Of a DNA stretch of 42,189 nt, positions 1-42,189 are shown one piece after another. Made by a program: the position numbers and the translations under genes. Every line of letters begins with the position of its first letter. The stretch's first letter is position 1. The notes beneath the pieces were generated by a model. That model saw nothing but the letters and a program-made list of their open reading frames with translations, ran no database searches and was not told where the DNA came from. Where the stretch lies: positions 1 to 42,189 of the forward strand of contig JAITER010000003.1 of assembly GCA_031281945.1 (NCBI GenBank), read 5' to 3'. This DNA is from Spirochaetaceae bacterium (GTDB taxonomy: Bacteria; Spirochaetota; Spirochaetia; Treponematales; Breznakiellaceae).

Positions 1-93
1 ATACCCGTTCCCTTCCCGAACACGGAAGTCAAGCCCTCTAACGCCGATGATACTGACCCTCTAAAGGCCGGGAAAGTAGGTAGTCGCCAGACT
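1..93 (+). rRNA. rrf: 5S ribosomal RNA, 5' end cut by the window
   Basis: The first bases read as the conserved interior and 3' half of bacterial 5S rRNA: CCCGAACACGGAAG, then GCCGATGATACTG, then GGGAAAGTAGG and a closing GTCGCCAGAC. Roughly the first 20-30 nt lie before the window. A run of nine T residues follows at once, as expected for an rRNA operon terminator. The 3' end is placed by eye and may be off by a few bases. Confidence 0.93.
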
Positions 94-352
94 TTTTTTT
101 TGCAACCCCCTCGCATCGCATAACACGACAACGTAAACCCGCCTAATCTAACGCGCACGCAACCTCCCATCCCCATTCCTCGTATCTAAAACCGCTAACC
201 TAATCATCCCAGGAACCATATACGCTAAATCCACGCCTAAAATTTTGAGACCCTAAAGGCGCGGCGCTAAACTTGCTTTCGGTTAATAAAACTAAGAATA
301 ATAAAATGTTGGACGGCTTAATAAAAAATCGCCTAACCTGTAAAATGACGCT
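94..352. other. Intergenic stretch between 5S rRNA and rfbA
   Basis: No coding region or tRNA is visible here. It starts with the T-run that ends the rRNA operon, continues as C-rich non-coding sequence, and ends in AT-rich DNA carrying a possible promoter for rfbA (TAAAAT at 341-346). Confidence 0.6.
318..346 (+). promoter_or_regulatory. Candidate promoter of the rfb operon, leaderless geometry
   Basis: TTAATA (318-323), a 17-nt spacer and TAAAAT (341-346). The -10 hexamer ends 6 nt before the rfbA ATG at 353 and no Shine-Dalgarno sequence lies in between, so transcription would begin at or next to the start codon. The -35 is weak (4 of 6 matches). Confidence 0.45.
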
Positions 353-1228
353 ATGAAGGGTATTATTCTTGCCGGCGGCGCGGGAACGCGCCTATATCCC
401 ATTACTAAAGCTGTTTCTAAGCAAATCTTGCCTATTTATGATAAGCCTATGATTTATTATCCGCTTTCCGTCCTTATGTTGGCGGAAATTAGAGAGATTC
501 TTATAATTTCAACATCCCGCGACGTCAATCTTTTTAAAGAATTGCTAGGCGATGGAAAGACGCTCGGAATGACTTTTGAATATGCGGTGCAAGAAGAACC
601 GCGCGGCCTTGCGGACGCTTTTATAGTAGGCGAAAAATTTATAGGCGACGACTCCTCTGCTTTAATTTTGGGGGACAATGTATTTTACGGACGCGGCTTT
701 ACTCGTACATTGCGTTCCTTGCGGGATAGAATATTTAAACAGGGCGGAGGGGCGGTTTTTGGTTATTTGGTAAAAGACCCTTCAGCTTACGGCGTTATAG
801 ATTTTGACGATGAAGGCAGGGCTCTTTCAATAGAAGAAAAACCTTTGCGCCCAAAATCTCATTATGCGGTTCCAGGCCTTTATTTTTACGATAACAACGT
901 TGTGGAAATAGCAAAAAACCTAAAACCTTCCGCCAGAGGCGAAATAGAAATCACCGACCTGAATAACGTCTACTTAAAAAGAAATTCACTTTTTGTGGAA
1001 ATCTTGGGGCGCGGAGCCGCCTGGCTTGATACAGGAACTTACGACGGCCTTTTAGAAGCGTCGAATTTTGTAGCCGCGATTCAAAAAAGACAGAGTATAT
1101 TTATTTCTTGCATAGAAGAAATTGCTTTTTCCAACGGCTGGATTTCTAAAGAAAAGATTTTAAAAATCGCGGACGGATATAAAACAGAATACGGCGAATA
1201 TTTAAAATATATAGCGGAGTTAAAATAA
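353..1228 (+). CDS. rfbA: Glucose-1-phosphate thymidylyltransferase (RmlA)
   Basis: This cytoplasmic enzyme joins glucose-1-phosphate and dTTP to give dTDP-glucose, the first step of dTDP-L-rhamnose synthesis for surface glycans. The 291-residue protein has normal family length. It opens with the nucleotide-binding loop [11 protein letters not shown] (about residues 6-16) and carries the metal-binding LGDN motif near D108. The sugar-binding segment includes IEEKP (about 160-164), and [10 protein letters not shown] sits near residue 217. It is the first gene of a four-gene operon; its stop codon overlaps the rfbC start by one base. There is no clear ribosome binding site before the ATG, and a -10-like hexamer lies 6 nt upstream. 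Identification is secure from sequence. Confidence 0.96.
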
Positions 1229-1782
1229 TGCCTTTTTTATTCAATAAATGCGCTCTTGAAGACGGAACCATTATCAAAGATTTGTACGAAATAACGCCTA
1301 AAGTTTTTTTGGATAAACGCGGGTATTTTTTTGAAAGTTACAATGAACGGGATTTTTTTGAGGCTGGAATTAAAACTCGTTTTGTTCAGGATAACCAGTC
1401 GCGTTCTTTTAAAGGCGTATTGCGGGGGCTTCATTTTCAAAAAGAACGTCCGCAGGCGAAACTGGTCCGTGTTATCGAAGGCGAGGTGTTTGATGTGGCG
1501 GTGGATTTGCGAAAAGATTCTCCCACACTCGGAAAGTGGCGCGGCGTTTTTTTAAGCGCGGAAAAACAGAATCAATTTTTTATTCCAGAAGGTTTCGCTC
1601 ACGGATTTTTGGTGTTAAGCGAAAATGCGGTTTTTGCTTATAAATGCGGTGATTTTTACAACGCCGCCGACGAGAGCGGCGTTCTTTGGAATGATCCTTC
1701 CATAGGCGTAGAATGGCCTAAATTACCGGGCGGGTATTTTCTTTCCGAAAAAGATAAATTGTGGCCCGCGGCGTCGCTATGA
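1228..1782 (+). CDS. rfbC: dTDP-4-dehydrorhamnose 3,5-epimerase (RmlC)
   Basis: A cupin-fold epimerase that converts dTDP-4-keto-6-deoxyglucose into dTDP-4-keto-L-rhamnose. At 184 residues it has the usual size. The diagnostic motif is GVLRGLHFQ, whose histidine (about H69) aligns with the catalytic base of the family; AVDLRKDSPT and the later FIPEGFAHGF segment are also typical. The ATG overlaps the rfbA stop (TAATG), and its own stop overlaps the rfbD start (ATGA), so translation is probably coupled along the operon. Confidence 0.95.
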   Translation: MPFLFNKCALEDGTIIKDLYEITPKVFLDKRGYFFESYNERDFFEAGIKTRFVQDNQSRSFKGVLRGLHFQKERPQAKLVRVIEGEVFDVAVDLRKDSPTLGKWRGVFLSAEKQNQFFIPEGFAHGFLVLSENAVFAYKCGDFYNAADESGVLWNDPSIGVEWPKLPGGYFLSEKDKLWPAASL

Positions 1783-2669
1783 TTTGGATTACCGGTTCAA
1801 GCGGAATGCTTGGCAGAGAGACTGCGCTTGCGTTTGATAAATATAATTTGCCGTATATAGCTAGCGGGAGTTCAATTGATATAACGGATTACAAGAGCGT
1901 AACGGCTTTTACCGCTGGAAAATCTATTTCTTATATATTGAATTGCGCGGCTTATACCGCTGTAGACAAAGCGGAAGACGAAATTGAAAAATGCGAGGCT
2001 GTAAACTCAATAGGGCCTGAAAATATAGCGAAAGCCGCTTCTAAAATAAACGCAAAACTTATACATATATCTACAGATTACGTTTTTAATGGTGAAAAAA
2101 AAACTCCATACAAAGAAACTGACGCGGCGTCCGCGACGGGAGTTTACGGGCGTACAAAATTTGAAGGTGAAAGCAACGTTTTGCGCGTTTTGCCGCAGTC
2201 TTGGATTATAAGAACGTCCTGGTTGTACGGCGCTTTCGGCGGAAATTTTGTTTTTACGATGTTGCGCCTGTTTAACGAACGCGATGAAATTAAGGTTGTA
2301 AACGACCAGTTCGGCTGTCCTACATGGACTGGAGATTTGGCGGAAGTAATTTCGGTTTTAATAATGCGGGATAAAAACAAAAAAAGCGCGCCTTTTGGGG
2401 TGTATCATTTTTCTAACGAAGGATTCTGTACATGGTTTGAATATGCAAAAAAGATATATGAATACGCTGTGGAGTTGAATTTGACGTCAAAAGGATGTGT
2501 AATTCATCCATGTACAACTTTAGAATATGTTACAAAAGCGAAAAGGCCGAAATATTCTGTTTTGGATAAATCAAAAATTAAACCGGCTTTAGGCGTTGAC
2601 ATTCCAGATTGGCAATTTAGTCTTAAAAAATTTTTAACGGAGTATAAAAATGGCGCGTATATTAAATAA
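1779..2669 (+). CDS. rfbD: dTDP-4-dehydrorhamnose reductase (RmlD)
   Basis: A short-chain-dehydrogenase-type reductase that uses NAD(P)H to finish dTDP-L-rhamnose. The N-terminal nucleotide-binding loop is TGSSGMLG and the catalytic pair is YGRTK (YxxxK) near residues 123-127. STDYVFNG is the usual strand before the active site, and WLYG is present. I chose the ATG at 1779, which overlaps the rfbC stop as ATGA; the longer reading frame from a GTG at 1761 adds six residues before the Rossmann strand and is less likely. The last 20 bases overlap the start of rfbB. Confidence 0.94.
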   Translation: MIWITGSSGMLGRETALAFDKYNLPYIASGSSIDITDYKSVTAFTAGKSISYILNCAAYTAVDKAEDEIEKCEAVNSIGPENIAKAASKINAKLIHISTDYVFNGEKKTPYKETDAASATGVYGRTKFEGESNVLRVLPQSWIIRTSWLYGAFGGNFVFTMLRLFNERDEIKVVNDQFGCPTWTGDLAEVISVLIMRDKNKKSAPFGVYHFSNEGFCTWFEYAKKIYEYAVELNLTSKGCVIHPCTTLEYVTKAKRPKYSVLDKSKIKPALGVDIPDWQFSLKKFLTEYKNGAYIK

Positions 2670-3711
2670 TATTCTTGTTACAGGCGGGGCCGGATTTATC
2701 GGTTGCAATTTTATTCACATGCTTTTGAAAAATTCAAAAGATTTTACTGGAAAAATAGTGAATCTTGACGCCCTCACCTACGCCGGTTGCAAAGAAAGTC
2801 TAAAATCAATAGAAGATGAATTTGGGGGAAGCCGTTATTTTTTTGAAGAATCGGATGTGTGCGATAGTGAAGCGGCGCATCGTATATTTAAAAAATATAA
2901 CATTGATACGGTCGTGCATTTCGCCGCCGAAAGCCATGTAGACAGATCTATTACAAACCCTAAAAAATTTATGGAAACCAATATTTTAGGCGCGTGGAAT
3001 CTGCTGGAAACCGCTTGTGATTTTTGGAAAGACTCTTCGGGACGATTTAAAGACGGCGTTCTTTTTCACCATATAAGCACGGACGAAGTGTACGGTTCTT
3101 TGGGAGAGACCGGATTTTTTACTGAAACTACGCCTTACAACCCGCGCTCGCCGTATTCCGCGAGTAAAGCGTCCAGCGACCATATCGCCATGTCTTACTT
3201 CCATACATACGGCCTGCCGGTTACGCTTTCAAATTGTTCAAATAATTACGGGCCGTATCAATTTCCCGAAAAATTAATACCGCTTATGATTCTTAATATA
3301 CTTGAAAAAAAGCCGCTTCCTGTTTACGGAGACGGCATGAATATACGCGATTGGATTTTTGTAAAAGACCATAACGAGGCTGTTTGGGAAATTCTTAAAA
3401 ACGGGAAGGCCGGAGAAAAATACAACATTGGCGGTGAATGTGAAATTGAAAATATACGTCTGGTAAATATATTGATTGAAACAGCCGCCAAAAAAACCGG
3501 CGCGAATATCGAAGAAATAAAAAAGACGATTACTTATGTTAAAGATAGGCCCGGACATGATAGACGTTATGCGATAGACTGCTCAAAACTAAAAAAAGAG
3601 TTGAATTGGAAACAAAAAACGCCTTTTGAAAAAGGCGTGGAAGAAACTGTAGAATGGTATTTGTTAAATAAACCCTGGATTAATAAAATTAGAGAGCGCT
3701 CCGCCCTTTGA
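2650..3711 (+). CDS. rfbB: dTDP-glucose 4,6-dehydratase (RmlB)
   Basis: This enzyme removes water from dTDP-glucose to form dTDP-4-keto-6-deoxyglucose, the second pathway step. The protein has 353 residues, the standard length. The NAD-binding motif TGGAGFIG lies at residues 10-17, followed by the STDEVYG active-site strand, YSASKASSDH (YxxxK) and NCSNNYGPYQFPEKLIPL. The ATG lies inside the end of rfbD (20-nt overlap), with GGAG about 9 nt upstream. With rfbA, rfbC and rfbD it completes the full set of four enzymes. No glycosyltransferase follows. Instead a long hairpin separates it from the convergent gpmI. Confidence 0.96.
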   Translation: MARILNNILVTGGAGFIGCNFIHMLLKNSKDFTGKIVNLDALTYAGCKESLKSIEDEFGGSRYFFEESDVCDSEAAHRIFKKYNIDTVVHFAAESHVDRSITNPKKFMETNILGAWNLLETACDFWKDSSGRFKDGVLFHHISTDEVYGSLGETGFFTETTPYNPRSPYSASKASSDHIAMSYFHTYGLPVTLSNCSNNYGPYQFPEKLIPLMILNILEKKPLPVYGDGMNIRDWIFVKDHNEAVWEILKNGKAGEKYNIGGECEIENIRLVNILIETAAKKTGANIEEIKKTITYVKDRPGHDRRYAIDCSKLKKELNWKQKTPFEKGVEETVEWYLLNKPWINKIRERSAL

Positions 3712-3767
3712 ATCTTTTATTGATGAATTGGAGCTAGGCTCGCCCCTGCGGTATTAAAACCCTTATT

Positions 3768-3804
3768 CGCCGCTTGCCGCGATATAAAAACGCGGCGAGC
3801 GGCG
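3768..3804. terminator. Hairpin between convergent rfbB and gpmI
   Basis: A 14-bp stem (CGCCGCTTGCCGCG with CGCGGCGAGCGGCG, one G-T pair) around a 9-nt AT loop. It sits between the ends of two convergent genes and could end transcription from both sides, although neither side has a clear T-run. Confidence 0.55.
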
Positions 3805-3833
3805 GGTGAAAACCTCGCCGGAAAAATCAGAAG

Positions 3834-5495
3834 CTATTTAAATTTTAATACGCTTGGGTCGTAATCTTCAGGCGGAATGTATCCTAAAAGATGTATTACG
3901 GTGGAAGCTATTGAACTTATACCCAGCCCTTCTTTTAGCGCGCCCTCGCCGGTTTCGTACTCGCCCTGGAAAGATGGATCGTAAACTACGCACGGTACAG
4001 GATTCAAACTGTGGCTTGTTTTGGCTTTTGGACTGCCGTCCGCCTTTTTGGAAACCGCTCCAGTTTTTTTATCGTGTTCGTACATATCGTCGCTGTTGCC
4101 GTGGTCGGCGGTTATAAGCATAACGCCGCCGGCTTTTTTTACAGCGCGGGCTATGCGGCCAAGTTGTAAATCCATAGCCTCCATCGAACATATCACGGCT
4201 TGGTATATACCGGTGTGTCCCACCATGTCGCCGTTTGGAAAATTCAGCCTTATGTGGTCGTATTCGCCGCTCGCTATCGCTTCCAGCGTTTTGTCCGTAA
4301 TTTCCGCGCACTTCATCCAGGGACGTTGCTCAAACGGCAATACATCGCTTTTTATTTCGACATAGTCTTCTTTTTTTTCATCAAACTTGCCGGTGCGGTT
4401 GCCGTTAAAAAAATAGGTTACGTGGCCGTATTTTTGGGTTTCTGATAAGGCCAGAGTGCGCACGCCGGAGGCTGCCAGATATTCTCCCATAACGCGGTCT
4501 ATCTCCGGCGGGTTTACCAGGTAATGAGTTGGGACGTGAAGGTCGCCGTCATATTCCATCATTCCGGCGTAGTAGACTTTCGGCCTGGTTCCGCGATTGA
4601 AATGCGTGAAATTTTCCTGTTCAAAAGCCGCCGTAATCTCTAAAGAGCGGTCGCCCCTGAAATTGAAATATATAACGGAGTCGCCGTCATTTATGCGGCC
4701 TACCGGCTTCCCGTTTTCGGCTATAACAAAATCTTTTAAATCCTGATCTATTATTCCGGGGATTTCTTTTCTGTATGTCTCTATCGCTTCTTTCGCGCTG
4801 GCGAACTGCCGGCCCTCGCCGTGAACATGGACCTTCCAGCCGCGTTCAACCATGCTCCAGTCCGCGCCGTACCTGTCCATCGTTATCCACATACGCCCGC
4901 CGCCTGAGGCTATGCGCGCGTCAAAACTGCCTGAGTTTCGCTCTTTTAAAAACGCTTCAAAAGGTTCCACATATTCCAAAGCGGAGGTTTCGCCCACGTC
5001 CCGTCCGTCTAAAAGTATATGGACGCGCGCTTTAGGCGCCCCGTCTTTTTGCGCCTGAATTATCATCGCTTTTAAATGATCCATGTGGCTGTGTACGTTT
5101 CCGTCCGAAAAAAGGCCTATAAAGTGCAAGGCTCCGCCGCTTTTTTTTACGCCCGCAATCGCGGACTTCCATGTTTCGCCTTGCCACATGGCGCCCCGGG
5201 ATATGGATTCGCTTACCAAAGCGGCCCCCTGGTTGAAGACCCTTCCCGCGCCCATGGCGTTATGCCCGACTTCGCTGTTGCCCATGTCGTCATCCGAGGG
5301 AAGTCCTACGGCTTTTCCATGCGCTTTTAGCCGGGTGTGCGGGCTTTTCGCCTTTATTGCGTCAAGATTGAACATCTTTGAATCCGACACGGCGTCCCCC
5401 TCGGCGTACTTTCCGTAACCCACACCGTCCATGATTACAAGAACTACAGGGCCTTTGCGCCCTTTCCATTTTGGGTTTTTTTGCAATGCTTCCAT
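3834..5495 (-). CDS. gpmI: 2,3-bisphosphoglycerate-independent phosphoglycerate mutase
   Basis: This metal-dependent glycolytic enzyme interconverts 3- and 2-phosphoglycerate by way of a phosphoserine intermediate. Metal-binding D23 is in IMDGVGYG; the catalytic serine is S74 in MGNSEVGHNAMGAGR. Later come LDGRD, NFPNGDMVGHTG and ITADHGNSDDM, which supply the remaining metal ligands of the alkaline-phosphatase fold. At 553 residues it is longer than the roughly 510-residue E. coli type; I infer that it belongs to a longer variant. The ATG has AAGGAG 8 nt upstream, so the start is well supported. The upstream DNA is very AT-rich with several TATAAT-like hexamers. It is transcribed alone, convergent with the rfb operon. 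Confidence 0.96.
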   Translation of the reverse strand: MEALQKNPKWKGRKGPVVLVIMDGVGYGKYAEGDAVSDSKMFNLDAIKAKSPHTRLKAHGKAVGLPSDDDMGNSEVGHNAMGAGRVFNQGAALVSESISRGAMWQGETWKSAIAGVKKSGGALHFIGLFSDGNVHSHMDHLKAMIIQAQKDGAPKARVHILLDGRDVGETSALEYVEPFEAFLKERNSGSFDARIASGGGRMWITMDRYGADWSMVERGWKVHVHGEGRQFASAKEAIETYRKEIPGIIDQDLKDFVIAENGKPVGRINDGDSVIYFNFRGDRSLEITAAFEQENFTHFNRGTRPKVYYAGMMEYDGDLHVPTHYLVNPPEIDRVMGEYLAASGVRTLALSETQKYGHVTYFFNGNRTGKFDEKKEDYVEIKSDVLPFEQRPWMKCAEITDKTLEAIASGEYDHIRLNFPNGDMVGHTGIYQAVICSMEAMDLQLGRIARAVKKAGGVMLITADHGNSDDMYEHDKKTGAVSKKADGSPKAKTSHSLNPVPCVVYDPSFQGEYETGEGALKEGLGISSIASTVIHLLGYIPPEDYDPSVLKFK

Positions 5496-5615
5496 GGCTT
5501 AACTCCTTGAAATTAGTATATAATACATCTAAATAAATTAGATTTTAGATATATTATATCGTGAATAAACAATCTACAATGACTAATTACCGGTTTTCGG
5601 AGAGTAGAAATGCAA
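5496..5615. other. AT-rich promoter region of gpmI
   Basis: The first 80 bases hold overlapping TATAAT-like hexamers on the minus strand, for example TATAAT within GATATAATATATC and TATTAT within GTATTATATAC, upstream of the gpmI ribosome binding site. I cannot choose one start point. Confidence 0.45.
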
Positions 5616-5883
5616 TTATAAATTCCATTGTATCGCCTGTGTAAAAATTTGACGCGGAAAACCGTAAGAACCGTCGTCATTATAAACCGCAGTTAACGCA
5701 AACGTCATATTTTTTATACCAGGTAATGAAGATAATTTTAGGTCGGAAATATCTGTATATATTAACTCGTTTTCCCAATGAAAACAACCCCTTATGGAGT
5801 GTTTGACGCAGGTAAAAAGTAATCTTTAAGATGGTTCCAATTTCAAATACGCTATATTTTGGAGACAGCGGGAAATCCGCCAT
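5616..5883 (-). pseudogene. Decayed C-terminal protein remnant
   Basis: Two minus-strand reading frames look like one protein split by a frameshift. From 5883 one frame starts MADFPLSPKYSVFEIG and runs to about 5770. A second frame, offset by one base, continues as YTDISDLKLSSLPGIKNM and TFALTAVYNDDGSYGFPRQ, ending at a stop at 5616. The second part has the residue mix of an ordinary folded protein and ends QWNL, reminiscent of the aromatic ends of outer-membrane strands. I do not recognise the family. The surrounding DNA is AT-rich and contains no intact gene. Confidence 0.3.
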
Positions 5884-6414
5884 AAAAACTATAAAATATA
5901 ATGAATACTAAAATTATAGGTATATAAAAAATTCTTAATACATAAATGTTTAATAAACTAAAGAAGATCTTTAAAAATAGATAAATAGAATTCTTTACTT
6001 AGATAATAATCTATAGTTAGCGACTCTTTAGATATACGATTGCTAATTAAATATCGATTAACGTAAACCTCTTTAGTATAAATATTGAAATTTATATGCC
6101 GCCAAATTTTACCTATTATGCGATATATTCTTCTTTTAAAATTCTCATACGGGTGCGCCATACAGAAAGAATATTTTTCGGATAAACTTTTATATGCGCC
6201 TAACCCGTCAGATATTGGACTTGTTCGCTCGCCCCGGTTGGTTGTCGCCCAAGTCTTGCAAAATGCTACGCATTTTGCGTTTTTTAAGCGGAAGTTGGCT
6301 GAATCCAAGCTTAGGCTTGATTCAGCTTGCGAAAACTGAAGTTTCCGAACAACTCTATTGAAAAAGTCCAATTTAGTTCTTTAATTGTTAAAGCTAGATT
6401 ATTCACATCTTTAT
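5884..6414. other. AT-rich non-coding DNA with a cluster of stem-loops
   Basis: Most of this stretch is AT-rich and has no convincing gene. At 6258-6278 GCAAAATGC and GCATTTTGC form a perfect 9-bp stem around TAC. At about 6298-6326 GCTGAATCCAAGC pairs imperfectly with GCTTGATTCAGC. At 6327-6355 lies a copy of a small palindrome also found near 9.4 and 13.5 kb. A 137-residue frame crosses this area but its content is just the translation of these stem-loops. Confidence 0.5.
6327..6355 (+). repeat. Short dispersed stem-loop, copy 1
   Basis: GCTTGCGAAAACTGAAG continuing as TTTCCGAACAAC. The core AAAC-TGAA-GTTT is a small hairpin. A closely matching framework occurs on the minus strand at 13450-13478, where the loop is inverted (TTCA for TGAA), and a looser relative occurs at 9417-9446. 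Confidence 0.5.
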
Positions 6415-6640
6415 ATGAATAATCCATTATAACCCCTTAACATCGGCGAGAAACCTTTGCATAGCCCGTAACGTCCCCGTTGTGGTAATTGGTGAAGCTT
6501 CCTTTCCGGAATCTCCATTAGCGCCGCGCTCAGGTATATACTGAGCGACCGGGAATTAACCAGAGCTACACGGGCGCATGGTAATCTGTCAACGCGCCCA
6601 GGACGCCTCCGCCGTTGGTTTAACGCATTATGTTTGATTT
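6415..6640. other. GC-richer block with long open frames on both strands
   Basis: This block differs sharply in composition from the AT-rich DNA to its left. On the plus strand a frame from about 6422 to 6535 is open without a start codon (reading NPLTSARNLCIARNV and VVVIGEASFPESPL). On the minus strand a frame from about 6634 to 6412 is open (reading ALMEIPERKLHQLPQRGR). Neither resembles a family I can name and neither has a good start. It also holds a 6-bp stem GGGCGC/GCGCCC at 6573-6600 and CTCAG/CTGAG at 6529-6545. It could be a decayed gene, a repeat-element fragment or a structured RNA. Confidence 0.35.
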
Positions 6641-6650
6641 AGCCGCACTG

Positions 6651-6884
6651 TTATTCGCCTAAGTCTAGCTCGCTTTCGTCCACGTTTTTCTCCGGTTTTG
6701 TGGAAGGCTTGGGCGGGCGTTTTATTTTTTGTTTTTTTAAGCGCTTTTTCTCTTTAAATTGTGAATTATCCGCCGCTACAAAGTTTACAATTGCGCAGTA
6801 AATTAAAAGCGCTATGGCTGCGCCGATTACCTCCCAAGATTGTAAAAATTCCGCAAGAAAACTTTTTAATGCCGGGACGTCCAT
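6651..6884 (-). CDS. Small single-pass membrane protein, function unknown
   Basis: This 77-residue protein has one predicted membrane span (about residues 18-38, rich in Ile, Ala and Leu) followed by a strongly basic stretch (KKRLKKQKIKRPPKP) and an acidic end (DESELDLGE). That pattern fits an inner-membrane protein with a cytoplasmic tail. I do not recognise a family. It is separated from its neighbours and appears monocistronic. There is no Shine-Dalgarno sequence. Upstream TTTACA, 17 nt, then TGCTAAATT ending 5 nt before the ATG suggest a leaderless transcript. The charged tail and promoter argue for a real gene, though short size keeps confidence moderate. Confidence 0.55.
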   Translation of the reverse strand: MDVPALKSFLAEFLQSWEVIGAAIALLIYCAIVNFVAADNSQFKEKKRLKKQKIKRPPKPSTKPEKNVDESELDLGE

Positions 6885-6889
6885 ATTTT

Positions 6890-6918
6890 AATTTAGCATT
6901 TTTAAGCGTCTTTGTAAA
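6890..6918 (-). promoter_or_regulatory. Candidate promoter of the small membrane protein
   Basis: Read on the minus strand: TTTACA (6918-6913), 17-nt spacer, then TAAATT (6895-6890) preceded by TG as in an extended -10. The hexamer ends 5 nt before the ATG. Confidence 0.45.
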
Positions 6919-7100
6919 AGTCCGAAGCTTTGGCGAAAAAAGCGATATTCGGCGCTTTTGCGGTTAAACGCCGCGCCGTCAAATAAAAATACGCGCCCGT
7001 TAAAAACAAAGCCTTGATTCAGGTGAGAACAATCACGGCGGCCGGCGTGTAGCGCGGCGTTCCATGCCTCCCGGCTTTTTAACGGGGGCGCCGAGTTAAA

Positions 7101-9317
7101 TTATAAAAATGAAGATTTTTTTATACGGCGAAGGAAACTTATTTTTCCAAGCGCGTAGGACGGGTTTCCGGCGTTTTCTCGCTCGGCGGCGGAGTTTGAT
7201 TCAACTGTTAAAAACGCGTCCCCTTCCTGTTTTTCCAGTAAAAGCGGTTTAACGATTATACGCCCGTTTCCGCCGTAAGTTTGTATTTCAAGCATTTCAC
7301 CCGCTTCAATAGCCTGTTTCGCGATGTTTATTTTTCCTACATAGTCCAGCGCCCTAGCTTCCAGTTTTTCTTTTAAATAAGAGGTTTCGTTAAGCTGGGA
7401 CGGGGAAAAAATCAAGCGGTTTTCTATTCGCGTTCTAAGCGCTTCTTTCTGTTCTTCCCCGACGTCCATTTCTTCCAGCGCGTTCAAAAAAATCTGTTTT
7501 CGGGAATTTAGGACGGCGGCTTTATCTTTTTGAAACGCGCTGATTTTTTTTATCTCCCCGTTTAATTCGTTTAACGTAAACGCCGTGTTTTTATCCGCGT
7601 CTTCCCGAAAATGCTGATAACCGGAATGCGGTTTTTTTTCACCGCCGCAAGGGGCTGTTTCTTTTTGCGCGGGGCTGGATACGACGTCAATTCCGCATTT
7701 TTTAAGGGCGTCCAGGACGGCGGCTTTATCTTTTGTTCCCAGTATAAGCACTCCGTCCGCCGGCTTGCTTAAAATTAAGCCGCGCAAAGGTTCTATTTCC
7801 GCCAAATAACGCCGTTCAGGTGAAAGCGTAACTGTAACGCCTTCAAAAATAGATATTTCCGTGTATCTTTTTTCCCATTCGCGTATAGACCACAAAAGCG
7901 TTTCATGTTGCATATTTAGGGAAAGCCGTTTTATTGTTTCTATAATGGTTTGCGCGTTTATTCCCCTGTCGAAAGCGCGGCTTACGGAGGAACGCGTTAT
8001 TTCGCCGTGCGCGAGCGGCTCCGCTCCAAGCAAATCGATTTTTGTAAACACGCTGAAATCCGCCAGCGCGGAAGCTTCGGCGAAAGAGGCGCCGCCGTCC
8101 ACAACGAAAGAAAAAGCGCCGTTAAACGATATTTTTTTTCCCGCGTTTTTTCCCGCCGCTTCTGTTTCCCGGTTTTTAACGGAGGGAAGCTCCGCGGCGT
8201 TGCTGTAAACCGGCGTTAAAACGCCTCCCGCCCCCCTTGTTAAATAATGATAGCAAAACAAAAGGCCGTCCGATTCGGCGAAAAGAGCGCTTTTACGCAT
8301 GGAAGAAATTAAACTTTTTACATCGATTGTTTTTTTGGGAGTGTAAGATTCGCCGTATGTTGATTTTTGATACATAACGGCCAGGCGTATCAGAGTTTTA
8401 ACAGGATACAGGCGCGCACCGCCTTTTTTTTCAGTTTTTTTTAAGGCGCTTAGAAAATTATGTATAAACGCCGACACCTCCACAAGTTTCGCGCGCTGCG
8501 GCAACAGAAGGTCTTCCGGCGAAAGCTCTTCAGCTATATACAAAGCCGCCGCGCAGTGAACTTTGCGTTCATACGGGCTTAATTCTGAAAAAGCCTGAAT
8601 CTTCGCGGCGTTGCGTTTTAGAGTGTTTTCAGTTCTGCGTATCAAATCCAGCGCGCAAAGGCAGTCGATGTAAAGCGATATGTCGGAATCTCCCAAAAGA
8701 AGCCGCGCCTGCTTTTCGGCTTTTTTCCTTATGCTGCCGTCCGCCTTAAAAAAGGCGTCGCTTTCCGCGGCGAAAGAAACTACGGAAGCTAAAACCGCGT
8801 CGCTGAATATATTGTTTACAAATACATTTTGAAGTTCCGCGACGCCTTCCTTGTTCAACGGAACTGTCGAAAAAGGAAGTATATACGAAAAATCCACCGT
8901 ATATTTATAAAGTATATTTGAAAGAACCGGATTCAAAAACAAACGCCATACATTTTTTTTAAAACGGCTGAATAAAATTAGACGTTCTTCCAAATGTGAT
9001 ATTTTGTTTTTTAGAGAAGAACGCGACTCATCGCCTTCCAAAAAATCAATAACCTCATAAACCGGCGGATTTTCCAAAAAAGCGATTGTGGATATTATTT
9101 CAATATCTTCTTCGTCAATAAACGCGTCGATGGTTTCCTGCACATCGGCGCGCGATAAAAACGACTGTAGTTCTTCCACAAGTTTTTGTTTGTTGTACGG
9201 GGATTTTACAGTTCCAAGAACCCCGTTGATAAGAATAAAAAAAGAGCGTTCATTTAACGTAACTATAGCCGACTTCCATTCATCGACGCCGCAAAATTTG
9301 CCTGTTTTTTTCGTCAA
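7101..9317 (-). CDS. XPB/Ssl2 N-terminal (Helicase_C_3)-like protein without a helicase motor
   Basis: A 738-residue soluble protein with no signal peptide. Residues about 405-550 have the order of features seen in the Helicase_C_3 / XPB-Ssl2 N-terminal domain: a strand FSFVVDGGASF, a SSVSRAFDRGI segment, then LLWSIREWEKRY, and a closing GVLILGTKD with an LKKCGIDVVS element. There are no Walker motifs, so it is not itself a helicase. The N-terminal half is helical and unassigned. It starts at TTG (9317), with AAGGA 7 nt upstream and no nearby ATG. It lies downstream of the NtrB/NtrC-type pair on the same strand with a gap of about 260 nt, so co-transcription is possible. The domain assignment is from pattern memory only. 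Confidence 0.6.
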   Translation of the reverse strand: MTKKTGKFCGVDEWKSAIVTLNERSFFILINGVLGTVKSPYNKQKLVEELQSFLSRADVQETIDAFIDEEDIEIISTIAFLENPPVYEVIDFLEGDESRSSLKNKISHLEERLILFSRFKKNVWRLFLNPVLSNILYKYTVDFSYILPFSTVPLNKEGVAELQNVFVNNIFSDAVLASVVSFAAESDAFFKADGSIRKKAEKQARLLLGDSDISLYIDCLCALDLIRRTENTLKRNAAKIQAFSELSPYERKVHCAAALYIAEELSPEDLLLPQRAKLVEVSAFIHNFLSALKKTEKKGGARLYPVKTLIRLAVMYQKSTYGESYTPKKTIDVKSLISSMRKSALFAESDGLLFCYHYLTRGAGGVLTPVYSNAAELPSVKNRETEAAGKNAGKKISFNGAFSFVVDGGASFAEASALADFSVFTKIDLLGAEPLAHGEITRSSVSRAFDRGINAQTIIETIKRLSLNMQHETLLWSIREWEKRYTEISIFEGVTVTLSPERRYLAEIEPLRGLILSKPADGVLILGTKDKAAVLDALKKCGIDVVSSPAQKETAPCGGEKKPHSGYQHFREDADKNTAFTLNELNGEIKKISAFQKDKAAVLNSRKQIFLNALEEMDVGEEQKEALRTRIENRLIFSPSQLNETSYLKEKLEARALDYVGKINIAKQAIEAGEMLEIQTYGGNGRIIVKPLLLEKQEGDAFLTVESNSAAERENAGNPSYALGKISFLRRIKKSSFL

Positions 9318-9416
9318 TTTAATTCCTTAAAAAAATAAGAGTTTTAAGCGCCCGCGCGAAAACAAGACCGTTTAGCCGCGCCGTTCTGTGGAATTTTTAT
9401 TTTTGCGCAGTTGAGG

Positions 9417-9446
9417 GCGTCCCAAAGCTGAAGTTTTGGAACGCCG
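9417..9446 (+). repeat. Short dispersed stem-loop, diverged copy
   Basis: GGCGTCCCAAAGC-TGAA-GTTTTGGAACGCC is a nearly complete 13-bp stem around TGAA. It resembles the AAAC-TGAA-GTTT stem-loops at 6327 and 13450 and lies between the response regulator gene and the next gene on the minus strand, where it could end transcription. Confidence 0.45.
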
Positions 9447-9578
9447 CTATTAAAGCGTCTAAATAATTCTATTTTGAAAAGCTCATCCAAACGTGTTTTA
9501 GCGGCCGTCAAATAATAAAACAACAAAAGCTCATGTTGTTTCCTGACGGATTCTAACGGGCGGTTAAAAAGAACTTTT

Positions 9579-10973
9579 CTAATCCGCGCCTTCGCTTCCG
9601 GTTGTGGAGCTTTCAACCGCCGCCGCGGCCCCCCACTGCGCAAGCTTTCTGTGCAGTGTTTTTCTGCCTATATCCAGCGTTTTCGCCGTCTCGCTTTTAT
9701 TTCCGTTAAGACCGGAGAGCGTTTTCGTAATGATGATTTTTTCCGCTTCTTCCAGTGTAATTCCTGTTGGAATCTGAATATAGCCGTCTTCGGCGACAGA
9801 GCGCAGGGTTGGCGGCAGGTCTTCTTCTTTAATCAAAGAGCCTTTAGTCATCACCACCGCGCTTTCTATGCAGTTGCGAAGTTCGCGTATATTTCCAGGC
9901 CAGGAATAATTATAAAGCCTAGAACGCGCTTTTTCGTCTATACCGTCTATGGGTTTTCCATTTTCATTTGAAAAAAGTTTTACAAATGAGTTTATCAAAA
10001 GAGGTATGTCGTCTTTTCGCTCGCGTAGCGGCGGCACATTAATTGATACGACGTTAAGCCTGTAATACAAATCCTCGCGAAACGCGCCTTTTTTAATTTC
10101 TTCCATCAGATTTTTGTTTGTGGCGGCTATTAGGCGTATGTCGACCTCGATAGTTTCTTCGCCTCCAACTCTTTCAAAACGTTTTTCCTGTAGAACGCGC
10201 AAAAGTTTTACCTGTATATTTTGGTCTATTTCGCCGATTTCATCCAGAAAAAGCGTGCCTTCGTGCGCCTGCTCAAATTTGCCTCTTTTGCGGCCAGTCG
10301 CTCCGGTAAACGAGCCTTTTTCGTGGCCGAAAAGTTCGCTTTCCAGTATGCTTTCGGCCAGCGCCGCGCAATGCACTTTTATTAGCGGCTTGTCCGAGCG
10401 CGGGGACAGTCTGTGTATCGAGTCCGCTATCATTTCTTTGCCCACGCCGGATTCGCCTGTGATAAGAACCGACGCCTTTGTGGGGGCCACCCGTGAAACC
10501 GCGTCCAGTACGGCGCTTAGAGCGGAGCTGGATCCCACCATGTTGCTGAATTGTTTTTGTTTGGCGATTTCTTCTTCCATGCGCATAACTTTTAGGTAAC
10601 GTTTGTGATTGTCCAGCACGCGGCGCACTATAATCGAAAGCCTGTCGTAATCTTCTATTGGTTTGGTGAAAAAATCCCAGGCCCCAAGGCGCATGGCTTC
10701 CGTGGCGTCTTTTATAGTCCCGTGTCCGGTGAGCATCATCACCTGGACGCCTTCCGTTTCTTTTTTTATCGCTTTAAGAAGCTCCATGCCGCCCATGCCC
10801 GGCATTTTTAGGTCCGATATAACAAGCGCCACATCGTTTCCTTTGTGGCAGCGCCGCAACGCGCTTTCGCCGTCATTGGCGGTTTCAACGACAAACCCGT
10901 CCGCCCTTAAAAAATCGGCCAGGCCGTCCCTTATATTTTTTTCATCGTCTACAACAAGAATGACGCTTTCCAT
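9579..10973 (-). CDS. Sigma-54-dependent response regulator (NtrC/AtoC family)
   Basis: A 464-residue DNA-binding activator of sigma-54 RNA polymerase. The receiver domain (1-120) has the acidic pair DD9-10, phosphorylation site D54 (VISDLKMPG) and K104. The AAA+ domain (about 145-380) has Walker A GESGVGKE at 173-180 and Walker B LFLDEIGE at 241-248. The sigma-54 contact loop reads GSFTGA (220-225) instead of the commoner GAFTGA. The C-terminus carries a Fis-type helix-turn-helix (NKSETAKTLDIGRKTLHRKL). The start has AAGGAA 6 nt upstream, lying inside the end of the kinase gene; only 3 nt separate the two, so they form one operon and very likely a cognate pair. Targets cannot be read from this window. 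Confidence 0.93.
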   Translation of the reverse strand: MESVILVVDDEKNIRDGLADFLRADGFVVETANDGESALRRCHKGNDVALVISDLKMPGMGGMELLKAIKKETEGVQVMMLTGHGTIKDATEAMRLGAWDFFTKPIEDYDRLSIIVRRVLDNHKRYLKVMRMEEEIAKQKQFSNMVGSSSALSAVLDAVSRVAPTKASVLITGESGVGKEMIADSIHRLSPRSDKPLIKVHCAALAESILESELFGHEKGSFTGATGRKRGKFEQAHEGTLFLDEIGEIDQNIQVKLLRVLQEKRFERVGGEETIEVDIRLIAATNKNLMEEIKKGAFREDLYYRLNVVSINVPPLRERKDDIPLLINSFVKLFSNENGKPIDGIDEKARSRLYNYSWPGNIRELRNCIESAVVMTKGSLIKEEDLPPTLRSVAEDGYIQIPTGITLEEAEKIIITKTLSGLNGNKSETAKTLDIGRKTLHRKLAQWGAAAAVESSTTGSEGAD

Positions 10974-10976
10974 AAG

Positions 10977-12188
10977 CTATTCCTTTTTTTTAACCGGAAG
11001 CATACGCATTCCTTTTGGCGGCAGGGGCAGGCTTATTAAAAAACAGGCGCCTTCGCCTTCTTTTGAGTGTACGATAATTTCTCCGTTATGTTCCTGGATT
11101 ATTTTGAAAACAAGGGTTAGGCCTAAGCCGGAGCCGCCGGATTTTGTAGTCCAATACGGCTCAAAAATGCGGGATACGTCTTTTTCCGGTATTCCGGGCC
11201 CCGTGTCGGCCACGCTTAAAACGATGCGCTCCCCCGCTTCCTGAGCGGTTAGGCGTATTTCAGCGTCCGGGCGCCTTTCGGCGCGGCCAGTTTTTAAAGG
11301 CGGCTCTTTTATGGCTTCTATGGCGTTTTTTACAAGGTTTACAAGCGCCTGCCTTATAAGGTTTGAGTCCAGTTTTATCTCAGGCGGCGATTCGCAAGGC
11401 TTAAAAGTTAAAGAAATGTTTTCTTTTTTTGCTTCCGGCTCTTCCAGTTTTATTACTTCTTGTATAACGTCGTTTATATTTGATTTTCGTAAATTTAATT
11501 TCATGGGGCGCACGGCGAAAAGGAAATCGACTACAATTTTATTCAGGCGTTTTATTTCGTCGTTAACCACGTCTATGTGGGCGTCCAAATCGGAGGCGCC
11601 GCCGCTTGAAGGCTGTATTTTTTGCGCGATTTTTTTTATAAGCTGAACATGAATAGAAATCGCGGCGAGCGGGTTTTTAATTTCGTGCGCCACTCCGGCC
11701 GCGAGGGTGGTTAGGCTCGCCAGACTTTCTATGCGGCGTATTTTCGCTTCCTGGACTCTTTTTTGGGTGACGTCCGCTATTAAAACCACGCTTCCTATTA
11801 TGCGGCCTTCTTCCACAAGGGCTTGCACGGAAAATTCAAGAAGGCGGCATATTCCGTTCACGTCCACTTCAATTTCGCGCCCGTGGACGTCCACCCCTTT
11901 TTGAAGCGTTTCCTGTAAAAATTTTTTCACCCCGGCGTCTTTAACGGCTAGCCATACGGATTTTTTCACCGCTTCTTCTTCTTTAATTGGTATGATGTGT
12001 TTAGCGTATGAATTTGTGATAAGCAGATTGTGCTTGCCGTCGCAGACAAGGATCCCCTGCGCTATGGAATCCAAAACATTTTCTAAAAGATTTACGCCGT
12101 CCAAAGCGCTGAGTATTAATTCTTTCGCCGTATCCTGCGAAAGCCTGTCGAATTTTGTAAGCGTTTTGCTTATAAAATGATTTATCAC
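10977..12188 (-). CDS. PAS-domain sensor histidine kinase (NtrB/AtoS type)
   Basis: A 403-residue cytoplasmic kinase without membrane spans. A PAS-like sensing domain covers about residues 33-145. The dimerisation and phosphoacceptor segment follows, with H168 in AAGVAHEIKNPLAAI. The ATP-binding domain shows the N box (LVKNAIEAI), the DTGPGIP G1 box and the GGSGLGLTLV G2 box. It begins with GTG at 12188; the upstream GGGGAAAA is a weak ribosome binding site. The gene is immediately followed by the sigma-54 activator, which it should phosphorylate. The lack of membrane segments means the signal is internal. Its ligand is unknown. Confidence 0.92.
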   Translation of the reverse strand: MINHFISKTLTKFDRLSQDTAKELILSALDGVNLLENVLDSIAQGILVCDGKHNLLITNSYAKHIIPIKEEEAVKKSVWLAVKDAGVKKFLQETLQKGVDVHGREIEVDVNGICRLLEFSVQALVEEGRIIGSVVLIADVTQKRVQEAKIRRIESLASLTTLAAGVAHEIKNPLAAISIHVQLIKKIAQKIQPSSGGASDLDAHIDVVNDEIKRLNKIVVDFLFAVRPMKLNLRKSNINDVIQEVIKLEEPEAKKENISLTFKPCESPPEIKLDSNLIRQALVNLVKNAIEAIKEPPLKTGRAERRPDAEIRLTAQEAGERIVLSVADTGPGIPEKDVSRIFEPYWTTKSGGSGLGLTLVFKIIQEHNGEIIVHSKEGEGACFLISLPLPPKGMRMLPVKKKE

Positions 12189-12430
12189 TTTTCCCCAAAC
12201 CGCGCGATTTTACGCCGTAATTTTAGAAGCCGCGTAAAACAACACGGCCAAACGTCTTGTTTTCGCGCCGCTATTTAAGCGCTCGCGCCCTTTTAAAATA
12301 AGACCATCTTAGAATATGGCGCTATTTTTAAAAATTCTTTTGCATAAAATTGGAATTTAGGGGCCTTAAAGAAATGAGCGCGAAAGCGCCGTCAATTCTT
12401 TAAAGTCTCTTATTGCCGGAATTTCTTGGA
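12189..12430. other. Intergenic region with stem-loops
   Basis: It separates the divergent kinase and transporter genes. A long imperfect hairpin runs from GTCTTGTTTT (about 12254) to AAAATAAGAC (about 12304). A second at about 12368-12406 pairs CTTAAAGAA with TTCTTTAAAG around an inner GCGC-GAAA-GCGC stem. No coding region is seen. Confidence 0.4.
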
Positions 12431-12459
12431 TTGACTATAGCAAAAAAAACTTGTACTGT
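12431..12459 (+). promoter_or_regulatory. Candidate promoter of the queuosine-precursor transporter, leaderless
   Basis: TTGACT (12431-12436), 17-nt spacer, TACTGT (12454-12459), 6 nt before the ATG at 12466. No ribosome binding site fits between them. Confidence 0.5.
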
Positions 12460-12465
12460 CTATTT

Positions 12466-13188
12466 ATGAAAACCGGCGGGGGTGATTTTAAAAAATCATT
12501 CCGTTATTTAGATGTTATAACAGCTTCTTTTACAGCCTGCCTTATTATAAGCAATGTGGCTTCCAGCGCTAAAATCGTAAGTTTGGGCGTCTCGCTCTTT
12601 GGAACGCCGCTTGTTTTTGACGGCGGAACGCTTCTTTTCCCTATTTCTTACATTTTTGGAGACATTCTTACAGAAGTTTACGGTTTTAAGGCGTCCCGCA
12701 GAGTTATTTGGATAGGCTTCGCCGGGCTCTCGCTTTCTTCCGCGTTCTTTTTTCTTTTGGGCCTGGCTCCCGGCGAAAGCGAATGGCTTTCTTACGCGGG
12801 GGAGGGTGCTTACGGCGCTATTTTGGGCGGAATTTCATCTGGCGGTATAGTTATAGCGAGTTTAGCCGGATATTTCGCCGGAGAATTTTCCAATTCGGTT
12901 TTGCTTTCCCGCCTTAAAGTAATTATGAACGGGCGGTTTCTTTTTGTTCGCGCAATAGGAAGCACTCTTATAGGCGAATTTCTGGATACTTTGATTTTTG
13001 TTTCCATAGCCTGCCTCGCCGGAGTGTTTAGCCCGTCTGTCTTCGTTTCGCTTCTTTTTACAAACTATATTTTAAAGTGCGCGGTGGAAGCCGCGCTTAC
13101 GCCGGTTACTTGTTTTGTTTGCGCCCGTTTAAAATCCGCCGAAAATTCCGACGCCTACGATCGCGGCGTGCGGTATATGCCGGTTTAA
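12466..13188 (+). CDS. yhhQ: Queuosine precursor transporter (YhhQ/QPTR, VUT family)
   Basis: A 240-residue integral membrane protein with about six hydrophobic spans. Family hallmarks are present: the SYIFGDILTEVYGFKASRR segment after the second span, then GIVIASLAGYFAGEFSNS and RAIGSTLIGEFLDTLIF. Members import preQ0/preQ1-type bases for making queuosine in tRNA. The ATG at 12466 is preferred over an upstream TTG (12451), because the TTG lies inside the promoter -10 region. No queuosine synthesis gene is adjacent. Family identification is strong; the exact substrate is inferred. Confidence 0.88.
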   Translation: MKTGGGDFKKSFRYLDVITASFTACLIISNVASSAKIVSLGVSLFGTPLVFDGGTLLFPISYIFGDILTEVYGFKASRRVIWIGFAGLSLSSAFFFLLGLAPGESEWLSYAGEGAYGAILGGISSGGIVIASLAGYFAGEFSNSVLLSRLKVIMNGRFLFVRAIGSTLIGEFLDTLIFVSIACLAGVFSPSVFVSLLFTNYILKCAVEAALTPVTCFVCARLKSAENSDAYDRGVRYMPV

Positions 13189-13595
13189 ATCGGGTTCGTC
13201 CATCATGTAGGCGCGTTATGGGCAAATTTCATTGAAAAACGCATTTTCGCGGCCTTTAGGCTAGGAAAATGCAAGGCCCGTCAGCAAAACAGCCGGCTTT
13301 GCGGACGGACGCTAAATCATTGATTTACGACTTTTGGCGGCTTTGCGTATTTTGGCGGCGCTTTAAGTTTAAAACGCCCTTAAAATAAAAAACGTTAGAA
13401 CTTTGCCGCGCAAGGCTTGAAGCCGGCGCGGTTTGATTAAATGACAGGTTGCTCAGAAACTGAAGTTTCTGTAAGCCGGGCCGGGCTTGTACGGCTTGGC
13501 CGGCGGCCGCTAAAAAACAGCAGGGCGCGGAGTTTTTTGCAAGACTTGTCCCATGCGGCTTCCGGGCCGCCTGAAATAAGCGCAATCAAAATCAA
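13189..13595. other. Intergenic region with three palindromes
   Basis: No gene is visible. At 13243-13274 GCATTTTC and GAAAATGC enclose an inner GGCC-type stem. At about 13277-13309 CCGTCAGCAAA pairs imperfectly with CTTTGCGGACGG; a similar palindrome (CGCCGTCCG with GCGGGCGGCG around AACGGCTTT) occurs near 40.63 kb. At 13450-13478 is a copy of the short dispersed stem-loop. No ribosome binding site precedes the following ATG. Confidence 0.45.
13450..13478 (-). repeat. Short dispersed stem-loop, copy 2
   Basis: On the minus strand GCTTACAGAAACTTCAG continues as TTTCTGAGCAAC. It aligns with the plus-strand copy at 6327-6355 at most positions, with the central loop inverted. Confidence 0.5.
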
Positions 13596-14759
13596 ATGAC
13601 TGAATTAAAAAAGGCGGCGGAACCGCCTGAAATTTTTGAATCCTTTAGCGGCGCACGGCGGCTGGGTTTTTTAACCATGAAGGCGTTGAAAGACCAGGGG
13701 CGCGGGGTGGCGGGAACTTTTTGCTCGTATGTGCCTGTGGAATTATTTATGGCGGCGGGCGTTGTTTACGTGGGCCTTTGTTCCGGTTCTGAAGAAACGA
13801 TACCGGACGCGGAAACGGTTTTGCCCCGCAATATATGCCCGCTTATTAAAGCGAGCTACGGTTACGCGCTTACCGGAAAATGCCCGTATATGTATTTTTC
13901 TGACTTAGTCGTGGGCGAGACGACCTGCGATGGTAAAATTAAGATGTACGAACACCTGGGCGAAATAAAAGACGTCTATGTCATGGAGCTTCCTAAAACC
14001 AGGCGCGATGATAAAGGGGCTTCTTTTTGGCTTTCCGAGATACATCTTTTAAAGCAAAAAATCGAAGAAAAATTCGCCGTTAAAATAACGGATGAAAATT
14101 TGCGTCTGGCTATACGCGCGCGCAATCAGGAAAGGGCCCTTTTAAAAGAGCTTTACGAGCTTTCGGTTTTGGACCCGCCTCCGGTTACAGGCTTACAGCA
14201 ACTGCAAATCCTGTACGGCTCGCAATTTAAGTTTGACCACGAAGAAAAAATCAAAGAACTGCGGGCGGCTGTAGACGGGATAAAGGCGGAATACGAGCGC
14301 GGAAGCCGCCCAGTTCCGCCGGGGGCCAAACGCATAGTCCTTACAGGCTGCCCTATAGGCGGGGCTACGGAAAAGGTTGTGCGCGTTATCGAAGAAGCGG
14401 GCGGCGTGGTTGTGGTTTACGAAAACTGCACCGGAGCCAAACAGTACGACCGCCAGGTTTGCGAAGAAGGCGACCCTTACAAGGCCCTTTGCGATTATTA
14501 CCTTAACATAGGTTGCAGCGTTATGAGCCCGAATCCCGCCCGCCTTGAACTTTTGGGCCGCCTTTGCGATCAGTTTTCCGCCTGCGCGGTTATAGAGATG
14601 ACCTTGCAGTCCTGCCACACCTACCAAATTGAGACGCGGACTGTGCGGCGTTTTCTTAAAGAACGGGGGACGCCTTTTTTATCGCTGGAAACTGATTATT
14701 CCGCCGGCGACGTCCAGCAGTTAAAGACGCGAACCGGCGCCTTTATCGAGATGCTGTAA
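13596..14759 (+). CDS. Double-cubane-cluster anaerobic reductase, 2-hydroxyacyl-CoA dehydratase family (YjiM type)
   Basis: A 387-residue protein of the HgdB/FldB superfamily. Motifs include FCSYVPVELFMAAGVVYVGL near the N-terminus, NICPLIKASYG, the TGKCPYMYFSDLVVGETTCDGK segment (shown here only as a region, about residues 93-114), TGCPIGGATEKV, and IEMTLQSCHTY near the end. Conserved cysteines in these positions are the expected ligands of an iron-sulfur double cubane. As a single-subunit protein followed directly by its own activator, it fits the YjiM/YjiL-type pair rather than a two-subunit dehydratase. Such proteins carry out low-potential reductions in anaerobes; the natural substrate is not known to me. 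No ribosome binding site precedes the ATG. One base separates its stop from the activator ATG. Confidence 0.85.
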   Translation: MTELKKAAEPPEIFESFSGARRLGFLTMKALKDQGRGVAGTFCSYVPVELFMAAGVVYVGLCSGSEETIPDAETVLPRNICPLIKASYGYALTGKCPYMYFSDLVVGETTCDGKIKMYEHLGEIKDVYVMELPKTRRDDKGASFWLSEIHLLKQKIEEKFAVKITDENLRLAIRARNQERALLKELYELSVLDPPPVTGLQQLQILYGSQFKFDHEEKIKELRAAVDGIKAEYERGSRPVPPGAKRIVLTGCPIGGATEKVVRVIEEAGGVVVVYENCTGAKQYDRQVCEEGDPYKALCDYYLNIGCSVMSPNPARLELLGRLCDQFSACAVIEMTLQSCHTYQIETRTVRRFLKERGTPFLSLETDYSAGDVQQLKTRTGAFIEML

Positions 14760-14760
14760 A

Positions 14761-15606
14761 ATGGCCGCCGGCTTTCCCGCCGCTCATGAGCCTTCCGGCG
14801 CGGACGGCGTGTTTTCTTGCGGAATAGATTGCGGCTCCTCGTACTGTAAAGGCGCTCTTTTGCGAAACGGGGCCGTCCTAGCCCTTTCCTGCCGGCCTTC
14901 AGGCTGGAACATGGAAGAAAACTCCCGCCTTGTTTTAGAGGAGCTTTTCGGCTTCCAACGCCTTCCATTCAACCGCTTGGCTGTAAAAATCGCCGTTACA
15001 GGATACGGGCGCGAAAAAGCGGCCCTCGCGATTTCCGCGCTTCACGGGCGCGGATGCGGGACGCTCACCGAAATAAGCGCCCACGCCTTAGGCGCCTGCT
15101 CCCTTAGCCCAGGCGCGCGCACTGTAATAGACGCGGGAGGCCAGGACTGCAAAGTTATAGCGGTGGAAGACGGGCGGGTTTTGGATTTTTTAATGAACGA
15201 TAAATGCGCCGCCGGCTCAGGCCGTTTTTTGCAGGCGGCGGCTTTACGGCTGGAAGCGGACGCGGCGGACTGGGAGCTTATGCTGTCTTGCGGGAAAGAA
15301 GCGCGTATAAACAGCGTTTGCGCGGTGTTTGCGGAGAGTGAAATTATAGGTTTGCTCGCCTGCGGCGCCAGGCGCGAGGACGTCTTGTTTGGCGCCGCCG
15401 CTTCCGTATGCAGACGCATAGCCTCCCTGGCCCGCGGCCTGCCGGTTAAGGAGCCTGCCGTTTTGTGCGGCGGCCTCTCCCAAAGCCCCGCCTTTTGCCG
15501 CATCCTGTCGGGCGTTCTGGGCGTGGAAGTCCAAGCCGTCCCAAACGGCCGGTGGGCGGGAGCCGCCGGCGCCGCTATTTTCGCCGCATCCCAAGCCGCG
15601 CTTTAA
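14761..15606 (+). CDS. Acyl-CoA dehydratase activase / reductase activator (YjiL type, BadF family)
   Basis: A 281-residue ASKHA-fold ATPase that passes electrons to the double-cubane reductase at the cost of ATP. The phosphate-1 loop is CGIDCGSSYCKG (20-31) and the second loop is VIDAGGQDCK. C149 in NDKCAAGSGRF and C187 in NSVCAVFAESE are the expected ligands of the [4Fe-4S] cluster shared across the dimer. VLCGGLSQS supplies the adenosine motif. The ATG follows the reductase stop after one base, so the two are translated together. About 18 residues precede the first conserved strand, slightly long for the family. The protein has unusually high GC at third positions. Confidence 0.88.
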   Translation: MAAGFPAAHEPSGADGVFSCGIDCGSSYCKGALLRNGAVLALSCRPSGWNMEENSRLVLEELFGFQRLPFNRLAVKIAVTGYGREKAALAISALHGRGCGTLTEISAHALGACSLSPGARTVIDAGGQDCKVIAVEDGRVLDFLMNDKCAAGSGRFLQAAALRLEADAADWELMLSCGKEARINSVCAVFAESEIIGLLACGARREDVLFGAAASVCRRIASLARGLPVKEPAVLCGGLSQSPAFCRILSGVLGVEVQAVPNGRWAGAAGAAIFAASQAAL

Positions 15607-15678
15607 TCAAATCCCCTTTTTAACGCGCCTGTGAAAAAGGCCGCGCTTTCATTCCCGCCGGCAAAACAAAAAAAATAC
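15607..15678. other. Gap between activator gene and PTS promoter
   Basis: Short GC-rich then A-rich DNA. I see no gene and no convincing terminator. Confidence 0.4.
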
Positions 15679-15708
15679 TTGACCGCTCCCATAATCAGAG
15701 AATAAACT
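15679..15708 (+). promoter_or_regulatory. Candidate promoter of the PTS gene
   Basis: TTGACC (15679-15684), 18-nt spacer, TAAACT (15703-15708). Transcription would start about 15715, just before the antiterminator-binding site, which fits the layout of bgl/lic-type leaders. Confidence 0.5.
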
Positions 15709-15718
15709 ATTTATTATA

Positions 15719-15754
15719 CAGGATTGTTACCGGACTTTAGTCCGCGCATGACCT
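15719..15754 (+). promoter_or_regulatory. Ribonucleic antiterminator (RAT) site of BglG/LicT type
   Basis: The leader reads GGATTGTTACCGGAC, loop TTTA, GTCCGCGCATGACCT. The halves pair as a stem with small internal loops, as in RAT sites bound by BglG, SacT and LicT. GGATTGTTAC matches the family half-site exactly; GCATGACCT stands where GCAAAACCT is common. Its 3' edge (GACCTAAA) is also the 5' arm of the terminator below, so the two structures exclude each other. No antiterminator gene lies in this window. Confidence 0.75.
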
Positions 15755-15810
15755 AAATTGACGGAGAATGTTTTCAACAGCTTTTTCCGCCGGTTTAGGT
15801 CTTTTTTTTT
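15750..15810 (+). terminator. Intrinsic terminator in the PTS leader
   Basis: GACCTAAA at 15750-15757 pairs with TTTAGGTC at 15794-15801. The stem continues with TTGACGGAGAA against TTTTTCCGCCGG with small mismatches, and is followed by nine T. The first bases are shared with the RAT site. The arrangement predicts premature termination unless the RAT is bound. Confidence 0.78.
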
Positions 15811-15970
15811 GCCGTTCCAATTTTACGGCTGGAATGTTATCGGCGCGCCCGCCTCCTCATTTAAATTTTACGCGCCTTATGCGCTCCTGCGCGGCGCGGT
15901 CAAGGCTAAAAAATACGGACTAACGCAACCAGGTTGACAAAAAAAATCTTTGCTTTAACGAGGAGTAATT
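15811..15970. other. Remainder of PTS leader
   Basis: About 160 nt between terminator and start codon with GC-rich inverted segments (CGCGCC...GGCGCG around 15880-15900). A TTGACA at 15934-15939 lacks a matching -10. GAGGAG at about 15960 is the ribosome binding site for the PTS gene. Confidence 0.4.
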
Positions 15971-17848
15971 ATGGCGGATTACAAAAAGCTGGCGTTGTCT
16001 ATACTGGAAAATGTCGGCGGAAAAAAGAATGTGTCTTTTGTCACGCATTGCGCGACGCGGTTGCGGTTTAATTTGAAAGATGAAAAAAAGGCGGACGCTT
16101 CCGCGTTAAAAAGCGCCCAGGGCGTTATAGGCGTGGTGGCGCAGGGCGGGCAGTATCAAGTGGTGATTGGCGCCGAGGTTTCCAACGTGTACCGCGAACT
16201 TACGGCGCTTGGCGATTTTTCTGGAGAGGGCGGCGCAACGTCTAACGGCGCCGGGAAAAAGAGCGTGATTAACGCGATTTTTGACACTGTTTCAGGCATA
16301 TTCACTCCGTTTCTACCCGCTTTATCAGGAGCCGGCATGATTAAAGCCGTGATGGCGCTTTTAGTCGCGTTCAAAATTATAAGCGCTTCATCGCAATTGT
16401 ACGCGGTGTTGAATTTTATAGCGGACGCGGCTTTTTATTTTATGCCGGTTTTGCTCGCTTATTCATCGGCGCAAAAGTTTAAGGCGAATCCGTATTTGGC
16501 GATGACGCTGGGCGGCGTACTGTTGCATCCGGCCTTTGCCTCCATGGTTGCGGCGGCCAGGTCAGGCGGGGATCCGCTTACCTTTATCGGCGTCCCTATA
16601 GGGCTTATCAGCTACGGTTCATCGGTTGTGCCTATTATTCTCAGCGTGTGGGGTATGTCGTATGTACAGCGTTTCGCCGAAAAGATTTCGCCAAAAATAG
16701 TGAAATTTTTCACCGTGCCGCTCATCACGTTGCTTATAACCGCGCCGCTCATGCTTACCTTTATCGGGCCTTTGGGTAATTTCATTGGCGTGGGAATCGC
16801 CGGAGGCGTTCAATTTTTAAACACGCGGGTGGGTTGGCTCACCCCCATGATTATAGGCGCTTTTTCGCCGCTTTTGGTCATGGGCGGTATGCATTACGCG
16901 CTGGTTCCCATAGGCGCGATGAACATAGCTTCGCTTGGTTTTGACACGCTGGTAGGGCCGGGTATGCTGGGCTCGAATATCGCGCAGGGCGGCGCGGCGC
17001 TCGCGGTCGCCTTCAAAACAAAAAACGCCGCTTTAAAACAGCTCGCCTCGTCCGCCGGCGTCACCGCGCTCTGCGGCATAACCGAACCGGCCATGTACGG
17101 CGTTACGCTCAGGCTTAAACGCCCGCTTTACGCGGTTTTGATTTCGGGCGGCGTTTCCGCGCTGTTTGCGGGAATTTTCGGTGTGCGCCGTTTTATGAGC
17201 GGGTCTCCCGGCCTTCTTACATTGCCCGCTTATTTGGGCGAACCGCTCGCCAACTTTGTGTTTGCGGTGATAACCTGCGTTATTTCAGCGATTTTAGCCT
17301 TTACGTTGACGCTGGTCTTTGGATTTGAAGACCCTAAAGATGAGGCCGCTGGAGGAGGGGCGGCGCGGAAGGCGGCTTCGGAGCCGGAGGTTAAAAGCGG
17401 CGTTATAGCAAGCCCGCTTACAGGATATCTTGCGCCGCTTAAAAATGTAAAAGACGAGGCTTTCGCGTCCGGCGCGCTGGGCGCGGGGGTCGCCGTGACG
17501 CCTGAGTCCGGCGTTCTTGTTTCCCCTGTTTCCGGCGTAGTTGACAGCATTACAGACGCTAAACACGCCGTAAACATTATAGCCGACAACGGCGCGGAAA
17601 TCTTGATGCACATAGGCATGGACACTGCCGGCCTTAATGGGAAGCCTTTTACGGTCAAAGTAACGGAAGGGCGGCGGGTGAAAACCGGCGACGTTCTGGT
17701 TGAATTCGATATTCAGGCTATAAAAGACGCCGGCCTTGACGTTATAACGCCAATAGTCGTCGCGAACAGCGGCGTTTTCAAAAGCGTTAAGATTGCGCAA
17801 GGCGGGCGAATATCTCAAGGGGAAGAACTAATCACGCTTACAATATAA
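15971..17848 (+). CDS. PTS beta-glucoside-type transporter subunit IIBCA
   Basis: A 625-residue permease that imports and phosphorylates a sugar, with all three domains fused in BglF/BglP order. EIIB (about 1-80) has the phosphocysteine C27 in THCATRLRF. EIIC (about 100-455) has many membrane spans and the conserved GITEPAMYGV. EIIA (about 475-625) has the phosphohistidine H547 in ILMHIGMDTAGLNGK. It needs EI and HPr, which are not in the window. GAGGAG lies 6 nt before the ATG. The RAT and terminator upstream indicate induction by antitermination, typical of beta-glucoside systems. No phospho-glycosidase or antiterminator follows, so the rest of the pathway must be elsewhere. The substrate could also be sucrose or trehalose, but the leader and domain order favour a beta-glucoside. 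Confidence 0.92.
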   Translation: MADYKKLALSILENVGGKKNVSFVTHCATRLRFNLKDEKKADASALKSAQGVIGVVAQGGQYQVVIGAEVSNVYRELTALGDFSGEGGATSNGAGKKSVINAIFDTVSGIFTPFLPALSGAGMIKAVMALLVAFKIISASSQLYAVLNFIADAAFYFMPVLLAYSSAQKFKANPYLAMTLGGVLLHPAFASMVAAARSGGDPLTFIGVPIGLISYGSSVVPIILSVWGMSYVQRFAEKISPKIVKFFTVPLITLLITAPLMLTFIGPLGNFIGVGIAGGVQFLNTRVGWLTPMIIGAFSPLLVMGGMHYALVPIGAMNIASLGFDTLVGPGMLGSNIAQGGAALAVAFKTKNAALKQLASSAGVTALCGITEPAMYGVTLRLKRPLYAVLISGGVSALFAGIFGVRRFMSGSPGLLTLPAYLGEPLANFVFAVITCVISAILAFTLTLVFGFEDPKDEAAGGGAARKAASEPEVKSGVIASPLTGYLAPLKNVKDEAFASGALGAGVAVTPESGVLVSPVSGVVDSITDAKHAVNIIADNGAEILMHIGMDTAGLNGKPFTVKVTEGRRVKTGDVLVEFDIQAIKDAGLDVITPIVVANSGVFKSVKIAQGGRISQGEELITLTI

Positions 17849-17913
17849 GGCCGCTTTTTAAGGAATTTAATTTTACATGGCTTTAACGGCGCATTGTAGA
17901 TATTTTTAATTTT

Positions 17914-18010
17914 GGCGCATTTTCACCCGCCTGCGGCGGGTGAAAACCGGGCTATCCGCTATAATTTGGCCGCTTTAGCGGCCAAATTCCGCTCCTATCC
18001 CTTGCGCTTT
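17914..18010 (+). repeat. Family B repeat (variable-palindrome element), copy 1
   Basis: Framework: GGCGCATTTT, stem-loop 1 (17920-17946, arms TTTTCACCCGCC and GGCGGGTGAAAA), CCGGGCTATCCGCTAT, stem-loop 2 (17963-17988, arms AATTTGGCCGC and GCGGCCAAATT), then CCGCTCCTATCCCTTGCGCTT (18-21 nt tail region, 17989-18009). The same framework with entirely different stems occurs at 35881-36004 and on the minus strand at 30556-30645. It lies just after the PTS gene and may act as its terminator. Confidence 0.8.
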
Positions 18011-18066
18011 CTCTAGCGGCGCCGCTTCCGGCCAACATAGGCGCCGGCTAGCGCCCCGGTTACCGC

Positions 18067-18241
18067 TGGGGGCTCCGCCCCCAAGCCCCCCGCTGGGAGG
18101 CCGAGGCCTCCCAGACCCACCAAAAGTTTGCGGCGCCGCTTTGTTTCAAGCGGGCTTTTCATTGCCGGGCGCGTTTTTCGCGGCGCTACGCCCCGCAAAA
18201 AACGCCGCGCCCGCTTTCCAGCGGCGCCCGGCGGCTTCCGC
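18067..18241 (-). repeat. Family A repeat: extended cap module, left copy
   Basis: TGGGGGCTCCGCCCCCA, then GCTGGGAGGCCGAGG with CCTCCCAGACCCACC, then AAAGTTTGCGGC and a tail CGCTTTGTTTCAAGCGGGC to about 18241. Most of this returns in the same orientation at 18502-18668, so the two form direct repeats of about 150 bp. The cap also appears at 30.46, 30.68, 32.01 and 40.87 kb. Confidence 0.85.
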
Positions 18242-18268
18242 CGCCGGTTTTTCGCCTTGGTTGCCGCT

Positions 18269-18505
18269 TGGGGGCTCCGCCCCCAGCCCCCGCTGTGCGC
18301 GAGTGCGCGCGAAACATTGAGCGCGTCCCGCCATTATCAGGCGGCCCAGCGTGGGGCGCGATAACGGCCCGCGCCGTAGAGAAAGCGGCCGGCCCCGCTG
18401 GGCGCGAGTGCGCGCGAAACATTGAGCGCGTCCCGCCATTATCAGGCGGCCCAGCGTGGGGCCCGATAATGGCCCCCGCCGTAGAGAAAGCGACCGGCCC
18501 CGCTG
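18269..18505 (-). repeat. Family A tandem core: two 105-bp units, inverted relative to the 31-kb array
   Basis: After a short GGGGGCTCCGCCCCC module, a unit beginning GCGCGAGTGCGCGCGAAAC is repeated at about 18296 and 18401 (period 105). Its reverse complement is the unit of the 31-kb array (CGCGCTCAAAG there, CATTGAGCGCG here). The two units differ at only a few positions. Long frames through this DNA come from the lack of stop codons in the GC-rich units and are not considered coding. Confidence 0.82.
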
Positions 18506-18668
18506 GGAGGCCGCAGCCTCCCAGACCCACCGAAAGTTTGCGGCGGCGCTTTGTTTCAAGCGGGCTTTTTCATTGCCGGGCGCGTTTTTCGCGGCGCTAC
18601 GCCCCGCAAAAAACCGCCGCTCCCGCTCCAATTCCGCGTCCGCTTTCCAGCGGCGCCCGGCGGCGGGC
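18502..18668 (-). repeat. Family A repeat: extended cap module, right copy
   Basis: Direct repeat of the module at about 18090-18241, including CTGGGAGGCC, CCTCCCAGACCCACC, AAAGTTTGCGGC and the TTTGTTTCAAGCGGGC tail. It ends some 40 nt before the promoter of the broken peptidase gene. Confidence 0.82.
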
Positions 18669-18707
18669 TTTTTCATCGCGCGCCGCCCTAATAAATTTGA
18701 ATTTTTG

Positions 18708-18736
18708 TTGACAAAAGTCAGGAAGAACCGTAGAAT
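18708..18736 (+). promoter_or_regulatory. Promoter of the broken peptidase gene (twin promoter 1)
   Basis: TTGACA (18708-18713), 17-nt spacer, TAGAAT (18731-18736). The sequence ATTTTTGTTGACAAAAGTC and the next bases AGG are shared exactly with the promoter at 21005. TGACAAAAGTCA is an inverted repeat that overlaps the -35 and could be an operator. Confidence 0.72.
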
Positions 18737-18767
18737 TACTGTAACTATATCAAGTCAAGGTTGTTTA

Positions 18768-19713
18768 ATGATTTTTTTAAAGTTGAAGGTTAAAATATTT
18801 TTTGCGGCGGCTTGTTTTGCGCTCATCTTTTCAGCCTGCGGCGGCCCGCCCATTCCTCTTGTGGACGATGACGCCCCGCCGTCCGCGCTTTCTTCCGGCG
18901 GCGGCGGAGATAAAAATGACGGCGGAAACGGCGCCGGCAATCAGCCGGAAACATTCGGGGAAGACGCGCCCGCCTCAATTCCGCCGCCAACACTTGCAAT
19001 GGAGCCTGTTCTGGTAAGCGCCAGGGAAGCCCTCGCGCTTTTGCATCTGGATGAACATCCTGTGTTGGATGCGCAGGAAGTTGCTGTTGTTGTGGAAGAC
19101 TTTCTTTCCGGCTTGGCGGAAGCAACCGGTATGGCCGGCGTTCCCGTCATCACGGAAGTTGCGGCGCATACAATAACGATAGATTCAGGTTTTGCGGTAA
19201 AATCTTCGGATTCTGGCGCTGAAACGGCTCCAGCATCATCGGAATTGCCGTTCTACCGGTATACGGTCGTAGACTCAGCCGGAACGGAAGGCTCCGTAAT
19301 CGCTTCCGGCGATAAAAGAATCGGCGGCGTCCAAAATGAATACTACTGTTACGGAAATCACAACGTATGAGTGGTTTGATTTATTTCATTGGTTTCCTAA
19401 AACAGAGATTGTTATCGAAACTAGAACCGAAAACGGCCACTTATGGGTTATTGACGACTATATGCTAACCCTTACTTGCGACGGAAAAATGATTCGGCCG
19501 GTGTATCTTGTTCATTGCAACCTTGGCTGGGGCGGGCGCAAAAACGGCTGGTATGTGGACGGGATTTTTGACGCAAGGGAAGGAACAATGATTGACGACG
19601 GGCCGCGCCGCGAACCCCCCGGCATATTGTTTTCAAAAAGCACAATTGGGACGGAACGTGTTTATAAGTACAATATAAGAATAATTCCCTTTTTAAAGCC
19701 TAACCGCAATTAA
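18768..19713 (+). pseudogene. Broken streptopain-like (C10) cysteine peptidase lipoprotein
   Basis: Two overlapping frames together look like a C10 peptidase with its middle missing. Frame 1 (18768-19370, 201 residues) has a lipoprotein signal (lipobox LIFSAC, C24), a Gly/Asp/Pro-rich linker and a pro-domain-like segment ending VIASGDKRIGGV, after which it runs into a stop. Frame 2 (19336-19713) contains NGHLWVIDDY, whose histidine matches the catalytic His region, and VHCNLGWGG with NGWYVDGIFD, typical of the C-terminal half. The roughly 150-residue region that should carry the active-site cysteine is absent, and the frames are offset at about 19335. I infer a deletion that also shifted frame. 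AAGG lies 7 nt before the ATG. Confidence 0.72.
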
Positions 19714-19725
19714 TCGCGCAAGGAG

Positions 19726-20241
19726 TTGTATACGAAATTTTCCGGTTGCGCCGTTTTATCAGGCGTCTGTTTTCTGTTATCCTCTTGTTGGCTTAACCCT
19801 GAAGCCGAAGTTGTTAGAGAGGCCTTTAGATTTGATCAGGAGCGGTTTGACCGTGAACGCGCCGCATGGAATGCGGCGGGTATAAAAAATTACCGGTTTG
19901 ATGTGCATGTCGACGGCTTAGGCGCTTTTTCAATAATCCGTTATTTTATCGAGAACGGGTCGTTTAAAAACCGTGTATTTATAAAATTAGGTAGTATTGA
20001 TCATTCTAATCCTGGTTTTACCACGATACCGGAATTTTACGCCAAAATAGAACGCTTCGTCCAGGAGAAGCGGAAAGAATATGAGGGCTTAAACCCGGAT
20101 TATGAGCGTTACTTAATAGATGTTGAATACAACTCGGAATATCATTTTCCTATAAAAGAGGAAGTTTATATTTTTTCATCGCGCGGCGACATTGTCGGTT
20201 CCGGCATAACATACGCCGTCAAAGATTTTGAGCCCATGTAG
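19726..20241 (+). CDS. Putative lipoprotein, resembles DUF6174; tandem copy 1
   Basis: A 171-residue protein with a short lipoprotein signal (KFSGCAVLSG, lipobox LLSSC). The mature part contains RAAWNAAGIKNYRFDV, which resembles the start of DUF6174-type small lipoproteins; the function of these is unknown. The only usable canonical-type start is TTG at 19726, but AAGGAG ends directly against it. An ACG at 19732, 6 nt downstream of AAGGAG and followed by AAA TTT, sits exactly where an ATG would be expected. A related copy follows at 20306. It may share the promoter of the upstream broken peptidase gene. Confidence 0.62.
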   Translation: MYTKFSGCAVLSGVCFLLSSCWLNPEAEVVREAFRFDQERFDRERAAWNAAGIKNYRFDVHVDGLGAFSIIRYFIENGSFKNRVFIKLGSIDHSNPGFTTIPEFYAKIERFVQEKRKEYEGLNPDYERYLIDVEYNSEYHFPIKEEVYIFSSRGDIVGSGITYAVKDFEPM

Positions 20242-20305
20242 ACGTTGCCGTTACATGGCGGAACTTCTTTTTTAAAGCCTAACCGCAATTAGCGGCGGCA
20301 AGGAG

Positions 20306-20852
20306 TTGTATACGAAATTTTCTGGTTGCGCCGTTTTATCAGGCGCCTGTTTTCTGTTATCCTCTTGTTGGCTTAACCCTGAAGCCGAAGTTGAAGTTGT
20401 TGAATTTGACCAGGAGCGGTTTGACCGTGAACGCGCCGCGTGGAATGCGGCGGGTATAAAAAATTACCGGTTTGATGTGCATATAGACGCCTTCGGCGAC
20501 TTTCCAATAATCCGTTATTTTATCGAGAACGGGTCGTTTAAAAATCGTGTGTTTATAGAATTTAGTGAAAATGATTATTTTAATGATTATTCTTTTAATC
20601 TTGTGGGTTTTACCACGATACCGGAATTTTACGCCGAAATAGAACGCTCCGTCCAGGAGAAAGCGGAAAGAATATGAAGGGGCGGATCCGGATGAGGTGC
20701 GGGTTTCAATATATGTTGATTACAATACGGAACATCATTTCCCCATATCAACGCACGTTTCCGAAGCATATAGGACTGGCGATAACAAATTTTCAACTCC
20801 TATTGGCGACAGAATAAATGTTTACGTCAAAGATTTTGAGCGGATGAATTAG
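20306..20852 (+). pseudogene. Putative lipoprotein, tandem copy 2, frameshifted
   Basis: The DNA from about 20268 repeats that from about 19688, including the leader TTTAAAGCCTAACCGCAATTA, the AAGGAG and the ACG/TTG start problem. Residues 1-115 track copy 1 closely. At about 20660 GAGAAAGCGG replaces GAGAAGCGG, adding one A and shifting the frame to a stop at 20677. In the restored frame the protein continues (KRKEYEGADPDEVRVS) to INVYVKDFERMN and a stop at 20850-20852. The intact-looking tail suggests the shift is recent, a slippage site, or a sequencing error in a short A run. Confidence 0.68.
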
Positions 20853-21004
20853 CGTAAAGACAAAACCGCTCGCGTTTGATAAACAAATTCGCGCATAAAA
20901 ACGCCGCGTGTTTTCGTTTTAGCCAATGCGCTCCCGCGCGGGCTCGGGCGCCCTTTTCCCTCGTTGCTGTTGGCTGTGAGCGCCGCAAATACGCGCATTT
21001 TTTG
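20853..21004. other. GC-rich intergenic DNA before the ABC operon promoter
   Basis: It contains GCGCTCCCGCGCGGGC and related short inverted GC segments around 20930-20960. No gene is seen. Confidence 0.4.
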
Positions 21005-21033
21005 TTGACAAAAGTCAGGGCGGGCCGTACAAT
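21005..21033 (+). promoter_or_regulatory. Promoter of the sugar ABC operon (twin promoter 2)
   Basis: TTGACA (21005-21010), 17-nt spacer, TACAAT (21028-21033). Twenty or so bases through the -35 are identical to the promoter at 18708, and CCGTA-AAT plus TGTAAC around the -10 are also shared. The TGACAAAAGTCA inverted repeat is again present. The leader to the first gene is about 90 nt. Confidence 0.75.
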
Positions 21034-21128
21034 GAATGTAACGCGATAAAATCTAGACTGTTTTAAGAAGTTTTTGACGCTTTGGGGCGTGGATTCTTCT
21101 TTATTACAAAGAATTTAAGGGGGTTACA

Positions 21129-22049
21129 ATGGCAAATTTGTCGCTAAAATCGGGGCGTATATATTTTCAGCGCCACTGGATGCTTTACGCAATGCTTTTA
21201 TTGCCTATGGCGTTTTTCATTTTGTTTCGTTACGTTCCAATGACGAATATTGTAATTGCGTTCAAAGATTACAATATGTTCAAAGGCGTTTGGGCTTCAG
21301 AGTGGACCGGCCTAAAATGGTTTAACGAGGCTTTTAGTTCGCCGGATTTTTACAACGTATTGCGTAACACGATAGTGCTGAACGTTTTGGATTTGGTTGT
21401 TGGTTTTCCAGCCCCAATTATTTTGGCGATTCTTTTAAACGAACTTAAATTCAATATTTTCAAGCGTTTCACCCAAACCGTAGTTTACATGCCGCACTTT
21501 CTTTCTTGGATCATCATAGCCGGCATAGCGATGAAGCTTTTGGCTCCCGGCGCCGGCATCGTCAATCTTTTGCTTATAAAACTGGGGATAGGCCCGGTCA
21601 ACTTCCTTATGGAGCCTGGTTTGTGGGTCGGCACTTATGTTTCTTTCGGCATTTGGAAAGAAGTAGGGTGGGGGACCATCATTTACCTTGCGGCTATAAC
21701 CGGAATTAGCCCTGAGTTGTACGAAGCCGCCGAAGTGGACGGCGCCGGGCGTTTCCGCCAGATATGGCATATAACTCTTCCCGGTATACGTTCCACGATT
21801 ATCGTTTTGCTTATTATGAACCTCGGGCGCATTTTGGGCAGCGAATTCGACAGGCCTTACACTATGGCGAACAGTCTTGTTATGTCGGTTGCGGACGTAA
21901 TCAGCACCATGGTGTACCGTGTCGGCATTCGTTCTTTCCAATTCTCATATACGGCGGCCATAGGTCTTTTCCAGTCGGTTATTTGCGTCATATTCCTGGT
22001 TGCGGCTAACGCTATGGCCAAGAAGTTCGGCGAGCGCGGTATTTGGTAA
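21129..22049 (+). CDS. Carbohydrate ABC transporter permease (LplB type)
   Basis: A 306-residue inner-membrane protein with six predicted spans. The EAA loop that contacts the ATPase reads YEAAEVDGAGRFRQIWHITLP (positions about 197-217; residue run quoted in two halves would be YEAAEVDGAG and RFRQIWHITLP). The N-terminus (HWMLYAMLLLP) and the FKDYNMFKG segment are typical of LplB/YteP permeases for oligosaccharides. A GGGGG-containing site lies before the ATG. It pairs with the next permease and the solute-binding lipoprotein. No ATPase gene is present, as is usual where a shared MsmX/UgpC-type ATPase serves several importers. Confidence 0.9.
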   Translation: MANLSLKSGRIYFQRHWMLYAMLLLPMAFFILFRYVPMTNIVIAFKDYNMFKGVWASEWTGLKWFNEAFSSPDFYNVLRNTIVLNVLDLVVGFPAPIILAILLNELKFNIFKRFTQTVVYMPHFLSWIIIAGIAMKLLAPGAGIVNLLLIKLGIGPVNFLMEPGLWVGTYVSFGIWKEVGWGTIIYLAAITGISPELYEAAEVDGAGRFRQIWHITLPGIRSTIIVLLIMNLGRILGSEFDRPYTMANSLVMSVADVISTMVYRVGIRSFQFSYTAAIGLFQSVICVIFLVAANAMAKKFGERGIW

Positions 22050-22062
22050 AAGGGGGCTTTAA

Positions 22063-22938
22063 GTGATTAAATCAGTTGGTTCAAAAGTTATAGATTGGGT
22101 TTTTGCGTTTATATGTTTAATTGTGGTGCTTATTTGTTTTCTGCCTATTATGAACGTATTTGCGCAGAGTTTAAGCTCGCCGCTTGCGATTGTAAGCCGG
22201 CGTGTGGCGTTTTGGCCTGTAGAGCCTACTTTAGACGCTTATAGGTATGTTTTCGGCGATCCTACTTTCTCCAGGTCTATGATATGGACCGCCATTCTCA
22301 CCGTTATTTGCACGTTGTTTTCACTCGCGATGACTATTCTTTGCGCTTATCCTTTAATTTACGATACGCTTAAAGGTTCCAAGCTTATAAATACGCTTAT
22401 AATATTTACAATGTATTTTAGCGCGGGAACGATACCGAACTACATTTTAATTAAAGATTTAGGGCTTTTGAACAACCCGCTTGTTCTTATTATTCCAGGT
22501 TGTCTTTCGGTGTTCAACATGATAATTCTTCGCAGTTTCTTTTACGGCGTTCCGGTTAGCTTGCGCGAATCCGCCGAATTGGACGGCGCGAATCCGTTTT
22601 CTGTATTGATTAACGTGTATTTGCCGCTTTCGGCTCCCGTAATGGCTACTTTGGCTTTATTCTACGCGGTTGGGCGCTGGAACGGATTCTCCGACGCTCT
22701 TTTGTACCTGACGCAACCTGACTTTTTCCCCATTCAGCTAAAATTGTACAACATAATCAACAACTTCTCTTCAATTGAAGTCGCGGCTCAGGAAGGCATT
22801 TCCGGCGGAGTTCCGGCTGCGGGCGAGGGCATGAAGGCCGCCGCGGTTATGATAGCTACGATACCGATAGTTATGGTTTATCCGTGGCTGCAACGCTTCT
22901 TTATCAAAGGTGTAAGCATAGGGGCTGTAAAAGGCTAA
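22063..22938 (+). CDS. Carbohydrate ABC transporter permease (LplC/YtcP type)
   Basis: A 291-residue second permease, six spans, with the EAA loop reading ESAELDGANPFSVLINVYLP. The end YPWLQRFFIKGVSIGAVKG is the classic C-terminus of YtcP/LplC permeases. It starts with GTG at 22063, 13 nt after the LplB stop, with AGGGGG 8 nt upstream. It forms the second half of the membrane channel. Confidence 0.92.
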   Translation: MIKSVGSKVIDWVFAFICLIVVLICFLPIMNVFAQSLSSPLAIVSRRVAFWPVEPTLDAYRYVFGDPTFSRSMIWTAILTVICTLFSLAMTILCAYPLIYDTLKGSKLINTLIIFTMYFSAGTIPNYILIKDLGLLNNPLVLIIPGCLSVFNMIILRSFFYGVPVSLRESAELDGANPFSVLINVYLPLSAPVMATLALFYAVGRWNGFSDALLYLTQPDFFPIQLKLYNIINNFSSIEVAAQEGISGGVPAAGEGMKAAAVMIATIPIVMVYPWLQRFFIKGVSIGAVKG

Positions 22939-22953
22939 CCCTGTCGCCGGCGC

Positions 22954-23036
22954 CATTTTCCCGCCGCGCTAAAGCGGCGGAAAATGAGCTTCCTTGCGCG
23001 GCCTAATCGCGGCGTTTTAACCCCCGGATTAGGCCG
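22954..23036 (+). other. Two intercistronic stem-loops before the binding-protein gene
   Basis: Stem 1 (22954-22986): CATTTTC-CCGCCGC against GCGGCGG-AAAATG around GCTAAA. Stem 2 (22999-23036): CGGCCTAATC against GATTAGGCCG. The spacer AGCTTCCTTGCGC resembles the tail of family B repeats. Such hairpins between permease and binding-protein genes can set different mRNA levels. Confidence 0.5.
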
Positions 23037-23224
23037 TTGAGCGCCACCCCCGTCTGCAAAGTATATTCGAGGCTTGCGCTTGTTTTCGTTCTAAGCGCGG
23101 TTCCGGCGCAATTTTCAAACCTTTTTAGAGAAACCGGAATTTGGCGTTTAAAGCCAGTTTTTAAGTGTATGGCGCGGTTTTCGCGTTTATTTTGGTTTTT
23201 TATAACTAATTACAAGGAGTGTTT

Positions 23225-24805
23225 ATGCGAACTAAGAAATTGCTGCTTGTCGCTCTTTCGGCGATTTTAAGCTTTTGTATGCTTACCGCTTGCGGTAAGA
23301 AAAAAAGCGGCAAAAGTGGTGGAGTAGCGGAGATTACTGTGGAAATCTTCGACCGCGGAACGGACGGCGGTAAATCGAATCCGACAAAAAACAACTGGAC
23401 GGATTGGATTCAGAAAAAACTTTTGGAAGACGAAAACATAAAAGTTACGTTTATTCCAATTTCCCGCTGGGACGAACACACCGCTCTTAACAACCTTATG
23501 GCGGCTGGCACGGCTCCCGACGTCTGTGTGTCCTATTCCGCTGAACTTATAACTATGTACAGCGATTTAGGCGGCCTTTTCGATATGTCTCCTTATACGG
23601 AAACCACTCTTAAAGACCTTAAAGCGTTTTTGGGCGAAGACGCGGCTCTTCCGGGCCAGGATTTCATTTACAGAAACCGCAACAAGGAAACCGGAGCCAT
23701 ATACTCCCTCCCTTCGCGCCGCATGAACACCGCCCGGCTGAACCTTTTTATCAGAAAAGATTGGCTGGATAAACTTGGGCTTCCTTTACCGAAAAATCAG
23801 GATGAATATTTTAACGCGCTCGTAGCCTTCAAAGAAAAAGATCCTGGGAATGTTGGAAAAGACAAAGTTATACCGTTTTCTTTAACTTTTGACACGCGCT
23901 GGACGGCCGGCACAATAGCCGAATCGTTTATAGACCCCACGCTTACGCCGAAAGACCGCTGGGTTAACACGGTTATAGACCGCTACTTCTTCCTCCCGGG
24001 TTACAAAGAAGGCTTTCGTTTCCTGAACAAGATGTATAACGCCGGCCTTGTGGATCGCGACTTCCCGCTGTACAAAAGCGATGATGATATGTTCAACCAG
24101 GTGAAAACCGGCGTTGTTGGCTCTATCTGTCATAACTGGGACCACATTTACCGTGAAAGCGTAGGCGCCCTCACCGACCTTAAAAAGCTTGTTCCGGACG
24201 CCGACTTGGTTCCGATTGACGCTATGGTTAGCTCGGACGGAATCACGCATAAAATTTCCTACGACCCGGCGGGCGTAAACTATTTTATACCGGTAACCGC
24301 GAAAGATCCCGATGCGGCTATGCGTTACATCAATTGGCTTTCCCGCTTCGAGAACTACAACTTCCTGCAAATAGGTCCGGCTGGCGAAACTCACGAAGTG
24401 GTGGACGGAGTGCCTAAGATTAAGGCCGGAAAAGGTTTGTGGATACAGAACAGCGCCCAGAACATAGACTACACCATCATTATGAACGGCTTGGACTTAG
24501 GCGATCCTGAGCTTACTTCAAGGGCGTTGGCCAACGCTTATCCCTGGCCCGCGGAAGTTATTATGAACGCCTACGACATCGCTCTTAATAACGCAAACCC
24601 CGGCCCCGTTGTTCCCGTGTCTTTGAACGCGGCGGGCCCCGTAATGCAGACGCTGGTGGAAAAAAGCGGTAAACTCGCCGCGGAGGCTATTACAGCCAAA
24701 AACAACGACTTTGACCGCATTTGGGAAGCCGGCATAAAGGATATGCTTAACGCCGGAGCTCAGGCTATAATAAATGAACGGGAGCAAAAATATTTTGAGC
24801 CCTAA
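23225..24805 (+). CDS. Extracellular solute-binding lipoprotein of a sugar ABC importer (LplA-like)
   Basis: A 526-residue lipoprotein that captures the sugar outside the membrane. The signal peptide ends at the lipobox LTAC (C23). The mature part begins EITVEIFDRGTDGGKS, and includes NNWTDWIQKKL, LPSRRMNTARLNLFIRKDWLD and GLPLPKNQDEYF, all typical of LplA-type proteins. I chose the ATG at 23225, with AAGGAG 5 nt upstream, over an in-frame GTG at 23219 that lies in the ribosome binding site. The last gene of the importer; two hairpins follow, the second an intrinsic terminator. The ligand is probably an oligosaccharide. Confidence 0.92.
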   Translation: MRTKKLLLVALSAILSFCMLTACGKKKSGKSGGVAEITVEIFDRGTDGGKSNPTKNNWTDWIQKKLLEDENIKVTFIPISRWDEHTALNNLMAAGTAPDVCVSYSAELITMYSDLGGLFDMSPYTETTLKDLKAFLGEDAALPGQDFIYRNRNKETGAIYSLPSRRMNTARLNLFIRKDWLDKLGLPLPKNQDEYFNALVAFKEKDPGNVGKDKVIPFSLTFDTRWTAGTIAESFIDPTLTPKDRWVNTVIDRYFFLPGYKEGFRFLNKMYNAGLVDRDFPLYKSDDDMFNQVKTGVVGSICHNWDHIYRESVGALTDLKKLVPDADLVPIDAMVSSDGITHKISYDPAGVNYFIPVTAKDPDAAMRYINWLSRFENYNFLQIGPAGETHEVVDGVPKIKAGKGLWIQNSAQNIDYTIIMNGLDLGDPELTSRALANAYPWPAEVIMNAYDIALNNANPGPVVPVSLNAAGPVMQTLVEKSGKLAAEAITAKNNDFDRIWEAGIKDMLNAGAQAIINEREQKYFEP

Positions 24806-24830
24806 CCTGTAAGGTCTGGAATATTTGGCG

Positions 24831-24865
24831 GTGAATCAGGGGCGGTTTTCCCGTTCCTGATTCAC
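24831..24865 (+). terminator. Hairpin after the solute-binding gene
   Basis: GTGAATCAGG and CCTGATTCAC form a perfect 10-bp stem. It lacks a T-run, so it may stabilise or pause rather than terminate. Confidence 0.5.
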
Positions 24866-24897
24866 ATAAAGACGCCATGTTTTAAGCTTAAGTTAAA

Positions 24898-24952
24898 GGC
24901 GGCGGACGCTCCTTTTCCTTTAGGGAAGGGCCTGTGTGTTCGCCGTCTTTTT
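24898..24952 (+). terminator. Intrinsic terminator of the sugar ABC operon
   Basis: GGCGGCGGAC at 24898-24907 pairs with GTTCGCCGTC at 24938-24947, with a further inner TTTCC/GGGAA pairing, followed by five T. It lies 18 nt before the next ATG, so the next gene either reads through or has its own promoter. Confidence 0.7.
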
Positions 24953-24969
24953 AATTTTTTGGATGTTTA

Positions 24970-25776
24970 ATGCTAGGTTTTATAATTAGAAAAACATTTT
25001 ACGATTTATGGGACAATTTTCTTAACGTCGTTATTTTAAATTTGGCTTTTATGCTTTTGTGGGCGGGTTTGTTTTACTTGCCAGGAGCTGTGGGCGCGGT
25101 TTTGCCGGCGGCCCCTCTTACTGTTTTCTGCCGTCTTGTTTTTATTTTTTTGTTGTCCGCCTACGCTTCGGTTTTGGCGCGAGTGTTAAACCCGGTAGCC
25201 GATTACGGCGTCTTTAAGTTTGAATCGTTTTTAGAGGCTGTAAAAAAATCCCTGCCGGCGGCGCTTTCTCTTACTGTTTTTGTTTTTTTATTTTTTTTAT
25301 TTTTACAAATTATAATACCGTTTTACGCCGCTATAGGCGGGTTTTTCGGCAGTTTTTTAAGCGCTACTGTTTTTTGGATATTTTTGGCGTTATGCCTGGC
25401 CGTCCAATTTTTACCCGCCGTTTTCGCCAGGCAAGAAGCTGGAGTTAAACCGCTTCTAAAAGAAACTATATTTTTTTTTATAGACAATCCTTTTTTTGGT
25501 TTGAATATACTTGTTGTAAGTTTGTGCGCTCTGGTTCTTTCGATAGTTTTCGCGTTTATGTGGCCCGGCCCAGCCGGTATAATCCTTTTATGGACGGAAG
25601 CATACAGGATACGCGCCTTAAAATATGAGTGGATACGTGAACAAATAGAAAAAAATCCAGGTTTTAGACTCACTCGTAAAGTAAAAATCCCCTGGGAAGC
25701 TATTTTGCTGGAAGAACGTGAAATAACCGGAAAACGCTCCCTGCGTCAAATGATATTTCCATGGAAGCAAAAATAA
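24970..25776 (+). CDS. Integral membrane protein, YesL/DUF624-like by context
   Basis: A 268-residue protein with about five to six hydrophobic spans, the first at residues 18-38 and others rich in Phe and Leu, and a basic, Trp-containing C-terminal tail (LRQMIFPWKQK). DUF624/YesL-type membrane proteins often accompany LplB/YtcP importers, and the opening FYDLWDNFLNVVILNLAFMLL has that look, but the similarity is weak. It starts at ATG 24970 with a poor ribosome binding site (GGATG). It follows the importer after a terminator. Function unknown. Confidence 0.55.
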   Translation: MLGFIIRKTFYDLWDNFLNVVILNLAFMLLWAGLFYLPGAVGAVLPAAPLTVFCRLVFIFLLSAYASVLARVLNPVADYGVFKFESFLEAVKKSLPAALSLTVFVFLFFLFLQIIIPFYAAIGGFFGSFLSATVFWIFLALCLAVQFLPAVFARQEAGVKPLLKETIFFFIDNPFFGLNILVVSLCALVLSIVFAFMWPGPAGIILLWTEAYRIRALKYEWIREQIEKNPGFRLTRKVKIPWEAILLEEREITGKRSLRQMIFPWKQK

Positions 25777-25891
25777 TACGCTTGAAAAAGATTGGCCGCG
25801 CATAGCGGCTGTAGAAGTTTGCGTTTTTTAGCAATGGTTTTCCGGTTAAGAATTACGTGATTCGTTGAATTTTCGGTTGTTTTTATTTTTG

Positions 25892-26407
25892 CTATTCTTC
25901 AAAAGACGCTATTTTTTCTATGGGGTTGCGAAGCCAGTGCATATCCGCCGGGCTTGCGTCAGGCGCCGTATAGCCCATTACCAGCAGAGCCGCCGGTATT
26001 AGGCTTTCGCTCAGGTTAAAGTTTTTACGCAGGATTTGCGGGTCAAAATGCATCACCCATGTGGAGCCTACGCCTAACTCCCAGGCGCGAAACATCATTT
26101 GGCAGGCGGCTATGCTTGCGTCTACAAGCCCGCTGTTTTCGCCGTCGAATTTACGCACCCAAGAGGCGGTTTTGTCGTAGCAGACTATTAAAACAAGCGG
26201 GGCTCCAAAACGGCAAGGCGTACAGGCGTCTATTTTTGACAGCCCTTCTTTTTTAGAAACCACTATAATGCGTTGCGGTTGTTTGTTTCCCGCCGTAGGC
26301 GCGTTTCTTCCGGCCTCTAAAATAGAGCCGGCGTCGCTGTTTTTTACGGGAACGTCTTGAAATTTGCGCACTGAATACCGTTTTGTTAAAATATCTTTAA
26401 AATCCAT
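25892..26407 (-). CDS. Nitroreductase family protein
   Basis: A 171-residue FMN-dependent oxidoreductase. The start KRYSVRKFQDVPV and the following ILEAGRNAPTAGNKQPQ are the canonical FMN-binding segments. GLVDASIAACQMMFRAWELGVGSTWV and ALLVMGY complete the core. The CTPCRFGAP stretch carries two cysteines near residue 60. AGGAG lies upstream with a rather long 11-nt gap. The gene is downstream of ppdK on the same strand (102 nt apart). The substrate cannot be read from sequence. Confidence 0.88.
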   Translation of the reverse strand: MDFKDILTKRYSVRKFQDVPVKNSDAGSILEAGRNAPTAGNKQPQRIIVVSKKEGLSKIDACTPCRFGAPLVLIVCYDKTASWVRKFDGENSGLVDASIAACQMMFRAWELGVGSTWVMHFDPQILRKNFNLSESLIPAALLVMGYTAPDASPADMHWLRNPIEKIASFEE

Positions 26408-26509
26408 TTTTAATAAAACTCCTAACGCCGGCAGGCCGGCGTCAAAGGCGCTTGAGGATAAGTCTTGCGCCCATGACGCCGCGCCAAAACGCGCTTTAAG
26501 CCGGCGTTT

Positions 26510-29173
26510 TTAGGCGCCGCTATTGCGAAGCGCCGCCTGAGCTCCGGCCAGACGCGCTATAGGGATGCGGAATGGCGAGCAGGAGACGTAATTTAGACCG
26601 GCGCGGTAACAAAAATCTATGGTTTTTGGGTCTCCGCCGTGTTCGCCGCAGACGCCGGCTTTTAGCAAAGGCTTAACCGCGCGGCCTTCTTTTATGGCGT
26701 AACGCATAAGCGCTCCGACGCCGTTTTCATCTATGGTTTTAAACGGGTCCGCTTCCAGCACGTTTTTTTCCAGATAGGCCGGAACAAAAGATTCCGCGTC
26801 GTCCCTGCTGAACGCAAACGTCATTTGGGTTAGGTCGTTGGTGCCGAAACTGTAAAAATCAGCGTATTGGGCTATTCTGGCTGATGTAACAGCCGCGCGC
26901 GGGGCTTCTATCATTGTGCCTATGCGGATTGGAATTTTGCAAAGCGTTTTTTCCATAACACGTTTAAATACGGATTCCACAAGCGGCCTTATAAATTTGA
27001 GTTCGCGGCTGCTTATTACTATTGGTATCATAATTTCGGGGTGCACGTCTATTTTCTTTTTTACACATTCCGCCGCGGCCAGGGCTATAGCTTCAACCTG
27101 AGTTTCGTATATTTCGGGGTAAGTTATCGCAAGCCGGCAGCCTCTGTGGCCCAGCATTGGGTTGGCTTCGCGTAATTTTTCTATTTTGGGTGAAAGCGAC
27201 TTTGGCGGAACCCCTAAATATTCGGCGAGTTCTTCTATTTCTTCTTTTGTGTGCGGTAAAAATTCATGAAGCGGCGGGTCTAAAAGCCTTATGGTTACGG
27301 GTTTGCCGTTCATAGCTTTGAATATGCCGGCGAAATCTTTTTTTTGCAGCGGAAGTATTTTTTTTAACGCCGCTTTTCGTTCTTCTGTAGTGTCGGAAAG
27401 TATCATTGCGCGGAAAAAAATAAGTTTTTCTTTGTCGAAGAACATGTGTTCCGTCCGGCAAAGCCCTACGCCGTCCGCTCCGAATTCAATAGCGCGTTTA
27501 GCGTCTTCCGGTCTTTCGGCGTTGGCCCGTATTTTAAAGCCTTCCACATCCCCGCGTTTTGTTTTGGCGCGGATTTCATCGCACCAGAGCAAAAATGTTT
27601 TTAGTTCCGGTGAAATTTTTGTGGGCGAGAATAGCGGCAATTGTTCACCGTAAACTTCGCCTGTGGAGCCGTCTATTGTAAGAAAGTCGCCTTCTTTAAA
27701 AACTTTTTTGCCTATAATTAATTTTTTTCCCTGCACCACCGCTTCGCTGGCGCCGGCTACGCAAGGAGTCCCCATGCCGCGAGCCACAACAGCGGCGTGG
27801 CTGGTCATTCCTCCGGTGGAGGTGAGCACGCCCTGCGAGGCCGCCATGCCGTTTATGTCTTCCGGGCTTGTTTCCTGGCGAACAAGCAACACTTTTTCAC
27901 CCGCTTTGCGCAATTCTTCCGCGTCTTTCGCGTTAAACACTATTTTACCGCAAGCCGCGCCGGGGGAGGCGTTAAGCCCGCGGGTTATGGGCCGCGCCTT
28001 TTTTCTGGCCGCCAATTCTATTCTAGGATGCAGAAGCTGATCTATGTGGGAGCTTTCCACGCGCAAAACCGCCGTGTTTTTGTCTATGACGCCTTCTTTC
28101 ACCATGTCCAACGCTATTTTTACCGCCGCTTCTCCGGCTCTTTTGCCGTTTCTTGTTTGCAAAATATATAATTTACCCTGCTGTATGGTGAATTCTATGT
28201 CTTGCATATCCTTAAAATGGTTTTCCAGCATATCTTTAATCGAGACGAGCTCTTTGTAGATGAGCGGAAGCTTTTTTTCGAGCGTCGTTATTTTTTGCGG
28301 CGTTCTGATTCCGGCCACCACGTCTTCGCCCTGCGCGTTCATTAAATATTCGCCGTAGAATTTTTTTTCGCCTGTGGAAGGGTCGCGGCTAAAACAAACG
28401 CCCGTGCCGGAATCCTCGCCCCAGTTGCCGAACACCATTGATTGTACGTTTACCGCGGTTCCTTTTAGCCCTGTTATTGAATTTAATTCACGGTATCTTA
28501 CGGCTCTTTCGTTGCCCCACGAACCGAAAACCGCCGTTATAGCCCCCCACATTTGATCTATAGGGTTTTGAGGGAATTCTATTTTTTTAGCTTTTTTAAT
28601 AATTTTTTTATATTCGTTTACCAGAGTTTGAAGGTCGTTTGATGTAAGTTCAGTGTCCAGTTCAATTTTTTTTCCGGTTTTTAATAATTTTATCGCGTTT
28701 TCAAATTCGCCCGCCGCCACTCCCATGACAACTTCGCCGTACATTTGGATAAGCCGTCTGTACGAGTCCCAGGCGAACCGCGTGTTGCCGGTTTTCGCGG
28801 CCAGCCCTTCAACGGATTTATCGTTAAGCCCAAGGTTTAAGATGGTGTCCATCATGCCGGGCATAGAAACCGCCGCGCCGGAACGCACCGAAACAAGAAG
28901 CGGGTCTGACGGGTCGCCAAGCCTTTTGCCGGTTAGTTTTTCTAAACGGCTTAAATTGACCGCCGCTTCGTCTTTGAAATCTTTTGTGTATTTTTCGCCG
29001 TTTGCGTAATATTCCGAGCAAACTTCCGTGGAAATTGTAAAACCGGGGGGAACGGGAACGCCGAGATTAGTCATTTCGGCTAAATTAGCGCCTTTACCGC
29101 CTAGTATGTCTTTCATTTTCGCGTTTCCTTCGGCTTGTCCTTCGCCGAAAAAATAAACTTTTTTAGAATCCAT
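26510..29173 (-). CDS. ppdK: Pyruvate, phosphate dikinase
   Basis: An 887-residue enzyme that interconverts PEP, AMP and PPi with pyruvate, ATP and Pi, a common glycolytic step in anaerobes that saves pyrophosphate. The N-terminal ATP-grasp domain starts GGKGANLAEM; the swivelling domain has the phosphohistidine H459 in TGGMTSHAAVVARGMGTPC; the C-terminal TIM barrel has SFGTNDLTQMTFAFSRDD and the catalytic C842 in GVCGEHGGDP. Full family length with no gaps. GGAGGG lies before the ATG and a TATTAT/TAAAAT pair further upstream may be the promoter. It is likely co-directional with the nitroreductase, though not obviously related in function. Confidence 0.97.
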   Translation of the reverse strand: MDSKKVYFFGEGQAEGNAKMKDILGGKGANLAEMTNLGVPVPPGFTISTEVCSEYYANGEKYTKDFKDEAAVNLSRLEKLTGKRLGDPSDPLLVSVRSGAAVSMPGMMDTILNLGLNDKSVEGLAAKTGNTRFAWDSYRRLIQMYGEVVMGVAAGEFENAIKLLKTGKKIELDTELTSNDLQTLVNEYKKIIKKAKKIEFPQNPIDQMWGAITAVFGSWGNERAVRYRELNSITGLKGTAVNVQSMVFGNWGEDSGTGVCFSRDPSTGEKKFYGEYLMNAQGEDVVAGIRTPQKITTLEKKLPLIYKELVSIKDMLENHFKDMQDIEFTIQQGKLYILQTRNGKRAGEAAVKIALDMVKEGVIDKNTAVLRVESSHIDQLLHPRIELAARKKARPITRGLNASPGAACGKIVFNAKDAEELRKAGEKVLLVRQETSPEDINGMAASQGVLTSTGGMTSHAAVVARGMGTPCVAGASEAVVQGKKLIIGKKVFKEGDFLTIDGSTGEVYGEQLPLFSPTKISPELKTFLLWCDEIRAKTKRGDVEGFKIRANAERPEDAKRAIEFGADGVGLCRTEHMFFDKEKLIFFRAMILSDTTEERKAALKKILPLQKKDFAGIFKAMNGKPVTIRLLDPPLHEFLPHTKEEIEELAEYLGVPPKSLSPKIEKLREANPMLGHRGCRLAITYPEIYETQVEAIALAAAECVKKKIDVHPEIMIPIVISSRELKFIRPLVESVFKRVMEKTLCKIPIRIGTMIEAPRAAVTSARIAQYADFYSFGTNDLTQMTFAFSRDDAESFVPAYLEKNVLEADPFKTIDENGVGALMRYAIKEGRAVKPLLKAGVCGEHGGDPKTIDFCYRAGLNYVSCSPFRIPIARLAGAQAALRNSGA

Positions 29174-29485
29174 ATAAACCCTCCAAATAATACTCGCATT
29201 TTAGACTCAAAAACGGAATATGACTAGCCTTTTTTTAAGGTTACAAGCCGTATTTTCGCCTGTTTTAGGGCTTTTAGCGAAAAAACGGCAAAAAGACGGC
29301 GTTTAATTTTCGCCGCTTAATGGGCGTCTTCCGGGCCGCAAACTCCTTGACTATTATGAAAAATGAGCGCTATAAGAAGTTGTCCCCAAAAACTAAAATG
29401 CGTAGTTTTTGAACGGACGCCGCGGTTTTAAGACTCCCGCCTGGATTCCGGTAAAGCCGCGAAAATACATTTTTGGAGGAAATTT
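29174..29485. other. Divergent promoter region of ppdK and the NYN gene
   Basis: It holds the ppdK promoter on the minus strand, a plus-strand promoter (29347-29376) and a hairpin at 29384-29413, where CAAAAACTA pairs with TAGTTTTTG around AATGCG-type loop bases. The hairpin falls in the leader of the NYN gene and is flanked by GTCC and GGAC, which extend the stem. Confidence 0.5.
29347..29376 (+). promoter_or_regulatory. Candidate promoter of the NYN-LOTUS gene
   Basis: TTGACT (29347-29352), 18-nt spacer, TATAAG (29371-29376). The leader would be about 100 nt and include the AAAAACTA/TAGTTTTT hairpin. Confidence 0.6.
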
Positions 29486-30226
29486 GTGGATAAAAAATAC
29501 GCTGTATTTATTGACGGCGATAACATATCTTCTGAATATTTAGATATAGTAATGGCGGAAATAGCCAAAGACGGCGAAATACTGATTAAAAGGATATACG
29601 GCGATTGGACGACCACCAATATGAATTCCTGGAAAGATAAGGTTTTTAACACGCCGGTAAGAATATTCCAGCAATTCCGTTTCGGGCCAAACGCGACGGA
29701 CAACAGCATAATAATGGACGCTATAGAATTAACGAATCAAAATAAAGACATCAACGCTTTTTGCATTGTATCTATAGACGCCGACTATTACAGTCTGGCG
29801 TTGAGACTTCGCGAAAACGGAAAATACGTCTTTGGAATAGGCAAAGAAAACTCAAAAGTTATTTGGCAGAATTCATGCAACAAATTTGTAAAAATAGAGA
29901 ATATAGCCAAAGAAAAAGAGCTTGAAGGGCCGAAATTAGAGGAGCATAACAAGCTTCCCGTTTACAGGCAAAGCGGAAGTTTGGGTGAAATTATAGAATA
30001 CGGCCTGGAAAATTCCAGAATTAACGACGACGGGTGGATAAGTTTTTCTGATTTTGGCGCTACGGTTAGATCCAAGTATCCAAGTTTTGATACGCGAACA
30101 TATAATTACAAAAACTTGTTGCAATTGATTAAATCGCTCGCCACCACAATAGAAATTAAATCTGATAAAAGCTTCCCTCCGAATTACTGGTTGCGCCGGC
30201 TTTCCGGCCCGCCTGACGAGGCGTAA
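29486..30226 (+). CDS. NYN-domain ribonuclease-like protein with C-terminal LOTUS (OST-HTH) domain
   Basis: A 246-residue soluble protein. The NYN/PIN-like domain (about 4-135) opens YAVFIDGDNIS with D10 and D12, has MDAIEL with D78, and IVSIDADYYSLALRLRENG with D98 and D100; these acidic residues match the metal site of NYN nucleases. The LOTUS/OST-HTH-like domain (about 163-240) starts SLGEIIEYGL, includes GWISFSDFGATVR and ends with a LLQLIKSL helix. This combination suggests an RNA-binding ribonuclease. It starts with GTG at 29486; GGAGG lies 6 nt upstream. It is followed after 57 nt by a strong promoter that reads into the G-rich repeat array. The family is well known; the biological role in bacteria is largely open. 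Confidence 0.87.
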   Translation: MDKKYAVFIDGDNISSEYLDIVMAEIAKDGEILIKRIYGDWTTTNMNSWKDKVFNTPVRIFQQFRFGPNATDNSIIMDAIELTNQNKDINAFCIVSIDADYYSLALRLRENGKYVFGIGKENSKVIWQNSCNKFVKIENIAKEKELEGPKLEEHNKLPVYRQSGSLGEIIEYGLENSRINDDGWISFSDFGATVRSKYPSFDTRTYNYKNLLQLIKSLATTIEIKSDKSFPPNYWLRRLSGPPDEA

Positions 30227-30283
30227 CGGCGGCGCGCCGGCATCCCGCGAGTTTTTATTTGCGATTGAGAACGGGCGAAATGA

Positions 30284-30312
30284 TTGACTTTCGCGCTGAA
30301 ATTATTTATACT
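30284..30312 (+). promoter_or_regulatory. Strong promoter reading into the family A array
   Basis: TTGACT (30284-30289), 17-nt spacer, TATACT (30307-30312): one of the best sigma-70-like promoters in the window. Downstream only two tiny frames exist (30331-30378, 15 residues; 30353-30394, 13 residues, the latter preceded by TAGGAA), then the repeat DNA. It may therefore drive a non-coding RNA, or be the remains of a gene cut short by repeat insertion. Confidence 0.68.
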
Positions 30313-30352
30313 AAGATTCATAGTAATATTATGATGTTACTAGGAATTATTT

Positions 30353-30394
30353 ATGAACGAGTGCGCTGTAAAGCGTAAGTTTATAGTTGCGTGA
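30353..30394 (+). other. 13-residue open frame after the 30284 promoter
   Basis: ATG at 30353, TAGGAA upstream, reads MNECAVKRKFIVA and stops. It could be a leader peptide or the stump of a gene interrupted by the repeat element. An overlapping 15-residue frame starts at 30331. Neither is convincing as a functional protein. Confidence 0.25.
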
Positions 30395-30449
30395 TTGGGC
30401 GCGGCATAGTGGTCGTCTGTTTAAGGCGCGCGGAATAAGCAAAACGCCC

Positions 30450-30515
30450 GCTAAAATTTTTGGTGGGTCTGGGAGGCCTGGGCCTCCCAGCGGGGGGGGG
30501 GGGCGGAGCCCCCAG
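30450..30515 (+). repeat. Family A cap module, outer left of the 31-kb locus
   Basis: AAAATTTTTGGTGGGTCTGG, then GGAGGCCTGGGCCTCCCAG, then a run of twelve or so G and CGGAGCCCCCAG. It matches the inner cap at 30682-30745 except for a few bases and the longer G-run. Confidence 0.8.
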
Positions 30516-30555
30516 TTGCAAGCAAGGCGCGAGCCGTTATCGGCCCGTGCGCTTA

Positions 30556-30645
30556 AAGCGCAAGCGATTGGGGATTTGGCCGCTTTAGCGGGCAAATTAT
30601 GCGGAAAGCGCGGTTTTCGCCGCAATGCGGCGAAAATGTGCGCCC
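30556..30645 (-). repeat. Family B repeat (variable-palindrome element), copy 3
   Basis: On the minus strand: GGGCGCACATTTT, stem-loop 1 (arms TTTTCGCCGC and GCGGCGAAAA, 30612-30637), CCGCGCTTTCCGCAT, stem-loop 2 (AATTTGCCCGC against GCGGCCAAATC, one mismatch), then CCCCAATCGCTTGCGCTT. Framework and order agree with copies 1 and 2. It lies between the two left caps of the family A locus. Confidence 0.72.
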
Positions 30646-30681
30646 GGCAATGAAGAACGCCGTTTGAAACAAAGCGGCGCC

Positions 30682-30745
30682 GCAAACTTTCGGTGGGTCT
30701 GGGAGGCCGAGGCCTCCCAGCGGGGGGTTGGGGGCGGAGCCCCCA
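30682..30745 (+). repeat. Family A cap module, inner left terminal repeat of the array
   Basis: GCAAACTTTCGGTGGGTCTG, GGAGGCCGAGGCCTCCCAG, CGGGGGGTTGGGGGCGGAGC and CCCCA. Its reverse complement, with few changes, is at 32010-32073 on the other side of the tandem array, so the array is bounded by inverted repeats of about 64 bp. The extended flank (GGCAATGAAGAACGCC and GTTTGAAACAAAGCGGCGCC) also matches the 18-kb locus. Confidence 0.85.
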
Positions 30746-30769
30746 ACCGCAACCAAAACGCGAGCCGCT

Positions 30770-32009
30770 ATCGGCCCCCGCGCCGCCTGGGTTGGCGGAA
30801 CGCGCTCAAAGTATCGCGCGTACTCGCGCCCAGTGTGGCCGTCCGCTTTCTCTATGGCGGGGGCCTTTATCGGGCCCCACGCTGTGCCGCCTGATACGGC
30901 GGGACGCGCTCAAAGTTTCGCGCACACTCGCTCCCCAGCATGGCCTGTCGCTTTCTCTACGGCGTGGGCTTTTATCTGGCCCCCCGCTGTGCCGCCTGAT
31001 ACGGCGGGACGCGCTCAAAGTTTCGCGCACACTCGCTCCCCAGCGTGGCCTGTCGCTTTCTCTACGGCGTGGGCTTTTATCTGGCCCCCCGCTGAGCCGC
31101 CTGGGTTGGCGGGCCGCGCTCAAAGTATCGCGCGTACTCGCGCCCAGTGTGGCCGTCCGCTTTCTCTATGGCGTGGGCCTTTATCTGGCCCCCCGCTGAG
31201 CCGCCTGGGTTGGCGGGCCGCGCTCAAAGTATCGTGCGCACTCGCGCCCAGCGTGGCCTGTCGCCTTCTCTACGGCGTGGGCTTTTATCTGGCCCCCCGC
31301 TGAGCCGCCTGGGTTGGCGGGCCGCGCTCAAAGTATCGTGCGCACTCGCGCCCAGCGTGGCCGTCCGCATTCTCTGCGGCTGTGGCCGATATCGGGCCCC
31401 CCGCTCTACCGCCTGGGTTGGCGTGCCGCGCTCAAAGTTTCGCGCGCACTCGCGCCCAGCGTGGCCTTTCGCTTTTTCTACGGCTGGGGCCGTTATCTGG
31501 CCCCACGCTGTGCCGCCTGATATGGCTGGCCGCACTCAATGTTTCGCGCGCACTCGCTCCCAGCGGGGGGCCGTCCGCTTTCTCTACGGCGGGGGCTTTT
31601 ATCTGGCCCCCCGCTGAGCCGCCTGGGTTGGCGGCTCAGCGCTCAAAGTATCGCGCGCACTCGCGCCCAGCGTGGCCTGTCGCCTTCTCTGCGGCTGGGG
31701 CCGTTATCTGGCCCCACGCTGTGCCGCCTGATATGGCTGGCCGCACTCAATGTTTCGCGCGCACTCGCTCCCAGCGGGGGGCCGTCCGCTTTTTCTACGG
31801 CGGGGGCTTTTATCGGGCCCCACGCTGGGCCGCCTGGGTTGGATGGCCGCGCTCAAAGTATCGCGCGCACTCGCGCCCAGCGTGGCCGTCCGCTTTCTCT
31901 ACGGCGGGGGCTTTTATCTGGCCCCCCGCTGAGCCGCCTGGGTTGGCGGGCCGCGCTCAAAGTATCGTGCGCACTTGCGCCCAGCGGGGCCGGTCGCCTT
32001 CTCTACGGC
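30770..32009 (+). repeat. Family A tandem array: twelve units of about 104 bp
   Basis: The marker CGCGCTCAAAG (or CGCACTCAATG) recurs at 30802, 30905, 31010, 31115, 31219, 31323, 31427, 31531, 31638, 31742, 31848 and 31952, giving periods of 103-107. A unit runs: CCGCC-TGGGTT-GGCGG small stem, CGCGCTCAAAGTATCGCGCG, ACTCGCGCCCAGCGTGGCC, GTCCGCTTTCTCTACGGC, GGGGGCTTTTATCTGGCCCC, CCGCTGA. Two unit types alternate near 31531-31848, a higher-order repeat of about 211 bp. Because 104 is not a multiple of three, the same DNA is read in all three frames, so the long open frames across it are not protein genes. Confidence 0.93.
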
Positions 32010-32073
32010 TGGGGGCTCCGCCCCCACTCCCCCGCTGGGAGGCCAAGGCCTCCCAGACCCACCGAAAATTTGC
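32010..32073 (-). repeat. Family A cap module, right terminal repeat of the array
   Basis: TGGGGGCTCCGCCCCCACTC, CCCCGCTGGGAGGCCAAGG, CCTCCCAGACCCACCG, AAAATTTGC. It is the inverted partner of the cap at 30682-30745. Confidence 0.85.
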
Positions 32074-32140
32074 GGCGCCGCCCCAGCCCACCGCCGGCCT
32101 GTTTTTAGCCCTATTCCGGCCCGCGCGGGGCCGCTTGCGG

Positions 32141-32190
32141 CGCCGCGCCTAAAGCGCGGTTTTCGCCGCTTTAGCGGCGAAAATGCGCCC
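32141..32190 (-). repeat. Family B-like partial copy
   Basis: On the minus strand GGGCGCATTTT, stem-loop (CGCCGC-TAAA-GCGGCG), AAAACC, then a second stem GCGC-type (CCGCGC-CTAAA-GCGCGG on plus). The start agrees with the family B framework but the tail (CTATCC-TTGCGCTT) is missing. Confidence 0.5.
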
Positions 32191-32267
32191 ATATCTGAAG
32201 AATAAAACATGGACGGCGGAAGAAACGGGAACGGGCGCGATTAGGGGGAGACTTACATCTTTTGCTT

Positions 32268-32276
32268 TGATACAAT
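32268..32276 (+). promoter_or_regulatory. Extended -10 element before the HAD gene, leaderless
   Basis: TGATACAAT is an extended -10 (TGn followed by TACAAT, 32271-32276) that ends 6 nt before the ATG at 32283. No good -35 and no ribosome binding site are visible. Confidence 0.42.
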
Positions 32277-32282
32277 TTGCGG

Positions 32283-32927
32283 ATGATTATACAAGGGGTT
32301 CTTTTTGATTTAGACGGTCTTTTGGTGGACACCGAGAAACCGTTTTTGAATTGCTGGGTGGAAGTTTGCAACGCTTGCGGATACACGGTCTCCATGGCGG
32401 AAGCGCTAAAAATGGTGGGCATGGGTTTAAGGGAAGAAGAAACGCTTTTAAAAGATATGTATGGGGATAAATTCCCTTTTGAAGAACTGCGTGATAAAAC
32501 TTTGCGTTTAACTGAAGAAATGCACAATAAAAACGGAGTCCTTCTTATGCCGGGCGCTAAAGAACTGCTTTCCCATGTTAAAAATAAAGGCCTTCCGTCG
32601 GCCGTCGCCACCGGCACTTTTTATGAAAGGGCTGTTTGGAAATTGCGATCCGCCGGAATTTTGAACGTTTTTGACGCGATTTGCACGGGAAGCGACGTCG
32701 AAAAAGGCAAGCCGGCGCCTGATATATTCATTTTGGCCGCGGAAAAAATAGGAATAGCGCCGGAAAATTGCGTGGGATTTGAAGATTCACCTGTAGGCCT
32801 GCTTTCCCTAAACGCCGCGGGCGTAAAAAGCGTTTTTGTAAAAGATCAAATAGAGCCGCCGCCCTCCGTTTTAAAAACTGTTTGGAAGCGGTTTAACCGG
32901 CTGGATGAGGCTATAACCCTGTTCTAA
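32283..32927 (+). CDS. HAD-superfamily phosphatase / phosphomutase-like protein
   Basis: A 214-residue cytoplasmic hydrolase of the beta-phosphoglucomutase-like subgroup. The nucleophile motif is FDLDGLLVDTE with D9 and acid-base D11. A helical cap occupies about residues 16-85. Motif II is VATGTFYERA (Thr), motif III is KGKPAPDIF with its Lys, and motif IV is VGFEDSPVGLLSLNAAGV. I start it at ATG 32283; a TTG six bases earlier overlaps the -10. It may act on a sugar phosphate, but HAD substrates cannot be predicted from sequence alone. Monocistronic, flanked by the repeat locus. Confidence 0.88.
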   Translation: MIIQGVLFDLDGLLVDTEKPFLNCWVEVCNACGYTVSMAEALKMVGMGLREEETLLKDMYGDKFPFEELRDKTLRLTEEMHNKNGVLLMPGAKELLSHVKNKGLPSAVATGTFYERAVWKLRSAGILNVFDAICTGSDVEKGKPAPDIFILAAEKIGIAPENCVGFEDSPVGLLSLNAAGVKSVFVKDQIEPPPSVLKTVWKRFNRLDEAITLF

Positions 32928-32938
32928 GCGGGTAAATA

Positions 32939-33310
32939 TTAAATTTTACCGTTAATCTTTTTTAGAACTATGCCGCTTAATATTTTATATTCTTGAGGTA
33001 ATAATTCGCTGTCTATCTGTTCATAGCGTTTAAGCAGATTTTCAAATTCGCTTTTGGCCGTGTTTAGCTTGTTTTGTTTGTAATGAATTAACGCTATCTC
33101 GTATTCCGCCATGCAAATAGACGCGGCGTCTTCCGGGAAACGCTCCAAAATAAGGTTGTAGTAATGAATGGCTAAATTATGGCGGTCGCGGTCGGTGGCT
33201 TCCTGGCCTTTCTGCACGATTTCCATTACGGATGCGTCTTTCGGAACTTCAGGTATTGAAACGCAGGAAACTAACAAAAAAACCGCCGCCAGGATGAATG
33301 AAAACTTCAT
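32939..33310 (-). CDS. Small TPR-like lipoprotein
   Basis: A 123-residue lipoprotein: signal MKFSFILAAVFLLVSC with lipobox LVSC (C16), then a helical mature part with tandem TPR-like helices (DRDRHNLAIHYYNLILERFPE and YEIALIHYKQNKLNTAKSEF regions). That points to a periplasmic or outer-membrane-linked scaffold protein, with some likeness to short BamD/YfiO-type proteins, but too short to be one. I start it at ATG 33310; a longer frame to 33346 runs into the promoter. A consensus-like promoter ends 7 nt before the ATG and there is no ribosome binding site. Confidence 0.7.
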   Translation of the reverse strand: MKFSFILAAVFLLVSCVSIPEVPKDASVMEIVQKGQEATDRDRHNLAIHYYNLILERFPEDAASICMAEYEIALIHYKQNKLNTAKSEFENLLKRYEQIDSELLPQEYKILSGIVLKKINGKI

Positions 33311-33317
33311 ACAAAAA

Positions 33318-33346
33318 ACGATATGTAAACAAAAAAGATTAGTCAA
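33318..33346 (-). promoter_or_regulatory. Promoter of the small lipoprotein, leaderless geometry
   Basis: On the minus strand TTGACT (33346-33341), 17-nt spacer, TATCGT (33323-33318), then 7 nt to the ATG at 33310. Confidence 0.58.
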
Positions 33347-33425
33347 GTTCCCTTTGGAAAAAAGCCGTCTTTCGTTCCCGGAAAATCCGGTTTTAAGAGT
33401 ACGCCTTAAAAGCCCGTGTTTCCAG

Positions 33426-34538
33426 TTACCAGAGTATGGAGCCTATTATCGTAATTACGCCTAGCCCCAATGGTATAAAGCCAATCACAAGGAAGGCGTT
33501 CTTGTCATTCCTGTCTTTTACTAAATCCGGAGCTATAGCCTCCATTCCAAAAGAAACAGCGGCTCCTCCCGCGACCAGAACGGATCCCAGAGTTACGCCC
33601 AATACTTTACGAAACAGCTTCCCGTCTCCAGACTGCTTGGCGGCGCGTTTTTTTTCTTTGGCGGCTTCTTCCTTAATCCTGTATTCAGAATCTACAGGCG
33701 GATAGGCCGGGCGGGATTCCAGGTCCCGCGAAAAAGCGGAAGTGTACACCTTTGGTATATATAACTGAAAAGAATACCCGCGCGCCGCCCAATACGGTTC
33801 TAGGCTTTCGTGTATAATTCTTTTTTCCACAATAGACATGATAGGGTCTATGTAAAGCGTCTCGCCCGCGTTCATAACAACCTGGCCGCGCACAAGTTTT
33901 ATCTTTTCCTCCTGTGTTTTAACGCGCCCTCTCTTTTCCAATTCAACTCTTTCCGCCGCTACAAGCGGCATCGTAACAAGCGCCCCCTCGTGTATGGCGG
34001 AGACTACAAGGGTGCGGTTCATTTTTTCATCATTCCAGCGGTGGATGGCGTAATCTATATTTACATCGCCGTTTTCTATTTCCACGATAGATCTTCCGGC
34101 GCGAACCAGAATTGTTTGATTTTCCGTCATGTTTATTACTCGCATACGCCCAAAATGAAGGGTTATAACTTGATAATCCGAGTTTTCCCCTGAGCTTTCA
34201 AAAACCGCGGAAGAAGCGTCCGATAAAAGTATTATTACCCCTGGCGGATTAGACCTAAGCTCCACAATGGAACCGTCTTTTGTTTGAACGCGGTCTTTTT
34301 TTTGCACGCTTATTCCGCCTGAGGGAATGGGCGAAACGCTGTAAACGCGAACCTGGCCGTCGTAAGACACTGAAAATTTTTCGCCGCGAGCCGAATAAAC
34401 TGAAAAATGCGAGATGTTTTGCGCGAAAGAAGAAAAAGGGATGAGCAAAAAAACCAGAATAAACGGCCTAAAAAGAGACGTTGGCCGTCCGTTAAATTTA
34501 AAACGCGAAAACTTTTGAATGCAAGAAAAAATACGCAC
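33426..34538 (-). CDS. FecR-domain secreted/membrane protein
   Basis: A 370-residue protein. An uncleaved or cleavable signal lies at about residues 23-40 (LFRPFILVFLLIPFSSFA). Residues about 75-165 form a FecR-like beta domain: VQKKDRVQTKDGSIVELRS type strand, then VIILLSDASSAVFES. The C-terminus has two hydrophobic spans (about 315-337 and 348-370). It is therefore exported and anchored at its C-terminus. In spirochaetes such FecR-like proteins are common and are not tied to iron-dicitrate signalling. It starts with GTG at 34538; GGAGGG is 4 nt upstream. No sigma factor is nearby. Confidence 0.75.
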   Translation of the reverse strand: MRIFSCIQKFSRFKFNGRPTSLFRPFILVFLLIPFSSFAQNISHFSVYSARGEKFSVSYDGQVRVYSVSPIPSGGISVQKKDRVQTKDGSIVELRSNPPGVIILLSDASSAVFESSGENSDYQVITLHFGRMRVINMTENQTILVRAGRSIVEIENGDVNIDYAIHRWNDEKMNRTLVVSAIHEGALVTMPLVAAERVELEKRGRVKTQEEKIKLVRGQVVMNAGETLYIDPIMSIVEKRIIHESLEPYWAARGYSFQLYIPKVYTSAFSRDLESRPAYPPVDSEYRIKEEAAKEKKRAAKQSGDGKLFRKVLGVTLGSVLVAGGAAVSFGMEAIAPDLVKDRNDKNAFLVIGFIPLGLGVITIIGSILW

Positions 34539-34981
34539 AGCGCCCTCCCATAATTCTTAAAAAACAGGCTTAGGCTGTTTCAACGCCTAATGTTTTGGAA
34601 CGGCGGCTTTTAAAAAACGCGGTTTCGCAAGGCTTTAGCCTGATAAACGCAACAGCCTGTCAAAATAACCGTAATGTGGAACAGCCGGCCTTAACGCCTT
34701 TATTTTTAAGAATAAACGCTTTCTATGTTATAACAGGCGGTTTAAGAACAGGTTCAAAAACCGCCGCTTCTTTATTATCGGAAAAAAAAAAGCCCGTTTT
34801 GAATGCGGCGCCGTCATGGAACCGCTTTTAACGCGCCGTAAAACGCCCTGTTTAGCCGCTTAATCCGTAAGCCGATATATAAATTAAGTCCGCGCCGCGC
34901 GGGCTTAATTTACACGGAAGGCGCAGAACAACGGGTTTCGCCGTTATCAGGCGGCTTCCCGCCTTTAATCTGGGAGGGGGC
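34539..34981. other. Intergenic region upstream of flgB
   Basis: No convincing gene. A strong hairpin at 34880-34912 pairs TAAATTAAG with CTTAATTTA around an inner CCGCG/CGCGG stem. A short AACGG/CCGTT stem follows at about 34930-34945. A 78-residue frame (34595-34831) is rejected. GGGAGGGGG just before 34982 is the flgB ribosome binding site. Confidence 0.5.
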
Positions 34982-35401
34982 ATGATTGCAAGCGGATTTT
35001 CCAAAACAGTAGATCTTATTCACAGGTCTTTAGACGTCAGCGCGTTGAGGGGTTCCGTTATAGCGAACAACATAGCCAACGTCGAAGTTCCAAATTTTAA
35101 ACGCCAGGAAGTTAATTTTGAGTCCGAACTAAAAAGAGCGCTTGACAGCGAAAACGCCAGGCCTGTAGTTGAGCACAAGATGACGGATTCCAGGCATATA
35201 TCAAATTATAATCCAAAAGATTACCGCGAGGTGCAGCCTAGGCGCGTTATGGATTATCTTTCTACGGTGAAAAACAACGGCAATAATGTGGACGCGGATC
35301 AGGAAATTCAGTTGTGGGTGCAAAATCAAATGATGTACTCGCTTATGGCTAATTCCGCGGCTTTTCATTTTAATCAGGTTAACAACGCGATTCGCGGGTA
35401 G
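34982..35401 (+). CDS. flgB: Flagellar basal-body rod protein FlgB
   Basis: A 139-residue proximal rod protein of the periplasmic flagellum. It has the family opening LIHRSLDVSALRGSVIANNIANVEVPNFKR (about residues 10-39; key motif ANNIANVEVPNFKR) and the C-terminal NQVNNAIRG coiled segment. GGGAGGGGG directly precedes the ATG at 4-5 nt. FlgC follows after 15 nt. In most treponemes fliE and the fliF operon continue from here, but in this window they do not. Confidence 0.93.
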   Translation: MIASGFSKTVDLIHRSLDVSALRGSVIANNIANVEVPNFKRQEVNFESELKRALDSENARPVVEHKMTDSRHISNYNPKDYREVQPRRVMDYLSTVKNNGNNVDADQEIQLWVQNQMMYSLMANSAAFHFNQVNNAIRG

Positions 35402-35416
35402 CGGCGGGGATGAAAT

Positions 35417-35875
35417 ATGGGTTTGTTTAATGCGATAAATATAGCCGCCACCGGCATGAGCGTTGAAAGACAGCGCACGGACGTTATAGCGAACAATATA
35501 GCCAACGTCTCAACCACAAGAACGGCGGAAGGCGGGCCTTATCAGCGCAGCCGCGTTATAATGCGGCCTATCGCGGGCCAGGCGTATTGGCGCAGCCCTT
35601 TTTTGCCGGACGGCATGGATAACGGCCCCGGCAAAGGCGTGCGTATAAGCGAAATACAAAAAGATTCTTCGCCTCCGCGCCTGGTCTACGATCCTACGCA
35701 TCCGGACGCGATAAAAAGCGGCCCGCGCGAAGGTTACGTTGAAATGCCGAATGTCGATATAGTAACCGAAATGACGGACATGATAGCGGCGAGCCGCGCT
35801 TACGAGGCTAACGCCTCCATAATCGAAGGCAGTAAAACGATGTTTCAGCAGGCTCTAGGTATAGGCCGCGCTTAA
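35417..35875 (+). CDS. flgC: Flagellar basal-body rod protein FlgC
   Basis: A 152-residue proximal rod protein. The N-terminus GLFNAINIAATGMSVERQRT and ANNIANVSTTRT is the conserved rod signature; VEMPNVDIVTEMTDMIAASR and AYEANASIIEGSKTM form the typical C-terminal helix. GGGGATG lies upstream. It is the last flagellar gene here; a family B repeat begins 6 nt after the stop and a tRNA gene on the other strand follows, so the operon ends abruptly. Confidence 0.95.
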   Translation: MGLFNAINIAATGMSVERQRTDVIANNIANVSTTRTAEGGPYQRSRVIMRPIAGQAYWRSPFLPDGMDNGPGKGVRISEIQKDSSPPRLVYDPTHPDAIKSGPREGYVEMPNVDIVTEMTDMIAASRAYEANASIIEGSKTMFQQALGIGRA

Positions 35876-35880
35876 AATCA

Positions 35881-36004
35881 GGGCGCATTTTTCGTTTTTT
35901 TCTTAAAAATACAGAAAAAACGAAAAACCAGGCTATACGCTAAAATTACACATAAATCCGGCAAGCGGATTTATGTGTAATTCCCGCTTCTATCCTTTGC
36001 GCTT
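35881..36004 (+). repeat. Family B repeat (variable-palindrome element), copy 2
   Basis: GGGCGCATTTTT, stem-loop 1 (35888-35927, arms TTTTTCGTTTTTTTCT and AGAAAAAACGAAAAA), CCAGGCTATACGCTAA, stem-loop 2 (35944-35982, arms AATTACACATAAATCCG and CGGATTTATGTGTAATT, perfect 17 bp), CCCGCTTCTATCCTTTGCGCTT region (35983-36004). Conserved linkers match copy 1 at 17914, while neither stem shares sequence with it. Confidence 0.82.
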
Positions 36005-36072
36005 GGGTGATAAAACCATTGTTTTTTTTAGTGAAGCCGTTTCCGGCGGGATGTAAATTGTATTTGTGATTA

Positions 36073-36159
36073 CGGAGAGAGAGGGATTTGAACCCTCGGA
36101 ACCCTCTCGGGCTCACACGAATTCCAGTCGTGCACCTTCGGCCGCTCGGTCATCTCTCC
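36073..36159 (-). tRNA. tRNA-Ser, anticodon GGA
   Basis: On the minus strand an 87-nt tRNA: acceptor GGAGAGA pairs with TCTCTCC; D arm TGACCGAGCGGCCGAAGG; anticodon stem CACGA/TCGTG with loop CTGGAAT, giving anticodon GGA (plus positions 36123-36125) for UCC/UCU serine codons; a long variable arm GAGCCCGAGAGGGTTC region; T arm GGGTTCAAATCCC. Discriminator G; CCA is not encoded. Length and long variable arm fit tRNA-Ser. Confidence 0.95.
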
Positions 36160-36339
36160 AGTTCGCCGTAGAATTTTCAAACTTAAAAATTTTAGAGCGG
36201 CCTCATCTTACATTAAATATATCGCCGCTGTAAAGACGGCGCGTTATACAAGCGGAAACCGGCCTGGAATAAAGGCGCGCGCCGCCTGGCGCGGAAAGTA
36301 AATTCTTATCGCGATTTTTACGGCGAACAGTAAAAGTCC

Positions 36340-36368
36340 TTTCCAGAAAGGGTTTTGTTTGCTATAAT
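36340..36368 (+). promoter_or_regulatory. Promoter of psd-pssA, leaderless geometry
   Basis: TTTCCA (36340-36345), 17-nt spacer, TATAAT (36363-36368, perfect -10), then 7 nt to the psd ATG at 36376. No ribosome binding site is present. Confidence 0.62.
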
Positions 36369-36375
36369 ACTATAA

Positions 36376-37053
36376 ATGCGTTTTTATTTTACAAAATTTG
36401 GATTGCCCCAGCTTGTCATTTTTCCCTGCGTCGTTGTTTTTTTGATGTTTCAGTCTTTCATTTTTTTAAGAAATTCTTTGTGCTTTGTTTTTGTGGAAAT
36501 AGTTCTTTTTTTATTATTGCTGTGGATTTTTTCTTTTTTTAGAGACCCCAAACGAAACATTGTTAAAGACGAAAATATTTTATATTCCCCGGCTGACGGC
36601 GTAATTACCGGCGTGGATCTTGTCGAAGAATCCCCGCTTGAATGCAAGGCTCTGCGCGTGGGGGTGTTTTTAAGTTTGTTTAACGTTCATATAAACAGGG
36701 CGCCATGCTCCGCGCGGGTGGACGCCGTTCTTTACAAGAAAGGGGCCTTTAAAAACGCAGCGTCAAAAGACGCGGGTGAAGTAAACGAATCAAATAATGT
36801 TTTTATGACGCGCGCAAGCGAGCCTTTTTGCAAAATTCTTGTGCGGCAAATTAGCGGCGTGGCCGCCAGGCATATAGTTTGCCGCGCAAAAGCCGGAAGC
36901 GAATACAGCCAGGGCGAAAAATTCGGCATGATTAAATTCGGCTCCCGCACGGAGCTTTACATTCCGGCGGACGGTGATTTTTCTTACAAAGTTTTAATTA
37001 AAAAAGGCGATGTTGTAAAAGCGGGAACAACTCCTTTAATTGTATTTAAATAA
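36376..37053 (+). CDS. psd: Phosphatidylserine decarboxylase
   Basis: A 225-residue membrane-associated enzyme that makes phosphatidylethanolamine from phosphatidylserine. It has two N-terminal hydrophobic segments, then FSFFRDPKRN, SPADGVITG and FNVHINRAP, all family motifs. The self-cleavage site is G189-S190 in KFGSRTELYIP, where S190 becomes the pyruvoyl group. The short form (about 220 residues) fits the Psd type found beside pssA in many bacteria. The stop codon is immediately followed by the pssA ATG, so the pair acts as one unit. Confidence 0.93.
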   Translation: MRFYFTKFGLPQLVIFPCVVVFLMFQSFIFLRNSLCFVFVEIVLFLLLLWIFSFFRDPKRNIVKDENILYSPADGVITGVDLVEESPLECKALRVGVFLSLFNVHINRAPCSARVDAVLYKKGAFKNAASKDAGEVNESNNVFMTRASEPFCKILVRQISGVAARHIVCRAKAGSEYSQGEKFGMIKFGSRTELYIPADGDFSYKVLIKKGDVVKAGTTPLIVFK

Positions 37054-38112
37054 ATGAATATGAAAAAAAATAAGACTCGAAAAGCGGAAAATTTCCATGT
37101 TAAAGAAAATCCGCGAGCGCTTCAGGCGGAAGCGGAGGGCGGCGCGGAAACGGAAGAAGCGGGCGTATACGGGCGGCGAAGGTTTAAACGCCCGCCGCGT
37201 TTAAGAGGCGCCAGGGCGTATTCAATTAAAAGCAGGCGGTTAAAGTATATCGCGGTTTTTCCTTCGCTTATTACCATAGTAAACGGCGTTTGCGGTTTTT
37301 TAGCCGTTGTTTACGCCAGCTCAGGCGGGGGCGAAAAACTTCTTTTTCCGTTTAGCGGCAAAAGTTTTTCGCCTTTTATGATTTCCGCCTGCCTCATCTA
37401 CCTTGGCATGATAGCCGATGTTTTGGACGGCCGCGTCGCCAGGCTTACAAAGACGACTTCAGGTTTTGGGGGCCAGCTCGACAGCCTTTGCGACGCGATA
37501 AGTTTTGGGCTGGCGCCGGCTTTTCTTGTTCTAAAAGCGTCTGGCGAAAAAATCGGCGCCTTTCCCGTTTCAAAATTTTCAATAATTGAAGACAGAACTC
37601 TATTAATGTTCGCTATAGTTTATGTTTCATGCGCTATAATACGCCTGGCGCGTTTTAACGTGGAAAACAAAGAAGAAGAATCGGCGCACATGTATTTTTC
37701 CGGCCTTCCAACCCCGCCGGCGGCCGCTGTTTTGGTTAGCTTTATTGTTTTGCAACAGTCGGCTTCTTCCGCTTCCGCCGTGTTGCCAGAGGCGTTAAAA
37801 CGCCTGGCTGATTTGTCATTGATTTATTTTTTACCGTTTTTAATGTTGTTTTGCGGATTTTTAATGGTTTCCCGCGTAAAATACCCGCACGTTGTAAATC
37901 ACTTATTGCGGGGCAAAAAGCCGTTTAATTTATTTATAATTATATTTTTGGTTCTGCTTATAGTGGTGTGGAACATTCATTTAATTGTAAGCCAGTGTGT
38001 TATATTTTTAGGCTTTTTAGGATTTGCGCTTTCCGGTTTGTTGCGCCCTCTTTTTAAGTTTAAAAAATCCCGTCCGCCCGCGGAGCCTCCGGTTTCGCCT
38101 CCTGTTGATTAA
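37054..38112 (+). CDS. pssA: CDP-diacylglycerol--serine O-phosphatidyltransferase
   Basis: A 352-residue membrane enzyme that makes phosphatidylserine from CDP-diacylglycerol and serine; psd then decarboxylates it. The CDP-alcohol phosphotransferase motif is complete: D125-G-x2-A129-R130-x8-G139-x3-D143-x3-D147. Several membrane spans follow. The first 65 residues are an unusual hydrophilic, very charged extension (many Lys, Glu, Arg) not needed for the fold; an in-frame ATG at 37060 would remove only two residues. The C-terminus is proline-rich (PPAEPPVSPPVD). It starts directly after the psd stop. Confidence 0.92.
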   Translation: MNMKKNKTRKAENFHVKENPRALQAEAEGGAETEEAGVYGRRRFKRPPRLRGARAYSIKSRRLKYIAVFPSLITIVNGVCGFLAVVYASSGGGEKLLFPFSGKSFSPFMISACLIYLGMIADVLDGRVARLTKTTSGFGGQLDSLCDAISFGLAPAFLVLKASGEKIGAFPVSKFSIIEDRTLLMFAIVYVSCAIIRLARFNVENKEEESAHMYFSGLPTPPAAAVLVSFIVLQQSASSASAVLPEALKRLADLSLIYFLPFLMLFCGFLMVSRVKYPHVVNHLLRGKKPFNLFIIIFLVLLIVVWNIHLIVSQCVIFLGFLGFALSGLLRPLFKFKKSRPPAEPPVSPPVD

Positions 38113-38190
38113 GAGCTTTATAGGGTGGAACAGCGGCTTGCGAGACCGGAATAAAAGGCCGCATTTTTAGCGGCGGTGAAAAACCGTATA

Positions 38191-38220
38191 TTGACAAAGC
38201 CTTCTTTTTGGGAATAAGGT
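38191..38220 (+). promoter_or_regulatory. Candidate promoter of the atp operon
   Basis: TTGACA (38191-38196, perfect -35), 18-nt spacer, TAAGGT (38215-38220), 6 nt before the atpB ATG at 38227. The AAGG inside the -10 could instead serve as a weak ribosome binding site if transcription starts further upstream. Confidence 0.5.
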
Positions 38221-38226
38221 AATCCC

Positions 38227-38970
38227 ATGAACAACGTGACGGAAAGCCATGTTTTTGCGTCCATAGTTATAGGCGGCAAACAGATTCCTTTTATAACGGA
38301 TGCGGTGGTTGTAAGCTGGCTTATCGTGGCGTTTCTTATAGGCGCGTCTATTTTGCTTACCAGGCGTTTAAAAAACATACCTGGCAAGGGGCAAAATTTT
38401 GTGGAAATTGTAGTTGAACTTATTTCCAACATTTGCCGCGATACGTTAGGGGTTCATGGAAAGACTTTTGCGCCTTATATAGGCGCGATTTTTTTGTTTA
38501 TTTTAACGAGCAATTTGGCTGGTATATTTAACATAGCGCCGCAAGGCGGTTTTTTTGCGAATGTTTTACATATAAAGGCTCTTGAAAATTTTAGGTTTGA
38601 AATAACGCCTCCCACAAAAAATTTTAACGTGGTTCTTTGTCTTACTTTCATGAGCGTATCCGTCGCTTTTTTCTGTGAATTCCACTACAAGGGTTTGCGC
38701 GGCTGGATGCGCAGTTTTTACCGCCCGATGGCCATTAACGGTTTTATTAAAATTCTGGACTATGTAGTTAGGCCGACTTCGCTTTGTTTACGCTTATTCG
38801 GTAATATAATAGGCGGTTTTATAGTAATAGAACTGATTTATCATGCTTTTCCGCCGGCGCTTCCGGCGGCGGCGGGCATATATTTCGACCTTTTCGACGG
38901 CGCTTTGCAGGCGTATATTTTTGTGTTTTTAACAATGGTATACATCAAGGAAGCGTCGGAAGAGGAATGA
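38227..38970 (+). CDS. atpB: F-type ATP synthase subunit a
   Basis: A 247-residue integral membrane stator of the F0 sector that forms the two ion half-channels. The essential arginine is R189 in LCLRLFGNIIGG. The N-terminal LLTRRLKNIPGKGQNFVE and the LTSNLAGIFN segment are typical. It is the first gene of atpB-atpE-atpF-atpH. Together with a c subunit of 76 residues this is the F-type enzyme; treponemes more often rely on V-type ATPases, which makes its presence worth noting. Confidence 0.93.
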   Translation: MNNVTESHVFASIVIGGKQIPFITDAVVVSWLIVAFLIGASILLTRRLKNIPGKGQNFVEIVVELISNICRDTLGVHGKTFAPYIGAIFLFILTSNLAGIFNIAPQGGFFANVLHIKALENFRFEITPPTKNFNVVLCLTFMSVSVAFFCEFHYKGLRGWMRSFYRPMAINGFIKILDYVVRPTSLCLRLFGNIIGGFIVIELIYHAFPPALPAAAGIYFDLFDGALQAYIFVFLTMVYIKEASEEE

Positions 38971-39000
38971 ACTGAAAAAAAACCGTGAGGAGGTTTTATA

Positions 39001-39231
39001 ATGAATGGTTTATACGCAATTGCGGCTGGAATCGCCGTGGTAACTTGTTTGGGCGCCGGCATAGGCATAGGCATAGTTTTTGGTAAAGCTGTTGAGGCCA
39101 TAGCCCGCCAGCCGGAGGCCAGCGGCAAGATAATGTCCACCACAATTTTGGGCGCGGCTCTCGCGGAATCCACTGCTATATACGGTTTGGTTGTTTCGCT
39201 CATCATTTTGTTTGTAAAGTGGGGCGTTTAG
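39001..39231 (+). CDS. atpE: F-type ATP synthase subunit c
   Basis: A 76-residue hairpin of two membrane helices joined by the polar loop ARQPEASGK. The ion-binding carboxylate is E56, followed by S57 and T58 (LAESTAIYG). Compared with the sodium-type c subunit of Ilyobacter, the E-S pair is kept, but the glutamine of helix 1 is replaced by I23 ([13 protein letters not shown]). That leaves the coupling ion uncertain, with protons somewhat more likely. AGGAGG lies 7-8 nt before the ATG, a strong ribosome binding site suited to the high copy number of this subunit. Confidence 0.95.
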
Positions 39232-39478
39232 TTTTTTATCGTTAGGGCGCGTTTGTGCGCTTCTATTCCCGTTAGCGGTTCAGGCGTGTTTTGCGCCTGT
39301 TTTCGGCTTTAAAACCCGCGTTTAGCCGGTAAAAACGGTTAAACGCGAATTTCCGGCGCACAAGCGGCGTTTAAAATTCAACGTTTGCGCGGCGAAGTTA
39401 AAACTTGTGTTTTTATTTTTATACCCGGCTTTGGCTCTTTATGATTTTTTTTAAATTTCCGGCGTAGAAGGCTTTAAT
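39232..39478 (+). other. Long atpE-atpF spacer with a stem-loop
   Basis: A 247-nt gap inside the operon. CGCGTTTAGCCG and CGGTTAAACGCG form a stem around GTAAAAA at about 39318-39349. A GGCG-TTTTGCG-type small stem lies near 39283-39300. The hairpin could protect the atpE message or weaken transcription into atpF. No reading frame of note. Confidence 0.5.
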
Positions 39479-39967
39479 ATGTTTAATGTAGATTTCACCT
39501 TTCTTTGGACCTTATTCAATCTGCTTCTTTTGTTTTTTATACTAAAAAAAGTGTTGTTCGGGCGTGTTTCCGCTTTTATGGAAAAGCGCGTCCAGGGCAT
39601 AGCGGACGAGAGGAATGCGGCGGAAAAAGACCGCGTAGAGGCCAGGTCTTTGCGCGTCGCCTGCGAAGAAAAATTGCGAAAGGCGGATGAAGAAGGCTTG
39701 GAGATTATAAAACAAATGCGCGAGAACGCCAAACTTCAGGCGGAAGCGATTATAGCCGAAGCCAAGGTACAGGCGGAGCAAATACTGGATTCCGCGCGGC
39801 GGCAGATGGTTTCGGAGCAGAGGGCGGCGGTTATAGCGTTTAAGTCTCACGCGGCGGCTCTTATACTTTCGGCTTCTGGGCGTATTTTAGAGCGGGAAGT
39901 GAATTCGCAGGATGAAGAGCGTTTCGCCCAGGCGCTTTTTCAGGAGATAAGTGAAAAAGACGTCTAG
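39479..39967 (+). CDS. atpF: F-type ATP synthase subunit b
   Basis: A 162-residue peripheral-stalk protein. One N-terminal membrane span (about residues 8-27, WTLFNLLLLFFILKKVLFG) is followed by a long charged helix forming the b-dimer coiled coil (VSAFMEKRVQGIADERNAAE region onwards, to about 130). The ordering and length are standard. No strong ribosome binding site is visible (GGCGTAGAAGGC upstream contains AAGG). Confidence 0.9.
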   Translation: MFNVDFTFLWTLFNLLLLFFILKKVLFGRVSAFMEKRVQGIADERNAAEKDRVEARSLRVACEEKLRKADEEGLEIIKQMRENAKLQAEAIIAEAKVQAEQILDSARRQMVSEQRAAVIAFKSHAAALILSASGRILEREVNSQDEERFAQALFQEISEKDV

Positions 39968-39989
39968 GCGGTTTTTTTAAGGAGGCGTC

Positions 39990-40571
39990 ATGTTTGCGGT
40001 AGACCGCTGGGCGGAGGCTTTTATATCCGCATCCGCGGGAAAAAGCGTGTTGCGCTCGCTTGACGAGCGGGAATATGTCGCGGTTCAAGAAGGTCTTGTT
40101 TTGTTAAGAACCGCGTTAAAATTGTTTTACAAAAAGTTTAGATACGAATCGGGAACTTACGCGGCGTCCAAAATGATTTCCATTACAAAAGACGCGCTAA
40201 AAAAATGCGGCTACGAAGAAGGCTCAAACCGGGGCGTAGAGGCGGCTCTTTCCGTTCTTTTTTTGATAATAAAAAAAAATCGTGTAATTTACGGCGAAAA
40301 GTTCTGTTGCGCGGCGGATTCGCGTTCTAGGACGCTCGCCGGAATTTTGACGGTTACGCTGGAAAGCGCGCGCGAACCGGACGAGGCTTTTTTGCGGGAT
40401 TTAAAATCCGCTTTGTCTCGTAAAACCGGCGCTAGAATTGTGGAAATAATTCAAAAAACGGATCCGGCTCTTATAGGCGGGCGTCGTTTATCGATAGGGA
40501 CTGAACGGCTGGATTGCAGTCTGGCGGGCGCGATGCGCCGTATGCGGGATTTTTTAGAAAAAACAGTTTAA
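39990..40571 (+). CDS. atpH: F-type ATP synthase subunit delta
   Basis: A 193-residue OSCP/delta protein linking F1 to the peripheral stalk. The C-terminal part has the family signature KTDPALIGGRRLSIGTERLD and a final helix AMRRMRDFLEK. The N-terminal helical domain starts VDRWAEAFISA. AAGGAGG lies 5 nt before the ATG. The genes that normally follow (atpA, atpG, atpD, atpC) are absent: after 40571 come palindromes and a gene on the opposite strand. Confidence 0.88.
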   Translation: MFAVDRWAEAFISASAGKSVLRSLDEREYVAVQEGLVLLRTALKLFYKKFRYESGTYAASKMISITKDALKKCGYEEGSNRGVEAALSVLFLIIKKNRVIYGEKFCCAADSRSRTLAGILTVTLESAREPDEAFLRDLKSALSRKTGARIVEIIQKTDPALIGGRRLSIGTERLDCSLAGAMRRMRDFLEKTV

Positions 40572-40688
40572 GTTTAGCCGCTATAATGCAGGCGTGTTAT
40601 AAACGGTCCTGCTTAAAAAGCGAGTTTTCGCCGTCCGAAAAACAACGGCTTTGCGGGCGGCGAAAGTTTAAGACGCGCAAGGGGGATT
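40572..40688. other. Spacer after atpH
   Basis: Contains a palindrome CGCCGTCCG / GCGGGCGGCG around AACGGCTTT at about 40627-40660, akin to one near 13.28-13.31 kb. No gene. Confidence 0.4.
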
Positions 40689-40719
40689 GAACTTCAAGTG
40701 CGCTATGCGCACTTGAAGT
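40689..40719. repeat. Perfect 14-bp hairpin
   Basis: AACTTCAAGTGCGC, loop TAT, GCGCACTTGAAGTT. Such a perfect stem with a 3-nt loop resembles the variable stems of family B, but the family B linkers are not seen. Confidence 0.6.
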
Positions 40720-40721
40720 TT

Positions 40722-40770
40722 GGCTGTATTTGATAAAAACGGCCTTTGTCCGTTGTTTATCAGATACAGC
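40722..40770. repeat. Second long hairpin after atpH
   Basis: GCTGTATTTGATAAA (40722-40736) pairs with TTTATCAGATACAGC (40756-40770) with one mismatch, and AACGG/CCGTT extends the stem towards the loop. Confidence 0.6.
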
Positions 40771-40870
40771 GCCTTATCACCAGACGCCTGTGTTGACCGG
40801 AAGCCGCCTGGCGCCGCCGCGCCGCGAAACCGCATTCGGCAATGAAAAAGCCCGCCGTTAAATAAACCGC

Positions 40871-40943
40871 GCCGCAAACTTTCGGTGGGTCTGGGAGGCC
40901 AAGGCCTCCCAGGCCCACCGAAAGTTTGCGGCGGGCCTTTTTT
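40871..40943. repeat. Minimal family A element: two caps fused, also a terminator
   Basis: GCCGCAAACTTTCGGTGGG (40871-40889) and its perfect reverse complement CCCACCGAAAGTTTGCGGC (40914-40932) enclose TCTGGGAGGCC-AA-GGCCTCCCAG. The result is one hairpin of about 30 bp followed on the plus strand by CCTTTTTT. It equals a left cap joined to a right cap with no tandem units. The left flank (GGCAATGAAAAAGCCCGCC) also resembles other family A flanks. It sits 5 nt past the stop of the minus-strand surface gene and can end transcription from both sides. Confidence 0.85.
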
Positions 40944-40947
40944 ACCC

Positions 40948-42189
40948 CTAATCCGCGTGTTTAAAGCGGACTACAACTATCCCGCTCCCCCCGGCGCCGC
41001 CATTGCCGTTCCAGCCGCCCTGTCCCCCGTTACCGCTATTGGCCGGGCCGGCGCTTCCGTGGTATGCAGGGTAATTCGGGGCCATATCCGGCGCGGTGGG
41101 GCCGCCCTTGGCGTAAGTTACATTGCTTCCCGTAATGTTACTTGCACGCCCGGCTCCGTTACGGCTTCCGTTAGGATAACCGTAACCGCCCGCGCCGCCA
41201 GCACCGCCGCCGCCAGCAGCGTAATCTCCATCCGCCGAAACATAACCGCCCGCATACCCGTAACTAAACCCGCCGCTTTGGTACGTTCCAGCCTCAGCCG
41301 CTTTAGCCGAACTCCCGCCGCCGCCGCCGGAACCTCCAGCACCGCCGGTCTTTGTAGCGTATTTATTGTCATGACCGCCGCCATAGCCGCCCCCTTTCGC
41401 CAAAAAGTAGGTTGTACTTCCAAGTTTTATGTAAGAATCGCCGCCCTTAGAACCACTATCCCCTTTAGCAGCTTTATTCTCACTCGGTCCATTCCCGCTA
41501 CCGCCGGAGCCGCCCGCGCCAGCCGAAACTTTATAGGCTCCAACCGGGAAAGTGTAACTGTCGTGGCCAACAAAACCGCCGCCCCCGCCGCCGGAAGAAG
41601 GATAACTCGCTCCGCCTCCGCCTCCGCCGCCGCCTATTACAAGGATGCGGGACGCCGCCGCCTGCCTGTAAACTACAAGGTTCGCTTCGGTTGAGCTTGT
41701 AAATGTATGTAGTTCATCCATAGTACCGTCAGAATTTTCGATAAATGAAACCACGCCGCCGTCAGCAAAAACTTTTTTCGCAAAAATCAAAGTGTAAGTT
41801 TTGTTCGCGCCCACGGAATCGGACGCGCTTACCTGCACGGTTTTGGGAGTCGCGTCCGTTTTGGAGGTCCACGAAAGGCTTGTAGGCGATGCGCTCACCG
41901 AGCCTCCCGCCCCAAGCCCGGCGCCATTCGCCGCGGTTATCGTTAGACTTGTAGCAAAATAAGGAACCCGCACCTCCGTAACGTTGCCCGTAGAAAGCGT
42001 TACGGAAACGGCGCCGTTCCCGTAATTGTAGGAAACCGCCGCAAGATTTGTTGAGGCGTTCCCCGCCCGCGCAACCCTTAAAACATAAACCCCGGCGCTC
42101 CCGTCAAAAGTCGTTATCTTAATCAACACTATCTTGCTTTGCGACGTGGTTAGCGAAAATCCCTCGCTAAAACCGTTCTTCTCCGCGTC
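40948..42189 (-). CDS. Glycine-rich surface protein, N-terminus beyond the window
   Basis: The frame is open from the window edge to its stop at 40948 (413 codons seen). The N-terminal visible half has repeated beta-sandwich patterns (SLTITAANGAG, KTVQVSASDSVGANKTYTLIF) like cadherin-like/Big-type surface domains. From about visible residue 180 it becomes glycine-rich: LVIGGGGGGGGASYPSSGGG, SAGAGGSGGSGNG and similar stretches, ending SGIVVVRFKHAD, the usual close of bacterial glycine-rich domains. It is probably an exported, cell-surface or adhesin-type protein. An apparent GTG start at 42129 is internal, because 20 more codons are open upstream. The opposite strand frame (40885-41694) is a shadow. 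Confidence 0.82.
   Translation of the reverse strand, partial: DAEKNGFSEGFSLTTSQSKIVLIKITTFDGSAGVYVLRVARAGNASTNLAAVSYNYGNGAVSVTLSTGNVTEVRVPYFATSLTITAANGAGLGAGGSVSASPTSLSWTSKTDATPKTVQVSASDSVGANKTYTLIFAKKVFADGGVVSFIENSDGTMDELHTFTSSTEANLVVYRQAAASRILVIGGGGGGGGASYPSSGGGGGGFVGHDSYTFPVGAYKVSAGAGGSGGSGNGPSENKAAKGDSGSKGGDSYIKLGSTTYFLAKGGGYGGGHDNKYATKTGGAGGSGGGGGSSAKAAEAGTYQSGGFSYGYAGGYVSADGDYAAGGGGAGGAGGYGYPNGSRNGAGRASNITGSNVTYAKGGPTAPDMAPNYPAYHGSAGPANSGNGGQGGWNGNGGAGGSGIVVVRFKHAD

Follow-up and report, generated by a model that had tools for sequence, protein, structure and literature searches.

The closest described counterpart of the repeat reported here is the BOX element of the pneumococcus, which is built from a boxA and a boxC module with a variable number of tandem boxB modules between them (PMC3049150). 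BOX elements are dispersed, hairpin-forming and considered parasitic, and further end modules have been described in S. suis (PMC3049150). They also occur in clusters with other repeats or inserted within them, and their large copies possess open frames on both strands (PMC3049150). A tandem array in the genome of a Spirochaetaceae bacterium had been proposed from its sequence as a candidate new repeat element that matched no type that could be named. The latter statement proved too strong, since the BOX elements of Streptococcus share this architecture (PMC3049150). The candidacy itself stands insofar as the array is a non-coding repeat with a unit number that varies from locus to locus, and the libraries that we searched contain no described family matching it.

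The window (the whole stretch of DNA analysed, 42,189 nucleotides of contig JAITER010000003.1) contains a repeat mosaic at 30423-32210, delimited by its match depth against other loci of the same genome and by gene context. This mosaic is intergenic, with an NYN/OST-HTH gene (29486-30226, plus strand) on one side and a HAD hydrolase gene (32277-32927, plus strand) on the other. Tandem Repeats Finder, run on the window, returned an array at 30782-32017 (plus strand) with a period of 104, 11.8 copies, 85% matches and a score of 1650, and anchoring on a conserved motif resolved the 12 GC-rich units of the original prediction at a spacing of 103-108 bp (11 full, the last truncated). GC content is approximately 0.69 within the array versus 0.39-0.48 in its flanks. 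Long open frames span the array on both strands; the array ORFs have no match in Pfam and the unit lengths do not keep to multiples of three, in agreement with the earlier view that this is not a protein repeat. The units do differ in type. However, the 211-bp higher-order period ascribed to them is not array-wide, and derives from one dimer duplication in which units 7-8 and units 9-10 (31409-31828, plus strand) correspond with unit identities of 91% and 95%.

The array stands between two inverted arms, 30674-30749 on the plus strand and 32006-32081 on the minus strand, which are 92% complementary and each carry CTGGGAGGCC-NN-GGCCTCCCAG. These are the inverted repeats with internal palindromes that had been described, although at 76 nt they slightly exceed the approximately 64 bp first given. 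Comparison with other loci showed that such a cap is a dispersed element with two hairpins, which we term A (GGTGGGTCTGGGAGGCC-NN-GGCCTCCCAGCGGGG) and C (GGGGGCGGAGCCCCC). The left cap, which matches about 50 other copies, belongs to the array-bearing element and places its A hairpin at 30699-30720 and its C hairpin at 30726-30748. The module parse then assigns a tail module, t (CAACCAAAACGCGAGCCG...), to 30750-30781 (plus strand), which runs into the first unit. The right cap, delimited as the opposite arm and by the module parse, consists of A and C hairpins in inverted orientation, and is a rearranged end and not a general rule. Upstream of all this lies a separate and complete element without units (n = 0) at 30454-30552 (plus strand), consisting of hairpin A, hairpin C and tail, with 85% identity to the left cap; the order at this locus is thus an n = 0 element, the 12-unit element and the inverted A/C cap. 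Repeat matches and the module parse also revealed a second site in the window at approximately 18045-18595 (minus strand), with one n = 0 element and one that has 2 units. Both this 2-unit array and the complete n = 0 element had gone unremarked.

The genome to which the window belongs is a draft of 2.49 Mb in 99 contigs (95% complete), and the window region has at least 180 matches on about 40 of its contigs. As 40 out of 86 candidate matches were scored in the own-genome search, all element counts are lower bounds; 40 stretches around matches were fetched, every cap in them was aligned, and our census covers these fetched stretches. Exact A cores in the genome numbered 54 (34 forward, 20 reverse), against 0 for a reversed-pattern control. 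We found that the 104-bp unit is a middle module, placed after A and before the final C, and that each unit ends in CCCAGCGGGG, as A does, this shared junction often reading CTCCCAGCGGGG. The modules obey the grammar A-(hijk)n-C-t or A-C-t-(ijk)(hijk)n-C-t, and at the parsed loci units start after the A hairpin and finish at the C hairpin wherever the contig allows. The general form is therefore directional, A-(unit)n-C, and enclosure by inverted caps, which had been put forward as the plan of the element, is not borne out: of the 54 elements with an A hairpin in the fetched loci, 24 lack units altogether, while 19 have one, 5 have two, 1 has three, 1 has four, 3 have five and 1, the window locus alone, has twelve, some of the elements counted here being cut at contig ends or not cleanly closed. 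Long arrays will be under-counted, because the genome is a 99-contig draft, and the unit number of 12 is that of one assembly. With respect to other cap-bounded arrays, for which a search had been suggested, inverted closure is complete only at the window locus, where it reflects a local rearrangement of the right end; a comparable inverted join occurs on contig C65.

The repeat blocks span approximately 200-1800 bp, apart from one bare core of 55 bp, and form mosaics with other repeats. Their GC content is mostly 53-73%, versus about 48% overall in the stretches read. The blocks examined are intergenic and their flanking gene pairs may be convergent, divergent or tandem, as judged by simple ORF calling that leaves a few overlaps with short ORFs uncertain. 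As with BOX elements, the blocks are dispersed, present in many copies and predominantly intergenic. No copy of this small, modular and non-coding repeat, which is scattered through its own genome, is longer than the array in the window. Among the neighbouring sequences, five loci (window 32080-32190, L012, L020, L023 and L032) share a flank module (GCCGCAAGCGGCCCCGCGCGGGCCGGAATAGGGCTAAAAACAGGCCGG) in front of A, both loci with an inverted join being among them. A second flank (CCGTTGTTTATCAGATACAGCGCCTTATCACCAGACGCCTG) lies immediately upstream of A in L033 (504), L037 (5266), L038 (137) and L041 (5046), so that repeats of different families adjoin one another at several loci. The window also harbours, at 6214-6359, a separate dispersed element of about 115-148 bp (ATTGGACTTGTTCG... 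...CCGAACAACTCTAT; GC 45%) that is MITE-like with partly inverted ends, has matches in about a dozen of 41 fetched loci and has no match in Rfam.

Units resemble their neighbours more than they do units elsewhere, with a mean of 0.856 within a locus versus 0.795 between loci, a difference that none of 2000 label shuffles reached, and for 29 of 37 units the most similar unit is one from their own locus. Copies were therefore made in place, and in-place amplification of units is shown statistically by these comparisons. The same data bear on the concern that the 12-unit array arose during assembly, through collapse or chimeric joining of several loci. Many arrays do lie at contig ends, as expected for repeats that break assemblies, and a mis-join could account for the inverted right cap; against this, the units of the window locus are mutually distinct and form a locus-specific set, and internal arrays of 4-5 units were assembled at other loci. 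We regard an assembly artefact as highly unlikely.

Turning to the hairpins, the stems of A and C vary in their letters between species and yet their pairing is kept (a script count over distinct copies, uncorrected for relatedness). In the A stem, the first variable pair is A-T, G-C or G-T, and C-G, A-T, T-G and G-T occur deeper; the C stem shows C-G, A-T and T-A beside its G-run; paired stem variants between species include CTGGGAGGCC/GGCCTCCCAG, CTGGGGGGCC/GGCCCCCCAG and CTGGGAGGAC/GTCCTCCCAG. A candidate closing stem, TTGGT/ACCAA, around both hairpins was dropped, as its bases lack clear co-variation across copies. On the plus strand G-T mismatches outnumber A-C mismatches (14 versus 10 in A, 21 versus 7 in C, several of them being one inherited change), and this excess weakly suggests that the plus strand is the strand that folds.

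Pairing maintained through letter changes is also what one would expect of a cis-regulatory element or structured RNA that is retained because it serves the host, such as a 3' UTR, attenuator or terminator, in which unit number would tune the expression of neighbouring genes. Few shuffles fold as well as the A+C stretch (z = -2.5), and BOX elements are transcribed and affect their neighbours (PMC3049150). However, the 104-bp unit exhibits no covariation beyond shuffles, and its folds are mostly ordinary for their composition (z of -0.8 to -1.5), bar one unit at z = -3.6. Rfam yielded no match above its gathering score, and no relevant family for the window, for the elements of relatives or, at a permissive threshold, for the locus; the flanking gene pairs come in all three orientations, and the unit is confined to one genome. 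Conservation for a host function consequently seems unlikely to us, and the repeat can be explained with no benefit to its host. The small unit stems noted at the outset are present in the consensus, but the proposed check by folding single units and testing for covariation did not support them as selected structures; the cap hairpins are so supported.

The distribution of the element across relatives is patchy, with bursts. We found the core pattern GGTCTGGG-N(6-34)-CCCAGCGGGG in 14 of 200 family genomes, with none for a reversed-pattern control. Copy numbers are 54 in its own genome, 45 in G139, 23 in G124, 21 in G140, 10 in G133 and 1-3 in the rest. In an even phylum sample of 393 genomes the own genome was the single carrier of the core, so that none outside the family had it, and within the genus it was absent from the two other genomes, which are 61% and 70% complete. 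In GTDB the exact cap core occurs in one genome besides its own, Treponema sp. Pq454_bin73; this Treponema MAG is the only named-genome match and lends support to the initial attribution to Treponema. In the 200 family genomes, with the best few candidates per genome scored, the 104-bp unit matched two others only, over 26 and 33 bp, making it essentially confined to its own genome. Viral contigs, phages and plasmids gave no match to the element, and our literature search retrieved no paper on such repeats in termite treponemes.

In the relative G139 the core lies inside an element of 221-222 bp with the terminal inverted repeats (TIRs) GGGTGCAATTT... and ...GAAGTGCACCC. Of the 8 G139 copies with both ends, 3 are flanked by exact target-site duplications of 8-10 bp, versus 0 of 56 mismatched flank pairs. 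The G139 loci L171-L185 make up this 221-bp MITE family (TIR GGGTGCAATTT) bearing the A/C core. For the elements of the own genome we found no target-site duplication or TIR; they sit in larger mosaics with other repeats, which precluded the definition of any TIRs. The same-genus genomes provided no usable empty-site pair, because their DNA identity is only about 75%, their gene order is not conserved and the flanking genes tested are not adjacent in them. Nor did the few-copy species point to an autonomous partner among recurrent neighbour genes, as no protein was shared other than at one orthologous locus in two sister genomes and in two weak matches.

A different route of spread would be that of a REP/BIME-type repeat moved by a RAYT (Y1) transposase, in which A would be the REP-like hairpin, with GTGG as its 5' foot, and the arrays would be BIME clusters. 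GGTGGG does precede A, A forms a strong hairpin, and the elements are dispersed, intergenic and clustered. On the other hand, no intact Y1/RAYT transposase was found in the own genome, where the sole Y1_Tnp match (L049; G000:C57:18078-18413) is interrupted by three stop codons. In addition, the core is not a palindrome of 20-40 bp but consists of two or more hairpins together with a long module of 104 bp, and its carrier in G139, a TIR element flanked by target-site duplications, is unlike what Y1 transposition produces. Taken together we consider mobilisation by a RAYT very unlikely. A further possibility concerns the sites at which other DNA joins the core. In the own genome the 104-bp unit lies between A and C, different DNA is found in or at the C hairpin in G139 and G182, and an additional A-like hairpin is found at the core in G140. 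Further inserts (other repeats) are nested at the C hairpin in several G139 copies, and one such copy carries two in succession. One might envisage that the stretch between and around the hairpins is a family-wide preferred landing site for unrelated inserts, the core acting as a platform of hairpins on which DNA is captured and multiplied, perhaps via an enzyme that recognises single strands, though to us this appears improbable.

We consider it likely that the locus is instead a composite small interspersed repeat, A-(B)n-C, that works like a streptococcal BOX element. In this model A and C are the conserved hairpins and B is the 104-bp module between them, joined via the shared CCCAGCGGGG. 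The A/C core would have dispersed across the genome as a mobile element that is non-autonomous, moved in trans most likely by a transposase that is perhaps now lost. The B modules then multiplied in place, probably by slippage or by unequal recombination, acting between adjacent units and at the short junction that they share, CCCAGCGGGG being a plausible substrate for unit amplification. The 12-unit array is the extreme of the n distribution, with its inverted right cap as a local rearrangement. The repeat is thus most likely a non-autonomous genomic parasite with a middle unit that multiplies in place. Its patchy distribution in the family, from 1 to 54 copies per genome with stems diverged yet paired, offers a natural series in which to study repeat start, burst and internal amplification. 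In practice, such arrays fragment the assemblies of these genomes, and they could be used as markers for variable-number typing.

How does this repeat compare with other known systems? Termite-gut treponemes have been reported to lack integrons (PMC3607928). Treponema integron attC arrays are likewise hairpin-forming repeats in a treponeme, but here there are no genes or cassettes between the repeats and the blocks are dispersed at about 40 sites, making integron arrays a poor fit. With REP/BIME and RAYT systems it shares clustered intergenic hairpins and a REP-like GTGG foot, and differs in its larger modules, in having no intact Y1 transposase in its own genome and in the TIR-type carrier of a relative. 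Bacterial MITEs (e.g. Correia elements, RUP and Nezha) are likewise short, non-coding, hairpin-rich, present in many copies and probably moved in trans, and TIRs and target-site duplications also accompany the related core in G139; the element described here, however, possesses an internal variable tandem module and is GC-rich and not AT-rich. The likeness is greatest to the BOX elements of Streptococcus pneumoniae and S. suis, with which it has in common fixed 5' and 3' modules, tandem middle modules of variable number (n of 0-12 here), dispersal, hairpin formation, a position beside other repeats and open frames on both strands. It departs from them in its GC-rich composition, in its Treponema family setting, in a middle unit of about 104 bp where boxB has about 45 bp, and in that no IS with matching ends was identified for it. 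We therefore describe the element as one that appears to work like BOX and do not file it as BOX, the likeness being one of architecture without a claim of homology. BOX-type composite repeats are known from Streptococcus, and the occurrence of the same plan in the different setting of a spirochaete family suggests that parasites of the form head-(unit)n-tail arise more than once in bacteria.

Follow-up and report, generated by a model that had tools for sequence, protein, structure and literature searches.

The window, that is the whole stretch of 42,189 nucleotides of spirochaete DNA analysed here, carries intact, decayed and truncated copies of a short intergenic repeat in which a conserved framework holds two hypervariable hairpins. 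Copy 1 (17913..18009, plus strand) is intact and lies 3' of a PTS EIICBA gene; it is composed of a helix P1 (GGCGCA with TTGCGC), a hairpin 1 (TTTTCACCCGCC-TGC-GGCGGGTGAAAA), a helix P3 (GGGCTA with TATCCC) and a hairpin 2 (AATTTGGCCGC-TTTA-GCGGCCAAATT). Copy 2 (35881..36004, plus strand), likewise intact, begins 5 nt past the stop codon of flgC and has an AT-rich hairpin 1 (TTTTTCGTTTTTT..AAAAAACGAAAAA) and the hairpin 2 ACACATAAATCCG..CGGATTTATGTGT. Copy 3 (30556..30645, minus strand), which is 76% identical to copy 1, is decayed, with a CA inserted beside hairpin 1, in GCGCACATTTT, and a reduced P3. A truncated copy 4 (about 32150..32190, minus strand) was recognised from its sequence and by comparison with the intact loci L010 and L011; it retains the left boundary GGGCGCAT and hairpin 1 and includes an exact match to GGGCGCATTTT at 32180-32190 (minus strand), and the part from P3 through the right end has been lost between two GCGCTTT repeats. 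When the middle linker was searched in the window with up to three mismatches, only copies 1 and 2 were matched, and shuffled sequences gave no match.

Several other repeats are found in the same window. A tandem array of ten units of ~104 nt (30733-32118), each a chain of short palindromes whose arms vary, is placed between copy 3 and the truncated copy 4. A second, GC-rich palindromic family (GGGGGCTCCGCCCCC...CTGGGAGGCC..GGCCTCCCAGACCCACC), with sites at 18061-18110, 30490-30530, 30690-30750, 32000-32060 and 40886-40957, often runs straight on from the repeat described here, and GGGCGCGTTTTTCGCGGCGCTACGCCCCGCAAAAAAC, present at 18167-18220 and 18578-18640, is possibly distant kin of its left half. 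Between 19718 and 20760, two adjoining segments are repeated about 580 bp apart with 72-98% identity, and the upstream stretch TTTTTGTTGACAAAAGTCAGG is common to positions 18702 and 20999; this suggests that small genes were duplicated together with their promoters.

A three-way junction with two conserved helices

The unit is about 90-125 bp long, and a single strand of it folds into a three-way junction composed of the closing helix P1, the hypervariable hairpin 1, the helix P3, an internal loop and the hypervariable hairpin 2. P1 (GCGCA with TGCGC) closes the element, P3 (GGGCTA with TATCCC, with one C.T mismatch within) closes the second arm, and the internal loop is purine-rich and symmetric, with AGCGGA opposite AGCGGA on the strand used by Rfam (see below). 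The minimum free energy DNA structure of copy 1 is this junction on both strands, with z-scores of -7.1 and -6.0 relative to dinucleotide shuffles; copy 2 folds in the same way (z -7.5 and -8.7), and no shuffle of either copy folded equally well. For the decayed copy 3 the z-scores were -2.0 and -3.4 and the junction was not predicted.

A preliminary description of copies 1 to 3 had treated the conserved linkers as unpaired sequence, a view that has to be corrected, as the linkers are the base-paired helices P1 and P3. P1 and P3 alone were tested with 60 copies from two phyla, aligned gap-free and carrying only stubs of the variable hairpins, with the left anchor of the Bacteroidota rows set without use of pairing. 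In this alignment, 99.0% of the cells of the two helices are paired, compared with at most 64% in slid controls, and 87 two-sided changes were counted versus 23.4 in shuffles. Among 177 spirochaete copies, A-T (83 copies) and T-A (82) are about equally frequent at the inner pair of P3, and at the second pair 142 copies have G-C and 28 have C-G. P1 occurs as GCGCA/TGCGC, GCGTT/AACGC, GCGTG/CACGC, GCATT/AATGC, GCATA/TATGC, GCAAG/CTTGC and GCAAA/TTTGC. The covariation of both helices in two phyla supports selection for structure at fixed positions, one of two alternatives that the preliminary description had offered. The unpaired letters of the linkers are nearly invariant, positions b5-b7, b9 and b11 being the same in 177/177 copies. 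The 178 parsed copies end in (T)GGGCGCAT on the left and TTGCGC on the right. With regard to the features of a MITE, namely terminal inverted repeats with a target-site duplication, P1 constitutes a 5-bp terminal inverted repeat; the right ends run into other repeats, and no target-site duplication is recognisable.

Further copies were sought with pattern searches and with the covariance model RF01705 of the Rfam family Flavo-1, an identity which the preliminary description had missed. Copy 1 matches Flavo-1 at 17941-18012 on the minus strand with 36.3 bits and an E value of 2.7e-6 (gathering score 42). The model gave 29 matches in the genome to which the window belongs, some ten of which exceed the gathering score (42.4-46.3 bits), 19 matches in Salegentibacter, 2 to 17 in five Flavobacteriaceae genomes and none in 14 control genomes. 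Salegentibacter and Bacteroides copies align gap-free with those of the spirochaetes, the linkers and the P3 helix being conserved. In view of the copies above the gathering score and the matches in Bacteroidota, the dispersed element is, by homology, Flavo-1. A literature search by sequence words, or for a Flavobacterium repeat of such kind, retrieved no paper.

The pattern AACCGSGCTWTCCGCTMNAATT, allowing up to two mismatches, has 57 matches in the 2.49-Mb genome, a metagenome-assembled genome (MAG) that GTDB places among Treponema/Spirochaetales MAGs from termite guts, and the reversed control has none; the copies sharing a framework, as first described from the window, are thus real and belong to a large set. 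One congener has two weak matches (at two mismatches) and the other none, both being incomplete MAGs (61% and 70% complete). This excess suggests spread, and it reflects either a recent expansion or a loss in the congeners. Some other members of the bacterial family are also copy-rich, with 44 copies in one genome (G018). A scan of GTDB genomes yielded at least 108 matching stretches; among the matches listed with records, all but one, from Salegentibacter (L194, Flavobacteriaceae), are from termite-gut spirochaete MAGs. The framework also occurs in Bacteroidota including Bacteroides plasmids such as p5482.

Variation and exchange of the hairpins

Hairpin 1 was found in 153 distinct forms, with 1522 Watson-Crick, 5 G.T, 12 A.C and 10 other pairs; pairing is perfect in 119 forms and in none of the shuffles. 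When nearest-neighbour hairpins of equal length were compared, 51 two-sided changes (31 transversion and 20 transition pairs), 5 wobble and 34 mismatch changes were counted; a two-step route via G.U would be biased towards transitions, and the ratio of transversion to transition pairs expected by chance alone is 2:1. As paralogous copies rather than ancestor and descendant are compared, two-step changes could also be concealed by selection against unpaired intermediates. In the MAG Nm470_bin15, the same 39-nt hairpin 2 is present at 17 loci in 13 forms, whose departures are two-sided in 12 cases and one-sided in 3. All four Watson-Crick types occur at one of its pair positions, its loop reads AAA or TTT depending on the copy, and most of these copies differ in the hairpin 1 that accompanies it. 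In the ACACAT family of the genome studied here, two-sided and one-sided departures are equal (five each), which counts against paired change.

Loops in both orientations are not confined to this example. Among hairpins with near-identical stems and different loops, 26 pairs, non-independent and derived from about ten stems, are exact loop inversions, compared with 11.5 +/- 3.2 after permutation, where none of 2000 permutations reached 26. Copies 1 and 3 of the window have the loop of stem 2 in opposite orientations as well. Their second stems (TTTGGCCGCTTTAGCGGCCAAA and TTTGCCCGCTAAAGCGGCCAAA) are recognisably related, so that the initial claim of unrelated stems does not hold for this pair, whereas it stands for stem 2 of copy 2, which belongs to a different family. 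Template switching is expected to leave multiple compensatory changes and inverted loops behind (Monttinen and Loytynoja 2022; PMC8794818). Since the arms mostly change by whole base pairs and near-identical stems carry their loops in either orientation, the data fit a rewriting of the arms in single events by template switching, which the preliminary description had named as an example of its other alternative, the replacement of whole palindromes; there is evidence for each of the two alternatives, and the preliminary interpretation is partly supported.

Whole hairpins are also exchanged between copies, in line with the replacement of entire palindromes that had been suspected at the outset. 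Between L001 and L008, the part composed of P3, hairpin 2 and the second strand of P3 is 98% identical, and their hairpins 1 are unrelated. Conversely, a 33-nt hairpin 1 (TTTTTGGCGTTTTTTTGCAAAAAACGCCAAAAA) is combined with two different hairpin 2 families, and another hairpin 1 (TTTTTGCCGTTTCACGGCAAAAA) with three. L005 and L209 have 95% in common over 200 bp rightward and differ in both hairpins, the flank itself being a repeat module. Some tips of hairpin 2 in Salegentibacter bear another repeated palindrome, GTCACTTCGAGCGGAGTCGAGAAG and variants (L332, L334, L335, L338, L340), as if the hairpin tips accepted insertions.

Loop inversions and whole-pair changes would also be expected if template switching alone kept the palindromes perfect and the element were inert debris, for which selection on structure is unneeded. 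P1 and P3 are short helices split by other hairpins and yet covary across phyla, and the unpaired linker letters are nearly invariant; debris would conserve neither, and we regard this explanation as decidedly unlikely. The data show the family identity, the two conserved helices, the behaviour as a discrete unit, the lack of a preferred gene orientation, the near-perfect pairing of the hairpins and the change of their arms mostly by whole base pairs. The best-supported reading, which we judge to have about an even chance of being correct, is that the element is an intergenic DNA repeat of the Flavo-1 family that is dispersed in the genome, a mobile folded junction whose arms are rewritten by template switching. 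The unit would spread as a non-autonomous mobile element and would have to fold into the junction in order to be propagated, and we infer that for this reason linkers and pairing are conserved and the letters of the hairpins are free. The arms would be kept complementary by template switching between them during replication, which would rewrite both at once and flip the loop, and whole hairpins may be swapped between copies via recombination in the conserved linkers.

DNA or RNA, and the question of mobility

Flavo-1 was described by Weinberg et al. 2010 (PMC2864571) as a motif graded 'probably' RNA, and Rfam classes RF01705 as Gene; sRNA. If it is a small RNA gene, the variation of the hairpins would be ordinary compensatory evolution of a structured RNA, and the conserved purine-rich internal loop agrees with this, as do the C(GNA)G triloops in hairpin 1, of which 33 are on the Rfam strand and 8 on the other (P 5.6e-5), one sign that folding of the Rfam strand is favoured. 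GNA triloops and tandem G.A pairs are highly stable in both DNA and RNA, and the counts of G.T versus A.C pairs in hairpin 1 and hairpin 2 disagree on the folding strand. Against an RNA gene, the share of wobble pairs in hairpin 1 is about 1-2%, transversions exceed transitions among the paired changes, and 57 divergent copies are present in one genome. The copies fall into all four gene-orientation classes (25/23/20/18) without preference. In the transcriptome of F. psychrophilum, Flavo-1 matches are sense or antisense and often lie beyond the transcribed regions, transcription thus being not consistent (PMC9723704). A function as intrinsic terminator was considered and rejected, hairpin 1 being preceded by a T tract and followed by an A tract, on both strands, and gene orientation being random. 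The indifference of the copies to gene orientation, and the fact that they are no terminators, speak for a dispersed hairpin element of DNA more than for an RNA gene; the interpretation of Flavo-1 as an 'sRNA', as published, appears doubtful, and we consider it unlikely.

As to a possible signal in single-stranded DNA, a lagging-strand initiation site or a single-strand promoter was suggested by the site upstream of ardC. In three families of Bacteroides/Phocaeicola plasmids (L310, L311, L314, L382), the element or a remnant of it lies upstream of a gene for an ArdC-like single-stranded DNA-binding protein in the same orientation, and the loops prefer one strand. The three plasmid sites have some flank in common and may be one ancestral site, the chromosomal copies are many and orientation-neutral, and the bias with respect to replication strand as derived from GC skew (44 versus 72 overall) is weak and confounded by C-rich neighbouring repeats, with no clear bias in a complete Flavobacteriaceae genome containing 12 copies. 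Such a signal therefore appears very improbable.

The element behaves as a discrete unit. The 88-bp element of the Bacteroides plasmid p5482 is found again, about 89% identical, in plasmids of the pBUN2 type, where its surroundings are unrelated, and the borders of this alignment are at or adjoining the element ends. In pBACSA01, hairpin 2 has been lost by a deletion between two direct repeats (GCTTTCCGCTGCAA). A pair of filled and empty orthologous sites was not found, the flgC region of ten relatives giving no syntenic right flank and the Bacteroides plasmid sites all being found with the element; in the genome studied here, most copies continue into other palindromic repeats, so that neither a target duplication nor the right-hand end could be pinned down.

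Mobilisation in the manner of REP/BIME elements, by a RAYT transposase (TnpA-REP, HUH Y1), would follow the same general logic of dispersed hairpins and a low-copy transposase. A lead in this direction is the Bacteroidetes subclass 2.6, which is flanked by 'atypical secondary structures' (Quentin 2018; PMC6006769); Y1 genes were sampled here irrespective of subclass. The search for the Y1_Tnp domain covered 20 genomes of spirochaetes and 60 of Flavobacteriaceae. The genome studied here has a single Y1 gene, which is dead (one TGA and two TAA codons), the element is near 2/24 Y1 loci in the spirochaetes and 0/30 in the Flavobacteriaceae, and a terminal GTAG/CGTC tag was not seen in the 178 parsed copies. 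With no linkage in the loci read, RAYT/Y1 mobilisation was rejected as a candidate, and we rate it as improbable; no other mobilising enzyme was found. As separate observations, one termite-gut spirochaete (G046, Cd354_bin11; L299, L301, L305, L307, L309) has about 30 weakly scoring Y1/RAYT-like genes, the flanks of which mostly do not contain the Flavo-1 element in the loci read, and in L308 (G045 C271; 1087-1160 and 2440-2520) a RAYT-like gene lies within long inverted flanks, the left end of which includes TGGGCGCATTTTTTGCC and the right end its rough inverse.

A more far-reaching proposal, which we put forward as a speculation with a small chance of being right, is that Flavo-1 is a structure-defined mobile single-stranded DNA, acted on via the junction linkers, with the letters of the hairpins immaterial and each round of copying able to rewrite a hairpin arm from its partner; the enzyme would be a candidate shape-reading recombinase common to Bacteroidota and Spirochaetota. 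If this is true, the family would continually make new perfect palindromes. Dozens of paralogous hairpins per genome also provide a natural system in which to test whether hairpins evolve in paired, single-step events, a question that concerns the evolution of both RNA and palindromes.

Comparison with known systems

REP/BIME elements resemble the element described here in that they, too, are short extragenic repeats, dispersed in the genome and forming hairpins whose stems vary. They are, however, hairpins of 20-40 bp that carry a GTAG/CGTC tag and have RAYT transposases, whereas the present element is a three-way junction of about 90-125 bp without RAYT linkage in the loci tested. With the hairpins for which template switching was described (PMC8794818), it has the whole-pair changes and inverted loops in common; these were reported there for rRNA and are found here between paralogous copies of one repeat family within one genome. 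The likeness to Flavo-1 (RF01705) comprises hairpin 2, the internal loop, the P3 helix and the linkers. With its 76 nt, the Rfam model is without the closing helix P1 and hairpin 1, both of which are present and covary in both phyla, and the dispersed, orientation-neutral, high-copy behaviour is unlike that of an sRNA gene. Flavo-1 is an abundant Rfam sRNA family without assigned function, and its count among sRNAs may mislead if it is a DNA hairpin repeat. The results presented here extend the structure of RF01705 by the outer helix and hairpin 1 and add high-copy dispersal in a second phylum; the element is an extended, high-copy form of a known but unexplained motif.
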